NCBI RefSeq assembly: GCF_014644435.1 | Contig: NZ_BMKR01000002.1 | Location: 124,001 to 188,000, forward strand | Direction of reading: 5' to 3' | Length of the DNA: 64,000 nucleotides | From: Paenibacillus albidus | GTDB taxonomy: Bacteria; Bacillota; Bacilli; Paenibacillales; Paenibacillaceae | Part shown: positions 1 through 64,000 of the stretch, one piece after another | How the letters are laid out: the number at the start of each line of letters is the position of its first letter | Position numbering within the stretch: the first letter of the stretch is position 1 | Program-made: the position numbers and the translations under genes | Notes under the pieces: generated by a model | Database searches by the model: none | The model's input: only the letters and a program-made list of their open reading frames with translations | Told to the model about the DNA's origin: nothing

Positions 1-617
1 ATAATCGGAGCAGGCAATATATTTCCTAATAATCTCATCACTGGGGAAGTGGATGTCATTCCTAACATCGTCATGCCGAAATTAAAAATAGCATAAAAAA
101 CCACAACCAAAATCGAGAACACATAAGATCGATTGAAGTAGACGATTGCAATGATCACAGGGAGCGTCCCGGCAGTTAACAGCAGACCCGTGAGTGCGCT
201 GATTCCCAATTTGATAAATATATCGTTGATCCCCCCCACCAGTAATCCGCTGACCATCGAAGAGCCTACAGAAGCCATTGAGAAAATAAATCCGAAAATG
301 AACAATACAATAAGTTTAGCAGTTGCTATCCGGGCAGAAGAGACGGGAATCGTCCGCAGATTCTTAAGCGTGTCGTTATCCCGCTCCATGAAAAATAACA
401 TGGCCGCAACGATTCCTATAATTACAGGAAGCATTAACGGTGCGCCATAAGTAATAATCAGTCCAAACAACCCGTCATAGGCGCCGATGCTGCCCAGACT
501 TCCTTTCAGAACCAGCAGGGTAAACGGGATGGGGAACAGACACGCTGCCAGGATGACGAATAAAATAAACTTTTTACGCTTCAGCTTTAAAAATTCACAG
601 CGAACGAGACTAAGCAA
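1..617 (-). CDS. ABC-2 type exporter permease (partial, C-terminus outside window)
   Basis: About 205 codons of a membrane protein read leftward and run off the window edge. The product starts LLSLVRCEFLKLKRKKF and has several hydrophobic segments separated by short polar loops, typical of MutE/EpiE/BcrB-like permeases of lantibiotic or bacitracin exporters. The start is a TTG at 617, eight bases inside the end of the ATPase gene, chosen because GGAGGT lies eight bases upstream within that gene. Overlap with the ATPase implies translational coupling and a two-component exporter. The substrate is unknown; self-protection against, or resistance to, a peptide antibiotic is an inference from family and from the adjacent two-component system. 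Confidence 0.8.
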   Translation of the reverse strand, partial: MLSLVRCEFLKLKRKKFILFVILAACLFPIPFTLLVLKGSLGSIGAYDGLFGLIITYGAPLMLPVIIGIVAAMLFFMERDNDTLKNLRTIPVSSARIATAKLIVLFIFGFIFSMASVGSSMVSGLLVGGINDIFIKLGISALTGLLLTAGTLPVIIAIVYFNRSYVFSILVVVFYAIFNFGMTMLGMTSTSPVMRLLGNILPAPI

Positions 618-1533
618 TCCCGGCACCTCCAGTGACCTTTTTAAAGTAATCCTCCAGCGTATCTTCACAGCTGTGGACTTCGGTCAACTCCAGACCTTGT
701 TCCATAATAGATCGTGTTATCGCGGCCAGCGGCAGGTCGACATCGTACAGGCGAAGACTATGGTTATTTTCAATCTGGAAATTTCTTGTATGGAAGTTCC
801 GCTCCAGCAGCCAGGCAACCTCTGCCGTATCGGATACCATGAAATGGACATATTTGCTGTTTTTCCGTTTCAGATCTTCCAGACTTCCCTCCTCCAGCAG
901 TACGCCATGGTCGATAATCCCGATGTCATCCGCCAATAAGGCGATTTCAGATAAGATATGACTGGAGAGCAGCACTGTCTTTCCTCTGGCATCGCACAGA
1001 TCACGGATAAAGGAACGGACTTCGGCAATGCCGATCGGATCAAGTCCGTTGATCGGCTCGTCCAAGATCAGCAATTCCGGATCGTGCATGACAGCCAGGG
1101 CAATGGCCAGCCGCTGCTTCATTCCGAGTGAATATTTGGCGAACAGCTTCTTGTCCCGATAGGGCAGTCCCATAAGCTCCAGCGTTGTTTTCATGGCGCT
1201 CCGGTTTGGGATTCCGCGCAGTTCCGCAAAAATCCTCAGATTCTCTGTCCCTGTCAAATTCGGATAAAAACCGGGCGACTCCACCATGCTGCCGATGCGC
1301 GGCAAAATCTCCCTGGCATGGGTATGGATATTCTTGCCGAAAATAAATACCTCCCCATTTGTTGGCTGGACCAGATTCAGCAGCATTTTCATCGTGGTTG
1401 TTTTGCCCGCCCCATTCCGGCCCAGCAGCCCGTAAATTCGCCCCTTCTTCACATGAAGATTCAGATTGGCAACACTTTTCTGTTCACCATATTGTTTGGT
1501 CAAATTATTCGTTTCAATAATGAACTCGCTCAT
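610..1533 (-). CDS. ABC exporter ATPase, BcrA/LanF type
   Basis: A 307-residue ABC ATPase. Visible motifs: Walker A GRNGAGKTT near residue 40, signature YSLGMKQRLA, Walker B LLILDEP, D-loop GLDP and the switch histidine in LLSSHILSE. The C-terminal ~80 residues follow the BcrA/LanF pattern. The start at 1533 (MSEFIIE) is preferred to an ATG at 1551 because GAGGAGG sits nine bases upstream. It precedes and overlaps the permease gene. Four 11-bp direct repeats and a TATAAT box lie just upstream, so the pair probably has its own promoter controlled by the adjacent response regulator. ATPase function is secure; the exported substrate is not known. Confidence 0.9.
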   Translation of the reverse strand: MSEFIIETNNLTKQYGEQKSVANLNLHVKKGRIYGLLGRNGAGKTTTMKMLLNLVQPTNGEVFIFGKNIHTHAREILPRIGSMVESPGFYPNLTGTENLRIFAELRGIPNRSAMKTTLELMGLPYRDKKLFAKYSLGMKQRLAIALAVMHDPELLILDEPINGLDPIGIAEVRSFIRDLCDARGKTVLLSSHILSEIALLADDIGIIDHGVLLEEGSLEDLKRKNSKYVHFMVSDTAEVAWLLERNFHTRNFQIENNHSLRLYDVDLPLAAITRSIMEQGLELTEVHSCEDTLEDYFKKVTGGAGIA

Positions 1534-1565
1534 CGGATAACTCCTCCTCATTCTGTATGTTCCTG

Positions 1566-1620
1566 ATTATAGCAACCCAACCTGAAGTCAACCTAGAGGC
1601 AACCTAGAGTTAACCTAGAG
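1566..1620 (-). promoter_or_regulatory. Four 11-bp direct repeats and -10 box at the exporter promoter
   Basis: On the minus strand the unit CTCTAGGTT occurs at 1612-1620, 1601-1609 and 1590-1598, with a degenerate copy CTTCAGGTT at 1579-1587, all exactly 11 bp apart. TATAAT follows at 1566-1571, with no good -35 at the expected distance. Face-of-the-helix repeats running into the -35 region are typical of activation by OmpR/PhoB-family regulators; the adjacent response regulator at 2635-3333 is the obvious candidate. Confidence 0.65.
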
Positions 1621-1638
1621 TTCCAGAAACGGGAAACA

Positions 1639-1660
1639 CCCCCTTCGTTTTGAAAGGGGG
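1639..1660 (-). terminator. Hairpin after the histidine kinase gene
   Basis: A C-rich/G-rich inverted repeat (CCCCCTT with AAGGGGG) lies about 30 bases after the kinase stop codon. The T-tract that follows is weak, so termination may be partial. Confidence 0.45.
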
Positions 1661-1690
1661 CATCCGGAGTCTCAGGATTAGATTACAGGA

Positions 1691-2632
1691 TTAGATCAAT
1701 GGAAACTGGACAAAGAATTTGGTCTCCAGGTTCGGATCACTTTGCACAGCAATCGTTCCGCCCAATCTGGTGACCAGCTGCTGGACAATCGAAAGCCCTA
1801 ACCCGCTGCCTTTCCGGGCACGTGATTTATCACATTTGTAGAGACGCTCGAAAATATAAGGCAGATCCCGGCCGGCGATTCCCTTTCCATTATCGCCAAC
1901 CAGAAGCAGCATTTTGGAGTTCTGCTCCACGACACTGATGGTAATATGGGTAGCTTCACTGTGCATAAGCACATTTTGCACGAGATTATTAAGAATTCGG
2001 GAATACGCGCCTGAATCCAAATGAACCCACAGGGGTCCTTCAGGAGTATCAATATCATATTCAAGACCTGAATTCTCGAATACAGGAACCCAGTCCATCA
2101 AGGTACTGCGGGTGAGTTCAGCCACTTCCACGTTCTCAGTCACCAAGGTTTCTTCACTGGAATTCAGCTTAAACCATTCAAATAACTGATCAACATATTC
2201 TTTCAGATCATGCGCTCTCAGGCGCGCGGTTTCGATATACTGTTCCCGTTCCGGGCCAACAACAATATCCTTATGTGCCGCGTCAAGATAGCCGATAAGC
2301 GTAGTCAAAGGCGTTCTCACATCATGTGACAGGCTGGTCATCAACTGTTGATTGGCTTCTGCGGATTGTTTCAGAGTAATGATTTGCTGCTGGTACAGAC
2401 TGACAATGTCATTGAGCTGATAGCAGATGTTTGCTGTCAAGTCCTTGGGGCTCGCAAGAACTTTATTATTCGGATTACCGGCAGCAATGTCATCCAGAAC
2501 TCTGGAGACATGCTGCAGCCGCTTTTTAACATCATATAATTTCTTAAGCGACAACAATGCGGCAATCAAGGCAATCGATGCAATGACGATCAGAGCGGCA
2601 GCTGATTCTGGTTTCAGATACAGGTTCTCCAT
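1691..2632 (-). CDS. Membrane sensor histidine kinase
   Basis: A 313-residue kinase with one clear N-terminal membrane segment (about residues 11-30) and almost no extracellular domain. The phospho-acceptor is His103 in SLSHDVRTPLT. The HATPase domain shows an N box (NLVQNVLMHS), G1 (DNGKGIAG) and G2 (GSGLGLSI). It starts two bases after the response regulator stop codon and shares its transcript. Minimal-sensor kinases of this kind often work with, or sense through, an ABC transporter, and the exporter genes follow immediately. Ligand unknown. Confidence 0.9.
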   Translation of the reverse strand: MENLYLKPESAAALIVIASIALIAALLSLKKLYDVKKRLQHVSRVLDDIAAGNPNNKVLASPKDLTANICYQLNDIVSLYQQQIITLKQSAEANQQLMTSLSHDVRTPLTTLIGYLDAAHKDIVVGPEREQYIETARLRAHDLKEYVDQLFEWFKLNSSEETLVTENVEVAELTRSTLMDWVPVFENSGLEYDIDTPEGPLWVHLDSGAYSRILNNLVQNVLMHSEATHITISVVEQNSKMLLLVGDNGKGIAGRDLPYIFERLYKCDKSRARKGSGLGLSIVQQLVTRLGGTIAVQSDPNLETKFFVQFPLI

Positions 2633-2634
2633 GG

Positions 2635-3333
2635 CTACACCCCACGGTTGAAGCGGTAACCCATCCCTTTGACGGTCTGGATATAGGCCGGATTGCCCGG
2701 ATCAAGTTCGATTTTCTTCCGCAGGCGGCTAATATATCCCATTATATTGGCATCATCGTAAGCATATTGTTCCTGCCAGACCTGCTCATAAATTTGTTTT
2801 TTTGTTAGAATTCTCCCCTGATTCTCGGCAAGAAGCCGCAGAACCTCGAACTCTTTAGCCGGCAGCTCGATCTGCTGTCCATTGGATGTGACGATGCAAG
2901 ACTCCAGATCGATGGATAGTCCCTGAAAGTCGAGCGCCAGCGCTTTATCTACGGGTACCGCATTTAATGTAGTATACCTGCGGATCAGAGACAATACACG
3001 GGCAGTGAATTCGTCCAGATCAAACGGTTTGGTCAAATAATCATCAGCCCCGAGACGCAGTCCGCGTATTTTGTCGCCGCTTTCCGATTTGGAGGTCAGC
3101 ATTAACACCGGAATGCCGCTGGCTTCCCTGATCTTTTCCAGCGTGTCGAAGCCGTCGATGCCCGGCATCATGACATCCAGGACTATTAATTGAACATCAG
3201 CAGCCGCCAGCGCCGCCAACCCTTCTTCTCCGGAGTGGTAGACTGCCGCCTCAATATTTTCTTTACTGACACATTTTTTGAGCAAATTGCACAACTCTTG
3301 GTCATCATCAATTATCAGAATTCTATTTCTCAT
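2635..3333 (-). CDS. OmpR-family response regulator
   Basis: A 232-residue regulator. The receiver domain has acidic pocket DDD at 9-11, phospho-acceptor Asp53 in VLDVMMP, Thr in MLTSK and Lys in TKPF. The winged-helix effector domain occupies about residues 130-230 and ends VKGMGYRF. It is the first gene of the two-component pair and is likely to bind the 11-bp repeats upstream of the exporter ATPase. Function by family is secure; the target is inferred from proximity and repeat geometry. Confidence 0.92.
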   Translation of the reverse strand: MRNRILIIDDDQELCNLLKKCVSKENIEAAVYHSGEEGLAALAAADVQLIVLDVMMPGIDGFDTLEKIREASGIPVLMLTSKSESGDKIRGLRLGADDYLTKPFDLDEFTARVLSLIRRYTTLNAVPVDKALALDFQGLSIDLESCIVTSNGQQIELPAKEFEVLRLLAENQGRILTKKQIYEQVWQEQYAYDDANIMGYISRLRKKIELDPGNPAYIQTVKGMGYRFNRGV

Positions 3334-3363
3334 GTTTGCTCCCCCATGTTTATCAATGATAAT

Positions 3364-5004
3364 TTATAATTTTTGTTTTTCCAATAAACTTGTTTCTTTT
3401 TCAATCTGACTAATGTCAATACGCTCGAACAATAATTTTAGGTTCTGGATTTTTCGGTTAGCTGGAACTGAAGTAAACTTCCATACCGGTTGTTCAAGTG
3501 TCAGGAACTTTCCTATTTCTTCACAGGAGAAGGGAATAAACGGAGACAATAAATTGGACAGATTCACTATAATTTGCACACATGTATTCAGTGTATATCC
3601 ACACGCTTCTCGGTTTTCCTTAATCCGCACCCACGGCTTTTGTTCATCAAAAAACTTGTTTGCTTGGCGAACGTAAGTAAAAATCAGCTCAATGGCTTCC
3701 TTTAGATGACCTTCTTCTATTAAAGCCCCAGACTTAAGATACAAATCCTCGATTGTCCTCTTCCATTCTTCACTGAGATTACCTTCTGGAACGCATCCCT
3801 CAAAAGACTTGTCGATAAAAGCCAATGTACGATTAACAAAATTCCCAAATGCGCCAAGCAATTCCCCATTATGGCTATGAATGAACTCCCTCCATGAAAA
3901 ATCAGTATCCCGGTTTTCAGGCCCATTTGCTATTAAAAAATAACGAATGGAGTCCGGTTGATAGCGACTCATAACGTCCGGTACCCACACAGCCCAATTA
4001 CTACTTGTCGAAAACTTTTTCCCTTCTAAGGTCATATATTCACATGATATAATTCGATCTGGCAAATGTAGATCCCCCACACCTAGGAGTAGCGCTGGCC
4101 AAACCACTGTATGGAAAGGTATATTATCTTTACCATGTACATAATAAGCGGTTATTTTCTCCTTCCCTTCCAACCAGAAAGCTTCCCAGCTCCCCCCTGT
4201 CTTTGCAGCCCACTGCTTGCTTGCTGATAAGTAGCCGCTGACAGCTTCGATCCAAACGTATATTTTCTTATCTTCAAACCCTTCAACTGGTACATCTACC
4301 CCCCAGGTTAAGTCCCTAGTTACAGCACGATCTTGAAGTCCTTCTTTTATGTAACGTCCAGTTGACTGTACCGCATTACCTTTCCATCCTTGAGCTGTTT
4401 TTGCATATTCGGTCAATTCAGTTTGGAATCGAGAAAGCGCAAGGTAATAATGCTCTGTTGTACGCTGGGTAGGGGGATTCCCACAAATCTTACAAGTCTT
4501 GTCTGAGAGTTCTGCAGGATCTAACAATGTTGAACAATGATCACATTGATCACCTCGGGCACGGTTCCCACAAACCGGGCAAATTCCCTCAACGTATCGA
4601 TCCGGTAAAAATCGTTGATCTGTTTCACAATAGGTCTGCTGTATTTCTTTCTTGTACAAATGTCCATTTGCCAATAAACTCAAAAATAATTCTTTAACTA
4701 CCCGATGATGAAACTCCTGGTCAGTACGCGTGTACAAATCATAAGTAAACCCCAACTGCTTAAAGCACTCTGCAAACTCCTGATGAAATCGATCTGCAAT
4801 ATCCCCTGGAGTGACACCCTCTTGAATGGCTTGAACTGCGACAGGTGTGCCGTGACAATCACTCCCTGATACGTACAATACCTTTTCTCCCTTCGAGCGG
4901 AAATAACGAGCTAGCACATCTCCTGGTAATAAACTTGCCAAACGCCCCAGATGCAATGAACCGTTCGCATAAGGCCAAGCTCCGCCAATAAAAATATTTG
5001 CCAT
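3364..5004 (-). CDS. metG: Methionyl-tRNA synthetase, short type without C-terminal tRNA-binding domain
   Basis: A 546-residue class I synthetase charging tRNA-Met. The ATP-binding motif is present as HLGR at 18-21 (last residue Arg where His is usual) and the KMSKS loop as KFSTS near 330-334. A four-Cys knuckle insertion is seen at CPVC 142-145 and CDHC 154-157, with another CKIC at 171-174. It stops after the anticodon-binding helical domain and lacks the Trbp111-like extension of the ~660-residue Bacillus enzyme. The start at 5004 is set by AAGGAGG seven bases upstream; the frame continues upstream only into the T-box leader. It may be a second, divergent MetRS, as carried by some Firmicutes; whether another copy exists cannot be seen here. 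Confidence 0.9.
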
Positions 5005-5034
5005 TAAGAATCCTCCTTTTTGGACAAACAAAAA

Positions 5035-5325
5035 AACTCTCATCCCAAAGGGACGAGAGTTGTTCTCACGCGGTACCACCCAATTTTTATTAATACCTTG
5101 CGGCATTAACCTCTTCAGGTACGGCGTGTGTACACGTTTATACCCTAGCACAGTAACGGGTGCGGGTTCCGGCGCAGTCTACAACCACATGAGGGTTCGA
5201 TGCGCAGCTCAGAGACCATATTCCCAAGGTTATTCTTTACCCCTTTTCAGCAATCGGGGCTCTCTGTAAAAAGAAATCGCCATGGTACTCTTTCTCGTCT
5301 TAGCCTTTTTCTGAATATTCAAGTT
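5035..5325 (-). promoter_or_regulatory. T-box leader of methionyl-tRNA synthetase
   Basis: The minus strand carries the T-box core GGTGGTACCGCG (5069-5080) followed by terminator arms AACTCTCGTCCC / GGGATGAGAGTT (5035-5061) and a T-run. The core can pair with the upstream arm to form the antiterminator. An AUG triplet in GGGAATATGGTCTCTG (5217-5219) is well placed as the specifier codon for tRNA-Met, opposite an AGAGAG strand. Uncharged tRNA-Met would therefore allow read-through. The core and terminator are unmistakable; the exact stem I fold is inferred. Confidence 0.93.
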
Positions 5326-5332
5326 ATTGGAA

Positions 5333-5361
5333 ATTATACTGAATATGATTTCCTAAGTCAA
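5333..5361 (-). promoter_or_regulatory. Sigma-A promoter of the T-box transcript
   Basis: TTGACT (5356-5361) and TATAAT (5333-5338) on the minus strand are separated by exactly 17 bases, placing transcription start near 5326. Confidence 0.85.
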
Positions 5362-5522
5362 GGGTTGATCAATCATAAATTTTGTTGAGTTGAAGACTAT
5401 ATTGCGATTCCTCAAACTGCCCGTCCGCTAAATGACACATCGTTAGTCTAAAACATAATTTTCTCAGTCTACACCTTTATTTTCTTTTAACAGATTGATT
5501 ATATTTATCTGCTCTCCCCCAC

Positions 5523-5924
5523 TTACAACAGCAGGCCCAGCTCATGTAATTGATCAAATATAAGCTGACTTACGGCAGATACCCGGTCCCGCTCTGCATA
5601 GGTCAACCAGAGATACTCCTCAATTTCAGCTGCGGGGCGGAGTTCTCCTTCGAAATCGGCAAAATAACAAGACATGACCACCTTCACCCCTGCCGCCTTG
5701 CCATCGGCCTCCGCTTCAAATACACCAAACCGGGAAATGGTTTCAGGCCGCAAGCGGACCGACAACTCTTCCTCCACCTCTCTTGCCAGCGTTTGTTCAT
5801 CCGTTTCACCGGCCTCTCTTTTTCCTCCCGGAATATAAAAAAGCGCTTTTCCTTTGGAACGAGCCCCAAGCAGCTTGCCCTCAGCAATATAAAGCCAGGC
5901 CACTTTGTCTATTCTTACCGCCAT
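5523..5924 (-). CDS. Nudix hydrolase
   Basis: A 133-residue protein with a complete Nudix box (GGKREAGE then REVEEEL, about residues 33-54) that binds the metal and hydrolyses a nucleoside-diphosphate-linked substrate. Substrate cannot be deduced. The ATG at 5924 is preferred to a GTG at 5936 because AGGTGGAG sits six bases upstream. It follows two DUF606 genes by 18 bases, so it is probably the last gene of that operon. Confidence 0.85.
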   Translation of the reverse strand: MAVRIDKVAWLYIAEGKLLGARSKGKALFYIPGGKREAGETDEQTLAREVEEELSVRLRPETISRFGVFEAEADGKAAGVKVVMSCYFADFEGELRPAAEIEEYLWLTYAERDRVSAVSQLIFDQLHELGLLL

Positions 5925-5942
5925 TTTGTTCTCCACCTTTCC

Positions 5943-6428
5943 TTATGCACCCAGACGTTCTGTTTTGCTTGCGACTGCTTTCCGGCTCACCCGTTCTCCA
6001 CCGAATTTAAAGCAAAGAATGCCCGCAATAATCACCAGGACGCCAATGAACTGATTTAATGTAAAAGGAACCTTCGTCAGGCCCAGCCATCCGAAAGAGT
6101 CCCACAGCAGCGCAAATCCCAGCTGGGAGATCAGGACGATCGAAATGGCAAAGGTAGGTCCCAGCAGCTTCAGCGCCTGCACCAGGCAGATGACCACACC
6201 CACGCCAATGATTCCACTAAACCAGTACCAGGGCTGCATCTGCTGCAAGGCAAATGTATCTTTGCCTTCAACGATCAGGCTCATCATCAATGAAGCGATG
6301 AATCCCATCCCGAGCACAAGGGTAGTGGTGGACCAGGACCCTGTACGTTCGTTTACTTTACTGTTAAAAATATTCTGCAACGCTACCAGCGAGCCCGCCA
6401 GAAGCGATAATAAAATGCCGATAATCAT
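5943..6428 (-). CDS. DUF606/YdcZ-type membrane transporter half
   Basis: A 161-residue protein with five hydrophobic segments and the GSWSTT...GMGF pattern of DUF606, a branch of the drug/metabolite transporter superfamily. Such proteins are often encoded as pairs and may work as heterodimers. The partner gene lies 25 bases upstream. A positively charged C-terminal tail (GGERVSRKAVASK) extends beyond the last helix. Start supported by AAGGGGG eight bases upstream. Substrate unknown. Confidence 0.82.
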   Translation of the reverse strand: MIIGILLSLLAGSLVALQNIFNSKVNERTGSWSTTTLVLGMGFIASLMMSLIVEGKDTFALQQMQPWYWFSGIIGVGVVICLVQALKLLGPTFAISIVLISQLGFALLWDSFGWLGLTKVPFTLNQFIGVLVIIAGILCFKFGGERVSRKAVASKTERLGA

Positions 6429-6453
6429 ATATTTTGCCCCCTTGTTCCGCGCA

Positions 6454-6879
6454 TTATAGTTTCAATATAACTACACCGGCTACCATTAAAGCGATGCCGA
6501 TGAACTGGGGCAGCTTCATTTTTTGCTTTGCCACCCCGAACCATCCGTTGATATCCGTTAGAAAAGTAAGACCCAGTTGGGCAATGAGCAGCGTCCCAAT
6601 CGTAAAGGTCACCCCTATCTGTCCGATCGCGGTCACCTCACTGAAGATTACGATGGCTCCGAATGCCCCGCCCGCGAGATACAAGGGCTTCACCTGTTTG
6701 ATCCCTCCGTGCTTGCCGTCCCGGACAATCAGCAGAATCAGCAGCGCCATCAGAAATCCGGTCAACTGAGTAACCGTTGCAGCCTGCCATGTTCCAATAT
6801 CCTGGCTAATTCTTGAATTGGCTACCCCCTGCAGCGTAATGCAGGCTCCGCCCAATAATGCAAAGATAATCCCTTTCAT
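6454..6879 (-). CDS. DUF606/YdcZ-type membrane transporter half, partner
   Basis: A 141-residue paralogue of the downstream gene, with five membrane segments and the sequence GTWQAATVTQLTGF equivalent to GSWSTTTLVLGMGF in the partner. It opens the operon, with GGAGGAG eight bases before its ATG. A perfect 16-bp palindrome lies about 60 bases upstream. The two halves probably form one transporter; no substrate can be assigned. Confidence 0.82.
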   Translation of the reverse strand: MKGIIFALLGGACITLQGVANSRISQDIGTWQAATVTQLTGFLMALLILLIVRDGKHGGIKQVKPLYLAGGAFGAIVIFSEVTAIGQIGVTFTIGTLLIAQLGLTFLTDINGWFGVAKQKMKLPQFIGIALMVAGVVILKL

Positions 6880-6940
6880 GCTATTCTCTCCTCCATTGAA
6901 CTCTCTTCTAATATTAAAGGCGATGGAGGAAGGTTAAGGG

Positions 6941-6956
6941 AAGGACATATGTCCTT
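6941..6956. promoter_or_regulatory. 16-bp perfect palindrome, candidate operator
   Basis: AAGGACATATGTCCTT is a perfect palindrome in the intergenic region between the divergent DUF606 operon and the gene at 7053. It lies upstream of the likely DUF606 promoter (TAATAT at about 6910-6915), a position suited to an activator. The cognate regulator is not evident in the window. Confidence 0.5.
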
Positions 6957-7052
6957 TTATGCCAAAATAGACCTTTCCCGCATCATTGCGAATAAAGGCC
7001 TGTGAGGAAACATTATGTTATAGTAAGGATCTACTAAAGGAAGGGGTGACCA

Positions 7053-7382
7053 ATGAATAAGGCCGAAATTATCGCCATCATCGCTTTAATCTTCTCCGTA
7101 CTTCTGCTGATTAAGGTCTTCCGCCTGCAGGCCCGCCTCAATGAGCTAAGCTCGGATGTAGCGCGTCTTGAAGGCAGATCCGAAGCCTACCCTTTATCCA
7201 AACAGGACGCCGCTGCAACGATCTATGTAGATGATAGAGCCCTTGCACCGGATCTGGAACAGCGCTTGCGTTATCTTCTTGCAGACGGAAAGAAAATTCA
7301 GGCCATCAAAGAGCTTAGGGAAGCTAAAGACCTGAAACTTAAAGAAGCTAAGGATTATGTGGATGCTATGGAACGCCGGTAG
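7053..7382 (+). CDS. Membrane-anchored protein with L7/L12 C-terminal-like domain
   Basis: A 109-residue protein with one N-terminal membrane segment (about 5-22), a short coiled coil (26-43) and a C-terminal domain (about 66-109) with the pattern KKIQAIKELREAKDLKLKEA, matching the ribosomal protein L7/L12 C-terminal domain. AAGGAAGGGG precedes the ATG. In ribosomes this domain recruits translation GTPases; the role of a membrane-tethered version is unknown. A strong bidirectional terminator follows. Confidence 0.75.
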   Translation: MNKAEIIAIIALIFSVLLLIKVFRLQARLNELSSDVARLEGRSEAYPLSKQDAAATIYVDDRALAPDLEQRLRYLLADGKKIQAIKELREAKDLKLKEAKDYVDAMERR

Positions 7383-7412
7383 GTCTGCGTCCCTGCACAC
7401 TTGTTCAAACCC

Positions 7413-7445
7413 AAAAAGGCGTCTCTACAAAGAGAGTCGCCTTTT
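7413..7445. terminator. Bidirectional terminator between convergent genes
   Basis: AAAAGGCG / CGCCTTTT outer arms with TCTCT / AGAGA inner arms form a hairpin flanked by A- and T-runs, between the ends of the genes at 7382 and 7454. Confidence 0.85.
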
Positions 7446-7453
7446 GCGGTTCA

Positions 7454-8089
7454 TTAATCATCCCAACCGTTGTCATCCCGATCATCCTCGACTTCATCAC
7501 CATCAAAATCATCATTATCATCATTGTCCCGATCAATATACAGTACCTTGCCCGTATAAGCATCAATGCCGACTTCCGCGGAAACATTGCCATTTCTCAC
7601 TTCAATCTCATATTTCAATTTGCCGTTGTCCCGGTCCAGGTCAACCTCAACCACCTTGCCGCCGGCTGCTTTTACGGCCGTTACCTTTGCAGCGGCTACA
7701 GTAATTTTTGTGCCTTTATCCTGGGCACTCGCCTCTGTCACAGATTGCTCATAACGGTCATCCTCATCGTCGTCCCGGTCATCATCCGCCCGTACACTCA
7801 GAGTCTTCCCGGTATACGCCTCGATTAGAACATCCACGTCACGCTGGCCTTGCTCGATTTCCACTTCATAATAGGTTTTGCCGTTTTTAGTCTCCAGTTC
7901 CACACTTTCAATACGCCCCTGGACTTCTTTTAATGCAAATTGCTTGGCCTTGTCCACACCAATGCGCGCCTGACTTGCTTCCGGTGTCTGCGCTGCTGCG
8001 GATGCTCCCTCAACAATCCCCAGAGTTCCTGCACTTCCCAACAGAATCGCTGCTGCGGTAATCCCGCCCCATAATTTTCTCTTCATCAT
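7454..8089 (-). CDS. Secreted protein with two PepSY domains
   Basis: A 211-residue protein with a signal peptide (MMKRKLWGGITAAAILLGSA, then a likely cleavage after GASAA) and two PepSY-like repeats (about 40-100 and 125-190), each ending in a motif like DAYTGKVLYID. Very acidic linkers (DDDRDDDEDD and a C-terminal D/N-rich tail) may bind cations. Both adjacent ATGs are served by one AGGAGG. PepSY domains are thought to inhibit or chaperone peptidases. A YkoGH-like system with another PepSY gene is encoded just upstream, and B. subtilis also has two PepSY genes (ykoI, ykoJ) beside ykoGH. Confidence 0.85.
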   Translation of the reverse strand: MMKRKLWGGITAAAILLGSAGTLGIVEGASAAAQTPEASQARIGVDKAKQFALKEVQGRIESVELETKNGKTYYEVEIEQGQRDVDVLIEAYTGKTLSVRADDDRDDDEDDRYEQSVTEASAQDKGTKITVAAAKVTAVKAAGGKVVEVDLDRDNGKLKYEIEVRNGNVSAEVGIDAYTGKVLYIDRDNDDNDDFDGDEVEDDRDDNGWDD

Positions 8090-8212
8090 TGTTGCCTCCT
8101 AATGTTCTTTGTTGTCTTCTCTGTTACTACTATAACCGGATTAAATGAGAAGAAAGAGAGTGGAACATTAGAATTTGATGAGAAGGAATATACAGAAGTT
8201 ATTCCTAACCAG

Positions 8213-8854
8213 TCATGAATTATCGTCATCGTCCTTCTTTTCCCAGGTAATGGACATCACGACTCCGGAAACGGCATTCACCTGCACGACCGCTTCGCGG
8301 CCATCTGAATGATTCACCTCTATGAGATAATAGGATCCCGCCGGGCCGTTCCCGAAGTCCACATCATCCAGTTCACCAGTCACCTCCTGAAGGGCAATAT
8401 ATACAGCCTGCTTCTCAGTAATCCACTGCTTTGCCGTGGGTGCCGTACTTGCTGCAGGCGGCCGGGCTGAAGCGGCGGGCGGCGTTGCCGGTGAGGCTGA
8501 AGGAGACGGTGTAGCCGGGACAGCCGGAGGTTCAGTCCCGGCAGGTGTTGGGACCGGCGATGGTTCAGCTGTTGCCCTTGACTCCAGCTGAACGATGGAT
8601 GCGATCTCCCCGGTGGCCGCCGCAAGCTTCAGTTCGTATAGCCCTTGGCTTGTTTCCAGCCGGGTCAGGTATATGCCGTCCTGAAGGTCCATGCTGAGCA
8701 CAGTGCCGGGATATTCGTCCAGTACTGCTTGCCGGGCTTCTTGCTCGGAAAGCTGCTTGGTTGGGTTATTGACCTGCTTCAGAAGAAATGCGGCACAGAA
8801 CAGCACAATAAGCACAATGAAGAAGATCAGGATAGATGTGCTTTTCTTTGTCAT
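8213..8854 (-). CDS. Membrane-anchored PepSY protein
   Basis: A 213-residue protein with an N-terminal membrane anchor (about 7-26), a first PepSY-like region (about 32-83), a Pro/Ala/Ser-rich linker (about 85-140) and a second PepSY domain (about 145-205) ending in an acidic tail. Its ATG at 8854 overlaps the histidine kinase stop codon (ATGA), and AGGGAG within the kinase gene serves it, so the two are translationally coupled. This suggests that it modulates or is controlled by the kinase, as proposed for YkoI-like proteins. Confidence 0.82.
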   Translation of the reverse strand: MTKKSTSILIFFIVLIVLFCAAFLLKQVNNPTKQLSEQEARQAVLDEYPGTVLSMDLQDGIYLTRLETSQGLYELKLAAATGEIASIVQLESRATAEPSPVPTPAGTEPPAVPATPSPSASPATPPAASARPPAASTAPTAKQWITEKQAVYIALQEVTGELDDVDFGNGPAGSYYLIEVNHSDGREAVVQVNAVSGVVMSITWEKKDDDDNS

Positions 8855-10215
8855 CGCTTCTCCCTGCTTTCGGATGGAATCCATATCTTCACGGTGGTTC
8901 CGGTTCCTTCAAGGCTCTCCAGTTCAATCCTTGCCCCAATGGCCTTTGCAATTTCTGCCGCCAGGGAAAGACCCAACCCGGCCCCGCCGTCTTCCCGTAC
9001 TCTTGCTTCATCCACCCGGTAGAAACGGTCAAATATTCTAGGGAGCTCCGTCTTGGAGATGCCGATGCCCCGATCCGTGATCCGGATACAGCTTTCACGT
9101 CCGGAGATTTCCAGACGGATTATAATCTCTTCATCACTGTATTTACGTGCATTGTCCAAAAAAATAAACATCAGTTGTCTAAGCTTCGCCTCATCGCTGT
9201 AGCCCTTTATAGCCCTGTCAGAGTGAACACGAACCTCTCTGCCGTAGGCATTTCTGAACGCTTTGGCCGAGTTCTCAGCCACTTCCGCCAGGTTGATAAC
9301 AGCCATGTCGAGATTCCACTGTTCCTTGGGACCCGCTAGCAGCAACAGCTGCTCCATCAGCTCTTTCATGCGGATCGCTTCCGATTCAATCGCTTCAACC
9401 GATTCAAGAAATACCTCGGGATGGTCGAGTCCTCTTCTTTTCAGCAGACTTGCATAGCTCTCAATCACAGTCAACGGCGTTCTCAGCTCATGCGAAGCAT
9501 CCGAGACGAACTTTTCCTGCTTGGCATAATTGCTCTCCAGTAAAGTAATCATTTCGTTAAAGGTGCGTCCCATCTCCACCAGTTCATCTTTGGATCTGCC
9601 ATCCAGCTCAAGCCTTCTGAATTTACCGCTCTGTTTGATATCCTGCATCGTGAGTGTCATCTCTACAATCGGGCGCATGATCAGTCCTGCGAGGATCCGG
9701 CTGGAGATCAGAAGCGGCAGCAGCACCAGCAGGGTTACCGCCGCCAGAACCAGCCGCAATACCCTGAGCATATTCAGCGTGCTGTCCAAATTCTCTGTAA
9801 CCTGCACATTCATAACCTTTCCGTCATGCCAAACCACAGGAATGGATACAAAGGCATAGGTGCCCCCGGCCAGCTTCATCACTTCGCTGCGGCTGGAGGC
9901 GGAATACACCCCCGCCACCCGGCTCAGCTCCTGTTCAGAGGCTGATGTCACCGCAGCCGGACCGCTGCCGTCTTGACCCAGCAGCCGGATCATGCCGGCC
10001 GCAGGCACATACGCGCGCAGCATATCTGATTCTGGCACATTACCCGCAGCCTTTTTCATCTCTGCGGCAATTTTGGCACCGGCCGCCCGGGTCTGCTCCA
10101 GCTGGCTGTTTAAGGACATCCGGCTGAACAGATAATAGATCGTCAGACTCATGAGAACAAGAAGCAGGGCAAACAGAACGCTGGAGTATAGATGTATCTT
10201 GCTGCGCAGCTTCAT
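8851..10215 (-). CDS. Sensor histidine kinase, YkoH-like
   Basis: A 454-residue kinase with membrane segments at about 9-31 and 152-172, an extracytoplasmic sensor region of about 120 residues between them, a HAMP-like linker, His242 in SDASHELRTPLT, and HATPase motifs DNARKYS, DRGIGI and GAGLGLS. It overlaps both its response regulator and the following PepSY gene by four bases. The order regulator-kinase-PepSY matches ykoGHI of Bacillus subtilis. The signal is unknown. Confidence 0.88.
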   Translation of the reverse strand: MKLRSKIHLYSSVLFALLLVLMSLTIYYLFSRMSLNSQLEQTRAAGAKIAAEMKKAAGNVPESDMLRAYVPAAGMIRLLGQDGSGPAAVTSASEQELSRVAGVYSASSRSEVMKLAGGTYAFVSIPVVWHDGKVMNVQVTENLDSTLNMLRVLRLVLAAVTLLVLLPLLISSRILAGLIMRPIVEMTLTMQDIKQSGKFRRLELDGRSKDELVEMGRTFNEMITLLESNYAKQEKFVSDASHELRTPLTVIESYASLLKRRGLDHPEVFLESVEAIESEAIRMKELMEQLLLLAGPKEQWNLDMAVINLAEVAENSAKAFRNAYGREVRVHSDRAIKGYSDEAKLRQLMFIFLDNARKYSDEEIIIRLEISGRESCIRITDRGIGISKTELPRIFDRFYRVDEARVREDGGAGLGLSLAAEIAKAIGARIELESLEGTGTTVKIWIPSESREKR

Positions 10216-10910
10216 GGCTGGTCCTTCAGGACATATCCAACGCCCCGAATCGTATGAATCAGCTCCTGTTCCTTCTGCTGGGGATCGATTTTTTTGCGGA
10301 CATAACGGATATAGACATCCACCACATTGGTGTCCCCCTGATAGTCGTATCCCCAGACGGCAACAGTAATCTGCTCCCGGCTCAGCACTTGGCGTTTGTT
10401 CTTCAGCAGATAGACCAGCAGGTCAAATTCACGGGGAGTGAGCTCGATGGATTGTCCGTCCCGGACAACCTCGCGGGTCGTTTCGTTCAATTGAAGATTG
10501 CCTGCGGTGAGGCTCTGATTCCCGGATTCCTTCTTGCGGGCGCCGGCCAGCCGCAGCGCAGCCCGAATCCGGGCCAGCAGCTCTTCGATCTGAAAGGGTT
10601 TGGTGATATAGTCATTGGCTCCGAGATCAAGTCCCGATACCTTGTCTTCCACTGCGCTTTTGGCTGTCAGCATCAGCACGGCCGTATGCGGATCATGCTG
10701 GCGAATCCTCCGCAGCAGCTCAATGCCGCTGATCCCGGGAATCATCACATCCAGCAGAATCAAGTCCAGGGCAACTTCCGATTGGTATATATCCAGGGCG
10801 GACCGCCCGTTATTCGCAATCAATACGCTGTAGCCTTCGCATTCCAGCTCGATCTGCAGCAAGCGGGCAATTTTTTCTTCATCCTCTACAACCAGGATGG
10901 TCTCCGGCAT
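10212..10910 (-). CDS. OmpR-family response regulator, YkoG-like
   Basis: A 232-residue regulator with acidic residues EDEE at 9-12, phospho-acceptor Asp54 in LLDVMIP, TAK and TKPF motifs, and a C-terminal winged helix ending IRGVGYVL. It opens a three-gene coupled operon with the kinase and PepSY genes. GGGAGG lies seven bases before the ATG. A perfect hairpin sits 32-56 bases upstream in the untranslated leader. Confidence 0.9.
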   Translation of the reverse strand: MPETILVVEDEEKIARLLQIELECEGYSVLIANNGRSALDIYQSEVALDLILLDVMIPGISGIELLRRIRQHDPHTAVLMLTAKSAVEDKVSGLDLGANDYITKPFQIEELLARIRAALRLAGARKKESGNQSLTAGNLQLNETTREVVRDGQSIELTPREFDLLVYLLKNKRQVLSREQITVAVWGYDYQGDTNVVDVYIRYVRKKIDPQQKEQELIHTIRGVGYVLKDQP

Positions 10911-10941
10911 CTGTCTTCCTCCCAGTTGTCCGTATTCATAA

Positions 10942-10966
10942 GGCCGGGAAGAGGTTCTTCCCGGCC
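10942..10966 (-). other. 11-bp perfect hairpin in the response regulator leader
   Basis: GGCCGGGAAGA / TCTTCCCGGCC with a three-base loop. On the minus strand no T-run follows, so it is more likely an mRNA structure or operator than a terminator. Confidence 0.5.
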
Positions 10967-11049
10967 GGTTGGATTTTATATCATGTATCGCTATATTATA
11001 TAGATTGAACTTATAATTTTCTTATTGGGATTGGATCGTGACTACGGTG

Positions 11050-11180
11050 AATGTTTGGACTTCCGGCCGCTGTTGTCTTCAGATTTCTTGACTTATACCA
11101 CCCTTCACGGTTGAAATCTGCTGACAAAGGCGGTCACTTCCGCTCCTCCAGTTCCAAAATCCCCCTCCGTCACTTTTTCC
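11050..11180. repeat. Dispersed palindromic intergenic repeat, copy A
   Basis: This gene-free stretch (10911-11260) holds a structured element with inverted arms TTGTCTTCAGATTTC and GAAATCTGCTGACAA around a ~24-base loop, flanked by TGTTTGG and GGCGGTCACTTCCGCTCC. A diverged relative sits at 48325-48475. No reading frame is evident. Confidence 0.6.
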
Positions 11181-11260
11181 ATCTTCTTATATTTTCAGGT
11201 TCAATCAATATAACTTATACATTATAACAAGAAAGAAGAGATCCCGACAAATGGCTATGA

Positions 11261-11896
11261 TCAGAGGTCTTTGCGAATAAAAATCCGCAGTGAAATCAGA
11301 TAGGAACCAAACAGGATGCACAGGTAAGCGAGGCCGCCTATCATATACAGAACCGTTTGGTTGGAGCTTAAGTCAACGGCCCACTCCGACAGGAACGGAA
11401 ACCACTCCAGCAGCTTAGCAGACAAGCTTGACCCCAGAATGGCAATCAGCATAAAGATGATATTTACAATTTGCGCTCCCTTCTGGCCCAGCCAAAAAAA
11501 CAGCGGTAAATAAAAGGCGCCCAGAAGCGGGAAAACAGCGGTAACTAACCCTATTTCCTTCCAAAAATGGGGTACTGATGGATGTCCGAGCGACAGCCCC
11601 GCCATATACATAATCACGGTGATCCCAAACCCCAGCAAGGCAAACGGCAACATGGATATATATTTGGAGGCAACCAGCTGCTGTCTGCATATAGGCAGGC
11701 TGATCAGGAACCTTTGATTCATGTGCTGAACATCCAGTGTACAGGAGTTAATCAGCAGCAGCATGGGTGGCAATGACGCGAAGATAAAAGTGCCATCATT
11801 CATAAAAGCCATCCAGATATAATAGGGAATCAGCAGCAACAGGAACTTGCGCACCAGGATGAAATCCTTACGAATCAATTGTAATGAAGGATACAA
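11261..11896 (-). CDS. ABC-2 type permease of a GntR-controlled exporter
   Basis: About 211 residues with six hydrophobic segments. The start is taken as TTG at 11896 because AAAGGGAG lies eight bases upstream; a GTG at 11905 would be too close to that site. It follows the ATPase gene by 30 bases in a GntR-ATPase-permease operon like the ytr loci, which respond to cell-wall antibiotics. Substrate unknown. Confidence 0.78.
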   Translation of the reverse strand: MYPSLQLIRKDFILVRKFLLLLIPYYIWMAFMNDGTFIFASLPPMLLLINSCTLDVQHMNQRFLISLPICRQQLVASKYISMLPFALLGFGITVIMYMAGLSLGHPSVPHFWKEIGLVTAVFPLLGAFYLPLFFWLGQKGAQIVNIIFMLIAILGSSLSAKLLEWFPFLSEWAVDLSSNQTVLYMIGGLAYLCILFGSYLISLRIFIRKDL

Positions 11897-11926
11897 TGAG
11901 AACACTCCCTTTACATTAGAATATAC

Positions 11927-12796
11927 TCAGGCATGGATGGTGTTTCCTTTGACGGTGAAATACATAATCTCTTCAAGCGTAGGTGTCTCGCAAAGCGCGA
12001 TATCTTTGAAATACCGTTCCCCCTCCGTACGGTTGGACACCAGTCCCTCAAAACCGTGCGCCGTCTCCCGGATTCCGGTGAACCAGCCGCGGGTGTCCCG
12101 GTCCAGCAGTTCCTTTCCGCCTTTTACCAGCAAATATTTCTCGGGCAAGGACTCTTTCATCTCATTAAATACGAGCTTGCCTTCATTTAAAAACACTATG
12201 TAATCCGCTATCCGGTCCAGATCCGTGGTGTTGTGTGTGGAGAACAGAATGGACTTCTTTTCATCCAGGATATGCCCGCTTAACAGGTCCAGCAGTTCCC
12301 GGCGAAATACAGGATCTAGTCCAGCCGTAGGTTCATCCATAATCAGCAGCTCCGCTCCGTGAGACAATGCGATGGCAAGGGAGAATTTCATTTTCATCCC
12401 CTTGGACAGGTCCTTGATCTTCTTGTCAGGGGAAAGTCTGAACAGCTCCAGATACTTGCGGCATACCTCCTCATCCCAACCGCTAAAGAAAGGGGCGATC
12501 ATCCGCTTCATCTGCTTAATGGTAAGATGGTCGTAAAAATAATTCTCATCCGAGACATACCCGATTCTGTCTTTGAAGCCGGGATCATCAGGGCTGTTCG
12601 GTCTGCCAAATATCCGGATCTCCCCCCGTTCCGCAAAAATCATTCCCATCAACATTTGAATCAGCGTCGTTTTGCCTGCACCGTTAGGCCCGATCAATCC
12701 TGTAATGTACCCTTCTTTAATCGAGAAGGTAAGATCCTTCAGCTCAAAACGATCGTACGATTTACAAACCTGGTTGAATTGAATGACTTCATTCAT
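11927..12796 (-). CDS. ABC transporter ATPase, YtrB-like
   Basis: A 289-residue ATPase with Walker A GPNGAGKTT (about 38-46), Q-loop, signature LSKGMKMKFSLA, Walker B LLIMDEP and switch region STHNT. Its ATG follows the regulator stop codon by two bases, with GAGGAGG from the end of the regulator gene as ribosome binding site. The non-canonical LSKGM signature is common in this subfamily. Partner of the downstream permease. Confidence 0.88.
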   Translation of the reverse strand: MNEVIQFNQVCKSYDRFELKDLTFSIKEGYITGLIGPNGAGKTTLIQMLMGMIFAERGEIRIFGRPNSPDDPGFKDRIGYVSDENYFYDHLTIKQMKRMIAPFFSGWDEEVCRKYLELFRLSPDKKIKDLSKGMKMKFSLAIALSHGAELLIMDEPTAGLDPVFRRELLDLLSGHILDEKKSILFSTHNTTDLDRIADYIVFLNEGKLVFNEMKESLPEKYLLVKGGKELLDRDTRGWFTGIRETAHGFEGLVSNRTEGERYFKDIALCETPTLEEIMYFTVKGNTIHA

Positions 12797-12798
12797 CC

Positions 12799-13173
12799 TT
12801 ATTCCTCCTCATAAATCAATTTCATCATGTCCGACATCTCGGCAAAACCAATCCCCAAAAGCCGGCTTTCTTCGATGATTTCTTTCATCTTGTTCTCCAT
12901 GATCCGCAGGCGCTGTTCACGGATGAACTCCTGGTCCGCCCCCGAGACAAAAGACCCTTTGCCGACAATCGAATTGATCAGCCCTTCCCGTTCCAGTTCC
13001 TCATAAGCCCTTTTGGTTGTAATCACGCTGATCTGCAATTCTTTAGCCAGCAGGCGGATTGAAGGCAGCGGTGTGCCCGAGGTTAATTCCCCTTGAAGAA
13101 TCATCTGCCGGACCTGGCCCGCAATCTGCGCATATATCGGCTCACCAGAGGTGCTTGATATCAAAATATTCAT
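12799..13173 (-). CDS. GntR-family repressor, YtrA subfamily
   Basis: A 124-residue protein with an N-terminal winged helix (about 10-75, including LPSIRLLAKELQISVITTKRAYEEL read in two parts) and only a short helical C-terminal tail, which defines the YtrA subfamily. First gene of an operon with an ABC ATPase and permease. A 27-bp inverted repeat covers the -10 box of its promoter, so it should repress itself and the transporter. Confidence 0.88.
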   Translation of the reverse strand: MNILISSTSGEPIYAQIAGQVRQMILQGELTSGTPLPSIRLLAKELQISVITTKRAYEELEREGLINSIVGKGSFVSGADQEFIREQRLRIMENKMKEIIEESRLLGIGFAEMSDMMKLIYEEE

Positions 13174-13209
13174 GAACCGGCACCCACATCCTTCAGTATC
13201 TATTGTATT

Positions 13210-13252
13210 TAGTGTATATGTGTAATATATACACTATAAACAGGATTGTCAA
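13210..13252 (-). promoter_or_regulatory. Promoter and operator of the GntR-ABC operon
   Basis: On the minus strand TTGACA (13247-13252) and TATATT (13224-13229) are 17 bases apart. An inverted repeat, TAGTGTATAT / ATATACACTA with seven bases between the arms (13210-13236), spans the -10 box. Its GTGTA/TACAC ends resemble sites of YtrA-type regulators. Confidence 0.85.
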
Positions 13253-13319
13253 TTAGCTCTGATACAAGCAACAAACCTTCCCAGTTACCCAAGCGTAGAG
13301 CCTTAGTTCCAGGCACAGC

Positions 13320-13356
13320 AAAAAGACAGGATCTCCTTGGAAAGAAGTATCCTGTC
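13320..13356 (-). terminator. Terminator after the GH4 gene
   Basis: GACAGGAT / ATCCTGTC arms followed on the minus strand by CTTTTTG, just after the glycosidase stop codon. Confidence 0.8.
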
Positions 13357-13371
13357 CTCTTTAATACAAGC

Positions 13372-14670
13372 TTATTTATACTGCGGCAGCCAGTCACCGT
13401 GGGCGGCAATCAGCTCATCGCACATACTCACGATATCATCCATCGACAGCTCTGCAGCCGTGTGCGGGTCAAGCATGGCCGCATGATAGATATGTTCTTT
13501 TTTGCCCGTGATGGCCGCTTCAATCGTCAGCAGCTGAGTATTGATGTTCGTACGGTTCAGCGCAGCACACTGCGGAGGCAGGTCGCCCACGAAGGTTGGC
13601 GTTACACCGCTGCGGTCTACCAGGCAAGGCACCTCCACGCAAGCTTCTTTTGGCAGATTGGTAATCAGTCCGGTGTTCATCACGTTGCCGCCGATCTTGA
13701 ACGGCACATTGGTCTCGATAGCCTCCATAATGTGGGATGCATATTCGTGCGAGCGTTCATGCTTAAGCTCCTGATTGTTCACCAATTCCTCGCGCATCTC
13801 CTGCCAGCGGCCAATCTGCTCCACGCAACGGCGGGGATACTCGTCCAGCGGAATCTGGAAGCGTTCGATCAGCTCGGGATAGTTCCGTTTGATGAAATAA
13901 GGATGATATTCCGCATTGTGCTCGGAAGACTCGGTAATGTAATAGCCGAACTTCAGCATCATCTCATAGCGGACCATGTCACCATGTGGTTCCTGCTGTT
14001 TCTCGCGGGCACGGCGCTTGATTTCAGGGTACAGATCTTGCCCGTCCTTCGTGACCTCCAGCAGCCAGGCCATGTGGTTGATTCCGGCAATCTTAGCCTG
14101 CACACCCGTCTGGTCAATACCGAGATGTTCGAACAATCCGGGAATACATTGCTGCACACTGTGGCACAGACCCACTGTCTGAATTCCCCCATACGTGTTC
14201 ATAACATTTGTAAGCACCGCCATCGGATTCGTATAATTCATAAAAAGCGCATCCGGGCATACCTCCCGCACATCCGCAGCGAAATCCAGCATCACCGGAA
14301 TGGTCCGCAGGTTGCGGAAGATCCCGCCGATCCCTACTGTATCGGCAATTGTCTGCCGGAGACCGTATTTCTTCGGGATTTCAAAATCGGTAATCGTGCA
14401 AGGATCATAACCGCCGACCTGGATCGCGTTGATTACGTATTTGGCTCCGCGCAGAGCTTCTTTGCGGTCCGTATAAGCCTTGACGATACACGTGCTGCCG
14501 CTGCTGTGTTTGATATTATTCAGCATGTTCTCCGAATCAGTGAGCCGCTGCAGGTCAATATCAAACAAGGCCAGCTCGAACCCTTGCAGCGCCGGGGTAG
14601 CCATACAGTCACCCAGCACGTTTTTGGCAAACACAGTACTCCCTGCACCGATAAATGTAATTTTAGACAT
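13372..14670 (-). CDS. melA: Alpha-galactosidase, glycoside hydrolase family 4
   Basis: A 432-residue cytoplasmic enzyme of the NAD- and Mn-dependent GH4 family. The N-terminus is a Rossmann fold (ITFIGAGSTVFAKN); metal and catalytic motifs NYTNPMA, GLCHSVQ (metal-binding Cys) and GINHMAW are present. Length equals that of Bacillus MelA (432). The ATG at 14670 has AAGGAGG ten bases upstream; an earlier in-frame start at 14706 lacks support. A divergent AraC regulator suggests inducible galactoside use. GH4 also includes glucuronidases, so the exact sugar is slightly uncertain. Confidence 0.88.
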   Translation of the reverse strand: MSKITFIGAGSTVFAKNVLGDCMATPALQGFELALFDIDLQRLTDSENMLNNIKHSSGSTCIVKAYTDRKEALRGAKYVINAIQVGGYDPCTITDFEIPKKYGLRQTIADTVGIGGIFRNLRTIPVMLDFAADVREVCPDALFMNYTNPMAVLTNVMNTYGGIQTVGLCHSVQQCIPGLFEHLGIDQTGVQAKIAGINHMAWLLEVTKDGQDLYPEIKRRAREKQQEPHGDMVRYEMMLKFGYYITESSEHNAEYHPYFIKRNYPELIERFQIPLDEYPRRCVEQIGRWQEMREELVNNQELKHERSHEYASHIMEAIETNVPFKIGGNVMNTGLITNLPKEACVEVPCLVDRSGVTPTFVGDLPPQCAALNRTNINTQLLTIEAAITGKKEHIYHAAMLDPHTAAELSMDDIVSMCDELIAAHGDWLPQYK

Positions 14671-14754
14671 AACGAATAATCCTCCTTTTAGTTGAGTGAA
14701 GCTCACTGGAATCTGGGGGCTCTACAATACATGTGTATGACCATTGCCTATAAA

Positions 14755-14770
14755 CACTGTATTCACAGTG
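14755..14770. promoter_or_regulatory. Inverted repeat between melA and the AraC gene
   Basis: CACTGT and ACAGTG with four bases between them, located in the divergent intergenic region; a candidate site for the AraC regulator. Confidence 0.4.
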
Positions 14771-14910
14771 AGGAATCGCTTTTTCTTTCTATATTCACTA
14801 TAGAATAGAGCGCTCACAAAGAGTATGGAGAAATACAAGAGATATATGGACGTTTGTTGCATTTTATAAGTGAGGGTTGTAAGATTTAGGTAGGAGTAAA
14901 GGAGGTTGCC

Positions 14911-15783
14911 ATGAATCCCGAGCATTATTACATTGCTGCAGGCTTTAATCTGTTTACAGAAGAACGTGAGCTGGCCGTGCTCTTCAGCGGCGAAGGAAAA
15001 CCTTATCCCGACCATCAGATGGGCCCCTCGGTACACGATTATTATCTGATCCATACTGTGCTGGATGGTGAGGGAGTGTTTCAGACCGGAAATGTCACCC
15101 AGTCCTGCAAGGCAGGCGATACGTTCGTCATTTTTCCAGGCACTTTATTCAGCTATAAAGCGGACCACGACCATCCCTGGCATTATGTATGGGTCGCCTT
15201 TCAAGGAGAGGCAGTGCAGCCGCTGCTGGAGGGTATCGGAATTACTCTGGAGCATCCGGTGCTCCATGTAGAGAATACAAGCGAGGTGTATACGGTCTAT
15301 GAGCGGCTGCGCCTGTCCTTCCGCCAATCTGCTTACCCCCGGCTCGAAAGCCTTGAGGCCTCGGGCTGGCTGCGTCTGTTGCTGCATCACTTCGGCCTGG
15401 CCAACCTCCATACGTTGCCTGAGCTCCCCCGGGAAATCCCGGAGATGATCAACCGCCAGATCGACCGGGCCGTCCGCTGGATCACTCTGCAATTCCATCA
15501 ACAGATCAGCATCGATCATATGGCTTCCACCCTTGGTTATCACCGGGCTCATTTGTCCAAAGCATTCAAAGCACGGACCGGCATGTCGCCCAAGCAGTAT
15601 CTGCTCAAAGTGCGGATGGAAAAAGCCAAAGAGCTGCTCTGCGGGTATCTGACCATCGATCAGGTGTCCTCTTCCGTCGGCTTTAATGATGCACTGTATT
15701 TCTCCAAACAGTTCCGCAAATGGAGCGGCATGGCGCCGAGCGAATACCGCAGCAAGCTGCGGCAGGACTCTGAGTTGTTGTGA
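14911..15783 (+). CDS. AraC-family regulator, MsmR-like
   Basis: A 290-residue activator. The N-terminal cupin-like sensor domain (about 20-130) includes GEGVFQTGN and GDTFVIFPG; the C-terminal double helix-turn-helix (about 185-285) includes LGYHRAHLSKAFKARTGMSP and VGFNDALYFSKQFRKWSG. AAAGGAGG lies six bases before the ATG. It is divergent from the alpha-galactosidase gene and probably activates it in response to a galactoside. Confidence 0.88.
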   Translation: MNPEHYYIAAGFNLFTEERELAVLFSGEGKPYPDHQMGPSVHDYYLIHTVLDGEGVFQTGNVTQSCKAGDTFVIFPGTLFSYKADHDHPWHYVWVAFQGEAVQPLLEGIGITLEHPVLHVENTSEVYTVYERLRLSFRQSAYPRLESLEASGWLRLLLHHFGLANLHTLPELPREIPEMINRQIDRAVRWITLQFHQQISIDHMASTLGYHRAHLSKAFKARTGMSPKQYLLKVRMEKAKELLCGYLTIDQVSSSVGFNDALYFSKQFRKWSGMAPSEYRSKLRQDSELL

Positions 15784-15815
15784 ACAGCGGATTATGCCAG
15801 CGCCTCTTTGCTGGC

Positions 15816-16337
15816 TCATGATAAATCATCCATGTTCAGAATAGAATTAATAAAGGCAGTCTTAGCTTCGCCATATGCCGTGCGATCCGTACGGTATTGT
15901 TCCGCCAAGCGTTGTTTGAGCTCGCCGTACTGCCGGCAAGCTTCCCTGTTCGCACGGAGATAATCCCTGAAGGCGATATGCTCCAAGTAACCTTTGCCGT
16001 CCTTCGGACAGACATACAGATGATGGTTCATGAACGCGCCGGCTGTCTCTCTGCGGAACGCTTCCCGTCCTTCGATCCCCAGAGTCCCCTCATGGACATA
16101 ACCAATCTGCTGCAAGCGCAAGATGATCTCTGGCAGCTGGTCATAACTCTCCATGACGAGATCCAGATCAATAATCGGCTTGGCGGCCAAGCCCTCGACC
16201 GATGTGCTGCCTACATGCTCGCAGGCAAGAACGAGATCTCCCACATGAGCGAGGAGATGTTCTTTGATTTGCCGGTACTCCTCCTTCCACGCATGCTTGT
16301 AGGCCACGACTTCGACGATTGAAATAATTTTTGACAC
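15816..16337 (-). CDS. GrpB/UPF0157-family nucleotidyltransferase-like protein
   Basis: A 173-residue protein with the GrpB pattern VGSTSVEGLAAKPIIDLDL (about 42-60), related to the nucleotidyltransferase fold with the two acidic residues in DLDL. Substrate and role are unknown for the family. GTG start, weak AAGGGAA upstream. Single gene, divergent from the GNAT gene at 16407. Confidence 0.85.
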   Translation of the reverse strand: MSKIISIVEVVAYKHAWKEEYRQIKEHLLAHVGDLVLACEHVGSTSVEGLAAKPIIDLDLVMESYDQLPEIILRLQQIGYVHEGTLGIEGREAFRRETAGAFMNHHLYVCPKDGKGYLEHIAFRDYLRANREACRQYGELKQRLAEQYRTDRTAYGEAKTAFINSILNMDDLS

Positions 16338-16406
16338 GGGTATTCCCTTCTTTCCGTATAATTGTTATTTAGCTACAACCACTAATCAGGAATAGAGGAA
16401 CGCCGA

Positions 16407-17201
16407 ATGAACCCCATTGATACAATCCAAGAGAAACTGCGGGAGAATCCGCTCAAGAATGTCAGTCTGCTCAAAATGCTAAGCTCCTTTCATTCGTCTA
16501 TGACAACACATTTGATCGAAGAGGACGGTAATTGGGGCATCTTGCTGCTCTTGCCGGCTGCCGCCTATTCCTATGATCACCGCACTTATCCGCAGGCGGA
16601 CTATATCGTGTTTATGGATTACAGCAGCCCTAAGCTCTTTCCGGCCCTGTTAAGACTGCTCCCTTATCCTAGCCATCTAGTCTTCAAACTGCAAGATGAG
16701 CAGTACATGTTAGCCTTAGCGAACCACTTCGATTTGCACAAAGCCCGGGTTTTCTTCTCTTACACTACTACAGAGGCAGCGCAGTTCTTGAGAGATGAAC
16801 AAGCAGTACGCAGTGATGTTCCCGATGAACGCCTTATTCCGCTCTGGGCAGGCAATCATTACACTTGGGAAGAGATGGGGGATTACTTTAGGGAGGGCGC
16901 TTTTTCCCTGTCCATCTTTGAGGCGGGAGTGCCTGTAAGCACCTGTCTCGCCTTTAAGAACGAGGAACAGATTTGGGAGATTGGTGCGGTATATACAATA
17001 GAGTCTGCCAGGGGAAAAGGTTACGCACGAAGCGTCGTCTCCTCCGCCCTGCAAGAAGTTCTGGAGCAAGGAAACCTTCCGAGATATCATGTTCTGGAGA
17101 CGAACTTGCCTTCGATCCGGCTCGCTGAATCCATAGGTCTTGTACGTTGTGTTACGCTTGGCCACTGGACGAATTACAAGCAATCATTCACAAACAGATA
17201 G
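16407..17201 (+). CDS. GNAT-family acetyltransferase
   Basis: A 264-residue protein with a weakly conserved N-terminal half and a C-terminal GNAT domain (about 150-255). The acetyl-CoA loop is present as SARGKGYARSVVSSAL and is followed by LETNLPSIRLAESIGL. Similar to FR47-like acetyltransferases. GAGGAA precedes the ATG. Acceptor unknown. Confidence 0.82.
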   Translation: MNPIDTIQEKLRENPLKNVSLLKMLSSFHSSMTTHLIEEDGNWGILLLLPAAAYSYDHRTYPQADYIVFMDYSSPKLFPALLRLLPYPSHLVFKLQDEQYMLALANHFDLHKARVFFSYTTTEAAQFLRDEQAVRSDVPDERLIPLWAGNHYTWEEMGDYFREGAFSLSIFEAGVPVSTCLAFKNEEQIWEIGAVYTIESARGKGYARSVVSSALQEVLEQGNLPRYHVLETNLPSIRLAESIGLVRCVTLGHWTNYKQSFTNR

Positions 17202-17321
17202 CATCTGTACGCTGTAAATATTATACTATAGTGAGCAGGAACCTACTTATAGCGTTTTTTCTAACCCGATTGCTTAACAAAGTTCTAGCAAAGTACATAT
17301 TCAATTAGGAGGATATACAGT

Positions 17322-17636
17322 ATGAGTTACCCGCCACCACCCCAAGGACATCATGAATATTACCTGCCACCGCCGCCTCCGCAGCGAACTAACGGCAAAT
17401 CCATCGCCTCTATGGTCCTAGGAATTTTATCAATCGTAATCCCTTATATCGGTTTTCTGTTCGGAATCGTCGCCATTATTCTGGCCGCAATCTCGCTTAA
17501 GGAAATACGAAGAACCTATGAAGAGGGGCGCGGGATGGCCATCGCCGGTCTGGTCTGCGGAATTGTCGGCTCCCTGATCTACGCCATACTGATTATTATC
17601 TTTATCCTTGTCATGGCCGCTGCGTATAATTACTAG
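17322..17636 (+). CDS. DUF4190 membrane protein
   Basis: A 104-residue protein with a proline-rich cytoplasmic N-terminus (PPPPQGHH... and PPPPPQR), then two membrane segments (about 29-55 and 73-100) joined by a short charged loop. The SIASMVLGILSIV pattern is typical of DUF4190. AGGAGG lies nine bases before the ATG. Role unknown. Confidence 0.82.
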   Translation: MSYPPPPQGHHEYYLPPPPPQRTNGKSIASMVLGILSIVIPYIGFLFGIVAIILAAISLKEIRRTYEEGRGMAIAGLVCGIVGSLIYAILIIIFILVMAAAYNY

Positions 17637-18039
17637 GACAGCATCAGCCTTTAAAAGGTGGGACTAGCTGGCGCATTCGAAAGCTACCTCCCGGAAGGCA
17701 CGCTGTAAGTCTAGGGCGGAGCTCGCTAGCGTGCACGTTGTAAGTCTAGGGCGGAGCTCGCTAGCGTGCACTTTATACATCAGGATGGGCAAAAGTAGGC
17801 TTGTTTTAGGATTTCAGTGTATTTGGTGCAGCAGGAATCGCTGTATTCGCCGAAAAGTGCCTTATGGCTATCCTTTGAATGTACAAAATACATCATGATG
17901 GATATTTGAGCCTCGTTTAAACCATTCTGAGGTACGATATACATTAGAACAGATCGAAGGCTGGTGACGAACGCTAATCCATATCAAACAGCCCTGTACT
18001 AGGATTGTTTCACAACAACCCCCTCGACAACGGAAAAAG
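17637..18039. other. Gene-free stretch
   Basis: About 400 bases without a convincing gene. It holds the 35-bp tandem repeat at 17704-17773; the remainder shows no clear reading frame or strong hairpin. Confidence 0.6.
17704..17773. repeat. Two tandem copies of a 35-bp GC-rich unit
   Basis: Units at 17704-17738 and 17739-17773 match at 34 of 35 positions; the core AGGGCGGAGCTCGCTAGCG contains the partial palindrome GCTCGCTAGCG. Located between a DUF4190 gene and the helicase operon terminator. Confidence 0.9.
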
Positions 18040-18078
18040 ACCTCCCGAACATGAGCATATCTGCTCTATTCGGGAGGT
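18040..18078. terminator. Terminator after the helicase operon
   Basis: ACCTCCCGAA / TTCGGGAGGT outer arms with an inner GAGCA / TGCTC stem. T-runs occur on both sides (CTTTTTC on the minus strand, TTTTGTTT on the plus). Confidence 0.88.
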
Positions 18079-18121
18079 TTTGTTTGGACGGACTCCAATG
18101 CAGTCCGGCTAGATGTTACCG

Positions 18122-20320
18122 TCATCCCGGCTGCCGCCACTGTTTAAGCACTTCTACCAGCCCGGGCAAATCCAGCCCGTCCAGCGAAAACGCCTTACGT
18201 ACCAGCTCATGCGGAATGAATTCATCGTATTTGCCTAAATAGGGGGCTTCATCCGGTGCCAGCAGGGTCAACGGGTCAGCCGCAGCCGAAGTTTCGGCGA
18301 TAATCTCCGCCTCCAGCGTTTCCGCAGTGGTTGTCCCCGCTACAACCATATAATACGGTTCCATCGGCACGATGGAGCGCAGACCAAGCGGGCCTTTGAG
18401 ATTGTTCTTGAGCAGCCGCTCCAGCGTACGGAACTGCCGGCTCCCGGCCCAAGGCAGAATGAACATGGAATCCCCGCCCGCCGGCAGCACGGAGCGCTGG
18501 AGGAGGCCGCTCTCCTTCGCCAGACGGCGGGCCCGTTCCAGGCGGGCGGCGGCGCTCGGAGCCAAGTATGGATACAGCGCCGTTGCCCCCAGCACCTCGC
18601 GGATCTTATTCATAATGCGGGTGTGCACATCGCCCCCTGCTCCCAGCCATAAGGTGTCTACCTTACCGCGTGAAGTCTTCACATACACAGCCTTGTGGCG
18701 GTTGTCCACCTCTTCCACCTTCCACAGCTTCCCGGCCAGTGTGAAACAATATCCCGGCGGCGGAACCGTAGTAATTGAACCGATTTCCTCTGTTCCGTTG
18801 TAGACCACATGCTCCTCATCGTCCTTGAATACCGCGTAGAAACGGAAGTTATTGACGATCTTCTCGCCAGCCATGCCGATAATCAGACTGCCCTCATCCA
18901 TCCGTTCAATTTGGCCCATGCCCAGCATATAGGTCATGAACGCTTCATAGTCGGCCGGTTCGATGCCTTGGAAGGACGGCAGACTGAGTACGGCCTCCTG
19001 TAGCTCCTCCGGCTCCGCCTCGCCCATGCTCTTAAGGATGCTCATCGTCTGGTGGTACAAAAGCCCGATCGGCAGCTGCCGCACAACAAGCGGCTCCACC
19101 CATTTCTCGCGTACATACAGCTCGATTACCGCAATCGCCCGCAGCAATGTCCATGGCATGCGGGCAGGCAGCTGCGCCTCCTCATCTTCTTCCTCGGGCG
19201 TGACGAAGATCATCTCGGAGGCTGCGTCGCCGCGCCTCCCTGAGCGTCCCAGCCGCTGCACAAAGCTGGCGCAGCTGTACGGGGCCCCGAGCTGGAGCAC
19301 ACGCTCCAGCTCGCCCAGGTCAATGCCCAGCTCCAGCGTCAGGGTCGCTGCCGCCACCGCCGGACCGGAGCCTTGCCGCAGCGCGGCCTCCGTCTCCTCA
19401 CGCAGCATCGCGGAGATGCTGCCGTGGTGGACGTGGAACACGTCCCGCTGGCTGCGCTTCGCGGCAATCCGCCGCATCTCCAGAATCGCCGTCTCGGCAT
19501 CCGTGCGGCTGTTGGTGAAGATCAGCGCTTTTTTGAGATGGGTATGATCGTAGATAAAGTCATGATAGGACTGCTTGGCCCGCTCCAGCGCCTCGGCCTG
19601 CACCTCATCCCGCGCATCCGGGAAGGAGAAATGCTCCACGCTGAGGCGCAGCTTGCGCCCGCCTTGCGGAGCAGACACCTCCACTCGCTCGCGTGTCCCC
19701 GCTGCCAGCCATTTCGTGACCGAATCGTAGTCGCTAAGCGTAGCGGACAGACCGATTCGGCGCGGATAGCAGCCGGCCATCCGCGAGATCCGCGCCAGCT
19801 GGCTGAGCACCTGAATGCCGCGGTCAGCTCCCATGAACGCATGCACTTCATCGACCACGATGAAGCGCAGATCATGGAATAGCGCCGGAATGGCATTCGG
19901 GCGGTTCATGAGCAGGCCTTCAAGAGATTCCGGAGTAATCTGCAGAACACCGGAAGGATTCTGCACCAGCCTGGTCTTGTCCGCCTGGGGTACATCACCA
20001 TGCCAATGCCAGACCGGAATGTGCCCTTCCCGCAGCAGATCGTTCAGACGCGTAAACTGGTCGTTAATCAGTGCCTTCAGCGGAGCTATATACAGAATGC
20101 CTACAGAACCGGAAGGACGTTCATACAGCTCCGTCAGCGCGGGAAAAAAAGCCGCCTCCGTCTTGCCCGAAGCCGTCCCGGAAGCTATCAACAGATGATG
20201 CGGCGTATCGAACAGGATGCGGCAGGCATCCACTTGGGCCTCGCGGAGCGTCTCCCAGCGGTTCTTATAGATGAACTCCTTGATGAACGGTGCCAGCCGG
20301 TAGAATGGATTGTCGCTCAT
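18122..20320 (-). CDS. DEAD/DEAH superfamily II helicase, Lhr/BrxHI-like
   Basis: A 732-residue ATP-dependent helicase. Motif I SGTASGKTE (47-55), Ia IAPLKAL, II DEVH (157-160), III LSATL (about 191-195), IV IFTNSRTDAE and VI FVQRLGRSGRRG (about 363-374) are all present. The C-terminal half resembles the accessory region of Lhr-type helicases, but the protein is half the size of bacterial Lhr and close to BrxHI of type 2 BREX. Its ATG overlaps the stop of the ATPase gene by four bases (ATGA). It is the last gene of a three-gene operon with TerB-like and BrxD-like genes. Confidence 0.88.
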   Translation of the reverse strand: MSDNPFYRLAPFIKEFIYKNRWETLREAQVDACRILFDTPHHLLIASGTASGKTEAAFFPALTELYERPSGSVGILYIAPLKALINDQFTRLNDLLREGHIPVWHWHGDVPQADKTRLVQNPSGVLQITPESLEGLLMNRPNAIPALFHDLRFIVVDEVHAFMGADRGIQVLSQLARISRMAGCYPRRIGLSATLSDYDSVTKWLAAGTRERVEVSAPQGGRKLRLSVEHFSFPDARDEVQAEALERAKQSYHDFIYDHTHLKKALIFTNSRTDAETAILEMRRIAAKRSQRDVFHVHHGSISAMLREETEAALRQGSGPAVAAATLTLELGIDLGELERVLQLGAPYSCASFVQRLGRSGRRGDAASEMIFVTPEEEDEEAQLPARMPWTLLRAIAVIELYVREKWVEPLVVRQLPIGLLYHQTMSILKSMGEAEPEELQEAVLSLPSFQGIEPADYEAFMTYMLGMGQIERMDEGSLIIGMAGEKIVNNFRFYAVFKDDEEHVVYNGTEEIGSITTVPPPGYCFTLAGKLWKVEEVDNRHKAVYVKTSRGKVDTLWLGAGGDVHTRIMNKIREVLGATALYPYLAPSAAARLERARRLAKESGLLQRSVLPAGGDSMFILPWAGSRQFRTLERLLKNNLKGPLGLRSIVPMEPYYMVVAGTTTAETLEAEIIAETSAAADPLTLLAPDEAPYLGKYDEFIPHELVRKAFSLDGLDLPGLVEVLKQWRQPG

Positions 20321-21639
20321 AGCTCAAACTCCGCCAGGAAGCCGTCCAATTCATTGTCCCCGCTATCCTCGTTTTTGGTTGTCGTGCGTTCCCCCACCAG
20401 CTTCTCGAACGACATCTCCGGGTGCTGATGCAAGGTGTGCAGCAGATCCATGAAGTCACGTACCACTTCACGCGCAGTCAGCAGCTCATCCGCCCCCAGA
20501 CGGCCGACGGCCTCCTCCATGAAATGCACCAGCTGCTCCTGTGTCAAGGCCGCCGTATAACCATAGTGCAAAGCATGAATGTCCCGCAGCTTCTGGAGCA
20601 GCACCAGAATTTCCTCGTGGGAGAGCATGTCCAGTGCGATGATCGGTCCGGTATAGTTGTTCACGCCCGCGGCGCCGTACCGTCCGGCCACCAGCCGGGA
20701 ACGGAGCGCTTCATAGCTGAACAGCCCGCGGCGTCCGTCCTCCACGAATTGCGGGGTCCCCCCCAGAAAGATCCCCAGATGTTCAGCTTTGCCCTGCATC
20801 GTATCGTTGAACATCGTCAGCAGCTTCTCATAGTTGCTCTGCCGGGAGATGCTGTTTGTGATTTTATATAGATTCACACCTTCGTCGATGAACAGCAGCA
20901 GACCTTTGTAGCCGATCGCTGCAGTGAACTCCGCCCATAACTTCATATAGTCATACCAGTTATCGTCGTCGATAATGACGCCTACACCAAGCGCCTTCCG
21001 CGCTTCTGTACGGGTCGCAAATTCACCGCGCAGCCAGCGCAGCGCATCTTGCTTCAAGTCATCTTCGGCCAGCTTATGCCCATTCCAGTAAGAGGCCAGC
21101 ACTTTGGCGAAATCAAAGCCATGCACAAGTCCCCGCATCTCCGAAGCCACGGCATAGATCCGTTTCTCCACCTCTTCCCCCAGCTGCGGATGGTCAGGGG
21201 TATAATTCTTCTCCTGCATAACCGTCTGCTGCAGCGTAAAGATCCATTTCTGTAAAATCACTTCCAGAGCGCCGCCATCCGGCCGCGTCCGGGTCGAGAG
21301 ATGGCTCATCAGCTCACGGTAGGTGGACAGGCCTTGCCCTTTGGTTCCGACCAGCCTCCGCTCCGGCGAAAGATCGGCATCTGCCACGACGAATTCCCGG
21401 TCCATCGCATAGTTGCGGATGATTTGCAGCAGGAAGCTTTTGCCGCTGCCGAATTTACCCGTAATCAGCTTAAAAGCAGCTCCGCCTTCGGCGATGTTCT
21501 CCATATCTCTCAGGATCGCTTCGACTTCCGGCCGCCGTCCCACCGCAATATGCTCCAGCCCGATCCGCGGAACCACTCCCGCAGTCAGCGAGTTGACCAG
21601 CGCCGTTGTCATTCGTTTGGGTATTCTTAGTTCACTCAT
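20317..21639 (-). CDS. BrxD-like P-loop ATPase (DUF2791)
   Basis: A 440-residue ATPase. Start of the conserved domain is GVVPRIGLEHIAVGR (about 21-35), with Walker A GKFGSGKS (61-68) and a Walker B-like LLLFIDEG near 235. This matches DUF2791, the family of BrxD in type 2 BREX. The ATG at 21639 is preferred because AGAGGTGA sits eight bases upstream; a GTG at 21651 would overlap the preceding gene but lacks spacing. It lies between TerB-like and helicase genes. No pglX, pglZ or methylase is present, so it is not a standard BREX. Confidence 0.85.
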   Translation of the reverse strand: MSELRIPKRMTTALVNSLTAGVVPRIGLEHIAVGRRPEVEAILRDMENIAEGGAAFKLITGKFGSGKSFLLQIIRNYAMDREFVVADADLSPERRLVGTKGQGLSTYRELMSHLSTRTRPDGGALEVILQKWIFTLQQTVMQEKNYTPDHPQLGEEVEKRIYAVASEMRGLVHGFDFAKVLASYWNGHKLAEDDLKQDALRWLRGEFATRTEARKALGVGVIIDDDNWYDYMKLWAEFTAAIGYKGLLLFIDEGVNLYKITNSISRQSNYEKLLTMFNDTMQGKAEHLGIFLGGTPQFVEDGRRGLFSYEALRSRLVAGRYGAAGVNNYTGPIIALDMLSHEEILVLLQKLRDIHALHYGYTAALTQEQLVHFMEEAVGRLGADELLTAREVVRDFMDLLHTLHQHPEMSFEKLVGERTTTKNEDSGDNELDGFLAEFEL

Positions 21640-21647
21640 TCCGTCGT

Positions 21648-23309
21648 TCACCTCTTCAAAGTTGACAGCATAGGCACAAATTCCTCGGTGATCTCTTCCC
21701 CGTCAATCAAAAGGTCTCCGAGTATGTCCATAGCAAGTTCATTAATCTCATCCATCAGCAGCTCCGGCATCGTTCCGTGTGCCGCAGCCAATCTGTCCAT
21801 ACCCTCCAGCCCGTCTCCCTGGGCCAGGGCAGACACAACTTCCCTCTGCAGAGGAGTAAGCCCGCTCATGAACTGCTCCCATTCTGTACCTGGATCCGCA
21901 GACAGGGCTGGCGGCACAGGCCCCGAAGGCTCCGCAGATCGGGCCGCCGGCGCAATGTCCCTGGGAACCTCTCCAACATCAGCAACATCGGACATCCGTC
22001 TAACTGCGGGTTCGCTTTGATCAGGGTTCTGCCTCTTTATCACCGGCAAGTCCGATATCTCCAGCTCCGCTCCGTTGTCCGCAGAGTCAGAAAAGAGTGT
22101 ATCGTCTATCGTAAGCATGCTGCGCACAATCTCCGAATCCTGCTCCAGACGGGTAAGCTTCTCCTGGTCGATAACAACTGCCGGCCCGTTCTGCTCCTGC
22201 TCGGCCTTCCGGAATTCCCGTTGCAGGAAACGGGTAACCAGTGTTTCCATATCCGCATCCACATTCACTCCCTTAAGCCGGCCCCGGAAGCCCATCAGCT
22301 CACGCAGCTTATTCTCGGTCAACCGGAACAAACGGGTAACGAGGCTGCGCAGCGGCTGGGACTTGCTGATCCGCACGACCGGTACAAGAACAGAATATCC
22401 GTACAGGGAGATGTCATAGACGGCGCTGCGGAACAAATACCGTTCCCGCATCACCGGAGGTCCCGGAGGGAACATCTCCACCAGCTTAGAGCCTTGCTTG
22501 CGGGCGACATAGGCGTCAATAAGGGCCACTACCTGCGGAATATACTGCTCGCAGGCCTCTTTTCCGTCACCTGTATAGAATTTGGACTTGCTGATATCAT
22601 AATCGGAAAGCGCTGTAAGCACGGGAAAAGTCAGCTCCTCAGGACAGGAGGACAGACAGCGCATAAGCTCCAGCTCCGCCAAGTCTCCGGCCAGGCCGCG
22701 CGAACGGGCCACAATGACCGATAACGGAATATCCAGGTGGTGCACAAAAGAAAAATCCGCAATCCAGCCGCCCAAATATTGATCCAGACGTTTATACTGG
22801 GCCCGGTAAGCTTCCCATATGCGGTTCAACTGGCCATAACCGTCCAGCGGTTCCTTCCAGCCGACCCCATTAATCAATTCATAGACATGCAGGAATATGT
22901 AAGACAGATCCGTCTTCGGATATCTGCCCTGCCGCACCTCATTCCGCCAATAGAAATACCACCTGCTCTGCACACCTGTCATATGTCCATAGTTTGGCCA
23001 ATAGCTTTTGAAAGGAACAAATAAGGAAGCCGGTTCTTTCCGGTCTTCCAATTCCCTGGCCCGCTTGGTGAACTGCGCCTCGGTGGTGGTCACCGGCTCA
23101 TGCTCCTGCTCCTCACTGTCCCAGAGTGACAGCTGTACATTGGCTTGCGGGGCTGCCCCCGCCGCTTTTGGCGGCTTCGCACTCTGCGTTTGCCCCGGCG
23201 CCGGGAGCTTCGGCTGCTCCTGTGACCCGCGTGGAGGAATGGCTACATTCTGTTCCGTGCTCTCAAAGATTAATTCCGTGAAATGCGGCTGCCGCCCTTC
23301 CTTGCTCAT
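21648..23309 (-). CDS. TerB_N/TerB_C domain protein
   Basis: A 553-residue protein. After a low-complexity Pro/Ala/Gln region (about 20-60), residues 115-150 carry SRWYFYWRNEVRQGRY and TDLSYIFLHVYELING, a pattern recognised as TerB_N. An acidic spacer (about 400-460) precedes a C-terminal all-helical segment resembling TerB_C (about 465-553). TerB-family domains bind metal or act as scaffolds in tellurite/stress systems. ATG at 23309 with GGGGAG upstream; a GTG at 23330 lacks a site. First gene of the ATPase-helicase operon. Domain assignment is from memory of the family pattern. Confidence 0.75.
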   Translation of the reverse strand: MSKEGRQPHFTELIFESTEQNVAIPPRGSQEQPKLPAPGQTQSAKPPKAAGAAPQANVQLSLWDSEEQEHEPVTTTEAQFTKRARELEDRKEPASLFVPFKSYWPNYGHMTGVQSRWYFYWRNEVRQGRYPKTDLSYIFLHVYELINGVGWKEPLDGYGQLNRIWEAYRAQYKRLDQYLGGWIADFSFVHHLDIPLSVIVARSRGLAGDLAELELMRCLSSCPEELTFPVLTALSDYDISKSKFYTGDGKEACEQYIPQVVALIDAYVARKQGSKLVEMFPPGPPVMRERYLFRSAVYDISLYGYSVLVPVVRISKSQPLRSLVTRLFRLTENKLRELMGFRGRLKGVNVDADMETLVTRFLQREFRKAEQEQNGPAVVIDQEKLTRLEQDSEIVRSMLTIDDTLFSDSADNGAELEISDLPVIKRQNPDQSEPAVRRMSDVADVGEVPRDIAPAARSAEPSGPVPPALSADPGTEWEQFMSGLTPLQREVVSALAQGDGLEGMDRLAAAHGTMPELLMDEINELAMDILGDLLIDGEEITEEFVPMLSTLKR

Positions 23310-23356
23310 CTGCCATCTCTCCCCGAACACCTGTTCATTCCTTATTTAGCAAAAAG

Positions 23357-23391
23357 AAACGGCCCTGTTCACATGCGTGAAAGAACCGTTT
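23357..23391 (-). terminator. Hairpin with T-run before the TerB operon
   Basis: Arms AAACGG / CCGTTT with inner TTCAC / GTGAA, followed on the minus strand by CTTTTTG. It lies after the niaP gene but also after a possible promoter, so it may end niaP transcripts, attenuate the TerB operon, or both. Confidence 0.75.
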
Positions 23392-23446
23392 GGTGTTTTG
23401 TCTGCCTGCTTGATTGTGCTGCCCAGCCGCCTGTCTCGTATCTATA

Positions 23447-23476
23447 ATATTATCATTGTTACTAGATTAACATCAA
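23447..23476 (-). promoter_or_regulatory. Possible promoter of the TerB-ATPase-helicase operon
   Basis: TTGATG (23471-23476) and TAATAT (23447-23452) on the minus strand, 18 bases apart, in the gap between niaP and the TerB-like gene and upstream of the hairpin. Confidence 0.45.
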
Positions 23477-23502
23477 GTACGTCAATGCAACAGATTCACG
23501 AT

Positions 23503-24714
23503 TTAGAGCAGCTCAGTCCCCTTGGTTTCTTTGCCCAGAAACAGCACCGCCAGTGCTCCGACCACAATCGTTGCAAAAAACAGCATAAAGATCGAGCCGA
23601 TGCCAACCGAACGTCCTACAAGCACACCCACCAGCAGGGGAGCAATAATACCGCCAATCCGTCCAAAAGAGGTCGCAAGCCCCGCTCCGGTAGAGCGGAT
23701 TGAGGTCGGATACAGCTCAGGTGTATAGGCGTACATTCCGCCCCAAGCGCCAAGATTGAAGAAGGATAGGCAGATTCCCGCTGCCATCAGCATCCCTTCC
23801 GTGGTCGAATTACCGAACCAGGCCGCGCTGACCGCAGTCAGCAGCAGATAGATCACCAGTACGAACTTCCGGCCGAATTTCTCGATGAAATAAGCGGCTG
23901 TGAAATACCCGGGGAGCTGGGCCAGCGTCATGATCAATACATATTCGAAGCTTTTGACCAGACTGAAGCCCTTCAGCACCATGACCGTTGGCAGCCACAG
24001 AAACATTCCATAATAGGAGAAAACTACCGTAAACCACAAGATCCACAGCATAATTGTGGACCGGCGGTATTCGGAGGACCAGACCGTCGCGATCCGCTTG
24101 CTTAACGAGACAGGTGCCCGTTTGATCTCCGCGAATCGCGGGGAGTCGTCAATGGCCCTGCGCAGGTAAAGAGCATACAGGGCAGGTACGGCGCCTAACC
24201 CGAAGGCGATCCGCCAGCCGTAATCCGGGATCACAAAAAAGGCGATCAGAGCCGACAGGATCCAGCCGACCGCCCAGAAGCTCTCGAGCAATACAACTGC
24301 CCGTCCACGCTGACTTGCAGGCATGCTTTCGGCCACCAGTGTTGAAGCTACAGGCAGTTCGCCTCCCAGCCCGAAGCCGGCAACGAACCGCAGCACACAC
24401 AAGACTGCAAACCCGGTCGCAAACGCCGACAGCCCGCTGGCCGCGGAAAAAATCAGCAGCGTCCACAGCAGCACCGATTTGCGTCCGAACCGGTCTGCCA
24501 GTATGCCGGCGGCAGCGGCACCAACGGCCATGCCTACCGAGTTGATGCTGGTCAACAGGCCGATTTGCTCCGGCCCGAGCATCCAATCCTTGGCCAAAGC
24601 TGCAACCACAAAAGAAATCATCCCGACGTCCATTGCGTCGAACATCCAGCTTAGACCTGCGCTGAAGAGCAGCTTGCGCTCTTTCGGATTACGCAGGAGC
24701 GTCATTTGATTCAC
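23503..24714 (-). CDS. niaP: Niacin (nicotinate) transporter, MFS family
   Basis: A 403-residue major facilitator with 12 membrane segments. The stretch GLSWMFDAMDVGMISFVV and the motifs GLGGELPVASTLV and LLESFWAVGW are nearly those of Bacillus NiaP (YceI). It imports nicotinate for NAD synthesis. GTG start at 24714 has GAGGGG nine bases upstream; an ATG at 24705 is possible. No clear NiaR site was recognised upstream. Confidence 0.82.
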   Translation of the reverse strand: MNQMTLLRNPKERKLLFSAGLSWMFDAMDVGMISFVVAALAKDWMLGPEQIGLLTSINSVGMAVGAAAAGILADRFGRKSVLLWTLLIFSAASGLSAFATGFAVLCVLRFVAGFGLGGELPVASTLVAESMPASQRGRAVVLLESFWAVGWILSALIAFFVIPDYGWRIAFGLGAVPALYALYLRRAIDDSPRFAEIKRAPVSLSKRIATVWSSEYRRSTIMLWILWFTVVFSYYGMFLWLPTVMVLKGFSLVKSFEYVLIMTLAQLPGYFTAAYFIEKFGRKFVLVIYLLLTAVSAAWFGNSTTEGMLMAAGICLSFFNLGAWGGMYAYTPELYPTSIRSTGAGLATSFGRIGGIIAPLLVGVLVGRSVGIGSIFMLFFATIVVGALAVLFLGKETKGTELL

Positions 24715-24797
24715 TTGTAAGGACCCCTCTTCCGCTTTTCATTGTCTAATCTTGTCCAAATGCCTGGTTTTACTTACACATTTTAAGATTGAAGGAG

Positions 24798-25562
24798 TCA
24801 AAAATCAAGGAATAACGCCGCATTAAAATATTGTCTGGCGAGAGACTGAAAATAACTGGTCTGCACCGATATGGCCGCTATAAGCAGCATGTTGCGTACA
24901 GCTTCCTGCTGTGTCCTTGTGAGATGGGCCAGCCGGTTGATAATTCTCTCCGTAGATGCGATTAACGGGCTGTTCTTCCAGGAAGCTGCATTGGAGAGGT
25001 CCACAGCTTCCATGCCACGGGCTTGCATAGCTGGATTACGCTTAATCTCTTCAAATAAACTGGCATATTCATAATACAGCGTGGCCGGCTCAATCAAGTC
25101 GTCGTCGTCGCGTTCGGGCTTCAGGAACATTAGATGAAACAGCTGCCGGATGCTTTCGAAATCCAGTGACGCCTTAAGATCATCAATGATAAACAGCAGC
25201 GCCGCCTGATTCATTGAATATTTCTTTCCTTCCCGGGGCGAACCCAGGTATTCTTTGAAATCGCGTTTGACCCAGTTCTGCATAGCGGTAACGGAAAGTG
25301 TGGAATACTCTATCAATTGGCCAAGCGAGGCAATTTCTCCGAGTGATAAACCTTTGACGCTGCCGCCTTTGATTATTTTTTGCAGGATGGGTGGGATATC
25401 AGTTGAAAGAAAGGCCGGTAGCGACTTGCCCTCCTGTACCTCCATTTGATGGTACTTCGACCAGGCTCCCTGCAGGATATGCAGCGGTTTGCGGTCCGAA
25501 TGTCCAGTCAGTGAAAGCAGAAGGCAGGACATTTCAATTCGGCTTAGTGAAAAAGCTTCCAT
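24798..25562 (-). CDS. DUF1836 domain protein
   Basis: A 254-residue soluble protein. The central region (KGLSLGEIASLGQLIEYS ... TAMQNWVKRDFKEYLGSP) looks like a helix-turn-helix and matches DUF1836. The C-terminal part is helical. Probably a DNA-binding regulator of unknown target. It is divergent from the CNNM gene, 115 bases between start codons, with palindromes in between. Confidence 0.78.
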   Translation of the reverse strand: MEAFSLSRIEMSCLLLSLTGHSDRKPLHILQGAWSKYHQMEVQEGKSLPAFLSTDIPPILQKIIKGGSVKGLSLGEIASLGQLIEYSTLSVTAMQNWVKRDFKEYLGSPREGKKYSMNQAALLFIIDDLKASLDFESIRQLFHLMFLKPERDDDDLIEPATLYYEYASLFEEIKRNPAMQARGMEAVDLSNAASWKNSPLIASTERIINRLAHLTRTQQEAVRNMLLIAAISVQTSYFQSLARQYFNAALFLDF

Positions 25563-25612
25563 GTCTGGTATACCTCCACCATTTGATTTTTAAGTGAAAA
25601 GTTCGTAAAATA

Positions 25613-25638
25613 AGTTCTTAAGAACTCATAATATGAGT
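25613..25638. promoter_or_regulatory. Two adjacent palindromes between DUF1836 and CNNM genes
   Basis: AGTTCTTAAGAACT (25613-25626) is a perfect 14-bp palindrome; CTCATAATATGAG begins at its edge (25625-25637) with 5-bp arms. Candidate operators for the divergent genes. Confidence 0.5.
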
Positions 25639-25677
25639 ATAACCTATTTTAGGAACGAAAGGGATGGTAAAGATTAT

Positions 25678-27003
25678 ATGGGTATAGGACTTAGTCTGAC
25701 GTTGGTGGCCATTTTGATTGTTTTAACCGCTTTTTTTGTAGCTACGGAATTTGCATTGGTAAGATTGAGAGGAAGTCAGATCAGCCAAATGGTTCTTGAG
25801 GGGAAAAAAAATGCTTTGGCTGTGCAGCGGGTTGCCGCCAATCTTGACGGTTATTTGTCCGCTTGCCAGCTTGGGATTACAATCACCGCTCTGGGTATCG
25901 GGGCCTTGGCAGAACCTGCTTTTGAGCAGATGCTGCTGCCGTTGTTCGATATGACCAGTCTCAGCCCAAGCATCACTCACCCTCTTGCTTTTGCACTGGC
26001 ATTTATCATTGCCACATTCCTGCACGTCGTTGTCGGTGAACTTGCACCAAAGACGGCCGCTATAAACATTCCGGAAAAAATCGGTCAGATTACGTCACCG
26101 CTGATTATTTGGTTCTACAGAATTTTGTACCCTTTGATTTGGATCATGAACGGTTCCGCCAATCTCCTGGTACGCATGTTTGGCATGAAACCCGCCAGCG
26201 AACATGGAGATGCGCACAGTGAGGATGAAATTCGCCTGATTTTGTCCGAGAGCTATGAGAGCGGTAAAATCAACAAAGCGGAGTATGGTTACGTGAACCG
26301 GATCTTTGCCTTTGATGAAATGCTGGCACGCGAGATCATGGTTCCGCGTACAGACATGGTGTGTCTGTTCACCAACATGAGCCTGCAGGAGAATCTCAGC
26401 ATTATCCGTAAGGAACAATATACACGTTTCCCTGTAGCGGAAGGCAATAAAGACAACATTATCGGCATGATCAATACAAAGCAGCTTTTTCTCAAGTATG
26501 ACAACAATCCTGACTTTGATTTCAAAAGCTTGATTCAGCCTGTACTGACCGTTTCCGAAGTCACACCGGTAAAGACACTTCTTACCCGTATGCAGTTGGA
26601 GCGTGTGCATATCGCCCTGCTGCTGGATGAATACGGCGGGACCTCCGGTCTCATTACCATTGAAGATATTCTGGAAGAAATCGTTGGTGAAATCCGTGAT
26701 GAATTCGATGCGGACGAACGCAAAAATGTGGAAAAACTAAGTGACACCCATTATTTGTTCGACGGCAAGGTCTCTCTTCTCGAGATCAAGCAGCTGACAG
26801 GTCTGGATTTCGACGATGCGGAGGTCACAACTGTGGGCGGCTGGTTATACAGCCATCTGGACGAGCCTGCGGTCGGCAAAAGCACGGTTCTCAATCACGT
26901 GACCCTTACGATCCGTGAAATGAACAGGCACCGGATCCGCAAGGTTGAGCTTGTGATCGACCAGCCGGATATCGCGGACTCGGCAGAAATGACGGAATCA
27001 TAA
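25678..27003 (+). CDS. CNNM/CorC-family transporter with CBS domains
   Basis: About 441 residues. An N-terminal CNNM (DUF21) membrane domain with four hydrophobic segments carries FFVATEFALVR and GELAPKTAAI. It is followed by two CBS domains (EIMVPRTDMV and LDEYGGTSGLITIEDILEEI) and a C-terminal CorC/HlyC domain. Such proteins export Mg2+ or related divalent cations. The ATG at 25678 is chosen by alignment with the paralogue at 60603-61919; an upstream ATG at 25633 adds a polar stretch without a ribosome binding site. Terminator follows. Confidence 0.85.
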   Translation: MGIGLSLTLVAILIVLTAFFVATEFALVRLRGSQISQMVLEGKKNALAVQRVAANLDGYLSACQLGITITALGIGALAEPAFEQMLLPLFDMTSLSPSITHPLAFALAFIIATFLHVVVGELAPKTAAINIPEKIGQITSPLIIWFYRILYPLIWIMNGSANLLVRMFGMKPASEHGDAHSEDEIRLILSESYESGKINKAEYGYVNRIFAFDEMLAREIMVPRTDMVCLFTNMSLQENLSIIRKEQYTRFPVAEGNKDNIIGMINTKQLFLKYDNNPDFDFKSLIQPVLTVSEVTPVKTLLTRMQLERVHIALLLDEYGGTSGLITIEDILEEIVGEIRDEFDADERKNVEKLSDTHYLFDGKVSLLEIKQLTGLDFDDAEVTTVGGWLYSHLDEPAVGKSTVLNHVTLTIREMNRHRIRKVELVIDQPDIADSAEMTES

Positions 27004-27014
27004 GTTTATATACG

Positions 27015-27064
27015 ACACAAAGACGGCTGGCGTCCTCAGGGACGGTTCAGCCGTTTCTTTGTGT
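27015..27064. terminator. Bidirectional terminator
   Basis: Outer arms ACACAAAGA / TCTTTGTGT and inner CGGCTG / CAGCCG between the convergent CNNM and GNAT genes. Confidence 0.85.
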
Positions 27065-27091
27065 GCGCTTCGAAGGTTCTGGATTAAGCGA

Positions 27092-27613
27092 TTACGGGGC
27101 AGCAAAGGGATCAGGGATAATTTTGCTCATATAATACTCATCCACCCACTGTCCATCGATAAGAAGTGAACATCGCTTCGTCCCTTCAATCTCAAAACCG
27201 CTCTTGGTATAGAGCGCAATTGCCTGCTCATTATGAGTCATAACTGTCAGCTCCAGGCGCACAATCCCGCTCTCCGCAGCCCATATCTCCATCTCCCGGA
27301 ACAGCCTTGTCCCGATGCCCATCCCCTGATAAGCAGACAAGATGCCTATCACGATATAAGCACTGTGCCGGTTGCGGCGAGTATCTTCACCTCGTACAGA
27401 CAAGTAGCCTGCCAATTGCCCTTCCGCTTCTGCACAGATTAACAAGGAAGTATCGGCATGTGCGAAACTACGAATCATCTCTTCGACCTGCCGAACTTGC
27501 GTGTGCCTTTCATCCGGCTCAAGCAGCATGAACTTTGACTCTCTGTCGAGACGGTGCTGCAGTTCAAGTAGTTTAGCCGCGTCCTCTGGGACCAGCTTCC
27601 TTAATTTAACCAT
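27092..27613 (-). CDS. GNAT-family acetyltransferase, YkkB/RimI-like
   Basis: A 173-residue protein with a full GNAT fold. The acetyl-CoA loop AYQGMGIGTRLFREME is at about 94-109, followed by LELTVMTHNEQAIALYTKSGFEIEGT. The acceptor is unknown. Its ATG overlaps the stop of a truncated GNAT remnant by one base, suggesting read-through from the VOC gene upstream. Confidence 0.88.
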   Translation of the reverse strand: MVKLRKLVPEDAAKLLELQHRLDRESKFMLLEPDERHTQVRQVEEMIRSFAHADTSLLICAEAEGQLAGYLSVRGEDTRRNRHSAYIVIGILSAYQGMGIGTRLFREMEIWAAESGIVRLELTVMTHNEQAIALYTKSGFEIEGTKRCSLLIDGQWVDEYYMSKIIPDPFAAP

Positions 27614-27815
27614 TATCCTGTATCCCCTTGATTACAAATACTTCTTAAACAGTTTACTGCTATTTCCGTCATATCCAGCCGCTCATAAAAGACTTGGGCC
27701 TCCGCTCTCCCGGCCGCACTTGACAGCATTACCTTGAGCACTCCCCGGGCGGCAGCCTGTTTCTCCGCATGATCCATTAGTGCCGCTCGGTAGCCTGCCC
27801 CTCGTATATACAAAT
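27613..27815 (-). pseudogene. C-terminal remnant of a GNAT acetyltransferase
   Basis: The frame encodes RGAGYRAALMDHAEKQAAA and RAEAQVFYERLDMTEIAV, the acetyl-CoA loop and last strands of a GNAT domain, but the first half is missing. The remnant abuts the VOC gene stop at 27816, so its front was deleted. Upstream in-frame codons only overlap the VOC gene. Confidence 0.7.
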
Positions 27816-28169
27816 TCAAGATCGGCAGACCATAATAACGTTCCCGTCCGGATCCTTGAAATTGAACCAATGATCGTTTTCGATATCGGTCAGAAGCTCG
27901 GCCCCGCTTGCTTTCACAAAATCATATGCAGCATCGATGTCCTCGGTATTCAGGTGAAAAGCAGGTATTTTCAGCACAGACTCCGCCGTGAAAATCTTGC
28001 TGTCCAGTACGATTCCCGGTCCCTTCATCGGTACAACATATAGATGCCCGAACAGTACTTCGCCGTCGAGCGGCAGTCCGAGCAGGCGGCAATACCACTC
28101 CTTGGAACGTTCAATGTCACTCACCGGGATGAAGACGGCGCCAATCTGGTTCAGAATCGGACTTGTCAC
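27816..28169 (-). CDS. VOC/glyoxalase-family protein
   Basis: A 117-residue single VOC domain: IGAVFIPVSDIERSKEWYC at the start and WFNFKDPDGNVIMV at the end. The family covers glyoxalases, dioxygenases and antibiotic-binding proteins; the specific reaction is not deducible. GTG start, GAGGAGG nine bases upstream. Confidence 0.85.
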   Translation of the reverse strand: MTSPILNQIGAVFIPVSDIERSKEWYCRLLGLPLDGEVLFGHLYVVPMKGPGIVLDSKIFTAESVLKIPAFHLNTEDIDAAYDFVKASGAELLTDIENDHWFNFKDPDGNVIMVCRS

Positions 28170-28331
28170 AGTAAGTAGCCTCCTCTTTGAAGTTGCTCTG
28201 ATAAGTCAATACGCCTTACTCTGTACCAATTCGATAAAATATGTCAATCTCCTCCCCAGAGTTAGGGAAGCCTGAGGAAGTTATGCTATAATCTTGTCAG
28301 CATTCAACAACAGACGTCAGGAGAATCACAA

Positions 28332-29678
28332 TTGGCCAATCTATCCTTTGGCGGACTAAAACTGACACCGCCCAAAATTCTATCGCTCGGTTTCGTACTG
28401 CTGATATTCGCCGGGACCCTGCTCTTATGTCTGCCAGCCGCATCGACCGGCGAGAGACTGGACTTTATTGATGCTTTATTTATGGCAACCTCGGCCACCT
28501 GTGTTACAGGACTCGCGGTTATTGACACCGGAACCGGGTTAAGCACCTTTGGACAAATCGTGCTGCTTGTGCTGTTCCAGTTCGGCGGACTGGGCTTTGT
28601 GACTATGGCCACCTTGATTACACTGGTACTGAACAAACGCATCTCCCTCAAAGAACGGCTGCTCATGCAGGAATCCATGAACCAGAGTTCTATGCAGGGC
28701 ATCGTCCGGCTGATTCGCAGGGTACTGATCTATTCGCTGGTTATCCAGCTTAGCGGCGCTGTACTGCTGGCCCTCCGGTTTATAGAGGACATGCCCCTTG
28801 GACAAGCAATATACTACGGGGTCTTTCACAGTATCTCCATCTTCAACAATGCCGGGTTTGATCTGTTCGGCGATGTCCATGGCCCGTTCAGCGGTTTAAC
28901 ACGTTATGTGAACGATCCCATTGTTAACATCACCTCAATCCTGCTTATATTCCTTGGCGGAATCGGGTTTATTGTCTTGTCGGATGTTCTGGATTTTCGC
29001 AGACGCAAACGGCTTACCCTCCACTCCAAGGTGGTCTTGTGGACTTCTACATTGCTGATCCTGCTTGGAGCTGTCGTTTTTTTCTGGCTGGAGCTGAATC
29101 ACACACTCAAGTCTTTGCCCCCAGGCGGGAAAATATTGGCGTCCTTCCTCCAGGCAGTTACGCCGCGTTCCGGAGGGATTACTACCATTGAGATCCCCTT
29201 GCTGCGTGAATCCACGCAATTCCTGATGATCCTGCTGATGTTCATCGGTGCAGCCCCGGGGTCTACGGGCGGAGGGATAAAGGTCACAACCTTCGCCCTT
29301 CTGTTAACCGCCGTGTACGGGAGATTGCGCGGTAAGGAAGAGACCGTATTGTTCCGCAACCGGATCGCCAAAGAGAACGTCTACAGGGCCATTACAATGA
29401 CCTTGCTGTCCCTGATGCTGATAGTCGGTGCTACAATGCTTCTCTCTGTCACAGAAAGCGCAGAGTTTCTGACGGTGCTTTTTGAGTCCGTATCGGCCTT
29501 CGGCACTTCCGGCATTACCATGGGCCTGACCCCTGAGCTGACGACCATCGGCAAGGTTCTGGTCATCATCCTGATGTTTGTAGGCCGGACAGGTCCGCTC
29601 ACGCTAGCCTACGCGTTGAAACCTAAGAAAAGCAAAGAATTGTACCGTTATCCCGAGGGCAACATTACCATAGGATAA
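28332..29678 (+). CDS. ktrB: Potassium uptake membrane subunit, KtrB/TrkH family
   Basis: A 448-residue channel-like transporter with four M1-P-M2 repeats. Selectivity loops are visible at ATCVTGLAV, FNNAGFDLFG, TPRSGGITT and SAFGTSGITMG, each with the key glycine. TTG start with AGGAG eight bases upstream. An extended -10 (TGCTATAAT) lies about 40 bases ahead. It needs a KtrA/KtrC-type cytoplasmic partner that is not encoded nearby, so it may be KtrD-like and share a partner. Confidence 0.88.
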   Translation: MANLSFGGLKLTPPKILSLGFVLLIFAGTLLLCLPAASTGERLDFIDALFMATSATCVTGLAVIDTGTGLSTFGQIVLLVLFQFGGLGFVTMATLITLVLNKRISLKERLLMQESMNQSSMQGIVRLIRRVLIYSLVIQLSGAVLLALRFIEDMPLGQAIYYGVFHSISIFNNAGFDLFGDVHGPFSGLTRYVNDPIVNITSILLIFLGGIGFIVLSDVLDFRRRKRLTLHSKVVLWTSTLLILLGAVVFFWLELNHTLKSLPPGGKILASFLQAVTPRSGGITTIEIPLLRESTQFLMILLMFIGAAPGSTGGGIKVTTFALLLTAVYGRLRGKEETVLFRNRIAKENVYRAITMTLLSLMLIVGATMLLSVTESAEFLTVLFESVSAFGTSGITMGLTPELTTIGKVLVIILMFVGRTGPLTLAYALKPKKSKELYRYPEGNITIG

Positions 29679-29772
29679 GACCGCATCAGTCAGAAATTCG
29701 TGCTTGCTGATGTACAAAGTGCAGTAACAGATTCCATCCTGAAACATCTGGCCTTGCAGCCAGCCAAGATGA

Positions 29773-29802
29773 ACAACCGGCGGAGCCTGCTCCGCCGGTT
29801 GT
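29773..29802. terminator. Bidirectional terminator
   Basis: ACAACCGGCGGA / TCCGCCGGTTGT with a six-base loop between convergent genes. Confidence 0.85.
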
Positions 29803-29811
29803 ATTTGTTCT

Positions 29812-30087
29812 CTATTCTTCCTGCTCTTCCTGGGTATCCAGTGAAGCATCCAGCAATTGATTGAAGATCTCATCATCATTCTCCAATAAAGCATCGGTTT
29901 CAAGAAACTGCTCCTCGCTCCCGGGCTCCCCGGCAAAACTCAGACTGTAATCCCATTCCGTACCTCTTTTACTGAAAAAGGTAATCTCATACGGGAATTT
30001 ATGATTCTCCAGTGTGAATACGGTTCTGCCTATATAGCTTCGATCCTCCTGGCGTTTCATTTCCGCGCTTTGAATTTCAATCTTCAT
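29812..30087 (-). CDS. Small acidic conserved protein
   Basis: A 91-residue protein: basic, strand-rich first half (YIGRTVFTLENHKFPYEITF) and strongly acidic C-terminus ending EEQEE. No recognised domain. GGAAAGGG upstream of the ATG. Lies alone between convergent ktrB and the divergent aminopeptidase gene. Confidence 0.7.
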   Translation of the reverse strand: MKIEIQSAEMKRQEDRSYIGRTVFTLENHKFPYEITFFSKRGTEWDYSLSFAGEPGSEEQFLETDALLENDDEIFNQLLDASLDTQEEQEE

Positions 30088-30171
30088 GCCCTTTCCATCC
30101 TTTCATCTCAACATCTGCCTTTCTCAGTATACCATTGATAGGGCTGCCAATTCCTCTCCTTGTACCTGTAA

Positions 30172-30200
30172 TTGACTTTTTTCATCCGGCGGTTAATAAT
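30172..30200 (+). promoter_or_regulatory. Promoter of the aminopeptidase pair
   Basis: TTGACT (30172-30177) and AATAAT (30195-30200) with a 17-base spacer, about 50 bases before the first aminopeptidase start. Confidence 0.6.
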
Positions 30201-30252
30201 TTAATACAACGCTTGGAAAGTCTCAGATTAAATCGCAGATGGAGGACAAACA

Positions 30253-31485
30253 ATGACAGATTTTGAAGCAACCTTAAGCAAATATGCCGATTTGGCCGTA
30301 CAGATTGGCGTTAACGTTCAGCCTGGACAAATCCTGGTGGTTCATGCCCCGATTCTGGCGGCTGACTTTGTACGCATGATTACAGCAAAAGCCTACGCAA
30401 TCGGAGCAAGTCTGGTTAAGGTCAACTGGAGTGACGAGTTTATTACGCGCCAGCAATTTGAGCATGCCGCAGATGAGGTATTCACCAAGGCGCCTACCTG
30501 GTACGCCGGGGAAATGACCGAGTTCGCCGAGAACGGTGCTGCGGTCCTGCACGTGATTGCCGACAATCCGGATGCCCTCAAGGGGATTGATCCGCAGCGT
30601 ATCTCTAATTTTCAGAAAACACGCGGGGCAGCACTCACCAAATACCGGGAGTATCAAATGTCCGACAAATTCAGCTGGTGCATTGTTGCCGTCCCTTCCC
30701 AGCCTTGGGCAGACAAAGTGTTTCCTGACGTCCCGGCAGAAGAACGCATGGGCAAGCTTTGGGAAGCTATTTTCCATACGGTCCGCCTGGATCATGAAGA
30801 TCCGGTAGCCGCCTGGCAGGAGCATCTGAACAACCTGGACAGCAAAGCAAATGTGCTGAATGCCAAGAAATATAAGAAGCTGCATTACATAGCTCCCGGA
30901 ACCGATCTGACCATCGAGCTGCCCAAAGGTCATTTATGGGCGCAAGGCGACAGCATTAACGCCAAAGGCCATTCTTTTGTAGCCAATATGCCTACCGAAG
31001 AAGTATTCACGGCCCCGCTTAAGACCGGTGTCAATGGTACCGTCCGCAGTACGAAACCGCTTAGCCATGGCGGCAATATCATTGACGGGTTCACTTTGAC
31101 CTTTGAGAACGGACGAATTATCAAGGTTGAAGCCGAAAAAGGCCAGGAAGCGCTGGAGCATTTGATCAACATGGATGAAGGCGCCAGATATCTGGGAGAG
31201 GTAGCGCTGGTTCCTCATCAATCCCCTATTTCCGAATCCAATATTCTCTATTACAATACCTTGTTTGATGAGAATGCCTCCAACCATCTGGCGATCGGCA
31301 TGGCCTATGCCTTCTGTCTGGAAGGCGGCAAAGAAATGAATGCGGAGCAGCAGATTGCGCATGGTCTGAATTCCAGCGTAACCCATGTGGACTTCATGAT
31401 CGGCTCTTCAGCCATGGATATTGACGGAATTACGGAAGATGGAAATGTAGAGCCCGTATTCCGCAATGGCAATTGGGCATTTTAA
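30253..31485 (+). CDS. ampS: M29-family aminopeptidase (AmpS type)
   Basis: A 410-residue metallo-aminopeptidase of the thermophilic M29 family, releasing N-terminal residues from peptides in the cytoplasm. Expected metal ligands fall in PTEEVFTAP, GEVALVP, NHLAIG and THVDFMIGS. Ribosome binding site GGAGG seven bases upstream. The following gene encodes a paralogue of almost identical length. Confidence 0.9.
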   Translation: MTDFEATLSKYADLAVQIGVNVQPGQILVVHAPILAADFVRMITAKAYAIGASLVKVNWSDEFITRQQFEHAADEVFTKAPTWYAGEMTEFAENGAAVLHVIADNPDALKGIDPQRISNFQKTRGAALTKYREYQMSDKFSWCIVAVPSQPWADKVFPDVPAEERMGKLWEAIFHTVRLDHEDPVAAWQEHLNNLDSKANVLNAKKYKKLHYIAPGTDLTIELPKGHLWAQGDSINAKGHSFVANMPTEEVFTAPLKTGVNGTVRSTKPLSHGGNIIDGFTLTFENGRIIKVEAEKGQEALEHLINMDEGARYLGEVALVPHQSPISESNILYYNTLFDENASNHLAIGMAYAFCLEGGKEMNAEQQIAHGLNSSVTHVDFMIGSSAMDIDGITEDGNVEPVFRNGNWAF

Positions 31486-31528
31486 ACCGAATTACCATTG
31501 AATTTGCTGTAACAGGAGGAGCAGAATT

Positions 31529-32758
31529 ATGCTGGATTTCAAGCAAAAGCTGGAGAATTATGCATTGCTGGCGGTAAAGATTGGTGTCAATATTCAGCCC
31601 GGCCAGACGCTTGTGCTGAACGCGGACATCGCGGCCGCAGAATTGGTGCGCCTGGTGGTGCGCAAAGCCTACGAGGAAGGCGCCAAATGGGTCAAGGTGA
31701 ATTATACGGACGAGATCGTAACCCGGACACGCTACGATTTGGCTCCCTCCGATTCATTTCTAATGCCGCCCAAATGGCAGGCGGATGAACTGGAGGATTT
31801 GGCCCGGAATGGCGCCGCTGTGCTGACTATTATCTCCGCTAACCCGGATTTGCTAAACGGCGTGGAGCCGGCACGGATTACCGACAACCAGCGCATCACA
31901 GGGCAGACACTAGCCCCTTACCGGGAGCTGCTCATGGGCAACCACGCCAGCTGGAGCGGCATTGCTTTCCCGTCTCCGGCCTGGGCCGCCAAAGTCTTCC
32001 CCGAGGCTCCGCAGGAACAACAGGTTGACCTGTTGTGGGATGCCATATTTAAGGCTGTGCGTGCTGACCTGGAAGACCCGATTGAAGCTTGGCACCGGCA
32101 CCTGGACGGCTTAAAAGCCCGCTGCGCTGTGCTCAACGAGAGAAGGTACCGCAAGCTGCACTATACCGCACCGGGGACCGACCTGACCATTGAATTGCCG
32201 GAAGGGCATATTTGGTGCCAGGCAGGTGCCGTGAACAGCCGCGGCATCCCTTTCCTGGCCAATATTCCGACAGAAGAGGTCTTTACTGCCCCGCTCAAAA
32301 CAGGGGTGAACGGCACAGTCCGCAGTACAAAACCGCTCAGCTATGGGGGAAATATCATTGATGGCTTCACTCTTACGCTTGAGAACGGCAAAGTGACCGG
32401 CTTCACCGCCGAGCAGGGACAGGAAACATTAGCCTCCCTCCTGGCGATGGACGAAGGCTCTGCCTATATAGGCGAAGTTGCTTTGGTGCCTTACCAGTCC
32501 CCGATCTCGGAAAGCGGCATCCTCTATTTCACGACATTGTATGACGAGAATGCTTCGTGCCATCTGGCACTGGGCGCAGCCTATGCCTTTACTTTGGAAG
32601 AGGGCATTACGATGACCAAAGAACAGCTCGCGGAGCGCGGGATGAACCAGAGCCTTACCCATGTTGATTTTATGATGGGCTCGTCCGAGATGAATATCGA
32701 CGGCATTACTGACGACGGTACGGCAGAACCCATTTTCCGGGGTGGAAACTGGGCTTAA
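31529..32758 (+). CDS. M29-family aminopeptidase, tandem paralogue
   Basis: A 409-residue paralogue of the upstream gene with the same metal motifs (PTEEVFTAP, GEVALVP, CHLALG, THVDFMMGS). It begins 43 bases after the first, with AGGAGG nine bases before the ATG, so both are probably co-transcribed. Differences cluster in the N-terminal domain, which covers the active site in this family, so substrate range may differ. Confidence 0.9.
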   Translation: MLDFKQKLENYALLAVKIGVNIQPGQTLVLNADIAAAELVRLVVRKAYEEGAKWVKVNYTDEIVTRTRYDLAPSDSFLMPPKWQADELEDLARNGAAVLTIISANPDLLNGVEPARITDNQRITGQTLAPYRELLMGNHASWSGIAFPSPAWAAKVFPEAPQEQQVDLLWDAIFKAVRADLEDPIEAWHRHLDGLKARCAVLNERRYRKLHYTAPGTDLTIELPEGHIWCQAGAVNSRGIPFLANIPTEEVFTAPLKTGVNGTVRSTKPLSYGGNIIDGFTLTLENGKVTGFTAEQGQETLASLLAMDEGSAYIGEVALVPYQSPISESGILYFTTLYDENASCHLALGAAYAFTLEEGITMTKEQLAERGMNQSLTHVDFMMGSSEMNIDGITDDGTAEPIFRGGNWA

Positions 32759-32794
32759 GTATCCTGCCAGCACTACACCGCAGATAAATCAAAC

Positions 32795-32837
32795 AACCCG
32801 TTTCTCCTGTATATTCTGGGGGAGACGGGTTCTTTTT
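32795..32837 (+). terminator. Terminator after the aminopeptidase pair
   Basis: AACCCGTTTCTCC pairs with GGGAGACGGGTT, followed by CTTTTTG. Confidence 0.85.
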
Positions 32838-32888
32838 GTGTTTGCAATAGCGCTTTAGGACGGCAAATAGTCCAAATTTGAAATTTTG

Positions 32889-32956
32889 TTCAATTTTTGT
32901 TCAATTAATTTTCACAATATTGTTGAATTTAGTTCACAATTATGTCACAATAGAAT
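32889..32956 (+). promoter_or_regulatory. Six 11-bp-spaced half-sites and -10 box
   Basis: Half-sites start at 32889 (TTCAAT), 32900 (TTCAAT), 32911 (TTCACA), 32922 (GTTGAA), 32933 (TTCACA) and 32944 (GTCACA), every 11 bases, ending next to TAGAAT (32951-32956). No -35 is evident. This is the layout of PhoP/OmpR-type activated promoters, and TTCACA fits the Bacillus Pho-box unit. Confidence 0.55.
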
Positions 32957-32988
32957 TAAGAAAAGTATTTACAAGGAGGAGATCCACC

Positions 32989-33165
32989 ATGATGAGAGAT
33001 CCATTAGCTAAAGACTTTGACCAAATGGAAGCAGAGCAGATTGATACTGCGGGCCCTACGGACAAAAGTATCGTCGCCTCCAATGCCATTAAATACACTG
33101 CCTATGTGATGCTGTTGTTCGGATTCCTGTACTTCCTGGCTGCTTACCTGGGCCCGATGTTATAA
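32989..33165 (+). CDS. Small single-pass membrane protein
   Basis: A 58-residue protein: acidic N-terminus (DFDQMEAEQIDTAG), then one membrane segment (about 35-55). The ATG at 32989 has AAGGAGG nine bases upstream; the frame is open further upstream but only across the promoter repeats. No family recognised. Its promoter layout suggests control by a PhoP/OmpR-type regulator. Confidence 0.72.
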   Translation: MMRDPLAKDFDQMEAEQIDTAGPTDKSIVASNAIKYTAYVMLLFGFLYFLAAYLGPML

Positions 33166-33262
33166 GGTATAACATGTATATCACCTTTATAGAAAACGCT
33201 TACGGCTAACCAAACCCGCCTTCCGGGTATTGATTAGCCGTTATTTGTGTGTTCTATGCTTG

Positions 33263-33907
33263 TTACCAGGACATGGTTTTGGTTATCCAGGCAATGGCCT
33301 CAGGGGTCCACACCCCGTCCATCCTGGATCTGAGTCCTTCAACGGCTTTCTCCCTGCTTCCGCTGTACGCAGCAATCCCATTCTCCCCAAGCCAATGCTC
33401 CAAGGTCTCATAAGAAGTGCTGTTCCAGCCATTCTTTTCCCCCTCAGCGTTATGCCGTTCCTTTACACCCGATATGACGATATCCAGTGTCCCCTGCAGC
33501 TCCGTGACGGCTCGATCAAAGACCGCCTTTAGCTCCTTGGCCCTCATATCGGCCTCTGTGCGCAGCTGACGGGTCTCAATCCCTTGATCCGCACGGATAA
33601 TCTGCAGCAGCTTCAATGCTTCCGGGCTGCAAAGACCGTCGTTATACCGTTCCTCCAGACTTCGAGGGCTTCCCGCTGCCGCTGCGAACTCAGGGAGCCA
33701 CTCCCGGGATACCAGCACAGCTTTTTTCTTAATGAACTTCCCGTATCCAGCCAAGCCTTCCCCCGGAAATCTAACCCGCCAGCCCCAAGGGTCCAGCTCC
33801 GTATCCGTATGCCAGTTCTCGGCTTTGGTTAGCGCGTTTACAGCGGGATGCCCGGGAATAAGCGGGGCGAGCGGCAGGATACCGTATTGCTTTAAGACTT
33901 CCTTCAT
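33263..33907 (-). CDS. AlkZ-related conserved protein
   Basis: A protein of at least 214 residues, with PLAPLIPGHPAVNALT near the start and EALKLLQIIRADQGIETRQLR in the middle. It resembles a family annotated as AlkZ-related; DNA glycosylase function is unproven. The frame stays open upstream of the ATG at 33907 to a CTG at 33952 (LNNQLEAGSITTYEEM) that overlaps the TetR stop and has GGGAG before it, so the true start may be non-canonical. Last gene of the MBL-TetR operon. Confidence 0.65.
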   Translation of the reverse strand: MKEVLKQYGILPLAPLIPGHPAVNALTKAENWHTDTELDPWGWRVRFPGEGLAGYGKFIKKKAVLVSREWLPEFAAAAGSPRSLEERYNDGLCSPEALKLLQIIRADQGIETRQLRTEADMRAKELKAVFDRAVTELQGTLDIVISGVKERHNAEGEKNGWNSTSYETLEHWLGENGIAAYSGSREKAVEGLRSRMDGVWTPEAIAWITKTMSW

Positions 33908-33944
33908 TTCTTCATACGTAGTGATGCTTCCTGCTTCAAGCTGG

Positions 33945-34529
33945 TTATTCAGTGTAATCCGCTCCCTTCATCTTCTCGATTCCGGCAATATAAGTCTGGA
34001 TAAGGCGGGACAAACTGATGTTTGCATCGAGTGGCATCCCGAAGCCCCCTTTATGCTCCAGGGATGCAAAGCCATGCAAAATACTCCGCAGTCCACGGAC
34101 GGCATGGAGTTCCGCCTCTTCCCCCAGGTTATAGCTGCCAAGTACATCAATGATTAGCTTCAGTATACGTTCGCCTGCCCTTTCCAGCGCCGTATGCTCC
34201 TGTTCCGGTGCCCGCAGCGTAGTCTCATATAAGCCTGGGCGTTTCCTGGCAAAATCAACATAAGCCTGTCCCATGGCTTGTACAGCCTCATCACCGTTCA
34301 GACCATCAGCGGCGAGAGACATAGTGGCATACAGCTGTTCCAGGCCATGTACGGCAAGGAGCGTGCGAAGGCCCTGCAGCCCGTTAATATGATTATACAA
34401 TGACGGGGACCTAACGCCCAGTTTCGCAGCCAGCGCGGCCAAAGTCACTTCTTCCATCCCTTGTTCATCGGCCAGCTCCGCTGCGGCGATAACCAGGGTC
34501 TGTGTATCCAGTCCGGCTCTTGGTGACAT
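33945..34529 (-). CDS. TetR-family repressor
   Basis: A 194-residue repressor: N-terminal helix-turn-helix (about 10-55, TLAALAAKLGVRSPSLYNHI) and a C-terminal TetR_C_33-like ligand domain. It starts one base after the MBL-fold gene with AGGAGAG upstream. Two palindromes in the operon promoter are likely its own operators. Confidence 0.88.
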   Translation of the reverse strand: MSPRAGLDTQTLVIAAAELADEQGMEEVTLAALAAKLGVRSPSLYNHINGLQGLRTLLAVHGLEQLYATMSLAADGLNGDEAVQAMGQAYVDFARKRPGLYETTLRAPEQEHTALERAGERILKLIIDVLGSYNLGEEAELHAVRGLRSILHGFASLEHKGGFGMPLDANISLSRLIQTYIAGIEKMKGADYTE

Positions 34530-34530
34530 C

Positions 34531-35247
34531 TTATCTCTCCTGTCCTAGTGTTATCTGTGCCTTGCGAATGGCTTCTTGCATAACCTTCACCGGGTCCTTG
34601 ATCATGTTACCGTGACCGGCCGCAAGTATAGTCGGTCCACTATCCAGCAGCTTGCCGGCACTGCGAAGCGCATATTCTTTGTTCCAGGTTGCCATGGCCG
34701 GAAAAGGAAACCACTTGACCCGGGTACCCGCGACGGCAACCTCCCGAAAGGTCTGAAAGGCATCCCCCACTATGGCAGCCCCCGTACGCCGGTCTATAAA
34801 AGACATCGAGCCCGGCGTATGCCCAGGCGTATACAGGGCCGTCAATGACCCTATGTAATCCCCTTCCTGCAGCAGAATGTCCGGCCTTGTAGTTATCTTG
34901 GAGGGTACACCTCCTTTGATAGGGGTCTCTGGCTCCCCGGGTAGAAGGGAACGGTCTCCCTTAAGCAGTGCTGCGTCCCTCTTGGAGATGAATACCTGCG
35001 CCTCAGGGTGCAGCTTGTGCAGTCTGTCCAGTGCTCCCACATGATCGTCATGGGCATGCGTCAATACAATCCGGGTAATGTTCTTATCCAAATCAGCCGC
35101 TGCTTTCATAATTCCCTGTACACAAAAGGGCAAGGCAGCATCGATTAGAGTCAACCCATTCTCTTCTTCCACTAAATAGCAGTTCACAGGAAACAGCCGC
35201 GGCATCCAGGTTAGCTGCGTTAAATATCCCTCTTGTGTTACTCTCAT
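34531..35247 (-). CDS. Metallo-beta-lactamase-fold hydrolase
   Basis: A 238-residue protein with zinc motif THAHDDH (about 61-67), later GHTPGS and GDAF, and AAGHG near the end. The family includes lactonases, thioesterases and glyoxalase II; the substrate is not evident. First gene of the TetR-controlled operon, GGGGG seven bases before the ATG. Confidence 0.88.
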   Translation of the reverse strand: MRVTQEGYLTQLTWMPRLFPVNCYLVEEENGLTLIDAALPFCVQGIMKAAADLDKNITRIVLTHAHDDHVGALDRLHKLHPEAQVFISKRDAALLKGDRSLLPGEPETPIKGGVPSKITTRPDILLQEGDYIGSLTALYTPGHTPGSMSFIDRRTGAAIVGDAFQTFREVAVAGTRVKWFPFPAMATWNKEYALRSAGKLLDSGPTILAAGHGNMIKDPVKVMQEAIRKAQITLGQER

Positions 35248-35262
35248 AGGTAAACCCCCATA

Positions 35263-35310
35263 AACTAATGTTATTAGTTATAATATAAACTAATGCAATT
35301 AGTTTAACAA
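35263..35310 (-). promoter_or_regulatory. Promoter with twin TetR operators
   Basis: Minus-strand TTGTTA (35305-35310) and TATATT (35282-35287) are 17 bases apart. Palindrome AAACTAAT / ATTAGTTT (35287-35305) fills the spacer, and a second, AACTAAT / ATTAGTT (35263-35279), lies just downstream of the -10. Centres are 25 bp apart. Confidence 0.85.
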
Positions 35311-35407
35311 GAGGTAATTTCATTATTCATGATAAAAAGCCAGAAGCCCAGTATAGATCTAACGGCTTCTGGCTCTCTCGTAGCGTTCACTCCGGACTGA
35401 CAGGCCG

Positions 35408-36013
35408 TTACTCCAGCGTACCGCTCTCCGGATAATGGTCAACGACCGTCAGCAGCCGGGACGCCTCTGTGCGCGGACGGCTGGCAGGGATGGCCTCCGG
35501 ATACCCGGCATGGACCATGGCTACGATTTTCTCCCCCGGCTTAACCCCTATCCTGCTCCGGAATTCCGGAGCATAGATGTAAGGATCGGTCTTCCAGATC
35601 GTCCCGACACCTTTCTCCCATGCAGCAAGCTGGAAGTTCTGGACAAGTGCTGATACGGCGGCATAATCCTCATCCCATTCCCGCTGGCGAGGGTCCTCCG
35701 GCATGACCACGATCAGTGTCAAGGGAATGTTCGAGATGTACTCTTTGCGTTTCACAGCAAAGTCGGGATCAGCTGCAGCACGTTTTACAAAAGAAAAAGC
35801 CGCTTCGCCGAGAAATTTAGCCCCCTCGCCTTCAAAAGCGATAAAACGCCAGGGCTCCCGCAGGCCATGGTTCGGTGCCCACACGGCCACATTCAACAGC
35901 TCTTCCAGCAACCCTTTGGGCAGTGGTTCTTGTCTAAAAAGCTTAACGGAACGCCGTTCCTTAATGGCGGCGGAAATGCCGGCAGATGGAGAATGAATCT
36001 GATTCTGGTTCAT
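35408..36013 (-). CDS. Nitroreductase-family flavoprotein
   Basis: A 201-residue FMN-dependent oxidoreductase: RRSVKLFR for phosphate binding near residue 20, then APNHGLREPWRF and GTIWKTD. Substrates in the family include nitro compounds, quinones and flavins or ferric chelates. ATG at 36013 with GGAGGG upstream. A Fur box lies 35-49 bases ahead, so expression is probably iron-repressed. Confidence 0.87.
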   Translation of the reverse strand: MNQNQIHSPSAGISAAIKERRSVKLFRQEPLPKGLLEELLNVAVWAPNHGLREPWRFIAFEGEGAKFLGEAAFSFVKRAAADPDFAVKRKEYISNIPLTLIVVMPEDPRQREWDEDYAAVSALVQNFQLAAWEKGVGTIWKTDPYIYAPEFRSRIGVKPGEKIVAMVHAGYPEAIPASRPRTEASRLLTVVDHYPESGTLE

Positions 36014-36047
36014 GAGAAATCCCTCCAACGAGTTTTTAGTATATAAA

Positions 36048-36062
36048 TGAGAATAATTATCA
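36048..36062. promoter_or_regulatory. Fur box of the nitroreductase gene
   Basis: TGAGAATAATTATCA matches the Fur 7-1-7 consensus TGATAATNATTATCA at all but one defined position. Confidence 0.8.
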
Positions 36063-36149
36063 CTCATTGTACAGTATGGGCTCTCTTTTTGCAAAAGTTC
36101 CGCTACCCTCTCAACTCCTCACCCGTCCACAGCAGAGCTCTTCCATAAA

Positions 36150-36189
36150 AAATGTCCCGGCAGCCTTTTTTCAGACTTCCGGGACATTT
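36150..36189 (-). terminator. Terminator after pstB
   Basis: AAATGTCCCGG / CCGGGACATTT followed on the minus strand by a T-run, next to the pstB stop codon. Confidence 0.88.
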
Positions 36190-36192
36190 CTT

Positions 36193-36966
36193 TCAGCCGA
36201 ACCGGCCCATTATATATTCTTGTGTCATCTGATTCTCGGGATTGCTGAAGACTTTTTCGGTCTTGTCATATTCAACAAGTGTTCCGAGATAAAAGTACGC
36301 CGTATAGTCGGAGATCCGTGCCGCCTGCTGCATGTTATGCGTTACAATGACAATCCGCAGTTCTTCCTTCAGCTCTTTGATGAGCTCTTCTACTTTACCT
36401 GTAGAAACGGGGTCCAGCGCCGAAGCCGGCTCATCCAGCAGCAGAATCTGCGGATTGACGGACAGCGCCCGCGCGATGCAGAGCCGCTGCTGTTGTCCGC
36501 CGGAGAGGGCCAGCGCCGAATCCTTCAGACGATCCTTCACCTCGTCCCACAATGCTGCGCGGCGCAAGCTGCTCTCTACGATCTCGTCGAGCGCCTTTTT
36601 GCCCTTAATTCCGTGATATTTGGGACCGAAGGCAATATTGTCGTAGATGGATTTATAGAACGGGTTGGGCTTTTGCCACACCATGCCAATTTTTTGCCGC
36701 AGCTTGATGACATCCGTACCCGGTGCGTTAATATCAATGCCGTCGATCCAGATGTTGCCTTTGGTGGTGGATCCGGAAATTTCATCATTCATCCGGTTAA
36801 GGGACCGCAGAAAGGTGGATTTACCGCAGCCCGAAGGGCCAATCAATGCCGTCACTGTATTCTGGGCAAAAGGAAGGCTGATCCCTTTCACCGCTTCATA
36901 CGTTCCGTAAAAAATGCTCAAGTCCTCGGTCTGAAAAGATTCGCGTACCGGTGCTATCGCTCCCAT
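36193..36966 (-). CDS. pstB: Phosphate ABC transporter ATPase
   Basis: A 257-residue ATPase: Walker [10 protein letters not shown], signature [12 protein letters not shown], Walker [13 protein letters not shown] and switch [10 protein letters not shown]. These are diagnostic for PstB. The ATG at 36966 is preferred over GTG at 36969 because AGGAGG then lies eight bases away. Last gene of pstSCAB; powers high-affinity phosphate import. No phoU follows within the window. Confidence 0.95.
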
Positions 36967-37008
36967 CACTTTAACCTCCTATTGTTCTGTTTCTTTACGT
37001 TTTATTGA

Positions 37009-37905
37009 TTAGTTCATTCTTTTGGATGCGGTCAGCTTACGGTAAATGAATCTGCCGAAGAACCGTGCACCGAGGTTAAAGAGCAGCACTGTGATCACGA
37101 GCACCGCTGAAGCACCGGCAGCAATTTCTACGGCATCGGGAGCAAGCCCTTCACTGTTCACCTTCCAGATATGCACAGCGAGCGTCTCGGCCGGGCGGAA
37201 CGGGTTAAGCGGAGAAGAAGGGCTAAGCGGATTCCAGTTCGTGAAATCCAGACGCGGGCTGCTCATGCCCGCTGTGAACATCAGGGCCGCTGCTTCCCCG
37301 AAGACCCGGCCGGCAGAGAGAATCGTTCCGGTAATGATCGTCGGCAGCGCCACAGGGAACAGGACGGTGGTCACGATTTTCCACTTGGAAAGTCCCAGAG
37401 CGAACCCTGCCTCCTTCTGCTGCTTGGGCACAGAGCGGAACGCCTGCTCCGTAATCCGCACCATCAGCGGCAGGTTGAAGACTGTCAGTGCGAGCGCACC
37501 TGATATCATGGAGAACCCAAGGTCAAAATAGTTAACGATCAGCAAGAGGCCGAACAACCCGACAACAATCGAAGGAAAAGACGACAATACCTCAACGATT
37601 AGGCGAATGAATCCGGTAAGCTTGCCGGGACGGGCATACTCAGCCATAAAGATACCGGCACCCAGGCCGAGTGGCACAGTAATAATCAATGTAAGCACCA
37701 GCAGGAACAGCGAGTTGAACAATTGGGGTCCAACCCCTCCGCCTGCGCGGATTTTTTGGGGCGCCGAGGTCAGGAAATCCCAGCTGATATGGCTTAACCC
37801 CCGGAACAGGATATATCCAAGCAGGCCGACAAGAATGGCTACTATGAATAAGGCGAAAAACACGATAAGGCTGGTGGCAATTTTGTCAACGGTTCTCGGC
37901 TTCAA
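37009..37905 (-). CDS. pstA: Phosphate ABC transporter permease
   Basis: A 298-residue membrane protein with six segments and the EAA-type loop EQAFRSVPKQQKEAGFALG. Unusual TTG start at 37905, four bases inside pstC, with AAGGAG nine bases upstream, so translation is coupled. Confidence 0.93.
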   Translation of the reverse strand: MKPRTVDKIATSLIVFFALFIVAILVGLLGYILFRGLSHISWDFLTSAPQKIRAGGGVGPQLFNSLFLLVLTLIITVPLGLGAGIFMAEYARPGKLTGFIRLIVEVLSSFPSIVVGLFGLLLIVNYFDLGFSMISGALALTVFNLPLMVRITEQAFRSVPKQQKEAGFALGLSKWKIVTTVLFPVALPTIITGTILSAGRVFGEAAALMFTAGMSSPRLDFTNWNPLSPSSPLNPFRPAETLAVHIWKVNSEGLAPDAVEIAAGASAVLVITVLLFNLGARFFGRFIYRKLTASKRMN

Positions 37906-38804
37906 ATTTTATTTCTCCTTTCAAGCAATCTTACGAGCCCAACGAATGCGAAGGTCATCAGCATAAGAACCAGGGCCATGCTCCACAGCGCATTGTTATA
38001 AGATGAGCCCATCGTCGTGTTCCCCATGCTGAGCGTAATTACACTCGTCAGGGTTGAAGCCGATTCAAACAGGGATTTGGGTACAAACGGTGCATTTCCG
38101 ATGACCATCTGTACGGCAAGTGCTTCACCAAAGGCGCGGGCCATCCCCAGCACGACCCCTGTCATGATGGAGGGCATGGTTGTCGGGAGGATGACACGCG
38201 AAATCGTCTGCCACCGTGTGGCGCCAAGCGCAAAGGAGGATTCTTTCAAGTTTTGCGGCAAGGCAGCCAGCGCGTCTGCAGCCACGCTTGTTATCGTCGG
38301 AAGAATCATCACCGACAGCACAAGCGCGCCTGCAGCTACCCCGATGCCTTGGCCCGGAAATGTGTCACGCAGAAACGGAACAATGACACTGAGTCCGATA
38401 AAACCATACACAACCGATGGAATCCCTGCGAGCAGCTCTATTACCGGCTGCAGCAGCTTTTTACCCCAACCGGGAACGATTTCGGTCATAAACAGTGCCG
38501 CACAAATGCTGAGCGGACTGGCGATCAAGGCAGCAAGCAGCGTCACCAGAAAGGAACCGGAAATAAACGGAAATGCCCCAAAGGAAGGTGTATCCGCTTC
38601 AGGTGCCCACTTCGTGCCGAAGAAAAATTCGCCCACACTGACCCCGCCGGTAATAAACGTAGACAGACCTTTGGACGCTACAAAATAGACCATTGAGATG
38701 ATGATTACGATCAATAGCAGTACACAAAAAGCCATATAGGAACGTCCGACCAAATCCTCAATATGATGTTTTTCAAGACGTGATTTCTTTGATTTCACCC
38801 TCAA
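37902..38804 (-). CDS. pstC: Phosphate ABC transporter permease
   Basis: A 300-residue membrane protein with six segments and the EAA loop AADALAALPQNLKESSFALG. It overlaps pstA by four bases. It pairs with PstA to form the phosphate channel. Separated from pstS by 95 bases that contain a small hairpin. Confidence 0.93.
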   Translation of the reverse strand: MRVKSKKSRLEKHHIEDLVGRSYMAFCVLLLIVIIISMVYFVASKGLSTFITGGVSVGEFFFGTKWAPEADTPSFGAFPFISGSFLVTLLAALIASPLSICAALFMTEIVPGWGKKLLQPVIELLAGIPSVVYGFIGLSVIVPFLRDTFPGQGIGVAAGALVLSVMILPTITSVAADALAALPQNLKESSFALGATRWQTISRVILPTTMPSIMTGVVLGMARAFGEALAVQMVIGNAPFVPKSLFESASTLTSVITLSMGNTTMGSSYNNALWSMALVLMLMTFAFVGLVRLLERRNKI

Positions 38805-38831
38805 GCTGCTCCCTCTTTCTAAAGTGAAAAG

Positions 38832-38854
38832 AGAGGCAGATGGTCTCCGCCTCT
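38832..38854 (-). other. Hairpin between pstS and pstC
   Basis: AGAGGC / GCCTCT arms followed by CTTTTC on the minus strand. Probably a partial terminator or mRNA-stabilising stem that lets pstS exceed the other genes. Confidence 0.5.
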
Positions 38855-38899
38855 AATCACTTGATAATCTAATGAAATATATCCGGATAGGAATGGTAT

Positions 38900-39862
38900 T
38901 TATTTCTTTGTTACATTTCCTTCTACATCGCGTGCAACCTGCATGTTGAGCGCTGGAATGTAGCCCAGTTCGACAACGTCGGCGGTTTGCACTTCTTCTG
39001 TCATGATGTAATCAAGGAATGCTTTTACCGTTTCATTCGGTTCGCCGTTAGTGTACATGTGCTGATAAGCCCATACCGGATATTTACCGGAAATTACATT
39101 GTCTACAGATGGCTCTACGCCGTCATAGCTCAGTGTTTTTACCGAATCATCCAGGTAAGACAGCGCCAGGTAACCAATAGCTCCCGGAGTTTCGCCGATC
39201 ATTTTCTTTACAGTACCGGAAGAGTCTTCTTGAATCGAACCTTGAAGGTCTTCAGTTTTGGTGCCAAGTGCGAAATTCTCAAAGGTTGCGCGTGTGCCGG
39301 AGCTGCCCGGACGGTTGATAATTTGGATTTTTTGGTCAGCACCGCCAACTTCTTTCCAGTTGGTTACTTTACCTGAGAAAATGTCAACGAGCTGCTGCTT
39401 GGTCAGACCGTCTACACCAGCATCTTTATGTGCTACTGCTGCAATCGCCACAACTGCCACTTGATGGTCTACCAGTGCTGCGGCTTTTTCTGCATCGTCA
39501 CCCTTCAGCTTCTCTTCGGCAAATACGTCGGAGTTACCGATATCCACTTGCTTCTCAGCAACCTGGGTAAGTCCCGTTCCGCTTCCTCCGCCTTGTACCT
39601 GGATATCTACACCGGCATTCTTATCCATGAATTTCTCAGCTACCTGCTCTACCAGCGGCTGCAATGCCGTGGAGCCCGAAGCCAGAATCGAACCGCTCAA
39701 ATCTGAACCGCTGCTTGTCTCTGTAGGTGCATTTGTTGCAGCAGCATTATTGCCACCAGCGTTGGCCGGTGCGTTATTTCCCCCGTTGTTGCTTCCGCAA
39801 GCCGATAGTGCGAGTACACTTGTTAACGCCAAAGTCATGATCCAGGATTTTCTAAATTGCAT
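38900..39862 (-). CDS. pstS: Phosphate-binding lipoprotein
   Basis: A 320-residue lipoprotein: signal peptide with lipobox LSAC (Cys about 22), low-complexity N/A/T linker, then the binding domain with GSTALQP and NRPGSSGTRATF phosphate-contact motifs. First gene of pstSCAB. AGGAGGAG upstream of the start. A clear Pho box was not seen before it. Confidence 0.94.
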   Translation of the reverse strand: MQFRKSWIMTLALTSVLALSACGSNNGGNNAPANAGGNNAAATNAPTETSSGSDLSGSILASGSTALQPLVEQVAEKFMDKNAGVDIQVQGGGSGTGLTQVAEKQVDIGNSDVFAEEKLKGDDAEKAAALVDHQVAVVAIAAVAHKDAGVDGLTKQQLVDIFSGKVTNWKEVGGADQKIQIINRPGSSGTRATFENFALGTKTEDLQGSIQEDSSGTVKKMIGETPGAIGYLALSYLDDSVKTLSYDGVEPSVDNVISGKYPVWAYQHMYTNGEPNETVKAFLDYIMTEEVQTADVVELGYIPALNMQVARDVEGNVTKK

Positions 39863-40029
39863 TATAGTTTGTCTCCTCCTAAATGTTTTACAAGCCTCAG
39901 CTTTCGCATGTGCTTGCCTTGTGGAGCTTTGGCCCCTCTGACTCTTCCTATTCTAGGGCTCGTTCGTTAGATAAACGCCCTACTTATGTAAAAAGAAAGA
40001 TAAAAATATGAATAGAAAATGTATATCAA

Positions 40030-40046
40030 TATAGATATAATCTATA
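40030..40046. promoter_or_regulatory. 17-bp palindrome between pstS and the LysR gene
   Basis: TATAGATATAATCTATA is a perfect 7-3-7 palindrome with a T-N-A LysR-like character, 50 bases ahead of the LysR gene. It overlaps candidate TATAAT boxes. Confidence 0.5.
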
Positions 40047-40095
40047 ATAGAGAAACAATAATACAAACAATTAAGAATTCCGGTGGGGGAACGTC

Positions 40096-40989
40096 ATGAA
40101 TATTATGAAACTGCAAATTGTAGTATTGATTGAAAAATATAAAAAAGTAACCGATGTAGCCGCTGAACTCGGTGTAAAACAACCTACCGTCTCTTTCCAC
40201 ATGAAGAACCTGGAGAATGAGCTCGGCACCTCTTTATTTCAATACCGGAGCGGCCGGGTGCTCTTAACGGATGCAGGCAGGGCGCTACATCAATACGCTG
40301 TCAAAATCGTCGCTCTTGCCGCCGAGGCAGAACGCAGTGTGAAACAGCTGTCCTCCCCGGCACAGGGACAATTGGAGCTCGAAGCCGGGTTCGTGCCGGG
40401 AACTTATTTTCTGCCAAAGATACTCTCTTTATTCATGAAGCTGCATCCGGGCATTGATGTACAACTGAGCGTTCAGCCCGACGCCGTCCTGCGTGAGCGG
40501 CTCCGCTCCCGGGAATCACAGCTGGCGGTGCTGCACAACATAGATGGGACCGACGAATCTTTTACCTATCAGCAGATTGGGGAAGATGAGATGGTCCTGA
40601 TCTTTGCACCGGGCCACCATTTTGAAGGGGTCCGGGGCTTAACGCCCGAGCAGCTCGCCCGTGAGCCGTGGATTCAGCACAGTGCCGGTTCAAGCTTGCG
40701 GGGAGCCGCCGATTCCTGGGCGCAGCTTAACCATGTCCGGCTGTGGAACCGGGCGGAGCTGAGCTCGCCTGAAGCTGTCAAGAGAATGATCGGCGAAGGG
40801 GGTTATGTGGGGTTATTTTCGAAGGCAGGAATAGAGCAGGAAGTCATTCAAGGGCTATTGTGTTACGCTTCACTGCCGGGGCATCTTCCGGAACGGAGCG
40901 GGTTTGTGCTGGCCTGGAGAAAAGATTACACACTCTCCCCGGTTCAGGAATCATTTGCCGAACTCCTCACTGAATCCGCTTATTTATAA
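40096..40989 (+). CDS. LysR-family transcriptional regulator
   Basis: A 297-residue regulator: N-terminal helix-turn-helix (about 18-40, TDVAAELGVKQPTVSFHMKN) and a periplasmic-binding-type effector domain (about 90-290). Divergent from pstS, with a palindrome between; it may control itself or a target elsewhere. Ligand unknown. Confidence 0.88.
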   Translation: MNIMKLQIVVLIEKYKKVTDVAAELGVKQPTVSFHMKNLENELGTSLFQYRSGRVLLTDAGRALHQYAVKIVALAAEAERSVKQLSSPAQGQLELEAGFVPGTYFLPKILSLFMKLHPGIDVQLSVQPDAVLRERLRSRESQLAVLHNIDGTDESFTYQQIGEDEMVLIFAPGHHFEGVRGLTPEQLAREPWIQHSAGSSLRGAADSWAQLNHVRLWNRAELSSPEAVKRMIGEGGYVGLFSKAGIEQEVIQGLLCYASLPGHLPERSGFVLAWRKDYTLSPVQESFAELLTESAYL

Positions 40990-41022
40990 CCTCACAGGCG
41001 CCGGGTATAATCCGGCAATTAT

Positions 41023-41070
41023 ACAAAACCGGCAGGTCCATGAGAAATACTTTGGACCTGCCGGTTTTGT
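41023..41070. terminator. Strong bidirectional terminator
   Basis: An 18-bp perfect stem, from ACAAAACCGGCAGGTCCA to its complement, between the convergent LysR and methyltransferase genes. Confidence 0.92.
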
Positions 41071-41075
41071 ATGTA

Positions 41076-41903
41076 TTATTTTTTGGCCGCAGTTAAAGTG
41101 AAGGTCTTCGGTATACCTTTGTCATACACATCCGAAGACAGATTAGGTTCTTCGGCCAGCTTGCCAATGACCAGTCCGCTGGCAGCTGCTGCCGTAACGA
41201 TTTCACCTAATGTCCAGCGGCGCCAGAACACAACATTTTGGCTGGCCTCAGCCGGTTCAGCGCCGGACGGCAGGTATTTGGAGTAGGAAATCCGCTTTTC
41301 TTCCAGTGATGTGTCGAAATAATCACCGGTCACCTTGTGCTTGCGCACCTTGGCTGTAGACCCCTTCGAGGTAATCAGCTTGGTGGTCACCGGATGAAAA
41401 TCACGAAGCACGAATTGCCCCCCGGGGGCCAGCAGCCTGTATACGGTATCCATAAACGGAGCAAGATCGGTAAAATAATGTACAATGCCAAGCTCCGCAA
41501 AAACAATGTCGTAGGAGCCGTCAACGGTTGCTTCCGGCAGATGCAGCACATCGGAAACGATATAGGTAAGCTTTACGCCGGCCGCCTGCGCCAGCTCCGC
41601 TGCATAACGGGCATTGGCCTCGGAGAAATCGGCTACGGCAACCCTTGCACCCAAGAGCCCCAGGGCAACGGCCTTCATCCCGTTCGAGCCCATAAGGTTC
41701 ATGATTTTTTTATCCTTCACATCCCCAAAATAAGAAATCAGCGGATAGAGCTTGGCTTCCGGATCTTTGATCAGCTTGGCTGCTGCCTCAGCGGGTGTTC
41801 CGAATCTTTCGGTCCAGGCGCTGTAGGTATCCTCATTCCATAACACTTCTGCGCTTCGCCCCGCGCTGGTACCTGAGTCCTCTGCCTGATGTTGTTCATT
41901 CAT
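41076..41903 (-). CDS. Class I SAM-dependent methyltransferase
   Basis: A 275-residue protein with an SAM-binding fold: NLMGSNGMKAVALGLLGA (motif I, about 68-85), VADFSEANARYA and later FAELGIVHYF. The acceptor is unknown. It overlaps the end of the EamA gene by eight bases, so both are likely co-expressed. Confidence 0.85.
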   Translation of the reverse strand: MNEQHQAEDSGTSAGRSAEVLWNEDTYSAWTERFGTPAEAAAKLIKDPEAKLYPLISYFGDVKDKKIMNLMGSNGMKAVALGLLGARVAVADFSEANARYAAELAQAAGVKLTYIVSDVLHLPEATVDGSYDIVFAELGIVHYFTDLAPFMDTVYRLLAPGGQFVLRDFHPVTTKLITSKGSTAKVRKHKVTGDYFDTSLEEKRISYSKYLPSGAEPAEASQNVVFWRRWTLGEIVTAAAASGLVIGKLAEEPNLSSDVYDKGIPKTFTLTAAKK

Positions 41904-42813
41904 TAATTGTTACCCCTTTGTCTATGAAATCATTGTGAATCCTGCGCCCTGCAAATACATAAACGGCCAGTCCAAAGAGCACTAGGAGACCTCCTGCCCA
42001 CTGCAAGGCTTTTAATTGCTCACCAAGCAGCAGAAAGGCCAGCAGGCTGGCGCCCACCGGCTCTCCCAGAATGTTCATGGATACCGTTGTCGCCGACACA
42101 TACTGCAGCAGCCAGTTAAAGAGAATGTGTCCAAACACTGTCGGGACCACCGCCAGCAGAACGAATATCCCCCACTCCCTTGCCGGATAATTAAAAAACG
42201 GAATGCCCGCAGCCAGATTGTAGACAGCAAAAACAATCACCGCTGAAAAGAATACCATCAGGCTGTATAGGAAGGAAGGCATACGCACGACCAGCTTTTG
42301 ACCAATCAGCATATGTATGGCAACTGCAACTGTGCCTCCTATGGAGAGCAGGTCCCCTTTTAGATGATCGGCAGAGAGGCCTACATCTCCCCAGCCAATA
42401 AAGACCACTCCCAATATAGCAATCCCCATGCCCAGAATGGCGGACCCCGCGGTCTTTTCCTTATACCAGATATAGGCGCCCACCATAATAAACACTGGCT
42501 GCAAGGCCATAATCATCGTCGAGCTGGCTACCGAAGTAAACGTAAGCGAGCCCATCCACAGCAGGAAATGAAGCGCAAGCATCGTCCCCGAGGCAAAAAG
42601 CAGCAGCCAGTCCCTCAGGCGCAGAGCTGCCGCTGCTCCGCTGTAAGGGCGTGCGAACGGCAGCATCAGCAAAAAGGTGAACAGCAGACGGTACATCCCT
42701 TGAACAGAAACCGGGGCAACAGACCATTTAATGAAGATGGAGGAAAAAGATATGGCCACAATACCGACCAGCATCAGGAGCGGGACCGGTATGGGTGGAT
42801 TGTTCCGATTCAT
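41896..42813 (-). CDS. EamA-family drug/metabolite transporter
   Basis: A 305-residue protein with ten membrane segments in two EamA repeats (about 12-140 and 155-295); GEPVGASLLAFLLLGE is typical. Substrate unknown. AAGGAT nine bases before the ATG. Operon with the methyltransferase. Confidence 0.87.
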   Translation of the reverse strand: MNRNNPPIPVPLLMLVGIVAISFSSIFIKWSVAPVSVQGMYRLLFTFLLMLPFARPYSGAAAALRLRDWLLLFASGTMLALHFLLWMGSLTFTSVASSTMIMALQPVFIMVGAYIWYKEKTAGSAILGMGIAILGVVFIGWGDVGLSADHLKGDLLSIGGTVAVAIHMLIGQKLVVRMPSFLYSLMVFFSAVIVFAVYNLAAGIPFFNYPAREWGIFVLLAVVPTVFGHILFNWLLQYVSATTVSMNILGEPVGASLLAFLLLGEQLKALQWAGGLLVLFGLAVYVFAGRRIHNDFIDKGVTINE

Positions 42814-42907
42814 TGCATAAGCATCCTTTCAAGCACTGGTAAAGTCACTTATGCTAATGTAACGCAGACCACGAAAAATTGCAGCTCTTTTCATAAAATT
42901 TCATACC

Positions 42908-44044
42908 TTATGGCTTCAGTACAACCTTAATACAGCCTTCCTCTTTATCTCCAAACACTTTATAGCCATGCTCAGCTCTGCTGATGGGGAGACGATGGGT
43001 GATGATGTCCGTTGGATCGAATTGGTTCTCTTTAATCATCTTGTACAACTGAGGCATATAATGAATCACTGGAGCCTGTCCCATCTTCAAGCTGACATTC
43101 CGTTCAAACAAATGGCCCAGAGGAAACATATTATAGGTTAGGCCATAGACTCCTACCAACTGGATTGTTCCGAACTTGCGCACAACCTCGGAAGCAATTC
43201 TGAAGGCGCTGAGGGAACCTCCCTGCAGCTTCAGTGTAGTTTCCACCTTTTCCACTACCGACATTTTGGCATCGAGTCCTACACAGTCTATAACTACGTC
43301 TGCTCCACCGCGGGTAATTTCCTTCAGGTGTTTCTCCAGTTCATTATATTCCTCGAAATTAAAAATCTCGACATTGTTAGTCTGCTTCGCATGCTCCAGC
43401 CGGTAGGGAACGTGATCTACAGCGATGACCCGGGCAGCGCCTTTCATCCAGGCGAATTTCTGGGTCAGCAGGCCAACCGGACCACAGCCGAGCACAATTA
43501 CGGTATCTCCCTTTTTCACGCCTCCGCTTTCCACACCCCACCAGGCAGTAGGCACTATGTCGGACAAAAAGAGCAGCTTCTCATCCTCCATCTCCGCGTC
43601 CTCCGGAACTACGAAAGGTCCAAAATTACCGTAAGGCACTCTCAGCAGCTCCGCTTGACCTCCGGCAAAACCTCCATAACTGTCGGAATACCCCAAAAGG
43701 CCTCCGGTGTCTTTGGCATCATTGGCATGGTCACATTGACTCTCCATCTCGTGCTGGCAGAAAAAGCATTGGCCACAGGCCACATTAAAAGGGATAATCA
43801 CGCGGTCCCCCTTCTTAACCTTCGTGACTTCCGGTCCGACATCCTCGACAATCCCCATGGGTTCATGGCCAATAATGTAATCGTCGTGCATTCCGGGAAC
43901 CTCGCCATTGAATAGATGCAGGTCCGAGCCGCATATTGCCGTTGAGGTAATCCGGACTACAATATCATCTTTTTTTTGCAGCTTGGCATCGGCGACTTCC
44001 TTGACTTCCACTTTCTTTTTTCCCTGATAGGTTACGGCTTTCAT
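42908..44044 (-). CDS. Zinc-dependent alcohol dehydrogenase
   Basis: A 378-residue medium-chain dehydrogenase. Catalytic zinc ligands in CGSDLH and GHEPMG; structural zinc cysteines in CGQCFFCQHEMESQC; NAD-binding GCGPVG. It resembles AdhB and glutathione-independent formaldehyde dehydrogenase-like enzymes. Substrate is not settled. AAGGAG upstream of the ATG; single gene. Confidence 0.87.
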   Translation of the reverse strand: MKAVTYQGKKKVEVKEVADAKLQKKDDIVVRITSTAICGSDLHLFNGEVPGMHDDYIIGHEPMGIVEDVGPEVTKVKKGDRVIIPFNVACGQCFFCQHEMESQCDHANDAKDTGGLLGYSDSYGGFAGGQAELLRVPYGNFGPFVVPEDAEMEDEKLLFLSDIVPTAWWGVESGGVKKGDTVIVLGCGPVGLLTQKFAWMKGAARVIAVDHVPYRLEHAKQTNNVEIFNFEEYNELEKHLKEITRGGADVVIDCVGLDAKMSVVEKVETTLKLQGGSLSAFRIASEVVRKFGTIQLVGVYGLTYNMFPLGHLFERNVSLKMGQAPVIHYMPQLYKMIKENQFDPTDIITHRLPISRAEHGYKVFGDKEEGCIKVVLKP

Positions 44045-44174
44045 GATGAGAACACTCCTTTGGAAGAATAGTGATGGAGAGGGTTCGCGGTACCTCGCCT
44101 TACTATGTTATAACCCTAATGCCTTTCCAATTATCCATTCTCCGCTTGAAAAGAGTGTCGTAGGCCTTACATGA

Positions 44175-45020
44175 TCAATTCCCCGGGATCTCCTGCGGAG
44201 CAGACTCATGCAACAGTGGTGAATACATCATCAATGCATGATTGCCTGTGATCCACTCATTTCCAGCAAGCTCACCGGTACGCGAGAAGATTCTGCGGCT
44301 GATCTGGTTGCTGCGGATATAACCGCCCCAGGGCTCCAGACTGATGACATGATCGCTTTCGTAAACTTCATACGTGTAGAGCTGCTCTTCCCCGCACCTC
44401 CACTCTCCACGCAAATGGGTGTCATCCAGCCACAGCTTCAGCTGGTAGGTGTTCTCCGTTTCATTGCAAAGCTGAAGATCCAAATAGTTATAAGAGCAGG
44501 TTGCTCCGCTGCCAAAAGGCTGGGTCCGCTGTTCATCGGGAAAAACATCGTAGCTGTGGCGATGCCGTTCTGTGACCGTAAGCGGTGTATGCAGTGTCAT
44601 CCAGTAGATCAAATTGGAGAGCTGGCATAACCCCCCGCCAACACCGGAGTGGAAACCGCCGTAATGCAGCACCATGCCGTCCAAATATCCCTTGCGCCGG
44701 GTCGGCTTCCCGATCATACGCCAATAAGAGAACGTCTCACCGGGCCTGATAAGCAAACCGTTCAGCTTGGCCACCGCCAGCTTTAAATTGACGATTTTGT
44801 TATACTGTAGTTCCATATCGACATTGCGAAGACTGCGCAGCAGCGGAGTAGCATGGTTCATCGCTACATGCGGCAAATCTGCAGTCTTCCGGGTGAGCGC
44901 CCTTTTGCCCGGCTGCACAACCCATTTCAAATATCTTCTCCAGATGAAATACCGTTTGCCTGCAAACAGCCGGAGACGTGACCGCTTAACGGGTTTCATT
45001 GCAGCCTTTGCCATATACAT
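44175..45020 (-). CDS. VanW-family protein
   Basis: A 281-residue protein. The core RPGETFSYWRMIGKPTRR and GVGGGLCQLSNLIYW (about 105-165) defines the VanW family, found with some glycopeptide-resistance clusters but of unknown activity. No membrane anchor is obvious. The ATG at 45020 has GGGAGGG nine bases upstream. No other van genes are nearby. Confidence 0.85.
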   Translation of the reverse strand: MYMAKAAMKPVKRSRLRLFAGKRYFIWRRYLKWVVQPGKRALTRKTADLPHVAMNHATPLLRSLRNVDMELQYNKIVNLKLAVAKLNGLLIRPGETFSYWRMIGKPTRRKGYLDGMVLHYGGFHSGVGGGLCQLSNLIYWMTLHTPLTVTERHRHSYDVFPDEQRTQPFGSGATCSYNYLDLQLCNETENTYQLKLWLDDTHLRGEWRCGEEQLYTYEVYESDHVISLEPWGGYIRSNQISRRIFSRTGELAGNEWITGNHALMMYSPLLHESAPQEIPGN

Positions 45021-45092
45021 CAGATGTTTCCCTCCCCTGGTTTCAACTTTGTATCCATAATACAAATTATACCAGAAGATGGCGGCGCACAA

Positions 45093-45125
45093 ATAGCAAG
45101 CTTCCCTGATCTGGAAGCTTGCTAT
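45093..45125. terminator. Hairpin after the queuosine operon
   Basis: ATAGCAAGCTTCC / GGAAGCTTGCTAT with a seven-base loop, right after the queE stop. Only short T-runs flank it. Confidence 0.7.
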
Positions 45126-45139
45126 ACAATCCGAAAAAC

Positions 45140-45862
45140 TTACTTGCCGCGTTTATTGTGCCAGATCAGGGCATGCAGTTGTGGCAGCACCTTTACCTGG
45201 TTCATGCCAGGATCAGCGATCACCAGGTTGAACAGCCATTCCAGCCGTGCCAGCAGACGCGCGGAAATATCTCCTTCTTCAGTCACGTCCTCATTGCCCG
45301 GCTGGAGATACAGCGGCACCCAGGGATATCTTTGATGGACCTGCTTCGCATATTGATAATCAACAGTGTCGAAGACCACCACTTTTAAGCTGCAGGTCTC
45401 TCTCCCGGAGTCCCGCATTCTATCTATGATGTTATCCAGCATATCCCAATCCGTCACCATCCCCGAGCTTGGCGGTTTGGGGCTGATCGTCAGCACATCC
45501 ACATCACAGAACCAGTCCTGCCACCGGCTGCCTTGTGTCTCAATCGCCGCCCGGATGCCCCTTGCATGAAGCAGATTTATCAGTTCGGCCATGCCTTCGC
45601 CAATCAAAGCCGGATTCCCGCCGGAAATCGTCACATTGTCGAAGTTATTCCCGGCCAGTTCCAGCAGTCCGTTCAGGATTGCTTCCGGTTCCAGCAGCGT
45701 AACCTTGTCTTTGGCTGTGCCGTCCCAGGTAAACGCGGAATCGCACCAGGAGCAGCGGTAATCACAGCCGTAGGTACGGACGAACATCGTTTTGACGCCA
45801 ATGACTGCGCCCTCGCCTTGTATGGTTGGACCGAACATTTCGATTACTGGAATCTTACTCAC
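45140..45862 (-). CDS. queE: 7-carboxy-7-deazaguanine synthase (radical SAM)
   Basis: A ~240-residue radical SAM enzyme converting 6-carboxytetrahydropterin to CDG in queuosine synthesis. The iron-sulfur ligands are in GCDYRCSWCDSAF; FGPTIQGEG is the QueE N-terminal hallmark. A GTG at 45862 overlapping the queD stop gives [11 protein letters not shown], like known QueE starts; ATG at 45877 is an alternative. Confidence 0.93.
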   Translation of the reverse strand: MSKIPVIEMFGPTIQGEGAVIGVKTMFVRTYGCDYRCSWCDSAFTWDGTAKDKVTLLEPEAILNGLLELAGNNFDNVTISGGNPALIGEGMAELINLLHARGIRAAIETQGSRWQDWFCDVDVLTISPKPPSSGMVTDWDMLDNIIDRMRDSGRETCSLKVVVFDTVDYQYAKQVHQRYPWVPLYLQPGNEDVTEEGDISARLLARLEWLFNLVIADPGMNQVKVLPQLHALIWHNKRGK

Positions 45863-46337
45863 AATCACAACCCCCATGCAGCCGGTAAGCCGGACCTTCC
45901 CCGGGAACTTCTGCTGCCAGCACCTCCGCCCAGGAGGTTGGCGTCTCCCAGAGTTTGACCGAATGCAGCGGCAGACCCATCAATTTCAGCTCATGGGCGA
46001 TATAAGAAGACAGGTTCTCGGCAGTAGTCCGGAAAGACAAAAGTGCGACTTTGGAACCCGTACTCCGTAAAGTCTCCAGTACAGGCTCATTGCCCATGGC
46101 CAGAAAAGCATGATCCAGACGGTCGATCAGGCTCTGCTGCACACTGCTTTTGATATCGCTGAAATCAATGACAAATCCTTCGTCGGAGTGACCTTCCGCA
46201 ACCAGGGGTTTGCCCTTCAGCACGACCTCCAGCTTGTAGGTATGTCCATGCAGATTACTGCATTTGCCCTTGTGCCCGATCAGCTGATGTGCGGCATCAA
46301 AGGTGAATATTTTGCATACAGAAACTTCATTCATCAT
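45855..46337 (-). CDS. queD: 6-carboxytetrahydropterin synthase
   Basis: A 160-residue zinc enzyme making 6-carboxy-tetrahydropterin from dihydroneopterin triphosphate. Zinc histidines in [10 protein letters not shown] and NLHGHTYK. It overlaps queC by four bases and queE by eight. Confidence 0.94.
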
Positions 46338-46999
46338 AGCGACTCTGCCTTCTTCCGCTCCGCCTCATATTGCTTCAGCCCTCTGCTGCGCAGCTCGCAT
46401 GCCGGACAGGTACCGCAGCCGCTGCCTATAATTCCGTTATAGCAGGTGAGGGTATGCTCACGGATATACTCGAAATAGCCAAGCTCATCGGCCATTTTCC
46501 AGGTTTCCTTTTTATCCAGCCACATCAGTGGAGTGTGAATCGCAAATTCGTAATCCATGGACAGGTTCAGTGTGACATTCAAGGATTTTACGAATACATC
46601 CCGGCAATCCGGATACCCGCTGAAATCGGTCTGGCACACACCGGTAACGATATGGTGATACCCCAACTGCTTGGCTAGTATTGCGGCAAAGGACAGAAAA
46701 AGCAGATTCCGGCCATCCACAAAGGTACTGGGCAGTTCCTCACCCTCGCCGGAAGCAATCTCAATCTCCTCACGCGTCAACGCATTGGGCGCCAGCTGAT
46801 TCAAGAGAGCCAGGTCCAGGATATGCTGCTTCACATTAAACTTCCTGGCTATTGCTGTTGCCACCTCGATCTCGGCTTCATGTCGCTGGTTATAGTTAAA
46901 AGTAACCACTTGAACTTCTTCATACTGCTGAAGCGCCCAGATGAGACAGGTTGTGCTGTCTTGTCCGCCGCTGAAAACGACGAGTGCTTTTTTGTTCAT
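46334..46999 (-). CDS. queC: 7-cyano-7-deazaguanine synthase
   Basis: A 221-residue PP-loop enzyme making preQ0 from CDG, ammonia and ATP. PP-loop SGGQDSTT at about 10-17 and a C-terminal zinc site GCGTCPAC. The ATG at 46999 has AAGGAGA eight bases upstream; an ATG at 47023 is less likely. Confidence 0.94.
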
Positions 47000-47027
47000 G
47001 GTTGTTCTCTCCTTCTGCTCCATTAGG

Positions 47028-47528
47028 TTAGCGGTTGTCTACTTTCTCCGGATACAGATCATGGTTCAATAGCCTATGCTCGGCCATCGCCTCATATTTA
47101 GTGCCCGGACGCCCCCAGTTGCAGTAAGGATCAATCGAAATCCCGCCCCGCGGCGTAAATTTGCCCCAGACTTCAATGTAACGCGGGTCCATCAGCGCGA
47201 TCAGATCATTCATTATAATGTTGACACAGTCTTCGTGGAAATCACCATGATTGCGGAAGCTGAACAGATAAAGCTTCAGTGACTTGGATTCCACCATGCG
47301 CTGCTCCGGAATGTACGAAATGTACAATGTGGCAAAATCCGGTTGTCCGGTTACCGGGCACAGGCTGGTGAACTCCGGGCAATTGAATTTTACAAAATAA
47401 TCGCGGCCGGGATGTTTGTTGTCGAATACCTCCAGCACTCCCGGATCATAACTGAACGTGTACTTCGTGCCTTGGTTGCCCAGCAGCGTCACTGCTTGCA
47501 TTTCCTCCGGCAATCTTCCTTCTGACAT
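47028..47528 (-). CDS. queF: NADPH-dependent preQ0 reductase
   Basis: A 166-residue unimodular QueF, reducing preQ0 to preQ1. Catalytic Cys in [12 protein letters not shown], and the QueF motif [20 protein letters not shown] read in two parts. The ATG at 47528 has GAGAGGGG upstream. First gene of queF-C-D-E, so the preQ1 riboswitch controls the whole set by product feedback. Confidence 0.94.
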
Positions 47529-47724
47529 GACAAAAAACCCCTCTCTTTTCCCTCGGCATCCGTCGGAACTGGAAAGAAGAACGAGATTTCGAAAACCGGG
47601 CTCTACTAAGAAAAACGGCCGTACCATCCTCGTGAAGGCGGTGTCCGTCTGTCGCAGCACAGGCAAAATAGGTCCGGGAAGTTTACCTTCGCGAAAGTTC
47701 CTACATCCTGTGTTCAAAAGCGGT

Positions 47725-47760
47725 CTTAGTTTTTTATAGAGGGAGTTTGCGAACCTCTCC
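47725..47760 (-). promoter_or_regulatory. preQ1-I riboswitch
   Basis: The minus strand reads GAGAGGTTCGCAAACTCCC then TCTATAAAAAACTAAG, matching the class I preQ1 aptamer (short stem-loop plus A-rich pseudoknot tail). It lies about 200 bases before queF; the region between has no clear gene. Confidence 0.95.
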
Positions 47761-47807
47761 TGCACCCGCTTAAGTGCAGACTTCTTCTTACTTATCGTGC
47801 GAATTGA

Positions 47808-47837
47808 ACTATACCATGAGCAGGAGGATGCTGACAA
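47808..47837 (-). promoter_or_regulatory. Promoter of the queuosine operon
   Basis: TTGTCA (47832-47837) and TATAGT (47808-47813) on the minus strand with an 18-base spacer. Confidence 0.75.
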
Positions 47838-47955
47838 GCTTTTCGGATTGTTAAACAACATTAATAATTAACTGAATGAATTAATATAATGGATTCAAAT
47901 TTAGTGAACAGGGTAACTTAAATGCTATAATCTGCAAACAAGGATGGGATCTGCT

Positions 47956-48294
47956 ATGAAACAAAAGGTACAGGAGCTTTCCGAGTGGCTTAACACCCAC
48001 GTAAATGCCACAATAGCGATTGAGAAGCAGGAGCTTGATGATGTGGACAAAGTACATTTCCAGCTGGAAGCTGTAGATTACCGGGATGCGGAGGATGTTC
48101 TGGACGATTATCTGGATAGTGCACTGATCCTAAGGGGCAGCGGCAGCACAATGAATGATGGGGGTGAGTCTGTCCCCCTGCCGCAAGCGAGCTATGAGAT
48201 TGCCGTCAGCGGGCTTGAGTTAAACGCTAAGAATGACAACAAGCTTGAGATCAAGACAGATCGCGCAACCTATGTTCTATCCATATTAGTATGA
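47956..48294 (+). CDS. Conserved hypothetical protein
   Basis: A 112-residue acidic soluble protein, strand-rich at the C-terminus (ATYVLSILV). No domain recognised. Both ATGs at 47944 and 47956 are possible; the second has more room after GGATGGG. Single gene, divergent from the queuosine operon. Confidence 0.65.
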   Translation: MKQKVQELSEWLNTHVNATIAIEKQELDDVDKVHFQLEAVDYRDAEDVLDDYLDSALILRGSGSTMNDGGESVPLPQASYEIAVSGLELNAKNDNKLEIKTDRATYVLSILV

Positions 48295-48324
48295 CGAGCC
48301 TTATTTTTGAGTAGGATATACGTG

Positions 48325-48475
48325 AGTGTTTGGTGAGGACGCTACGCGAACGGACCGTTGTTCCAACCGCTGTTGTATCCAGATTTTATTTATTTGCTTT
48401 TGCGGCAAAATCCGGATACAAAGGCGACCGCTAACGCTTTTCCGCGGGTTGTTCCGTCCTCTACGCTGACGCAAA
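48325..48475. repeat. Dispersed palindromic intergenic repeat, copy B
   Basis: Inverted arms TTGTATCCAGATTTT and AAAATCCGGATACAA, flanked by TGTTTGG and a GC-rich tail. Diverged relative of the element at 11050-11180, sharing CCGCTGTTGT, CAGATTT and ACAAAGGCG. Confidence 0.6.
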
Positions 48476-48485
48476 AAAAAGAAAT

Positions 48486-48540
48486 CGCTCTTTTGGTAAA
48501 ATGGAGATAACACCCACCCATTTCAAAAGGAGCGATTTCT
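48486..48540. repeat. Hairpin at the end of an IS remnant
   Basis: AAAGAAATCGCTC and GAGCGATTTCTTT form 13-bp arms with further partial pairing inside. It sits just before the transposase remnant, in the usual place of an IS left end. Confidence 0.6.
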
Positions 48541-48645
48541 TTGTACATTCAATGAACCATTGGACCAACTTTGCTTGCCATTGGATTAAGAAGAAGATAT
48601 TCCTCCTAATCATCTCGTTCGTATCGTTAATGCAGCAGCCCCTTT
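48541..48645 (+). pseudogene. N-terminal remnant of an IS1182-family transposase
   Basis: After LYIQ the frame shifts, then reads LDQLCLPLD, a stop, and EEDIPPNHLVRIVNAA, which matches the N-terminus typical of IS1182-type transposases. The rest is missing; the remnant ends at the murB stop codon. Frameshift, stop and truncation show it is dead. Confidence 0.7.
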
Positions 48646-48647
48646 GT

Positions 48648-49559
48648 TTACTCCTCACCAATAATCTCAACTTCCGTCTCCAGCTCAATGCCGAATTTAT
48701 CCTTGACCGCCGCTCTCACGTGATGAATCAGACCGATATAATCACTGGCTGTGGCGTGGTCCGCATTCACGATGAACCCGGCATGTTTTCTGGAGACCTC
48801 TGCTCCGCCAATCCGTGTGCCTTGCAGACCGCTCTCCTGGATCAGCTGCCCTGCATAACGCCCCGGCGGCCGTTTGAACACACTCCCGCAGGAAGGATAT
48901 TCCAGCGGCTGCTTCGACTCACGCAGAAAAGTCAGCTCATCCATCGAAGCTTTGATCGCTGCCGGGTCCCCGGCAGTTAAGGAAAAGCGGGCTTCCAGGA
49001 TGATATATTCTCCACTGGCAAAAACGCTTTTTCTGTACCCCCACTGCAGTTCATCCCCCTGCAGAGTCACTATTTGCCCCGCTTTGTTGACGGCAAGCGC
49101 ACTGTCCAGCACATCCTTAATCTCACCGCCGTATGCCCCTGCGTTCATATACAGTGCTCCGCCTACCGTACCGGGAATGCCGCAGGCGAATTCCAGCCCT
49201 GTAAGCTCCTGCGTCAAAGCATACCGGGAGACATCAATGATCTTGGCCCCGCACTGGGCATAGAGCAAGGATCCGCGAATCCCCATATCCGCAAGGTCTG
49301 AGGTTTGCAGCACAATTCCCCGTACTCCCCCATCCCTGATAATGACATTGGAACCATTCCCCAGCACTGTGAGCGCAATACCCTGCTGCTGTGCATATGT
49401 AACAATCTTCTGAAGTTCATCATACGTGGCAGGTGCCGCGAGAATATCGGCCTGTCCTCCCATTCTGGTAAATACATGATTCTTTAATTCTTCATGACTT
49501 GTCACTTTGCCGGCAGTAACCAGCTGCTGCAAATCCGCCTGGATCGTACTGATATTCAT
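48648..49559 (-). CDS. murB: UDP-N-acetylenolpyruvoylglucosamine reductase
   Basis: A 303-residue FAD enzyme of peptidoglycan precursor synthesis. FAD motifs TRMGGQADI and GNGSNVIIRDGG; active-site region CGSVFKRP and C-terminal EVEIIGEE. Length fits the short Gram-positive type. The stop abuts an IS remnant, which has not harmed the frame. Confidence 0.94.
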   Translation of the reverse strand: MNISTIQADLQQLVTAGKVTSHEELKNHVFTRMGGQADILAAPATYDELQKIVTYAQQQGIALTVLGNGSNVIIRDGGVRGIVLQTSDLADMGIRGSLLYAQCGAKIIDVSRYALTQELTGLEFACGIPGTVGGALYMNAGAYGGEIKDVLDSALAVNKAGQIVTLQGDELQWGYRKSVFASGEYIILEARFSLTAGDPAAIKASMDELTFLRESKQPLEYPSCGSVFKRPPGRYAGQLIQESGLQGTRIGGAEVSRKHAGFIVNADHATASDYIGLIHHVRAAVKDKFGIELETEVEIIGEE

Positions 49560-49714
49560 TCTTTATGCTCCTTTAACCCTGTAAAAATGAGGTCCTTGGT
49601 TATGTTGTTCACTCTTTATTATCTTCGTTTCATAGTATGACTGCGCACCCGCATTTGCGCCTGGCTCAAGCTTAAGCAGTGTCAGTATGACGGGCAATCC
49701 CCACTTTAACAACG

Positions 49715-49747
49715 AACAGGCTCCCTTGTCAATGACGGGAGCCTGTT
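49715..49747 (-). terminator. Hairpin after the FhuF-like gene
   Basis: AACAGGCTCCC / GGGAGCCTGTT stem; the T-run is weak. Confidence 0.65.
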
Positions 49748-49798
49748 ACCACAGTGTTCTGGTAATATTATGTGACAATTCAACCTTTGATGCACCAC

Positions 49799-50602
49799 TT
49801 ATTTTTGGGATAGCAGCCGTTCACGATGTTCCACTCTGCGGGCCGCCCTTTCCGATTCTTTCAGTCGCGGGCAAGTATAACAGTAATACCCGCCTTCTGT
49901 GCTGTAGTACATACAGCAGCGGTTACGCATATTCACAGTACGCCCGGGATCGGCGATATCCTCTATCTTGCGCACTGTCACCTTGAATGGATTACGGGAT
50001 AATCCGAATATCGCAGCAGGCATTTCATTCATCAAATAGCTGTAATCTTCCTTCAGACGAGCATGGGCCGCAGAATCTCCAATTTCGGCCGCCAGCCGCT
50101 CCACATAATAATTGAATCTTGTGGGCAGCTGCCCCCATGCTTCACCGACTCTGAGTCCGCATGCTTCCGTAACGGAGCGCATCAAAGGCCCCGCTGTGTC
50201 ACGGTAAAAGGCATCCAGCATTGTATTTCGCCACTCTATCCGCTCCTTTGGATCTACCGGCGCCGCTGTAGTCTTCCATTCATTTAAGGAAAAGGCAAAG
50301 CGGCAGTAATTATCCTCTGGAATCAGATGAATATTCAGATTGGGCAAACTGAGGTCGGGAGCACATTGCAGAAGGGAAACCGCATACTGCAGCGCCAGTG
50401 CTGCACTGCCGATATTACTGGCAAAATACACGGCAACTGCTTTCTCCTCCAGGGCCTTCATGAGCGGACTGTAGCAGTCGACAAACTCCCTTATCTTCTC
50501 TTCGCCGGCAAGCTCAAGTGCCGCAAAGGAATAAAGCGCTCCTTCCGGTGCTGAAGAGTGAATATCGAACTTGGATATGAACTCGTTTTGCACGGTATTC
50601 AA
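49799..50602 (-). CDS. FhuF-like ferric siderophore reductase
   Basis: A 267-residue protein whose C-terminus has NRCCMYYSTEGGYYCYTCP, the CC-x10-CxxC cluster that binds a [2Fe-2S] centre in FhuF. Expected to reduce iron in imported siderophores. Last gene of the Fur-controlled uptake operon, 44 bases after the ATPase gene. Confidence 0.82.
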   Translation of the reverse strand: MNTVQNEFISKFDIHSSAPEGALYSFAALELAGEEKIREFVDCYSPLMKALEEKAVAVYFASNIGSAALALQYAVSLLQCAPDLSLPNLNIHLIPEDNYCRFAFSLNEWKTTAAPVDPKERIEWRNTMLDAFYRDTAGPLMRSVTEACGLRVGEAWGQLPTRFNYYVERLAAEIGDSAAHARLKEDYSYLMNEMPAAIFGLSRNPFKVTVRKIEDIADPGRTVNMRNRCCMYYSTEGGYYCYTCPRLKESERAARRVEHRERLLSQK

Positions 50603-50646
50603 TGGGCCTCCCCCTGTCTATCAGATGTTATAGCCGCAATTCACAG

Positions 50647-51453
50647 CTACATGCCAACTGCTTTGTAAGCGGCCAGCTCATAAGGCAGGCACAGTGGAAC
50701 GCCGGTACGCGGGTCCGGAACAATATCACATTCAATCCCGAACACTTCTCGTAAAACGGCAGGTGTCATTACTTTGGCAGGAGCCCCTTCACTGACCACC
50801 GTACCTGATTTGATTGCTACCATATGCTGGGCATAACGGGAAGCATGGTTCAAATCATGGACCACCATCACGATGGTACGGCCTTCGTCGTCATTCAGTT
50901 TTTGCAGCAGTTGAAGAACTTCAAGCTGGTGGGCCATATCAAGGAACGTCGTAGGCTCGTCCAGGAACAAAATATCGGTCTGCTGGGCCAGTGCCATGGC
51001 AATCCAGGCGCGTTGGCGTTGTCCGCCGGATAAACGGTCGATGGGCCGGTCATGAAAGGCTTCCATCCCGGTTACCTTGATCGCCGAGGTGATGATATCG
51101 CGGTCTTCCGAAGTCATCGTACCAAAGCCCTTTTGATGCGGATAGCGGCCGTAGCTGACCAGCTCGGATACCGTCAAACCGTCGGGAGCTGTTGGATTTT
51201 GCGGCAAAATAGCCAATTGGCGGGCCACCTCTTTAGTAGAAAGCGTATGAATAGATTTGCCGTCCAGCATGACGTTGCCGCTTTTGGGCTTCATAATCCG
51301 GGCCATGGTCTTGAGAATGGTTGACTTCCCGGAACCGTTGGCGCCAACCAGCGCTGTAATTTTGCCTGTAGGCAGTGACAGGTTCAAACCTTTGACAATT
51401 GTGGCTTCCGCATAACCTATACTTAGCTGTTCCGTATTGAGACGTTCCGACAT
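50647..51453 (-). CDS. Ferric siderophore ABC transporter ATPase
   Basis: A 268-residue ATPase: Walker A GANGSGKST, signature LSGGQRQRAWIA, Walker B LFLDEPTTFLD, switch VVHDLNHA. Of the FecE/FhuC/YusV group. The ATG at 51453 has AAGGAG upstream; 51486 is unlikely. Powers the two permeases encoded just upstream. Confidence 0.92.
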   Translation of the reverse strand: MSERLNTEQLSIGYAEATIVKGLNLSLPTGKITALVGANGSGKSTILKTMARIMKPKSGNVMLDGKSIHTLSTKEVARQLAILPQNPTAPDGLTVSELVSYGRYPHQKGFGTMTSEDRDIITSAIKVTGMEAFHDRPIDRLSGGQRQRAWIAMALAQQTDILFLDEPTTFLDMAHQLEVLQLLQKLNDDEGRTIVMVVHDLNHASRYAQHMVAIKSGTVVSEGAPAKVMTPAVLREVFGIECDIVPDPRTGVPLCLPYELAAYKAVGM

Positions 51454-51495
51454 AATCTCCAACTCCTTATAATGGGTATGAGGCATAGATCAAGG

Positions 51496-52530
51496 CTATG
51501 CTCTAGATTTGGCTAGCAAATATAAAAAATAAGGTGCGCCAATAATGGCGACAACGACACCTGCAGGAATCTCCGACGGCTGCAGGATCCAGCGCCCTAG
51601 GGTATCCGCTGTCAGCAGCAGCAGGCCACCGATTAAGGCGCAGGCCGGCAGCAGAATCTGGTGTCTGGGGCCTACCAGTCTGCGGGCCAGATGAGGTCCA
51701 ATCAGACCCACGAACCCAATCCCTCCGCTAACGGATACACAGGCCCCGGCGAGCGCGACGGCAGTTGCCAGAAGCAGAAGACGTTCACGCTCTACTGGAG
51801 CCCCAAGACCGGTGGAGGTCTGGTCGCCCAGATTCAATACATTGAGCACCCTCGCTTTGTAGATCGAGAATGGCACCAGAATCAGAATCCAGGGCAGTAA
51901 GGCCTGAACAAATCTCCAGTCCCCTCCCCAAATCTTGCCTGCCATCCAGATCGCAACAAACTGATAATTCTCCGGATCCAGCCGAAGCGCCAGTACAAGC
52001 TGAAAGGCATTGATTCCGGCTGCTACCGCAATCCCGATAAGCACCAGCCTTGTAGGCGACAGTCCCTCTTCTCTACGAAAGGCCAGTACATATATAAGTG
52101 CAGCTGTAAGGCCAGCCCCCGCAAGTGCCAATAATGGAAGCATAAATATAGACGCGGCCGAGGAAGCCGGAACAAAAGAAATGAACAGGATAACAGCAAA
52201 CCCTGCTCCTGCGCTGATCCCCAGGGTTGCGGGTTCAGCCAGAGGGTTCCGCGACAGGCTTTGCAGAATACAGCCGGAGACTGCAAAGCCCGCCCCTACC
52301 AGCAGTGAAATTACAATACGCGGCAGCCTGAAATCGAATAATATAAGCTTTTGCTGAGGGGTTCCTTGCCCTGATAGCGTATGTAGAACCTCTGACGGTG
52401 ATAAACGCATGTAACCTGTGTTCATACTGACCACCACGATCACCACAATCAGCAGACCAAGAACGGATAACAACGTAACTCCCCAGTGGGGCTGCCGTTT
52501 CTCGTAAGGGGTCAGAGAATACTTACTCAA
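51496..52530 (-). CDS. FecCD-family siderophore permease
   Basis: A 344-residue permease with about ten membrane segments; SRNPLAEPATLGISAGAGF and GFVGLIGPHLAR are FecCD hallmarks. TTG start overlapping the stop of the partner permease (TTGA). Similar in organisation to YfhA. Confidence 0.91.
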   Translation of the reverse strand: MSKYSLTPYEKRQPHWGVTLLSVLGLLIVVIVVVSMNTGYMRLSPSEVLHTLSGQGTPQQKLILFDFRLPRIVISLLVGAGFAVSGCILQSLSRNPLAEPATLGISAGAGFAVILFISFVPASSAASIFMLPLLALAGAGLTAALIYVLAFRREEGLSPTRLVLIGIAVAAGINAFQLVLALRLDPENYQFVAIWMAGKIWGGDWRFVQALLPWILILVPFSIYKARVLNVLNLGDQTSTGLGAPVERERLLLLATAVALAGACVSVSGGIGFVGLIGPHLARRLVGPRHQILLPACALIGGLLLLTADTLGRWILQPSEIPAGVVVAIIGAPYFLYLLAKSRA

Positions 52531-53588
52531 GAAATGGCCCCCTTCCGTCTGCTCGCCAGATAGATAAAGAACGGCACACCAATCATGGAAATTAAAGCAC
52601 CAATCGGTGTCTCATATGGCGCATTCAGCATCCTTGCGGCAATATCAGCGAATACAAGCAGCAAGCTGCCAAGAACAGCTGAACAGGGGATGATCCAGCG
52701 GTAATCAATACCGACCAAATACCGGGTAACATGCGGAACAATCAGCCCCACAAATCCGATCGGGCCTACTGCGGAAACCGCTGTGCCAGCCAGTACAACA
52801 ACGACGAGCATTCCTCCGGTCTGCACGAGTCTTGTCTTTTGACCCAGGCCCGCAGCAACCTCAGTTCCAAGGCTGAGCAGCGTGATGGAACGTGCCATCA
52901 TTATTGCAGCGACCAGGCCAGCAAGGATCAGCGGAGCCATATATTGCAGCTGCCCCCAGCTGGTACCCGCCACTCCCCCGGCGAGCCAGAAAGCAAGATC
53001 CTGAGACAAGTGGAAAAAGATCGCAACCCCTTGGCTTATTGCCAGTAATAGCGCACTGACTGCAGCTCCTGCAAGCGTTAGACGTATAGGAGTCAGACCC
53101 TTTCGTGACAGGGAGCCGATTCCGAATACAATCAGAGCTGCTACCCCCGCACCTATAAAGCAATACAGCATGATATACGTATACGAAAGCGAAGGAGCAA
53201 AGGCAAAGGCTAAAGCCAGCGCTGTGGTCGCTCCTGCATTCAGACCCAGCAGGCCCGAGTCTGCCAGCGGATTGCGGGTCATCCCCTGCATCATCGCCCC
53301 TGCTACGGCAAAACAGGCGCCCACCAGAACGGATGCCAAGGACCGCGGAAAACGCAGCTCCCATATCACCTGATGCTGCTGGAGCTCCGGATTAAAATGA
53401 AAGACGGCCTCCCATACGGTAGCCAACTTAATATCAGCCGCTCCAACAGAGACGGACAAAGCCAAACCAAAGATAATGGCTGCGAGTCCAAAGATCATAA
53501 TAAGCACTGCGGCAGCCGGATGTGAACGCACAGGCTGGGCAGGTAAAGCTGTTGTGGATCCAGGATGATGATCCTTCGAAGCGGTCAT
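52527..53588 (-). CDS. FecCD-family siderophore permease, partner
   Basis: A 353-residue permease with TRNPLADSGLLGLNAGA and GFVGLIVPHVTRY. ATG with GGGGAG seven bases upstream. First gene of the permease-permease-ATPase-reductase unit, with its own Fur-overlapped promoter. Similar in organisation to YfiZ. Confidence 0.91.
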   Translation of the reverse strand: MTASKDHHPGSTTALPAQPVRSHPAAAVLIMIFGLAAIIFGLALSVSVGAADIKLATVWEAVFHFNPELQQHQVIWELRFPRSLASVLVGACFAVAGAMMQGMTRNPLADSGLLGLNAGATTALALAFAFAPSLSYTYIMLYCFIGAGVAALIVFGIGSLSRKGLTPIRLTLAGAAVSALLLAISQGVAIFFHLSQDLAFWLAGGVAGTSWGQLQYMAPLILAGLVAAIMMARSITLLSLGTEVAAGLGQKTRLVQTGGMLVVVVLAGTAVSAVGPIGFVGLIVPHVTRYLVGIDYRWIIPCSAVLGSLLLVFADIAARMLNAPYETPIGALISMIGVPFFIYLASRRKGAIS

Positions 53589-53607
53589 GACTTATCTCCC
53601 CAGTGAA

Positions 53608-53656
53608 TGATAACAACTATCATTCTCATTATCGCAAATATTTATCGGATGCACAA
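53608..53656 (-). promoter_or_regulatory. Promoter and Fur box of the permease operon
   Basis: Minus-strand TTGTGC (53651-53656) and GATAAT (53628-53633), 17 bases apart. TGATAGTTGTTATCA (53608-53622), 13 of 15 consensus positions, and a further partial Fur repeat overlap the -10 region. Confidence 0.78.
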
Positions 53657-53776
53657 TCTCCAATCTTGAGGAGAACGAGGATTGCGACATTTTTTTCATA
53701 TCACCAGATATGACAAGAGCACAGGCTACCGTATCGCGGGGATACTGGACCTGCACTCTGCATTATCCTCTGCTGG

Positions 53777-54784
53777 TTATTTCACCAATAGCTTTAAGAC
53801 ATCGTCAATGGTCTTCCCATTGGCATTGGCACCACTGTACAGCCAGCTGCCTGTGGAGCTCAGTTCATAGACATGGCCTGCTTTAACAGCCGGAATCCCT
53901 TTCCAAATGGCACTATTCAAAATCTCCGAACCTTCTGCTTTGTCACTGTTCACGAGGAAAATGTGGTCGGCAGTCAGCTCAGAGAGTTTCTCCAGAGATA
54001 CCGGATTCCACGCCGCCTTCTGGTCCGCCGGAATTTCAGTGACAAGGTTAGGAGGCGTCATCCCCAAATCTGTATACAGCACCGATCCGCTGGCTTGAGT
54101 CTCATCTACCAGGAAGAAGTTCTTTTGAACGAGCCAGAGAACGGCGGCAGATTGGGAGCCAACGGCGCCGGTGAGCTTCCCTTTGGCTTCTGCGGCCTTT
54201 TGATCGTAGTTTTTGATCGCCTGTTCGGCTTCAGCGCTCTTGCCCAGCAGCTCTCCGATAGTAGTTAATCCTTTGCGCCAGTTTTTGTTGATTTCATTTC
54301 CGAGCACATAGGTAGGCGCTACTTTGTTCAACTGATCGTATAGCCCATTCTGAACGGAGGATTCCGAACCGACAATAATGAAGTCAGGAGCAAAGCTGGT
54401 GACCGCCTCCAGGGGAAGATCATAGCTGATTGTAGGTACATCCTTTAATTCAGCGGAAAGATAATCCTGAATGCCGTTGGCAACAGACCACTGGGCTACA
54501 GGAGTCACCCCGAGCGTGACCAGCTGATCCTCCAGATATGAACCGAGCACACGCTGCGGATTGGCAGGAACAGTGACCTTATGACCCATGCTGTCCGTTA
54601 CTGTCTTCGGTTCGGAAGGGGCTGTAGTTGCAGCCGCTGAAGGTGCCGTTGTGGCCGCTGAACCGGAATTCGCTGTGTCTGCCGTATTATTGCTGCCGCA
54701 TGCGGATAAGAACAGTATCATGGCCATACATCCGGCCCCAACCCATTTTCTGCCGCTTATTTTCATTGTTTTTGAAGAAACCAT
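53777..54784 (-). CDS. Iron-siderophore binding lipoprotein
   Basis: A 335-residue lipoprotein with lipobox LSAC (Cys about 29), an A/T/S linker and a type III binding fold (VTDSMGHKVTVPANPQRVL at the start). YfiY-like, binding a hydroxamate or citrate-type ferric siderophore; the ligand is not certain. GGAGGGG seven bases before the ATG. Confidence 0.9.
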   Translation of the reverse strand: MVSSKTMKISGRKWVGAGCMAMILFLSACGSNNTADTANSGSAATTAPSAAATTAPSEPKTVTDSMGHKVTVPANPQRVLGSYLEDQLVTLGVTPVAQWSVANGIQDYLSAELKDVPTISYDLPLEAVTSFAPDFIIVGSESSVQNGLYDQLNKVAPTYVLGNEINKNWRKGLTTIGELLGKSAEAEQAIKNYDQKAAEAKGKLTGAVGSQSAAVLWLVQKNFFLVDETQASGSVLYTDLGMTPPNLVTEIPADQKAAWNPVSLEKLSELTADHIFLVNSDKAEGSEILNSAIWKGIPAVKAGHVYELSSTGSWLYSGANANGKTIDDVLKLLVK

Positions 54785-54855
54785 TCAATAACCCCTCCTG
54801 TATATGGATGCTTCATGGATCAAATCCTTTGCTTGTCCATCGCTTCACTTTATAA

Positions 54856-54884
54856 ATGATATTGATTCTCATTATCTCTGTCAA
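54856..54884 (-). promoter_or_regulatory. Promoter and Fur box of the binding protein gene
   Basis: Minus-strand TTGACA (54879-54884) and TATCAT (54856-54861), 17 bases apart, with the Fur-like 19-mer GATATTGATTCTCATTATC (54858-54876; 16 of 19) filling the spacer. Confidence 0.85.
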
Positions 54885-54926
54885 TACAAATTTGTAAACT
54901 TGCTTATGAACTGCATGAACAATAAA

Positions 54927-54967
54927 CAGCGGGGCCCAATAGCCATTTTTTGGCTTGGACCCCGCTG
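54927..54967 (-). terminator. Terminator after kimA
   Basis: CAGCGGGG / CCCCGCTG arms with further inner pairing (GCC...GGC), just past the kimA stop codon. Confidence 0.7.
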
Positions 54968-54980
54968 ATGTCAAAATCAA

Positions 54981-56798
54981 TTATTTATGCAAATGAAAAG
55001 GCACAGTAGCAACCACGATATCTTTTTGGTTCATTAGATAGGAACGGATAAACAAGCTGGTCTGGTTATGCAATACCGCCTGCCACCAGTGCTTCGTAAT
55101 AAACTGAGGGATTAATATTGTAATGTGGTCTGTGGAAGCCGTCTTCCACTCCACCGTATCAATGAACTTGACCAGCGGACGGATGATGCTGCGGTACCGG
55201 GAACGCAATACAATCAGCCGAACCCCGGGATTCCATTCCTCCCACTTCTGTTCCATCTTGTGGATCTCTTCCTCATCGAAGCCGACATAGACCGCAACCA
55301 CGTTGTTGGTTAATGATTTGGCGTAACTGAGTGAATGCAGAACGGCACGTGTCACACCCGCCACGGGAACCACCACCGTGCTTCCCTTGATCACCGGCTT
55401 CTCGTCGTCCATACAAATCCGCAGCTGATCGGCAATATTCATATAATGGCTATGAATCCGGTAAAAGACGAACATGACGACCGGCAGGAAAATGAAGATG
55501 GCCCAGATACTTGAGAACTTGGTGATGATAAAAATCAGTGTAATCGTTAAAGTGGTTAACATGCCCACCGTATTAACGGCAAACTTGCTCTGCCAGCCTT
55601 TAGGTTTGGTTTTGTACCAGCGCACCATCATACCTAACTGGGATAAAGTGAACGGTATGAATACCCCCACAGCATACATAGGGATCAAACCTTCGGTATT
55701 CCCGTGAAATGCCGCTACCAGAATAGCGGACATCACACCAAGAAAGATAATTCCGTTGGAAAAGCCCAGCCGGTCACCGCGCACCATAAACGCATGCGGC
55801 ATATATTTGTCCTTGGCGAACATAAAAGCCAGCAGCGGAAAAGCAGAGTATGCAGTGTTGGCTGCCAGGAATAAGATCACTGCGGTAATTCCTTGAATAA
55901 AGAAATACAATGCCCCGCGGCCAAAAGTCGATTCGGCGATCTGCGAGACCACAGTAGCCTTCTCGTCAGGAGTAACTCCGTACCAGTAAGCGAGTAGCGT
56001 GATTCCCGTGAACATTAGGCCGAGGATGATCCCCATCAGTACCAGGGTTTTTGCAGCATTTTTCTCCGCCGGGGCTTTAAAGTTTGGAATCGCGTTGGAT
56101 ACCGCCTCCACCCCTGTAAGTGCCGAACAACCGGAACTGAAGGCCTTTAGCAGCAGAAACAAGCTGACATTGGACACCGCTGCTCCTATTTCCGGTACGT
56201 GGGCGTGGGCACCACCTGTCATGTATTTAATGAAACCTGTAGCAATCAATACAAAGATTGAAATGACAAACAAATACACCGGAATGGCAATAAACGACGC
56301 AGATTCCGTCACCCCTCGCAGGTTAAGAATGGTCAGGATGATAATCACGGATACCGCAATAAGGACCGTGTGATTATGCAGACTCGGAAAAGCTGAGGTA
56401 ATCGCATCTGTTCCGGCTGAAGCACTAACGGCTACAGTCAGAATATAATCCACCAATAAAGAACCGCCGGCGAGCAGACCCGTAGGAACACCCAGATTTT
56501 TTTTGGCTACGATATAAGCCCCGCCACCTTGCGGATAAGCAAAGATTGTCTGCCGGTATGATAAAATCAGAATGGCCAGCAAGCCCAGCACGGCAAGTGC
56601 AATGGGCAAGGAGTACCAGACAGCTGTAAACCCCGCTGCTACCAGCACAATCAGAATTTGTTCCGTACCATAGGCTACGGACGACAATGCATCTGAAGAC
56701 AAAACGGCCAGTGCTTTAACCTTGGACAACTTTTCATGATCGAGTTCGTTCGACTTCATCGGACGCCCGATCAATAGTCGTTTAACTTTGCTTACCAT
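54981..56798 (-). CDS. kimA: High-affinity potassium importer KimA (YdaO)
   Basis: A 605-residue APC-type transporter: about 12 membrane segments (residues 30-450) and a cytoplasmic C-terminal domain (about 460-605). KVKALAVLSSDALSSVAYG and YPQGGGAYIVA are conserved in KimA. It is preceded by a c-di-AMP riboswitch, the classic ydaO arrangement, so c-di-AMP shuts off expression when potassium is high. Confidence 0.92.
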   Translation of the reverse strand: MVSKVKRLLIGRPMKSNELDHEKLSKVKALAVLSSDALSSVAYGTEQILIVLVAAGFTAVWYSLPIALAVLGLLAILILSYRQTIFAYPQGGGAYIVAKKNLGVPTGLLAGGSLLVDYILTVAVSASAGTDAITSAFPSLHNHTVLIAVSVIIILTILNLRGVTESASFIAIPVYLFVISIFVLIATGFIKYMTGGAHAHVPEIGAAVSNVSLFLLLKAFSSGCSALTGVEAVSNAIPNFKAPAEKNAAKTLVLMGIILGLMFTGITLLAYWYGVTPDEKATVVSQIAESTFGRGALYFFIQGITAVILFLAANTAYSAFPLLAFMFAKDKYMPHAFMVRGDRLGFSNGIIFLGVMSAILVAAFHGNTEGLIPMYAVGVFIPFTLSQLGMMVRWYKTKPKGWQSKFAVNTVGMLTTLTITLIFIITKFSSIWAIFIFLPVVMFVFYRIHSHYMNIADQLRICMDDEKPVIKGSTVVVPVAGVTRAVLHSLSYAKSLTNNVVAVYVGFDEEEIHKMEQKWEEWNPGVRLIVLRSRYRSIIRPLVKFIDTVEWKTASTDHITILIPQFITKHWWQAVLHNQTSLFIRSYLMNQKDIVVATVPFHLHK

Positions 56799-56885
56799 TG
56801 TAGATACAGTTCCTCTCTTTGTGAGTTGAAACGGTCATACCGTGCGCCATTTTCATTGGTGGATTTCATAAATGCAGGCACAAAA

Positions 56886-56916
56886 ATAAGCATACGGATA
56901 TCCTCCGCATGCTTAT
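56886..56916 (-). terminator. Riboswitch-controlled terminator
   Basis: ATAAGCATGCGGA / TCCGTATGCTTAT with one mismatch, followed by TTTTTG on the minus strand, between aptamer and kimA. Confidence 0.9.
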
Positions 56917-56924
56917 GCATGGGT

Positions 56925-57082
56925 CTATCCCACCTTTGCTTACGAGGTTAGCTGTCGGATTCGGGCTGTGGAAAGCCCTACGGCCCGGTCGTGACGACCG
57001 GCTGCCGATTCACCCCTTTGGCACAAGTGCCAAGTTTGGTTCCCCCGTTTTCCCCTTGGAAAATTCAGCGCATATTCAACTT
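56925..57082 (-). promoter_or_regulatory. c-di-AMP (ydaO/yuaA) riboswitch
   Basis: Conserved blocks on the minus strand in order: AATATGCGCTGAAT, GGGGGAACC, GGGGTGAATC, GTAGGGCTTTCC, CCGAATCCGACAGCTAACC and TCGTAAGC. These define the ydaO class. Terminator follows at 56886-56916. Confidence 0.95.
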
Positions 57083-57095
57083 CTCACAAGGACTA

Positions 57096-57124
57096 ATATT
57101 AGTCTACTCGGACTGTTCAGTAAA
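57096..57124 (-). promoter_or_regulatory. Promoter of the kimA riboswitch transcript
   Basis: TTTACT (57119-57124) and TAATAT (57096-57101), 17 bases apart on the minus strand. The -10 is inside the palindrome AGACTAATATTAGTC. Confidence 0.7.
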
Positions 57125-57312
57125 GCTGTGAAAAAAATGAAAAAAGAATGAAAAAGCATCCAATTACCGCAAATTGTTAATCACGGAGGCATCGCTCTTT
57201 CATTCTCTTCGATTATCCCTTATACACGTGTTTTTATAACGTTTTGACAAAAATTTGTGACGTTTGCAGTTGTTTGCCAGAGGTTGTAACCACGCTGGTT
57301 TACGTCTTTTGG
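57125..57312. other. Intergenic stretch after bdbC
   Basis: No gene seen. AT-rich in the first part; no clear terminator for bdbC was recognised. Confidence 0.5.
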
Positions 57313-57741
57313 CTACTCCTCTTCTTTACGTCCATTCCAGAGCAAAAGAGCGATCAATATAAAAGCAATTAAAGCCATAAATGGAATAGTAATAAAGCCG
57401 AAAACATTCAAATAATCCTTGTTGCAGGGAACGCCGACTGTGCAGGGGAGAATCTTGCTGAGGGCGGGAATTTTCTGCTCTGCATAATGATACAAGGAGA
57501 TACTTCCGCCGATCAGACTAAGAGGCAGCACATACGGAATAATGCGCTTGTCTCCCCGGTAAGTGGCAATGCCGAGCAAAAACAGCTGTGGATACATGAA
57601 GATACGCTGAAACCAGCATAGCTTGCAGGGCTCATATTTGAGCACCTCACTTAAGTATAAGCTGCCGGCAACAGCCACGACGGATACGAACCAGGCCAGA
57701 TACAGGCAATGACGGCGGCAAAACGACAAGAACTTGCTCAC
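57313..57741 (-). CDS. bdbC: DsbB-like thiol oxidoreductase
   Basis: A 142-residue protein with four membrane segments, catalytic pairs EPCKLCWF and LPCTVGVPC, typical of the BdbC/DsbB quinone reductases that reoxidise extracytoplasmic thiol oxidases. GTG start overlapping the end of bdbD by four bases. Confidence 0.92.
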   Translation of the reverse strand: MSKFLSFCRRHCLYLAWFVSVVAVAGSLYLSEVLKYEPCKLCWFQRIFMYPQLFLLGIATYRGDKRIIPYVLPLSLIGGSISLYHYAEQKIPALSKILPCTVGVPCNKDYLNVFGFITIPFMALIAFILIALLLWNGRKEEE

Positions 57742-58487
57742 TCGGCCTTCACCGCTTGGGCTGCTTCATCAATCTGAGCGGAAATGGCTTCAAAATTAAA
57801 CGGCTCCGCTGTCATCACACCGTTGATAAACAGGCTTGGGGTGGTAGTAACCTTGGAATCATTGGCCAATTGGATGTCACGGCTCAGTTCCTCCGCATAC
57901 GTACGATTCTCGATGTCTTTGCGCAGCAGGTCATAATCGATAGCAAGTTTTTCTTTTTGCGCCAGCTCCACCAGGTAGTCGGCCGTCGCCCACTCCACAT
58001 CTTCCGCACCTTGATTCTTGTAGATGGCATCATAGAATTTCCAGAATTCATCATTGCTTTGATGATACACGGACAAGGCAGCCAGTGATGCCGTTTCGGA
58101 GTCAGGTCCGATAAATGCCATATTCACAAAATAAAGTGCGGCTTTTCCTTCTTCTATATATTTTTGGACGATTTGCGGCTTAATGCCACCGGCAAATTGC
58201 GCACAGGCCGGACATTTGTAATCTCCGAATTCGACAAGTTTCACAGGAGCATCTTCGTTGCCCAGTCTTGGCATCTCACTGTAATTAAAATTAACGGGAT
58301 CAGCAGTAGTCGATGATGAATCTTTGGAGGCCAACATGAATAATGCAACAAATATAATCACAACTATGGCCACTGTACTTACAATGAGAATCCTCGTTTT
58401 CTGCTTCTGTTGTTCCTGTTCGGCACGGCGTTTTTCCTGCTTGCTCATTTGCGGCACCGGTGCGCTGCGTTTTTTAGGTTTGCTCAA
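57738..58487 (-). CDS. bdbD: DsbA-like membrane-anchored thiol oxidase
   Basis: A 249-residue protein: cytoplasmic basic N-terminus, membrane anchor (about 31-51), then a thioredoxin-fold domain with active site CPAC (about residue 95) and cis-Pro TTPSLFING. Forms disulfides in exported proteins and is reoxidised by BdbC. TTG start with AGGAAA upstream. Confidence 0.91.
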   Translation of the reverse strand: MSKPKKRSAPVPQMSKQEKRRAEQEQQKQKTRILIVSTVAIVVIIFVALFMLASKDSSSTTADPVNFNYSEMPRLGNEDAPVKLVEFGDYKCPACAQFAGGIKPQIVQKYIEEGKAALYFVNMAFIGPDSETASLAALSVYHQSNDEFWKFYDAIYKNQGAEDVEWATADYLVELAQKEKLAIDYDLLRKDIENRTYAEELSRDIQLANDSKVTTTPSLFINGVMTAEPFNFEAISAQIDEAAQAVKAE

Positions 58488-58562
58488 GGGAATTTCCTTT
58501 CTGTCCTCTCTCGGACGGGCGAAATAAGTTTCATATAATTTAAAATTATATAATTAAAGATC

Positions 58563-60443
58563 TCACCCTGGCAAACTATATCCACCAATTCCCTTAAAAG
58601 CGATTCTAAACGTGAACTCTGCCCCGCCTGATGAAGTAGATTCCACCCAAATATCTCCCCCCATCAAATCCACAAGTTTCTTGCAGATGGCCAGGCCCAG
58701 CCCTGTTCCCGGATAATTGCGGTTATAGGACCCATCAACCTGTGAGAACGGTTGAAAAAGCAGCTCCAGCATGTCGGGATCAATCCCGATCCCTGTATCC
58801 TTGATCTTGAACAGCAAATATTGCCGGATGTCCTCCCCGTTCTCTGTACTGAAAGTATCCACAGTTACGATAACATTTCCTTTATCCGTAAATTTAATAG
58901 CATTTCCAATAATATTAAGAAGAACCTGACGAATTCTTACACTGTCTCCTTCTACTATATCCGGGACTCCAGACTCCAATATCAGAATAAGCTGCAAACC
59001 TTTGTCCCGGGCAGTGACTTCAAATAAGTCCATACATTCCTGTACCAGCCGAGACACCTGAAAAGGATTCTGACGTAAACGCATTGCCCCGGCTTCGAGG
59101 ACGGATAGGTCCAGGATATCATTTAAGACGTGAAGCAATGCCTGCCCGCTTTTGGACTGCAGCTGCAGCAGCTCCAAGTGTTCGGTATTATCCATACTGT
59201 CTATCAGCAGCTGATTGATGCCAATAATCCCGTTCAGCGGCGTGCGGAGCTCGTGGCTCACAGTGGCGAGGAACTCGCTTTTTATTCTGGCCGCGCTTTC
59301 AGCCTTCTCCTTGGCCTTTCTCAGTTCCTGCTGGTAACGCATAAGATCGGTGATATCCTTGCAGATCATGTATACGAGTTGCCGGTCCCCGGTAATCAGC
59401 GGAAATACGGTTGAGCTGAACCTCAGTCTGCTGCCTTGCTTCGTCTGAATGGTCATCTCCAGCTTGCCTGGTCTGCCTTTAGCCGCCTGCTCGACAATTG
59501 ATCCGAAACGTACCCTCTCTTCGCTGCTGAAAAGCTTATTCTCCCACTGGCTCTCCAGCTCCCTCCATTCATATCCGGTTGTTGTGTACATGGCAGGATT
59601 TGCGCTTAGTAATCTTTTGCAAGCAGGGTCCATACAGATTACAATGTCCGGACTGAATTCAAACAAGGCCATATAGCGCTGCTCATTGAACCGGGCAGAT
59701 GCCATTACCTTTTGCCGGTCTCTGTACAACAGCCAAAGCACCAGGGCTGCAATCAAGACAAAGGTTGTGCCCAGAATCATTCCCAGGCTGGAGCTGTCCA
59801 GCATCGCAGCGGAAGAACTTGCGTGGACTTCTGAAGGCGTCATAAATACTGCACCAAACATAGCTGTATAATGTGTGCCGGTCACTGAAGCCGTCAGCAG
59901 AAGGACCAGGAGCGTTTTTTTGAGCGAGAACATGTTGTATTTCTTCTGAATCCAAGCCGGTCGATAGGACGCTGCCAGAAACGCAGCGATCAGCGAGAAT
60001 AATACGGACCAGAGCATGGATAGAATATTCTGTTCATAGTGAAGCGATGTCTTTATCGCCATAACACCGCAGTAATGCATGAGTAGCATACCCGCACTGA
60101 AGAGAAAGCCGGATAGCCCCAGATAAACACTGCTGCGGGTACGGGGATTATTTAGCAGCATGAATACCAAATAGGAGACCAGAATGGAAATGAATAAAGA
60201 GAAGAGTAAAAGTGGAAGATCATAGGTGACCACAGTGTCTGTCTCCATGGCCAGCAGGCCCAAAAAATGCATGGTCCAGAGCCCGAAACCGAACACAGTG
60301 GAAAGCACCAGCAGGAATAAACGGCTTTTGCTTTTCCGAACGAGCCGGTCAGCCATATCCACAACTACAAAACAGGATAATGCAGCAATCGCAATGGACA
60401 GGGAAACCAGCAAGTCATTATAATGACCCGGATGCTGTTGCAT
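58563..60443 (-). CDS. MHYT-domain sensor histidine kinase with PAS
   Basis: A 626-residue kinase. Residues about 1-235 form a seven-helix MHYT sensor with GLWTMHFLGL, LLMHYCGVMA and GTHYTAMFG, proposed to bind metal (copper) and sense a gas or redox state. A PAS domain (about 255-370), HisKA with VSHELRTPLNGI, and HATPase with DTGIGID and GTGLGLAI follow. No response regulator is encoded next to it. Confidence 0.9.
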   Translation of the reverse strand: MQQHPGHYNDLLVSLSIAIAALSCFVVVDMADRLVRKSKSRLFLLVLSTVFGFGLWTMHFLGLLAMETDTVVTYDLPLLLFSLFISILVSYLVFMLLNNPRTRSSVYLGLSGFLFSAGMLLMHYCGVMAIKTSLHYEQNILSMLWSVLFSLIAAFLAASYRPAWIQKKYNMFSLKKTLLVLLLTASVTGTHYTAMFGAVFMTPSEVHASSSAAMLDSSSLGMILGTTFVLIAALVLWLLYRDRQKVMASARFNEQRYMALFEFSPDIVICMDPACKRLLSANPAMYTTTGYEWRELESQWENKLFSSEERVRFGSIVEQAAKGRPGKLEMTIQTKQGSRLRFSSTVFPLITGDRQLVYMICKDITDLMRYQQELRKAKEKAESAARIKSEFLATVSHELRTPLNGIIGINQLLIDSMDNTEHLELLQLQSKSGQALLHVLNDILDLSVLEAGAMRLRQNPFQVSRLVQECMDLFEVTARDKGLQLILILESGVPDIVEGDSVRIRQVLLNIIGNAIKFTDKGNVIVTVDTFSTENGEDIRQYLLFKIKDTGIGIDPDMLELLFQPFSQVDGSYNRNYPGTGLGLAICKKLVDLMGGDIWVESTSSGGAEFTFRIAFKGIGGYSLPG

Positions 60444-60548
60444 GATGAACCTCTGCTTTCTGCATCACAATAAATGCGTAATCAGGATTTATTAAGCATT
60501 TACCCTGCTCCCTGAAGCACGAACCTCTACTTTACTCCATTCCATTCG

Positions 60549-60600
60549 GGCAAAAAAAAACAGAACGCCTAAATAGCATCCTGTTCTCTATATTTCTGCG
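60549..60600 (-). terminator. Weak hairpin with long T-run
   Basis: AGAAC / GTTCT arms followed by a run of about nine T on the minus strand, right after the CNNM gene. Confidence 0.5.
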
Positions 60601-60602
60601 GT

Positions 60603-61919
60603 TTAGGCTCCTGCCTCTTCCGTCAACAACTGTGCTTTGAGCAGCTTTATTCTGGAGATTCGTTTATTTTCCGTTTCTTCGACGATGAACAGATGACCAT
60701 CAAATTCGGTGGACTGCCCTTTTTGCGGAGGGTTGATCTCCAGTTTGGAATATAGCCAGCCACCTATGGTATCATAGTCATCTGTTTCCATTTGAAGGCC
60801 CAAGGAATCATTGATCTCCTCGATAAGCATCAGACCGTCGATGGAGTATTCATCCTCCCCCAGCTTCTCGACACCCGGACGCTCTTCATCAAATTCATCC
60901 TGAATTTCACCGACGATCTCTTCCATTATGTCTTCAAGCGTCACCATCCCGGAAGTTCCGCCATATTCATCGATCAGAATGGCAATCTGGGTCTTGGCCC
61001 GCTGCATCAGCTTTAGCAGAGCACTGATCTGAATGGACTCCGGTACGGTAAGAATGGGACGAATCAAATCCGTATAGCGCGAAGAATTATCCCTGATTAA
61101 ATCCTTGATATGAATAAAGCCCAGAATGTGATCTTTATCTCCTTCACATACCGGATAACGTGTCCTCATGCCCTCAAATGCAACTTCCAGATTCTCCTCC
61201 GCCGAAAGATGGCTGTTCAAACAGATCATCTCCGTGCGCGGGATCATGATTTCACGGGCCATGGTATCCACAAATTCAAAAATATTGTCGACCAAAGCCA
61301 TTTCGGTATTGTCGATCAGTCCGCTCTTATTACTCTCTTGCATAAGAATGCGGATCTCTTCCTCGGTATGTGCTGTTCCGAGCTCCGATACCGGAGCCAG
61401 ACGGAAGACACTAAGTAGTCCGCGTGCCAATCCTTTGACAATCCAGATGATGGGATACATGATCTTGTAAAAGATATTCATCGGACCTGAGGTAAGCAAA
61501 AGCACGGCTTCCGCCTTGTTAACGGCAATCGTCTTGGGTGCAAGTTCGCCCAGTACAATATGAAGCACCGTAATAAACATAAAGGCAGTAATCAAGGAAA
61601 TAACATACACCGATGTTTCACCAAATCCAAGGTTCACCAAGAGCGGTCCAACAATCGTCGCTATAGCCGGCTCCCCAAGCCATCCGAGAGCCAGGGATGC
61701 CAAGGTGATCCCCAGTTGGCAAGCGGACAGATAAGCGTCCAAATTGTGTACGATCGTTCTTGCAGCGGGTGCTCTTTTATTGCCTTCCTCAACCAGGGTA
61801 TCAATACGACCGCTGCGCACCTTGACCATCGCATATTCAACCGAGACAAAAAAGCCATTCAACAACACCAGCAAAATAATTAAACCTACATGTAATATAC
61901 CGGGTAAAGGGTCGCTCAA
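60603..61919 (-). CDS. CNNM/CorC-family transporter with CBS domains, second copy
   Basis: A 438-residue paralogue of the protein at 25678-27003: CNNM domain with GFFVSVEYAMVKV and GELAPKTIAV, paired CBS domains (EIMIPRTEMI; DEYGGTSGMVTLEDIMEEI) and a CorC_HlyC tail. Probable divalent-cation exporter. TTG start with AGGAG six bases upstream; that site lies at the foot of a hairpin in the leader. Confidence 0.86.
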   Translation of the reverse strand: MSDPLPGILHVGLIILLVLLNGFFVSVEYAMVKVRSGRIDTLVEEGNKRAPAARTIVHNLDAYLSACQLGITLASLALGWLGEPAIATIVGPLLVNLGFGETSVYVISLITAFMFITVLHIVLGELAPKTIAVNKAEAVLLLTSGPMNIFYKIMYPIIWIVKGLARGLLSVFRLAPVSELGTAHTEEEIRILMQESNKSGLIDNTEMALVDNIFEFVDTMAREIMIPRTEMICLNSHLSAEENLEVAFEGMRTRYPVCEGDKDHILGFIHIKDLIRDNSSRYTDLIRPILTVPESIQISALLKLMQRAKTQIAILIDEYGGTSGMVTLEDIMEEIVGEIQDEFDEERPGVEKLGEDEYSIDGLMLIEEINDSLGLQMETDDYDTIGGWLYSKLEINPPQKGQSTEFDGHLFIVEETENKRISRIKLLKAQLLTEEAGA

Positions 61920-62070
61920 ATTATACTCCTATCCACCTTTTTACCACAGCAAGGCGGATAGGCCCACCTCCTTCGTTTTCTCAAAATGTCTGCATGTGCA
62001 ACTGACGGACATCCTTTCCGTATCAACTTCCCAACGCATTCAGCTCCTCACCAAAATCACGTATTATAAA
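61920..62070 (-). promoter_or_regulatory. Structured leader of the second CNNM gene
   Basis: CCTATCC and GGATAGG (61956-61962 and 61928-61934) can pair so that the AGGAG of the gene is at the stem end and may be hidden. A second GAAGGAGGTG occurs upstream of the stem. No known riboswitch class was recognised. Confidence 0.45.
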
Positions 62071-62277
62071 TATATACATTATTATATTATTACTCAGAGC
62101 AGAAAAACAGGTATTAATGAGTGTAAAAATATGATCTATTTTTCCTCTCTGGGACATACTGCACTTAAAAATATAAACCGAAGTTACCCAAGGAAAGCAA
62201 TTAGGTAATTTATTCCTTGATTTCCCAGGAACTCTTGAACACAATCTTTTGTCGGTTCCTACTATATATAAGGTTAA

Positions 62278-62440
62278 ATCGTAGGCACCCTTCCCGTCAA
62301 CCTCAGCACCTCCAGCTTCCGCTGCAGGTTAAGTTGCCACTCATGATCGTGTGTCTGATATGCGTACAGAAGTTATCGTATAACCGATAGAAGTCCGTCA
62401 GGTACAGGTGGTCAAGACTCGATTTTGTTAGACACTTAAA
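62278..62440 (-). pseudogene. Possible decayed reading frame
   Basis: On the minus strand one frame reads KSSLDHLYLTDFYRLYDNF and, after a frameshift, YAYQTHDHEWQLNLQRKLEV, then a stop. The two pieces look like parts of a single lost protein, possibly mobile. No family recognised; tentative. Confidence 0.3.
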
Positions 62441-62590
62441 AAAAGATACCAGGCTAAAAGCTGCTCAAAACAATCGACCGGAGGCAGTTTATTTAGTCTT
62501 CTGCCTTTTTTCACTCCTCTTGTCGCGCGTTAGTCTGTTTCAACATAACGTGTTAATCAGAGACAAGACAAGTAATTAGGAGGAATGCCT

Positions 62591-63040
62591 GGTGCCTAGA
62601 ATATCTGTAATTATGCCGGTCTATAATAACGCAATCTATTTACAGGAAGCAGTTAACACCATCTTGTTGCAAACATTAAACGATCTAGAGTTAATAAATC
62701 ATTGATGACGGATCAACCGACGGATCAGCGGGGATCATACATGAACTAAAAGATACTAGAGTAAAGAAGATATTTCATACTGAGAATACGGGTATTGTTA
62801 CTTCGCTGAATCAAGGACTCGATCTGGCCCAAGGTGAGTACATCGCCCGTATGGACAGCGATGACGTTGCAGCATTAAACCGCTTAGAAGTGCAGACTTA
62901 TTTTATGGACCAGAATCCCACCATAGATATTAGCGGAACAGGATATACAACGAACTATCTTGGACCTGTCAAGTTAAATCCTATGTATCACGAAGAATCG
63001 ACAATACAATGTAATCGACCAGGATCTATTAAGAATGGCC
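62591..63040 (+). pseudogene. Frameshifted family 2 glycosyltransferase
   Basis: GTG start after AGGAGG gives PRISVIMPVYNNAIYLQEAV, the GT2 N-terminus. An extra A near 62697 shifts the frame; it resumes as IDDGSTDGSAGI and, further on, EYIARMDSDDVAALNRLE with the DxD-type motif. Similarity fades after about 62960. It was a sugar-nucleotide-dependent transferase and is now inactive. Confidence 0.78.
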
Positions 63041-63162
63041 CTATCCAGATGTGTATCATGAGTTTCATACTAATTTATGACCAACATCGTCAAACAGTTG
63101 CTGCATTAACAAAAAAAAGTGAAGAAAAAACAAAAAAATCCGTTTGGCATACGTCCGGCAGG

Positions 63163-63360
63163 TTATTTTATGTATGCTCTAAATTCAAATCGTTCACGCA
63201 TAAACCAACTGCCGTCAATTTTGATTGTCTCTGGTGAATACCCCTTCACCAGCCCGCCATAATCCATCAGGTGTCCGATTGGGTCTGGTTCCTCTCGGTA
63301 GCATACCGATACTTCAGACTGTGTAAGAGCGGCCACCAGGAAATACGCATCACTGTTCAA
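63163..63360 (-). CDS. Possible small conserved protein or gene remnant
   Basis: A 65-codon frame (DAYFLVAALTQSEVSVCYRE ... KIDGSWFMRERFEFRAYIK) has natural-looking composition. But it has only a TTG start with AAGG too close, and a stop just upstream. It may be a C-terminal remnant. Confidence 0.35.
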   Translation of the reverse strand: MNSDAYFLVAALTQSEVSVCYREEPDPIGHLMDYGGLVKGYSPETIKIDGSWFMRERFEFRAYIK

Positions 63361-63446
63361 ACCTTATATGTAGAGTTCACAATATCTCTCTTATTAAGCA
63401 AGTTATTATTGAGGATATCACGGCTGGAATAACCTGCAAATGACAA

Positions 63447-63474
63447 AAGCCCACTAGCCGGAGCCAGTGGGCTT
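63447..63474 (-). terminator. Terminator after the last gene
   Basis: AAGCCCACT / AGTGGGCTT with a ten-base loop and CTTTTG on the minus strand. Confidence 0.85.
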
Positions 63475-63495
63475 ACTCCCAAACGCACAGAATTT

Positions 63496-63918
63496 TTAAT
63501 CAGAAACCAGGATAGCGTCGAAGCTCTCAGGACCGACACGAATTGTTCCAAGCAAGTTAGAAGAAACAAATGCTGTGTAAGTCAATTGCGGGGTGATCGG
63601 CGGCACAAAGTCATCAGCAGAGAAAGTAATTACCTGCGGAGCCAGAACACTGAGACTGAAGGTCGACGTAGCCGAGTAAACCAGTGGATCAGTAGGCAGC
63701 GTTCCTCTGACAATCGTAATCGTAATTCCTACCAATGCTAACGGAAGCGACACGGATATCGTTCCTTTAAGCAGAACACGCGGATTGGTTGTTACTCCTT
63801 GAGTGATTAGTCCGACTTGGCCAAAAACCTGTGGTGTGTTAATCGCCAGAATTGGGATTGAAATGGAGTTAGCATAACTCGCATTCTGCGATGTTCTTGC
63901 ATCGAGATAAGTCCCCAT
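63496..63918 (-). CDS. Hypothetical strand-rich protein, possibly spore-surface
   Basis: A 140-residue protein rich in V, T, S and P with alternating strand pattern, no signal peptide and no charge clusters. Its composition recalls exosporium or BclA-C-like jelly-roll proteins, but no motif confirms this. The ATG at 63918 has AAGGAGG eight bases upstream; 63999 is an unlikely start. Confidence 0.7.
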   Translation of the reverse strand: MGTYLDARTSQNASYANSISIPILAINTPQVFGQVGLITQGVTTNPRVLLKGTISVSLPLALVGITITIVRGTLPTDPLVYSATSTFSLSVLAPQVITFSADDFVPPITPQLTYTAFVSSNLLGTIRVGPESFDAILVSD

Positions 63919-64000
63919 ATTAAGCACCTCCTTTTTTCTTAACATACAATATAGTATGATTGGACTTGCTACAGTGCTTGTACATTTTTCCAACAACAAA

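What the first reader, a model, noticed from the sequence alone, without database searches (positions are those of the whole stretch)
18122..23476. TerB-like / BrxD-like / Lhr-type helicase operon: candidate uncharacterised defence or DNA-processing module
Seen: three minus-strand genes with four-base or shorter junctions, own terminator and possible promoter. Products carry a TerB_N-type core, a DUF2791 P-loop ATPase and a complete SF2 helicase. Known: BrxD and BrxHI (Lhr-like) occur together in type 2 BREX with PglX, PglZ and PglW; Ter-domain proteins have been linked computationally to stress and phage-restriction systems. Inferred: this is a compact module in which the ATPase and helicase act on nucleic acid and the TerB protein senses or scaffolds, without any methylase, nuclease or phosphatase.
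Basis: partly seen in the sequence, partly recalled or inferred. Interest (0 to 1): 0.85.

Follow-up and report, generated by a model that had tools for sequence, protein, structure and literature searches.

The report
Shango defence operon, core in Paenibacillus
The three genes are the known anti-phage system Shango, but in Paenibacillus it is not a patchy, mobile cassette: every sampled species of this genus carries it, usually as one chromosomal copy passed down largely by descent, so it may be a fixed immune or genome-care system.

Summary
The genes are real and correctly placed. They are not uncharacterised: PADLOC profiles name them SngA, SngB and SngC (E 4e-109, 4e-206, 1e-237), the published Shango system, which restricts phages in Pseudomonas aeruginosa (PMC10250203, passages).

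The unexpected part is the distribution. In 100 sampled genomes of the window's genus, SngA and SngB were found in 100 and SngC in 99; the exception's contig ends inside sngB. The BREX marker PglZ passed its cut-off in 12 of the same 100. Outside the family, 12 strong SngB matches appeared in a phylum sample of 348. SngB and SngC trees share 16 and 18 of 32 splits with rpoB; label shuffles share at most 3. Median dN/dS of SngB and SngC is below that of 86% of 102 neighbouring ORF comparisons; SngA's is about five times higher. Ten neighbours scanned show no defence gene. SngB relatives elsewhere sit on 692 plasmid records.

Side results: some relatives' SngA carries an extra domain with a Swi2/Snf2 fold that looks catalytically dead; LexA-like boxes are enriched upstream of sngA in some lineages. 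The mechanism is inferred.

The parts
21648..23330 (-). sngA: protein with TerB_N (residues 76-278) and TerB_C (373-547), fast evolving, disordered N-terminus; likely true start ATG near 23309
   Evidence: PADLOC SngA 365 bits; Pfam PF13208, PF15615; model mb2788e93ea27 mean pLDDT 76, most of residues 1-77 and 413-480 below 50; C-terminal ~80 residues resemble winged-helix/HTH domains, Z 6.0 over 73 residues, a weak match
20317..21651 (-). sngB: AAA+ ATPase of the BrxC/BrxD family (PF10923); likely true start ATG at 21639
   Evidence: PADLOC SngB 683 bits against BrxD 161; PF10923; Walker A Gly-Ser-Gly-Lys and Walker B Asp-Glu kept in 118 of 118 rows, 109 distinct sequences
18122..20320 (-). 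sngC: Lhr/BrxHI-like SF2 helicase
   Evidence: PADLOC SngC 790 bits against BrxHI 405; motif I Gly-Lys-Thr, motif II Asp, Glu and His, motif III Ser-Ala-Thr and the motif VI Gln-Arg kept in 117 of 117 rows, 109 distinct sequences
18041..18078 (-). intrinsic terminator of the operon (long stem, T-rich tail on the minus strand)
   Evidence: -33.2 kcal/mol, z -6.8; not listed by the simple scan
23357..23392 (-). hairpin between the upstream MFS gene and sngA, kept in several close relatives; probably the terminator of the upstream gene (inference)
   Evidence: alignment
23324..23337 (.). LexA/DinR-like box CGAACACCTGTTCA just upstream of the likely sngA start; not kept in the nearest relatives
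   Evidence: one mismatch to CGAACN4GTTCG, 4 such sites in the window with 1.5 expected; 12.1 bits, weakest lexA-promoter box 12.5; not conserved

Best explanation
This is a complete Shango operon (sngABC) that entered an ancestor of part of the Paenibacillaceae and has since been kept, in this genus as a core gene set, by largely vertical descent. Proposed working: SngB, by homology with BrxD an ORC/Cdc6-like AAA+ ATPase, loads the Lhr/BrxHI-like helicase SngC onto target DNA; SngA (TerB core plus a winged-helix-like tail) picks the target or triggers loading; ATP-driven translocation then blocks or exposes invading DNA, which host nucleases finish off. Shown here: gene identity, intact motor motifs, co-retention, core distribution, strong purifying selection on SngB and SngC, faster SngA. 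Inferred: loading, target choice by SngA, use of host nucleases, and that phage or plasmid DNA is the main target in Paenibacillus. My odds: identity 0.97, core status 0.95, still chiefly defence 0.6, this loading mechanism 0.4.
For: Profile identity and motif conservation. In 100 genomes of the genus: SngA in 100, SngB in 100 (93 as whole frames), SngC at 750 bits or more in 98 and in part in one more. Tree agreement with rpoB and between SngB and SngC. One Paenibacillaceae clade, support 100/99. Shared upstream genes in 12 of 41 loci. Co-occurrence in 25 hand-picked genomes: SngA in 19 of 19 SngB-positive and 0 of 6 SngB-negative, including two where sngA lies about 15 kb away from sngBC. 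Median omega 0.031 (B, 12 pairs), 0.031 (C, 11 pairs), 0.169 (A, 12 pairs). Anti-phage activity of a relative: passages of PMC10250203. Loader proposal for the BrxD/BrxHI pair: passages of PMC12839542. Five of 13 plasmid Shango loci lie near DNA-end-processing genes.
Against: Universal retention in the genus, housekeeping neighbours and low omega fit a housekeeping role as well as immunity. I found no test of a Paenibacillus Shango. Five of 100 genomes have SngB in pieces (two inspected), possibly errors, possibly loss. Tree agreement is incomplete (about half the splits; cophenetic r 0.57 and 0.52) and the operon sits at different places in different lineages, so some transfer or movement occurred. 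Ten of 19 sampled genera of the family lack SngB and one more has only a weak match. The 13 plasmid loci were hand-picked, without a background rate, and several nuclease assignments are below curated cut-offs.
Confidence: 0.7

Rival explanations
1. Domesticated genome-care system: in Paenibacillaceae SngABC has become a chromosomal DNA-repair or replication-rescue machine, in some lineages under SOS control, and phage defence is secondary or lost.
For: Core in the genus, omega of SngB and SngC lower than 86% of 102 flanking ORF comparisons; housekeeping neighbours; LexA-like sites of 10 bits or more upstream of sngA in 23 of 78 loci against 20 of 857 other genes, and of 12.5 bits or more (the weakest lexA box) in 8 of 78 against 7 of 857; 5 of 16 clusters at 85% SngB identity have a median of 10 bits or more; SngC has a sub-threshold match to the ligase-associated DNA-damage helicase model, 216 bits against a cut-off of 850.
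Against: Ten of 19 sampled genera of the same family lack it, so it is dispensable there; SngA evolves fast; the box in the window is not kept in its nearest relatives; kin elsewhere are plasmid-borne and one was tested as anti-phage.
Confidence: 0.25
2. A type 2 BREX remnant or an incomplete BREX locus that kept only BrxD and BrxHI.
For: Second-best PADLOC matches are BrxD and BrxHI.
Against: SngB 683 against BrxD 161 bits; NCBIfam BREX_BrxD 166 bits against a cut-off of 350; no PglZ match in the window's genome.
Confidence: 0.02
3. A tellurite or stress resistance locus of the Ter type.
For: TerB_N and TerB_C domains.
Against: None of the ten neighbouring proteins scanned is a Ter protein by Pfam; the motor pair is that of Shango.
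Confidence: 0.03

Closest known systems
Shango (SngABC), tested in P. aeruginosa PA14 and, per that paper, in E. coli
   Same: Same three proteins in the same order, best PADLOC matches by a wide margin; an E. coli plasmid copy hits the same three profiles. The PA14 sequence itself was not at hand.
   Different: SngB identity to the E. coli plasmid copy is about 40%; Paenibacillaceae copies form their own clade and are core in this genus rather than plasmid or hotspot cargo; SngA is shorter (560 against 769 aa) or, in some relatives, carries an extra pseudo-Snf2 domain.
Type 2 BREX BrxD and BrxHI pair
   Same: Homologous ATPase and helicase; proposed loader-helicase pair (PMC12839542, passages).
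   Different: No PglZ in the window's genome, no BREX gene among the neighbours scanned; SngA (TerB) instead.
Lhr-type and ligase-associated DEXH helicases
   Same: SF2 core plus a winged-helix-like region (PF19306 match below its cut-off).
   Different: Far below curated cut-offs; encoded in an operon with SngA and SngB.
Zorya ZorD
   Same: The extra N-terminal domain of long SngA proteins has the Swi2/Snf2 lobe also found in ZorD (Z 13.7, 173 residues, 3.6 A).
   Different: The SngA domain lacks the P-loop lysine and DEAH box (sequences), and is absent from the window's SngA.

Membership tests
Shango | TerB-domain protein matching SngA | tested here: met
   PDLC03958, 365 bits
Shango | AAA+ ATPase matching SngB, intact Walker motifs | tested here: met
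   PDLC03959, 683 bits; motifs in 118 of 118 rows
Shango | DEAD/DEAH helicase matching SngC, intact motifs | tested here: met
   PDLC03960, 790 bits; motifs in 117 of 117 rows
Shango | Three genes adjacent, same strand, order A-B-C | tested here: met
Shango | Restricts phage | not testable with these tools
   Shown for PA14 Shango in PMC10250203 (passages); not for Paenibacillus
Shango | Borne in a defence island or mobile element (usual, not strictly defining) | tested here: not met
   No PADLOC match in ten neighbours at E 1e-5; vertical signal
Type 2 BREX | PglZ phosphatase present | tested here: not met
   0 matches in the window's genome
Type 2 BREX | BrxD equivalog over the curated cut-off | tested here: not met
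   166 against 350 bits
Ligase-associated DEXH helicase (TIGR04121) | Score over the curated cut-off | tested here: not met
   216 against 850 bits
LexA (SOS) regulon | LexA box in the promoter | tested here: inconclusive
   Site of 12.1 bits in the window, not conserved in near relatives; enriched in other lineages

The most novel reading that the evidence does not exclude
Shango in Paenibacillaceae is a defence system that became part of the core genome: a fixed, vertically inherited, DNA-damage-linked helicase-loading machine that may guard the chromosome against any aberrant replicating DNA. Its SngA descends from, or recombines with, a form that carried a catalytically dead Swi2/Snf2 lobe. 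If so, the Shango target is a DNA structure or damage state rather than a phage-specific signal.
Probability: 0.3. Interest if true: 0.75.

Novelty: new member of a known kind. Interest (0 to 1): 0.5.

Why it matters
Defence systems are usually patchy and mobile. A Shango operon kept in every sampled species of a genus, with motors more constrained than most neighbouring genes, offers a native chromosomal setting in which the unknown Shango mechanism can be studied, and a clean test of whether immune systems can turn into housekeeping DNA-care systems. Paenibacillus also matters for plant growth and antibiotics (general knowledge), so a genus-wide barrier to phage or plasmid DNA would have practical weight.

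Tried and rejected
Type 2 BREX, a ter operon and a ligase-associated helicase were considered and rejected by profile scores and missing partners. A programmed frameshift in SngB was considered because two genomes (G052, G063) break at nearly the same residue; the two breaks differ in sequence, so decay or sequencing error is likelier. The idea that sngA was lost in G104 (suggested) was wrong: it lies about 15 kb away there and in G134. A profile search of the extra SngA domain against solved structures found nothing (best E 0.82); the fold comparison did. For the window's SngA Foldseek gave nothing at E 0.001 or better, and the second look matched mainly residues 479-560; this does not show a new fold. 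Phage records hold no SngB relative at E 1e-5. A first tree held wrongly read Firmicutes rows and was replaced, which itself warns of long branches meeting between the plasmid type and the divergent copies of G172 and G224. The loci of the genome search were read on one strand only; one search read both.

Rows dropped before counts: of 39 genomes with rpoB, G052 and G063 (sngB in pieces), G041 (short rpoB) and G224 (divergent copy only) before the 35-genome tree; G052, G063 and short ORFs before the motif counts, whose rows partly come from the same genomes (118 rows, 109 distinct sequences for SngB; 117 rows, 109 for SngC); pairs outside the dS limits, whose flanking ORFs were found mechanically and include a few improbable ones with omega near or above 1.
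Full report
Observation. The three minus-strand genes at 18122-23330 are present as described. Pfam gives TerB_N and TerB_C, BrxC_BrxD and a DEAD/Helicase_C protein. The operon ends in a strong hairpin terminator. Its promoter is not distinguishable from chance by a consensus scan. The likely starts are ATG codons a little inside the longest ORFs, so the first junction is probably an 8-base gap and the second a 4-base overlap.

Identity. PADLOC profiles name the proteins SngA, SngB and SngC with large margins over the next families. An E. coli plasmid Shango hits the same profiles. Shango was named and tested in P. aeruginosa (PMC10250203; passages): a 10- to 100-fold drop in plating for many but not all phages on plates, and protection of liquid cultures. 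That paper cites an earlier report of the E. coli system (by recall Millman and colleagues 2022, which I did not see). So the candidate is a known system. In the held library 42 papers hold both 'Shango' and 'phage' (listing, 40 shown, some unrelated). One paper holds both Paenibacillus and Shango, and by its title it is unrelated. A search for Paenibacillus with 'anti-phage defense systems' and DefenseFinder gave two papers, neither on this by title. I therefore found no report of Shango as a Paenibacillus core system in this library; most subscription papers are not in it.

Distribution. In 100 genomes of the window's genus, SngB was found in 100: 93 as whole frames, 2 cut at contig ends (G021, G089) and 5 in pieces (G028, G043, G052, G063, G079). 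SngA was found in 100 (G043 and G061 in pieces). SngC at 750 bits or more was found in 98 and in part in one more (G089). G021 has only a weaker helicase match, and its contig ends inside sngB (the tally of 100 of 100 there counts other helicases too). As a contrast, the BREX marker PglZ passed its cut-off in 12 of the same 100 genomes and scored 78 bits or more in 6. In the family sample 67 of 148 genomes match, one of them weakly, in 9 of 19 genera; so it is not universal in the family. In the order sample 75 of 198 match, 72 of them in the window's family. In the phylum sample 42 of 348 match, but only 18 exceed 500 bits: 6 in the family and 12 outside it. On plasmids, 692 of 72,556 records hold an SngB relative, 449 of them Klebsiella and 542 predicted conjugative. 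I checked gene content in 16 of these, so the 692 are not all proven to be full operons. No phage record matches at E 1e-5.

Inheritance. For 35 genomes, SngB shares 16 of 32 inner splits with rpoB and SngC shares 18; label shuffles share at most 3. SngB and SngC share 22 with each other. Cophenetic correlations are moderate (0.57, 0.52 and 0.63), so the agreement is real but partial. A tree with outside rows puts 23 sampled Paenibacillaceae copies, the window's included, and a P. peoriae plasmid copy in one clade, support 100/99, with four other Firmicutes copies next to it. Copies on plasmid records of Proteobacteria, an actinobacterium (an 11.9-Mb record filed as a plasmid) and a haloarchaeon lie apart, and so do two divergent copies in G172 and G224. 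G172 carries both types; G224 only the divergent one. Upstream genes (MFS transporter, DUF1836, CNNM-type protein) are shared in 12 of 41 loci including the window, while other lineages have other neighbours. So descent is largely vertical, with some movement.

Constraint. In 12 species pairs, median dN/dS is 0.031 for SngB, 0.031 for SngC (11 pairs) and 0.169 for SngA. Of 102 flanking ORF comparisons, 14% lie below the SngB and SngC medians and 83% below the SngA median (ORFs found mechanically). In a second set of pairs the medians are 0.034, 0.032 and 0.160 (15 pairs, partly the same). Catalytic residues of both motors are unchanged in 118 and 117 rows, 109 distinct sequences each. In 25 hand-picked genomes across genera, SngA is present in all 19 that have SngB and in none of 6 that lack it. 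In two genomes sngA sits about 15 kb from sngBC and is still kept.

SngA anatomy. The window's SngA model has a disordered N-terminus, a helical TerB core and a C-terminal part that resembles winged-helix or HTH domains at Z 6.0 over 73 residues, a weak match. In 10 of 45 SngA proteins examined and 10 of 80 loci from named genomes (the two sets overlap, and 8 of the latter 10 are Saccharibacillus), SngA has about 310 more residues in front. Of 20 genomes searched, 5 hold the domain and 15, the window's included, do not. A model of one such protein (L198; mean pLDDT 75, pTM 0.41, parts of this region under 50) matches Swi2/Snf2 ATPases over residues 200-389: Z 13.7, 175 residues, 4.1 A with 1z63, and Z 13.7, 173 residues, 3.6 A with ZorD of Zorya. 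From the sequences the P-loop Gly-Lys-Thr and the DEAH box are not there (the Snf2 motif consensus is recalled). I read it as a dead Snf2 lobe that may hold DNA or a partner. Among plasmid records only the P. peoriae copy has it.

Regulation. The lexA promoters of all 24 genomes tested carry CGAACN4GTTCT boxes. A matrix from 48 lexA boxes, whose weakest scores 12.5 bits, finds sites of 10 bits or more upstream of sngA in 23 of 78 loci and upstream of 20 of 857 other genes in the same loci, and sites of 12.5 bits or more in 8 of 78 and 7 of 857. Most of the 23 are one related site in a single lineage that scores 11.8, below the lexA boxes. Clustered at 85% SngB identity, 5 of 16 clusters have a median of 10 bits or more. 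The window has a 12.1-bit site at 23324-23337, but its nearest relatives do not keep it. SOS control is thus plausible for some lineages and unproven for the window.

Mechanism. BrxD of BREX has been described as an ORC/Cdc6-type AAA+ ATPase that may load the BrxHI helicase (PMC12839542; passages, where BrxHI is called Ski2-like); SngC, BrxHI, DruE and DpdJ were grouped as a possible defence-related helicase clade (PMC12278908; passages). I propose the same division of labour for SngB and SngC, with SngA as target reader. There is no nuclease gene in the window's operon. Of 16 plasmid records fetched, 13 could be judged; L241 was cut at the record's end and two records had no annotation. Five of the 13 have DNA-end-processing genes within the stretch: a PD-(D/E)XK protein and an AddA-like helicase directly downstream (L226), SbcCD (L236), an SbcD-like protein some 6 kb away (L237), an AAA ATPase with an Mre11-like phosphoesterase (L239), and an Mre11/Rad50-like pair with NurA (L242). 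The AddA-like, SbcC-like and one Mre11-like assignment are below the NCBIfam cut-offs; SbcD of L236 is above its subfamily cut-off. The other eight show no such pair, though L227 has a phospholipase-D-like protein and L228 a small phosphoesterase. Without a background rate this is only a lead: SngABC may hand DNA to end-resecting nucleases, which Paenibacillus would supply from its chromosome.

Verdict. A known kind of system in an unusual state. Identity is close to certain. The core status is well supported for this genus. Whether it is still chiefly immunity or has become genome care is open, and can be tested directly by deletion.

Noticed in passing
L198:7203-9992 (+), L216, L204, L205, L207, L208, L210, L213, L214, L215; L061, L097, L073: SngA of some relatives carries an extra N-terminal domain with a Swi2/Snf2 fold but without the catalytic motifs.
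   Followed up: yes
L226, L236, L237, L239, L242: Plasmid Shango operons near AddA-like, SbcCD or Mre11/Rad50-type DNA-end-processing genes, several below curated cut-offs.
   Followed up: partly
L094 (G172) and L095 (G224): Divergent SngABC sets, 43-48% SngB identity to the window; G172 also has a core-type set.
   Followed up: partly
L069 (G052) and L096 (G063): sngB broken in frame near residue 220 in two relatives whose sngA and sngC give long ORFs; decay or sequencing error.
   Followed up: partly
G104:C27 and G134:C14: sngA separated from sngBC by about 15 kb yet retained; what lies between was not examined.
   Followed up: no
L214, L215 and other Saccharibacillus loci: SngB carries a long C-terminal tail of biased composition (646-687 aa in all in these two).
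   Followed up: no
window 23324-23337: LexA/DinR-like box just upstream of the likely sngA start; similar sites are enriched upstream of sngA in other lineages.
   Followed up: yes
L227 (P. peoriae plasmid, NZ_CP011513.1): A plasmid-borne Shango of the Paenibacillaceae clade, 65% SngB identity to the window, with a long SngA.
   Followed up: partly
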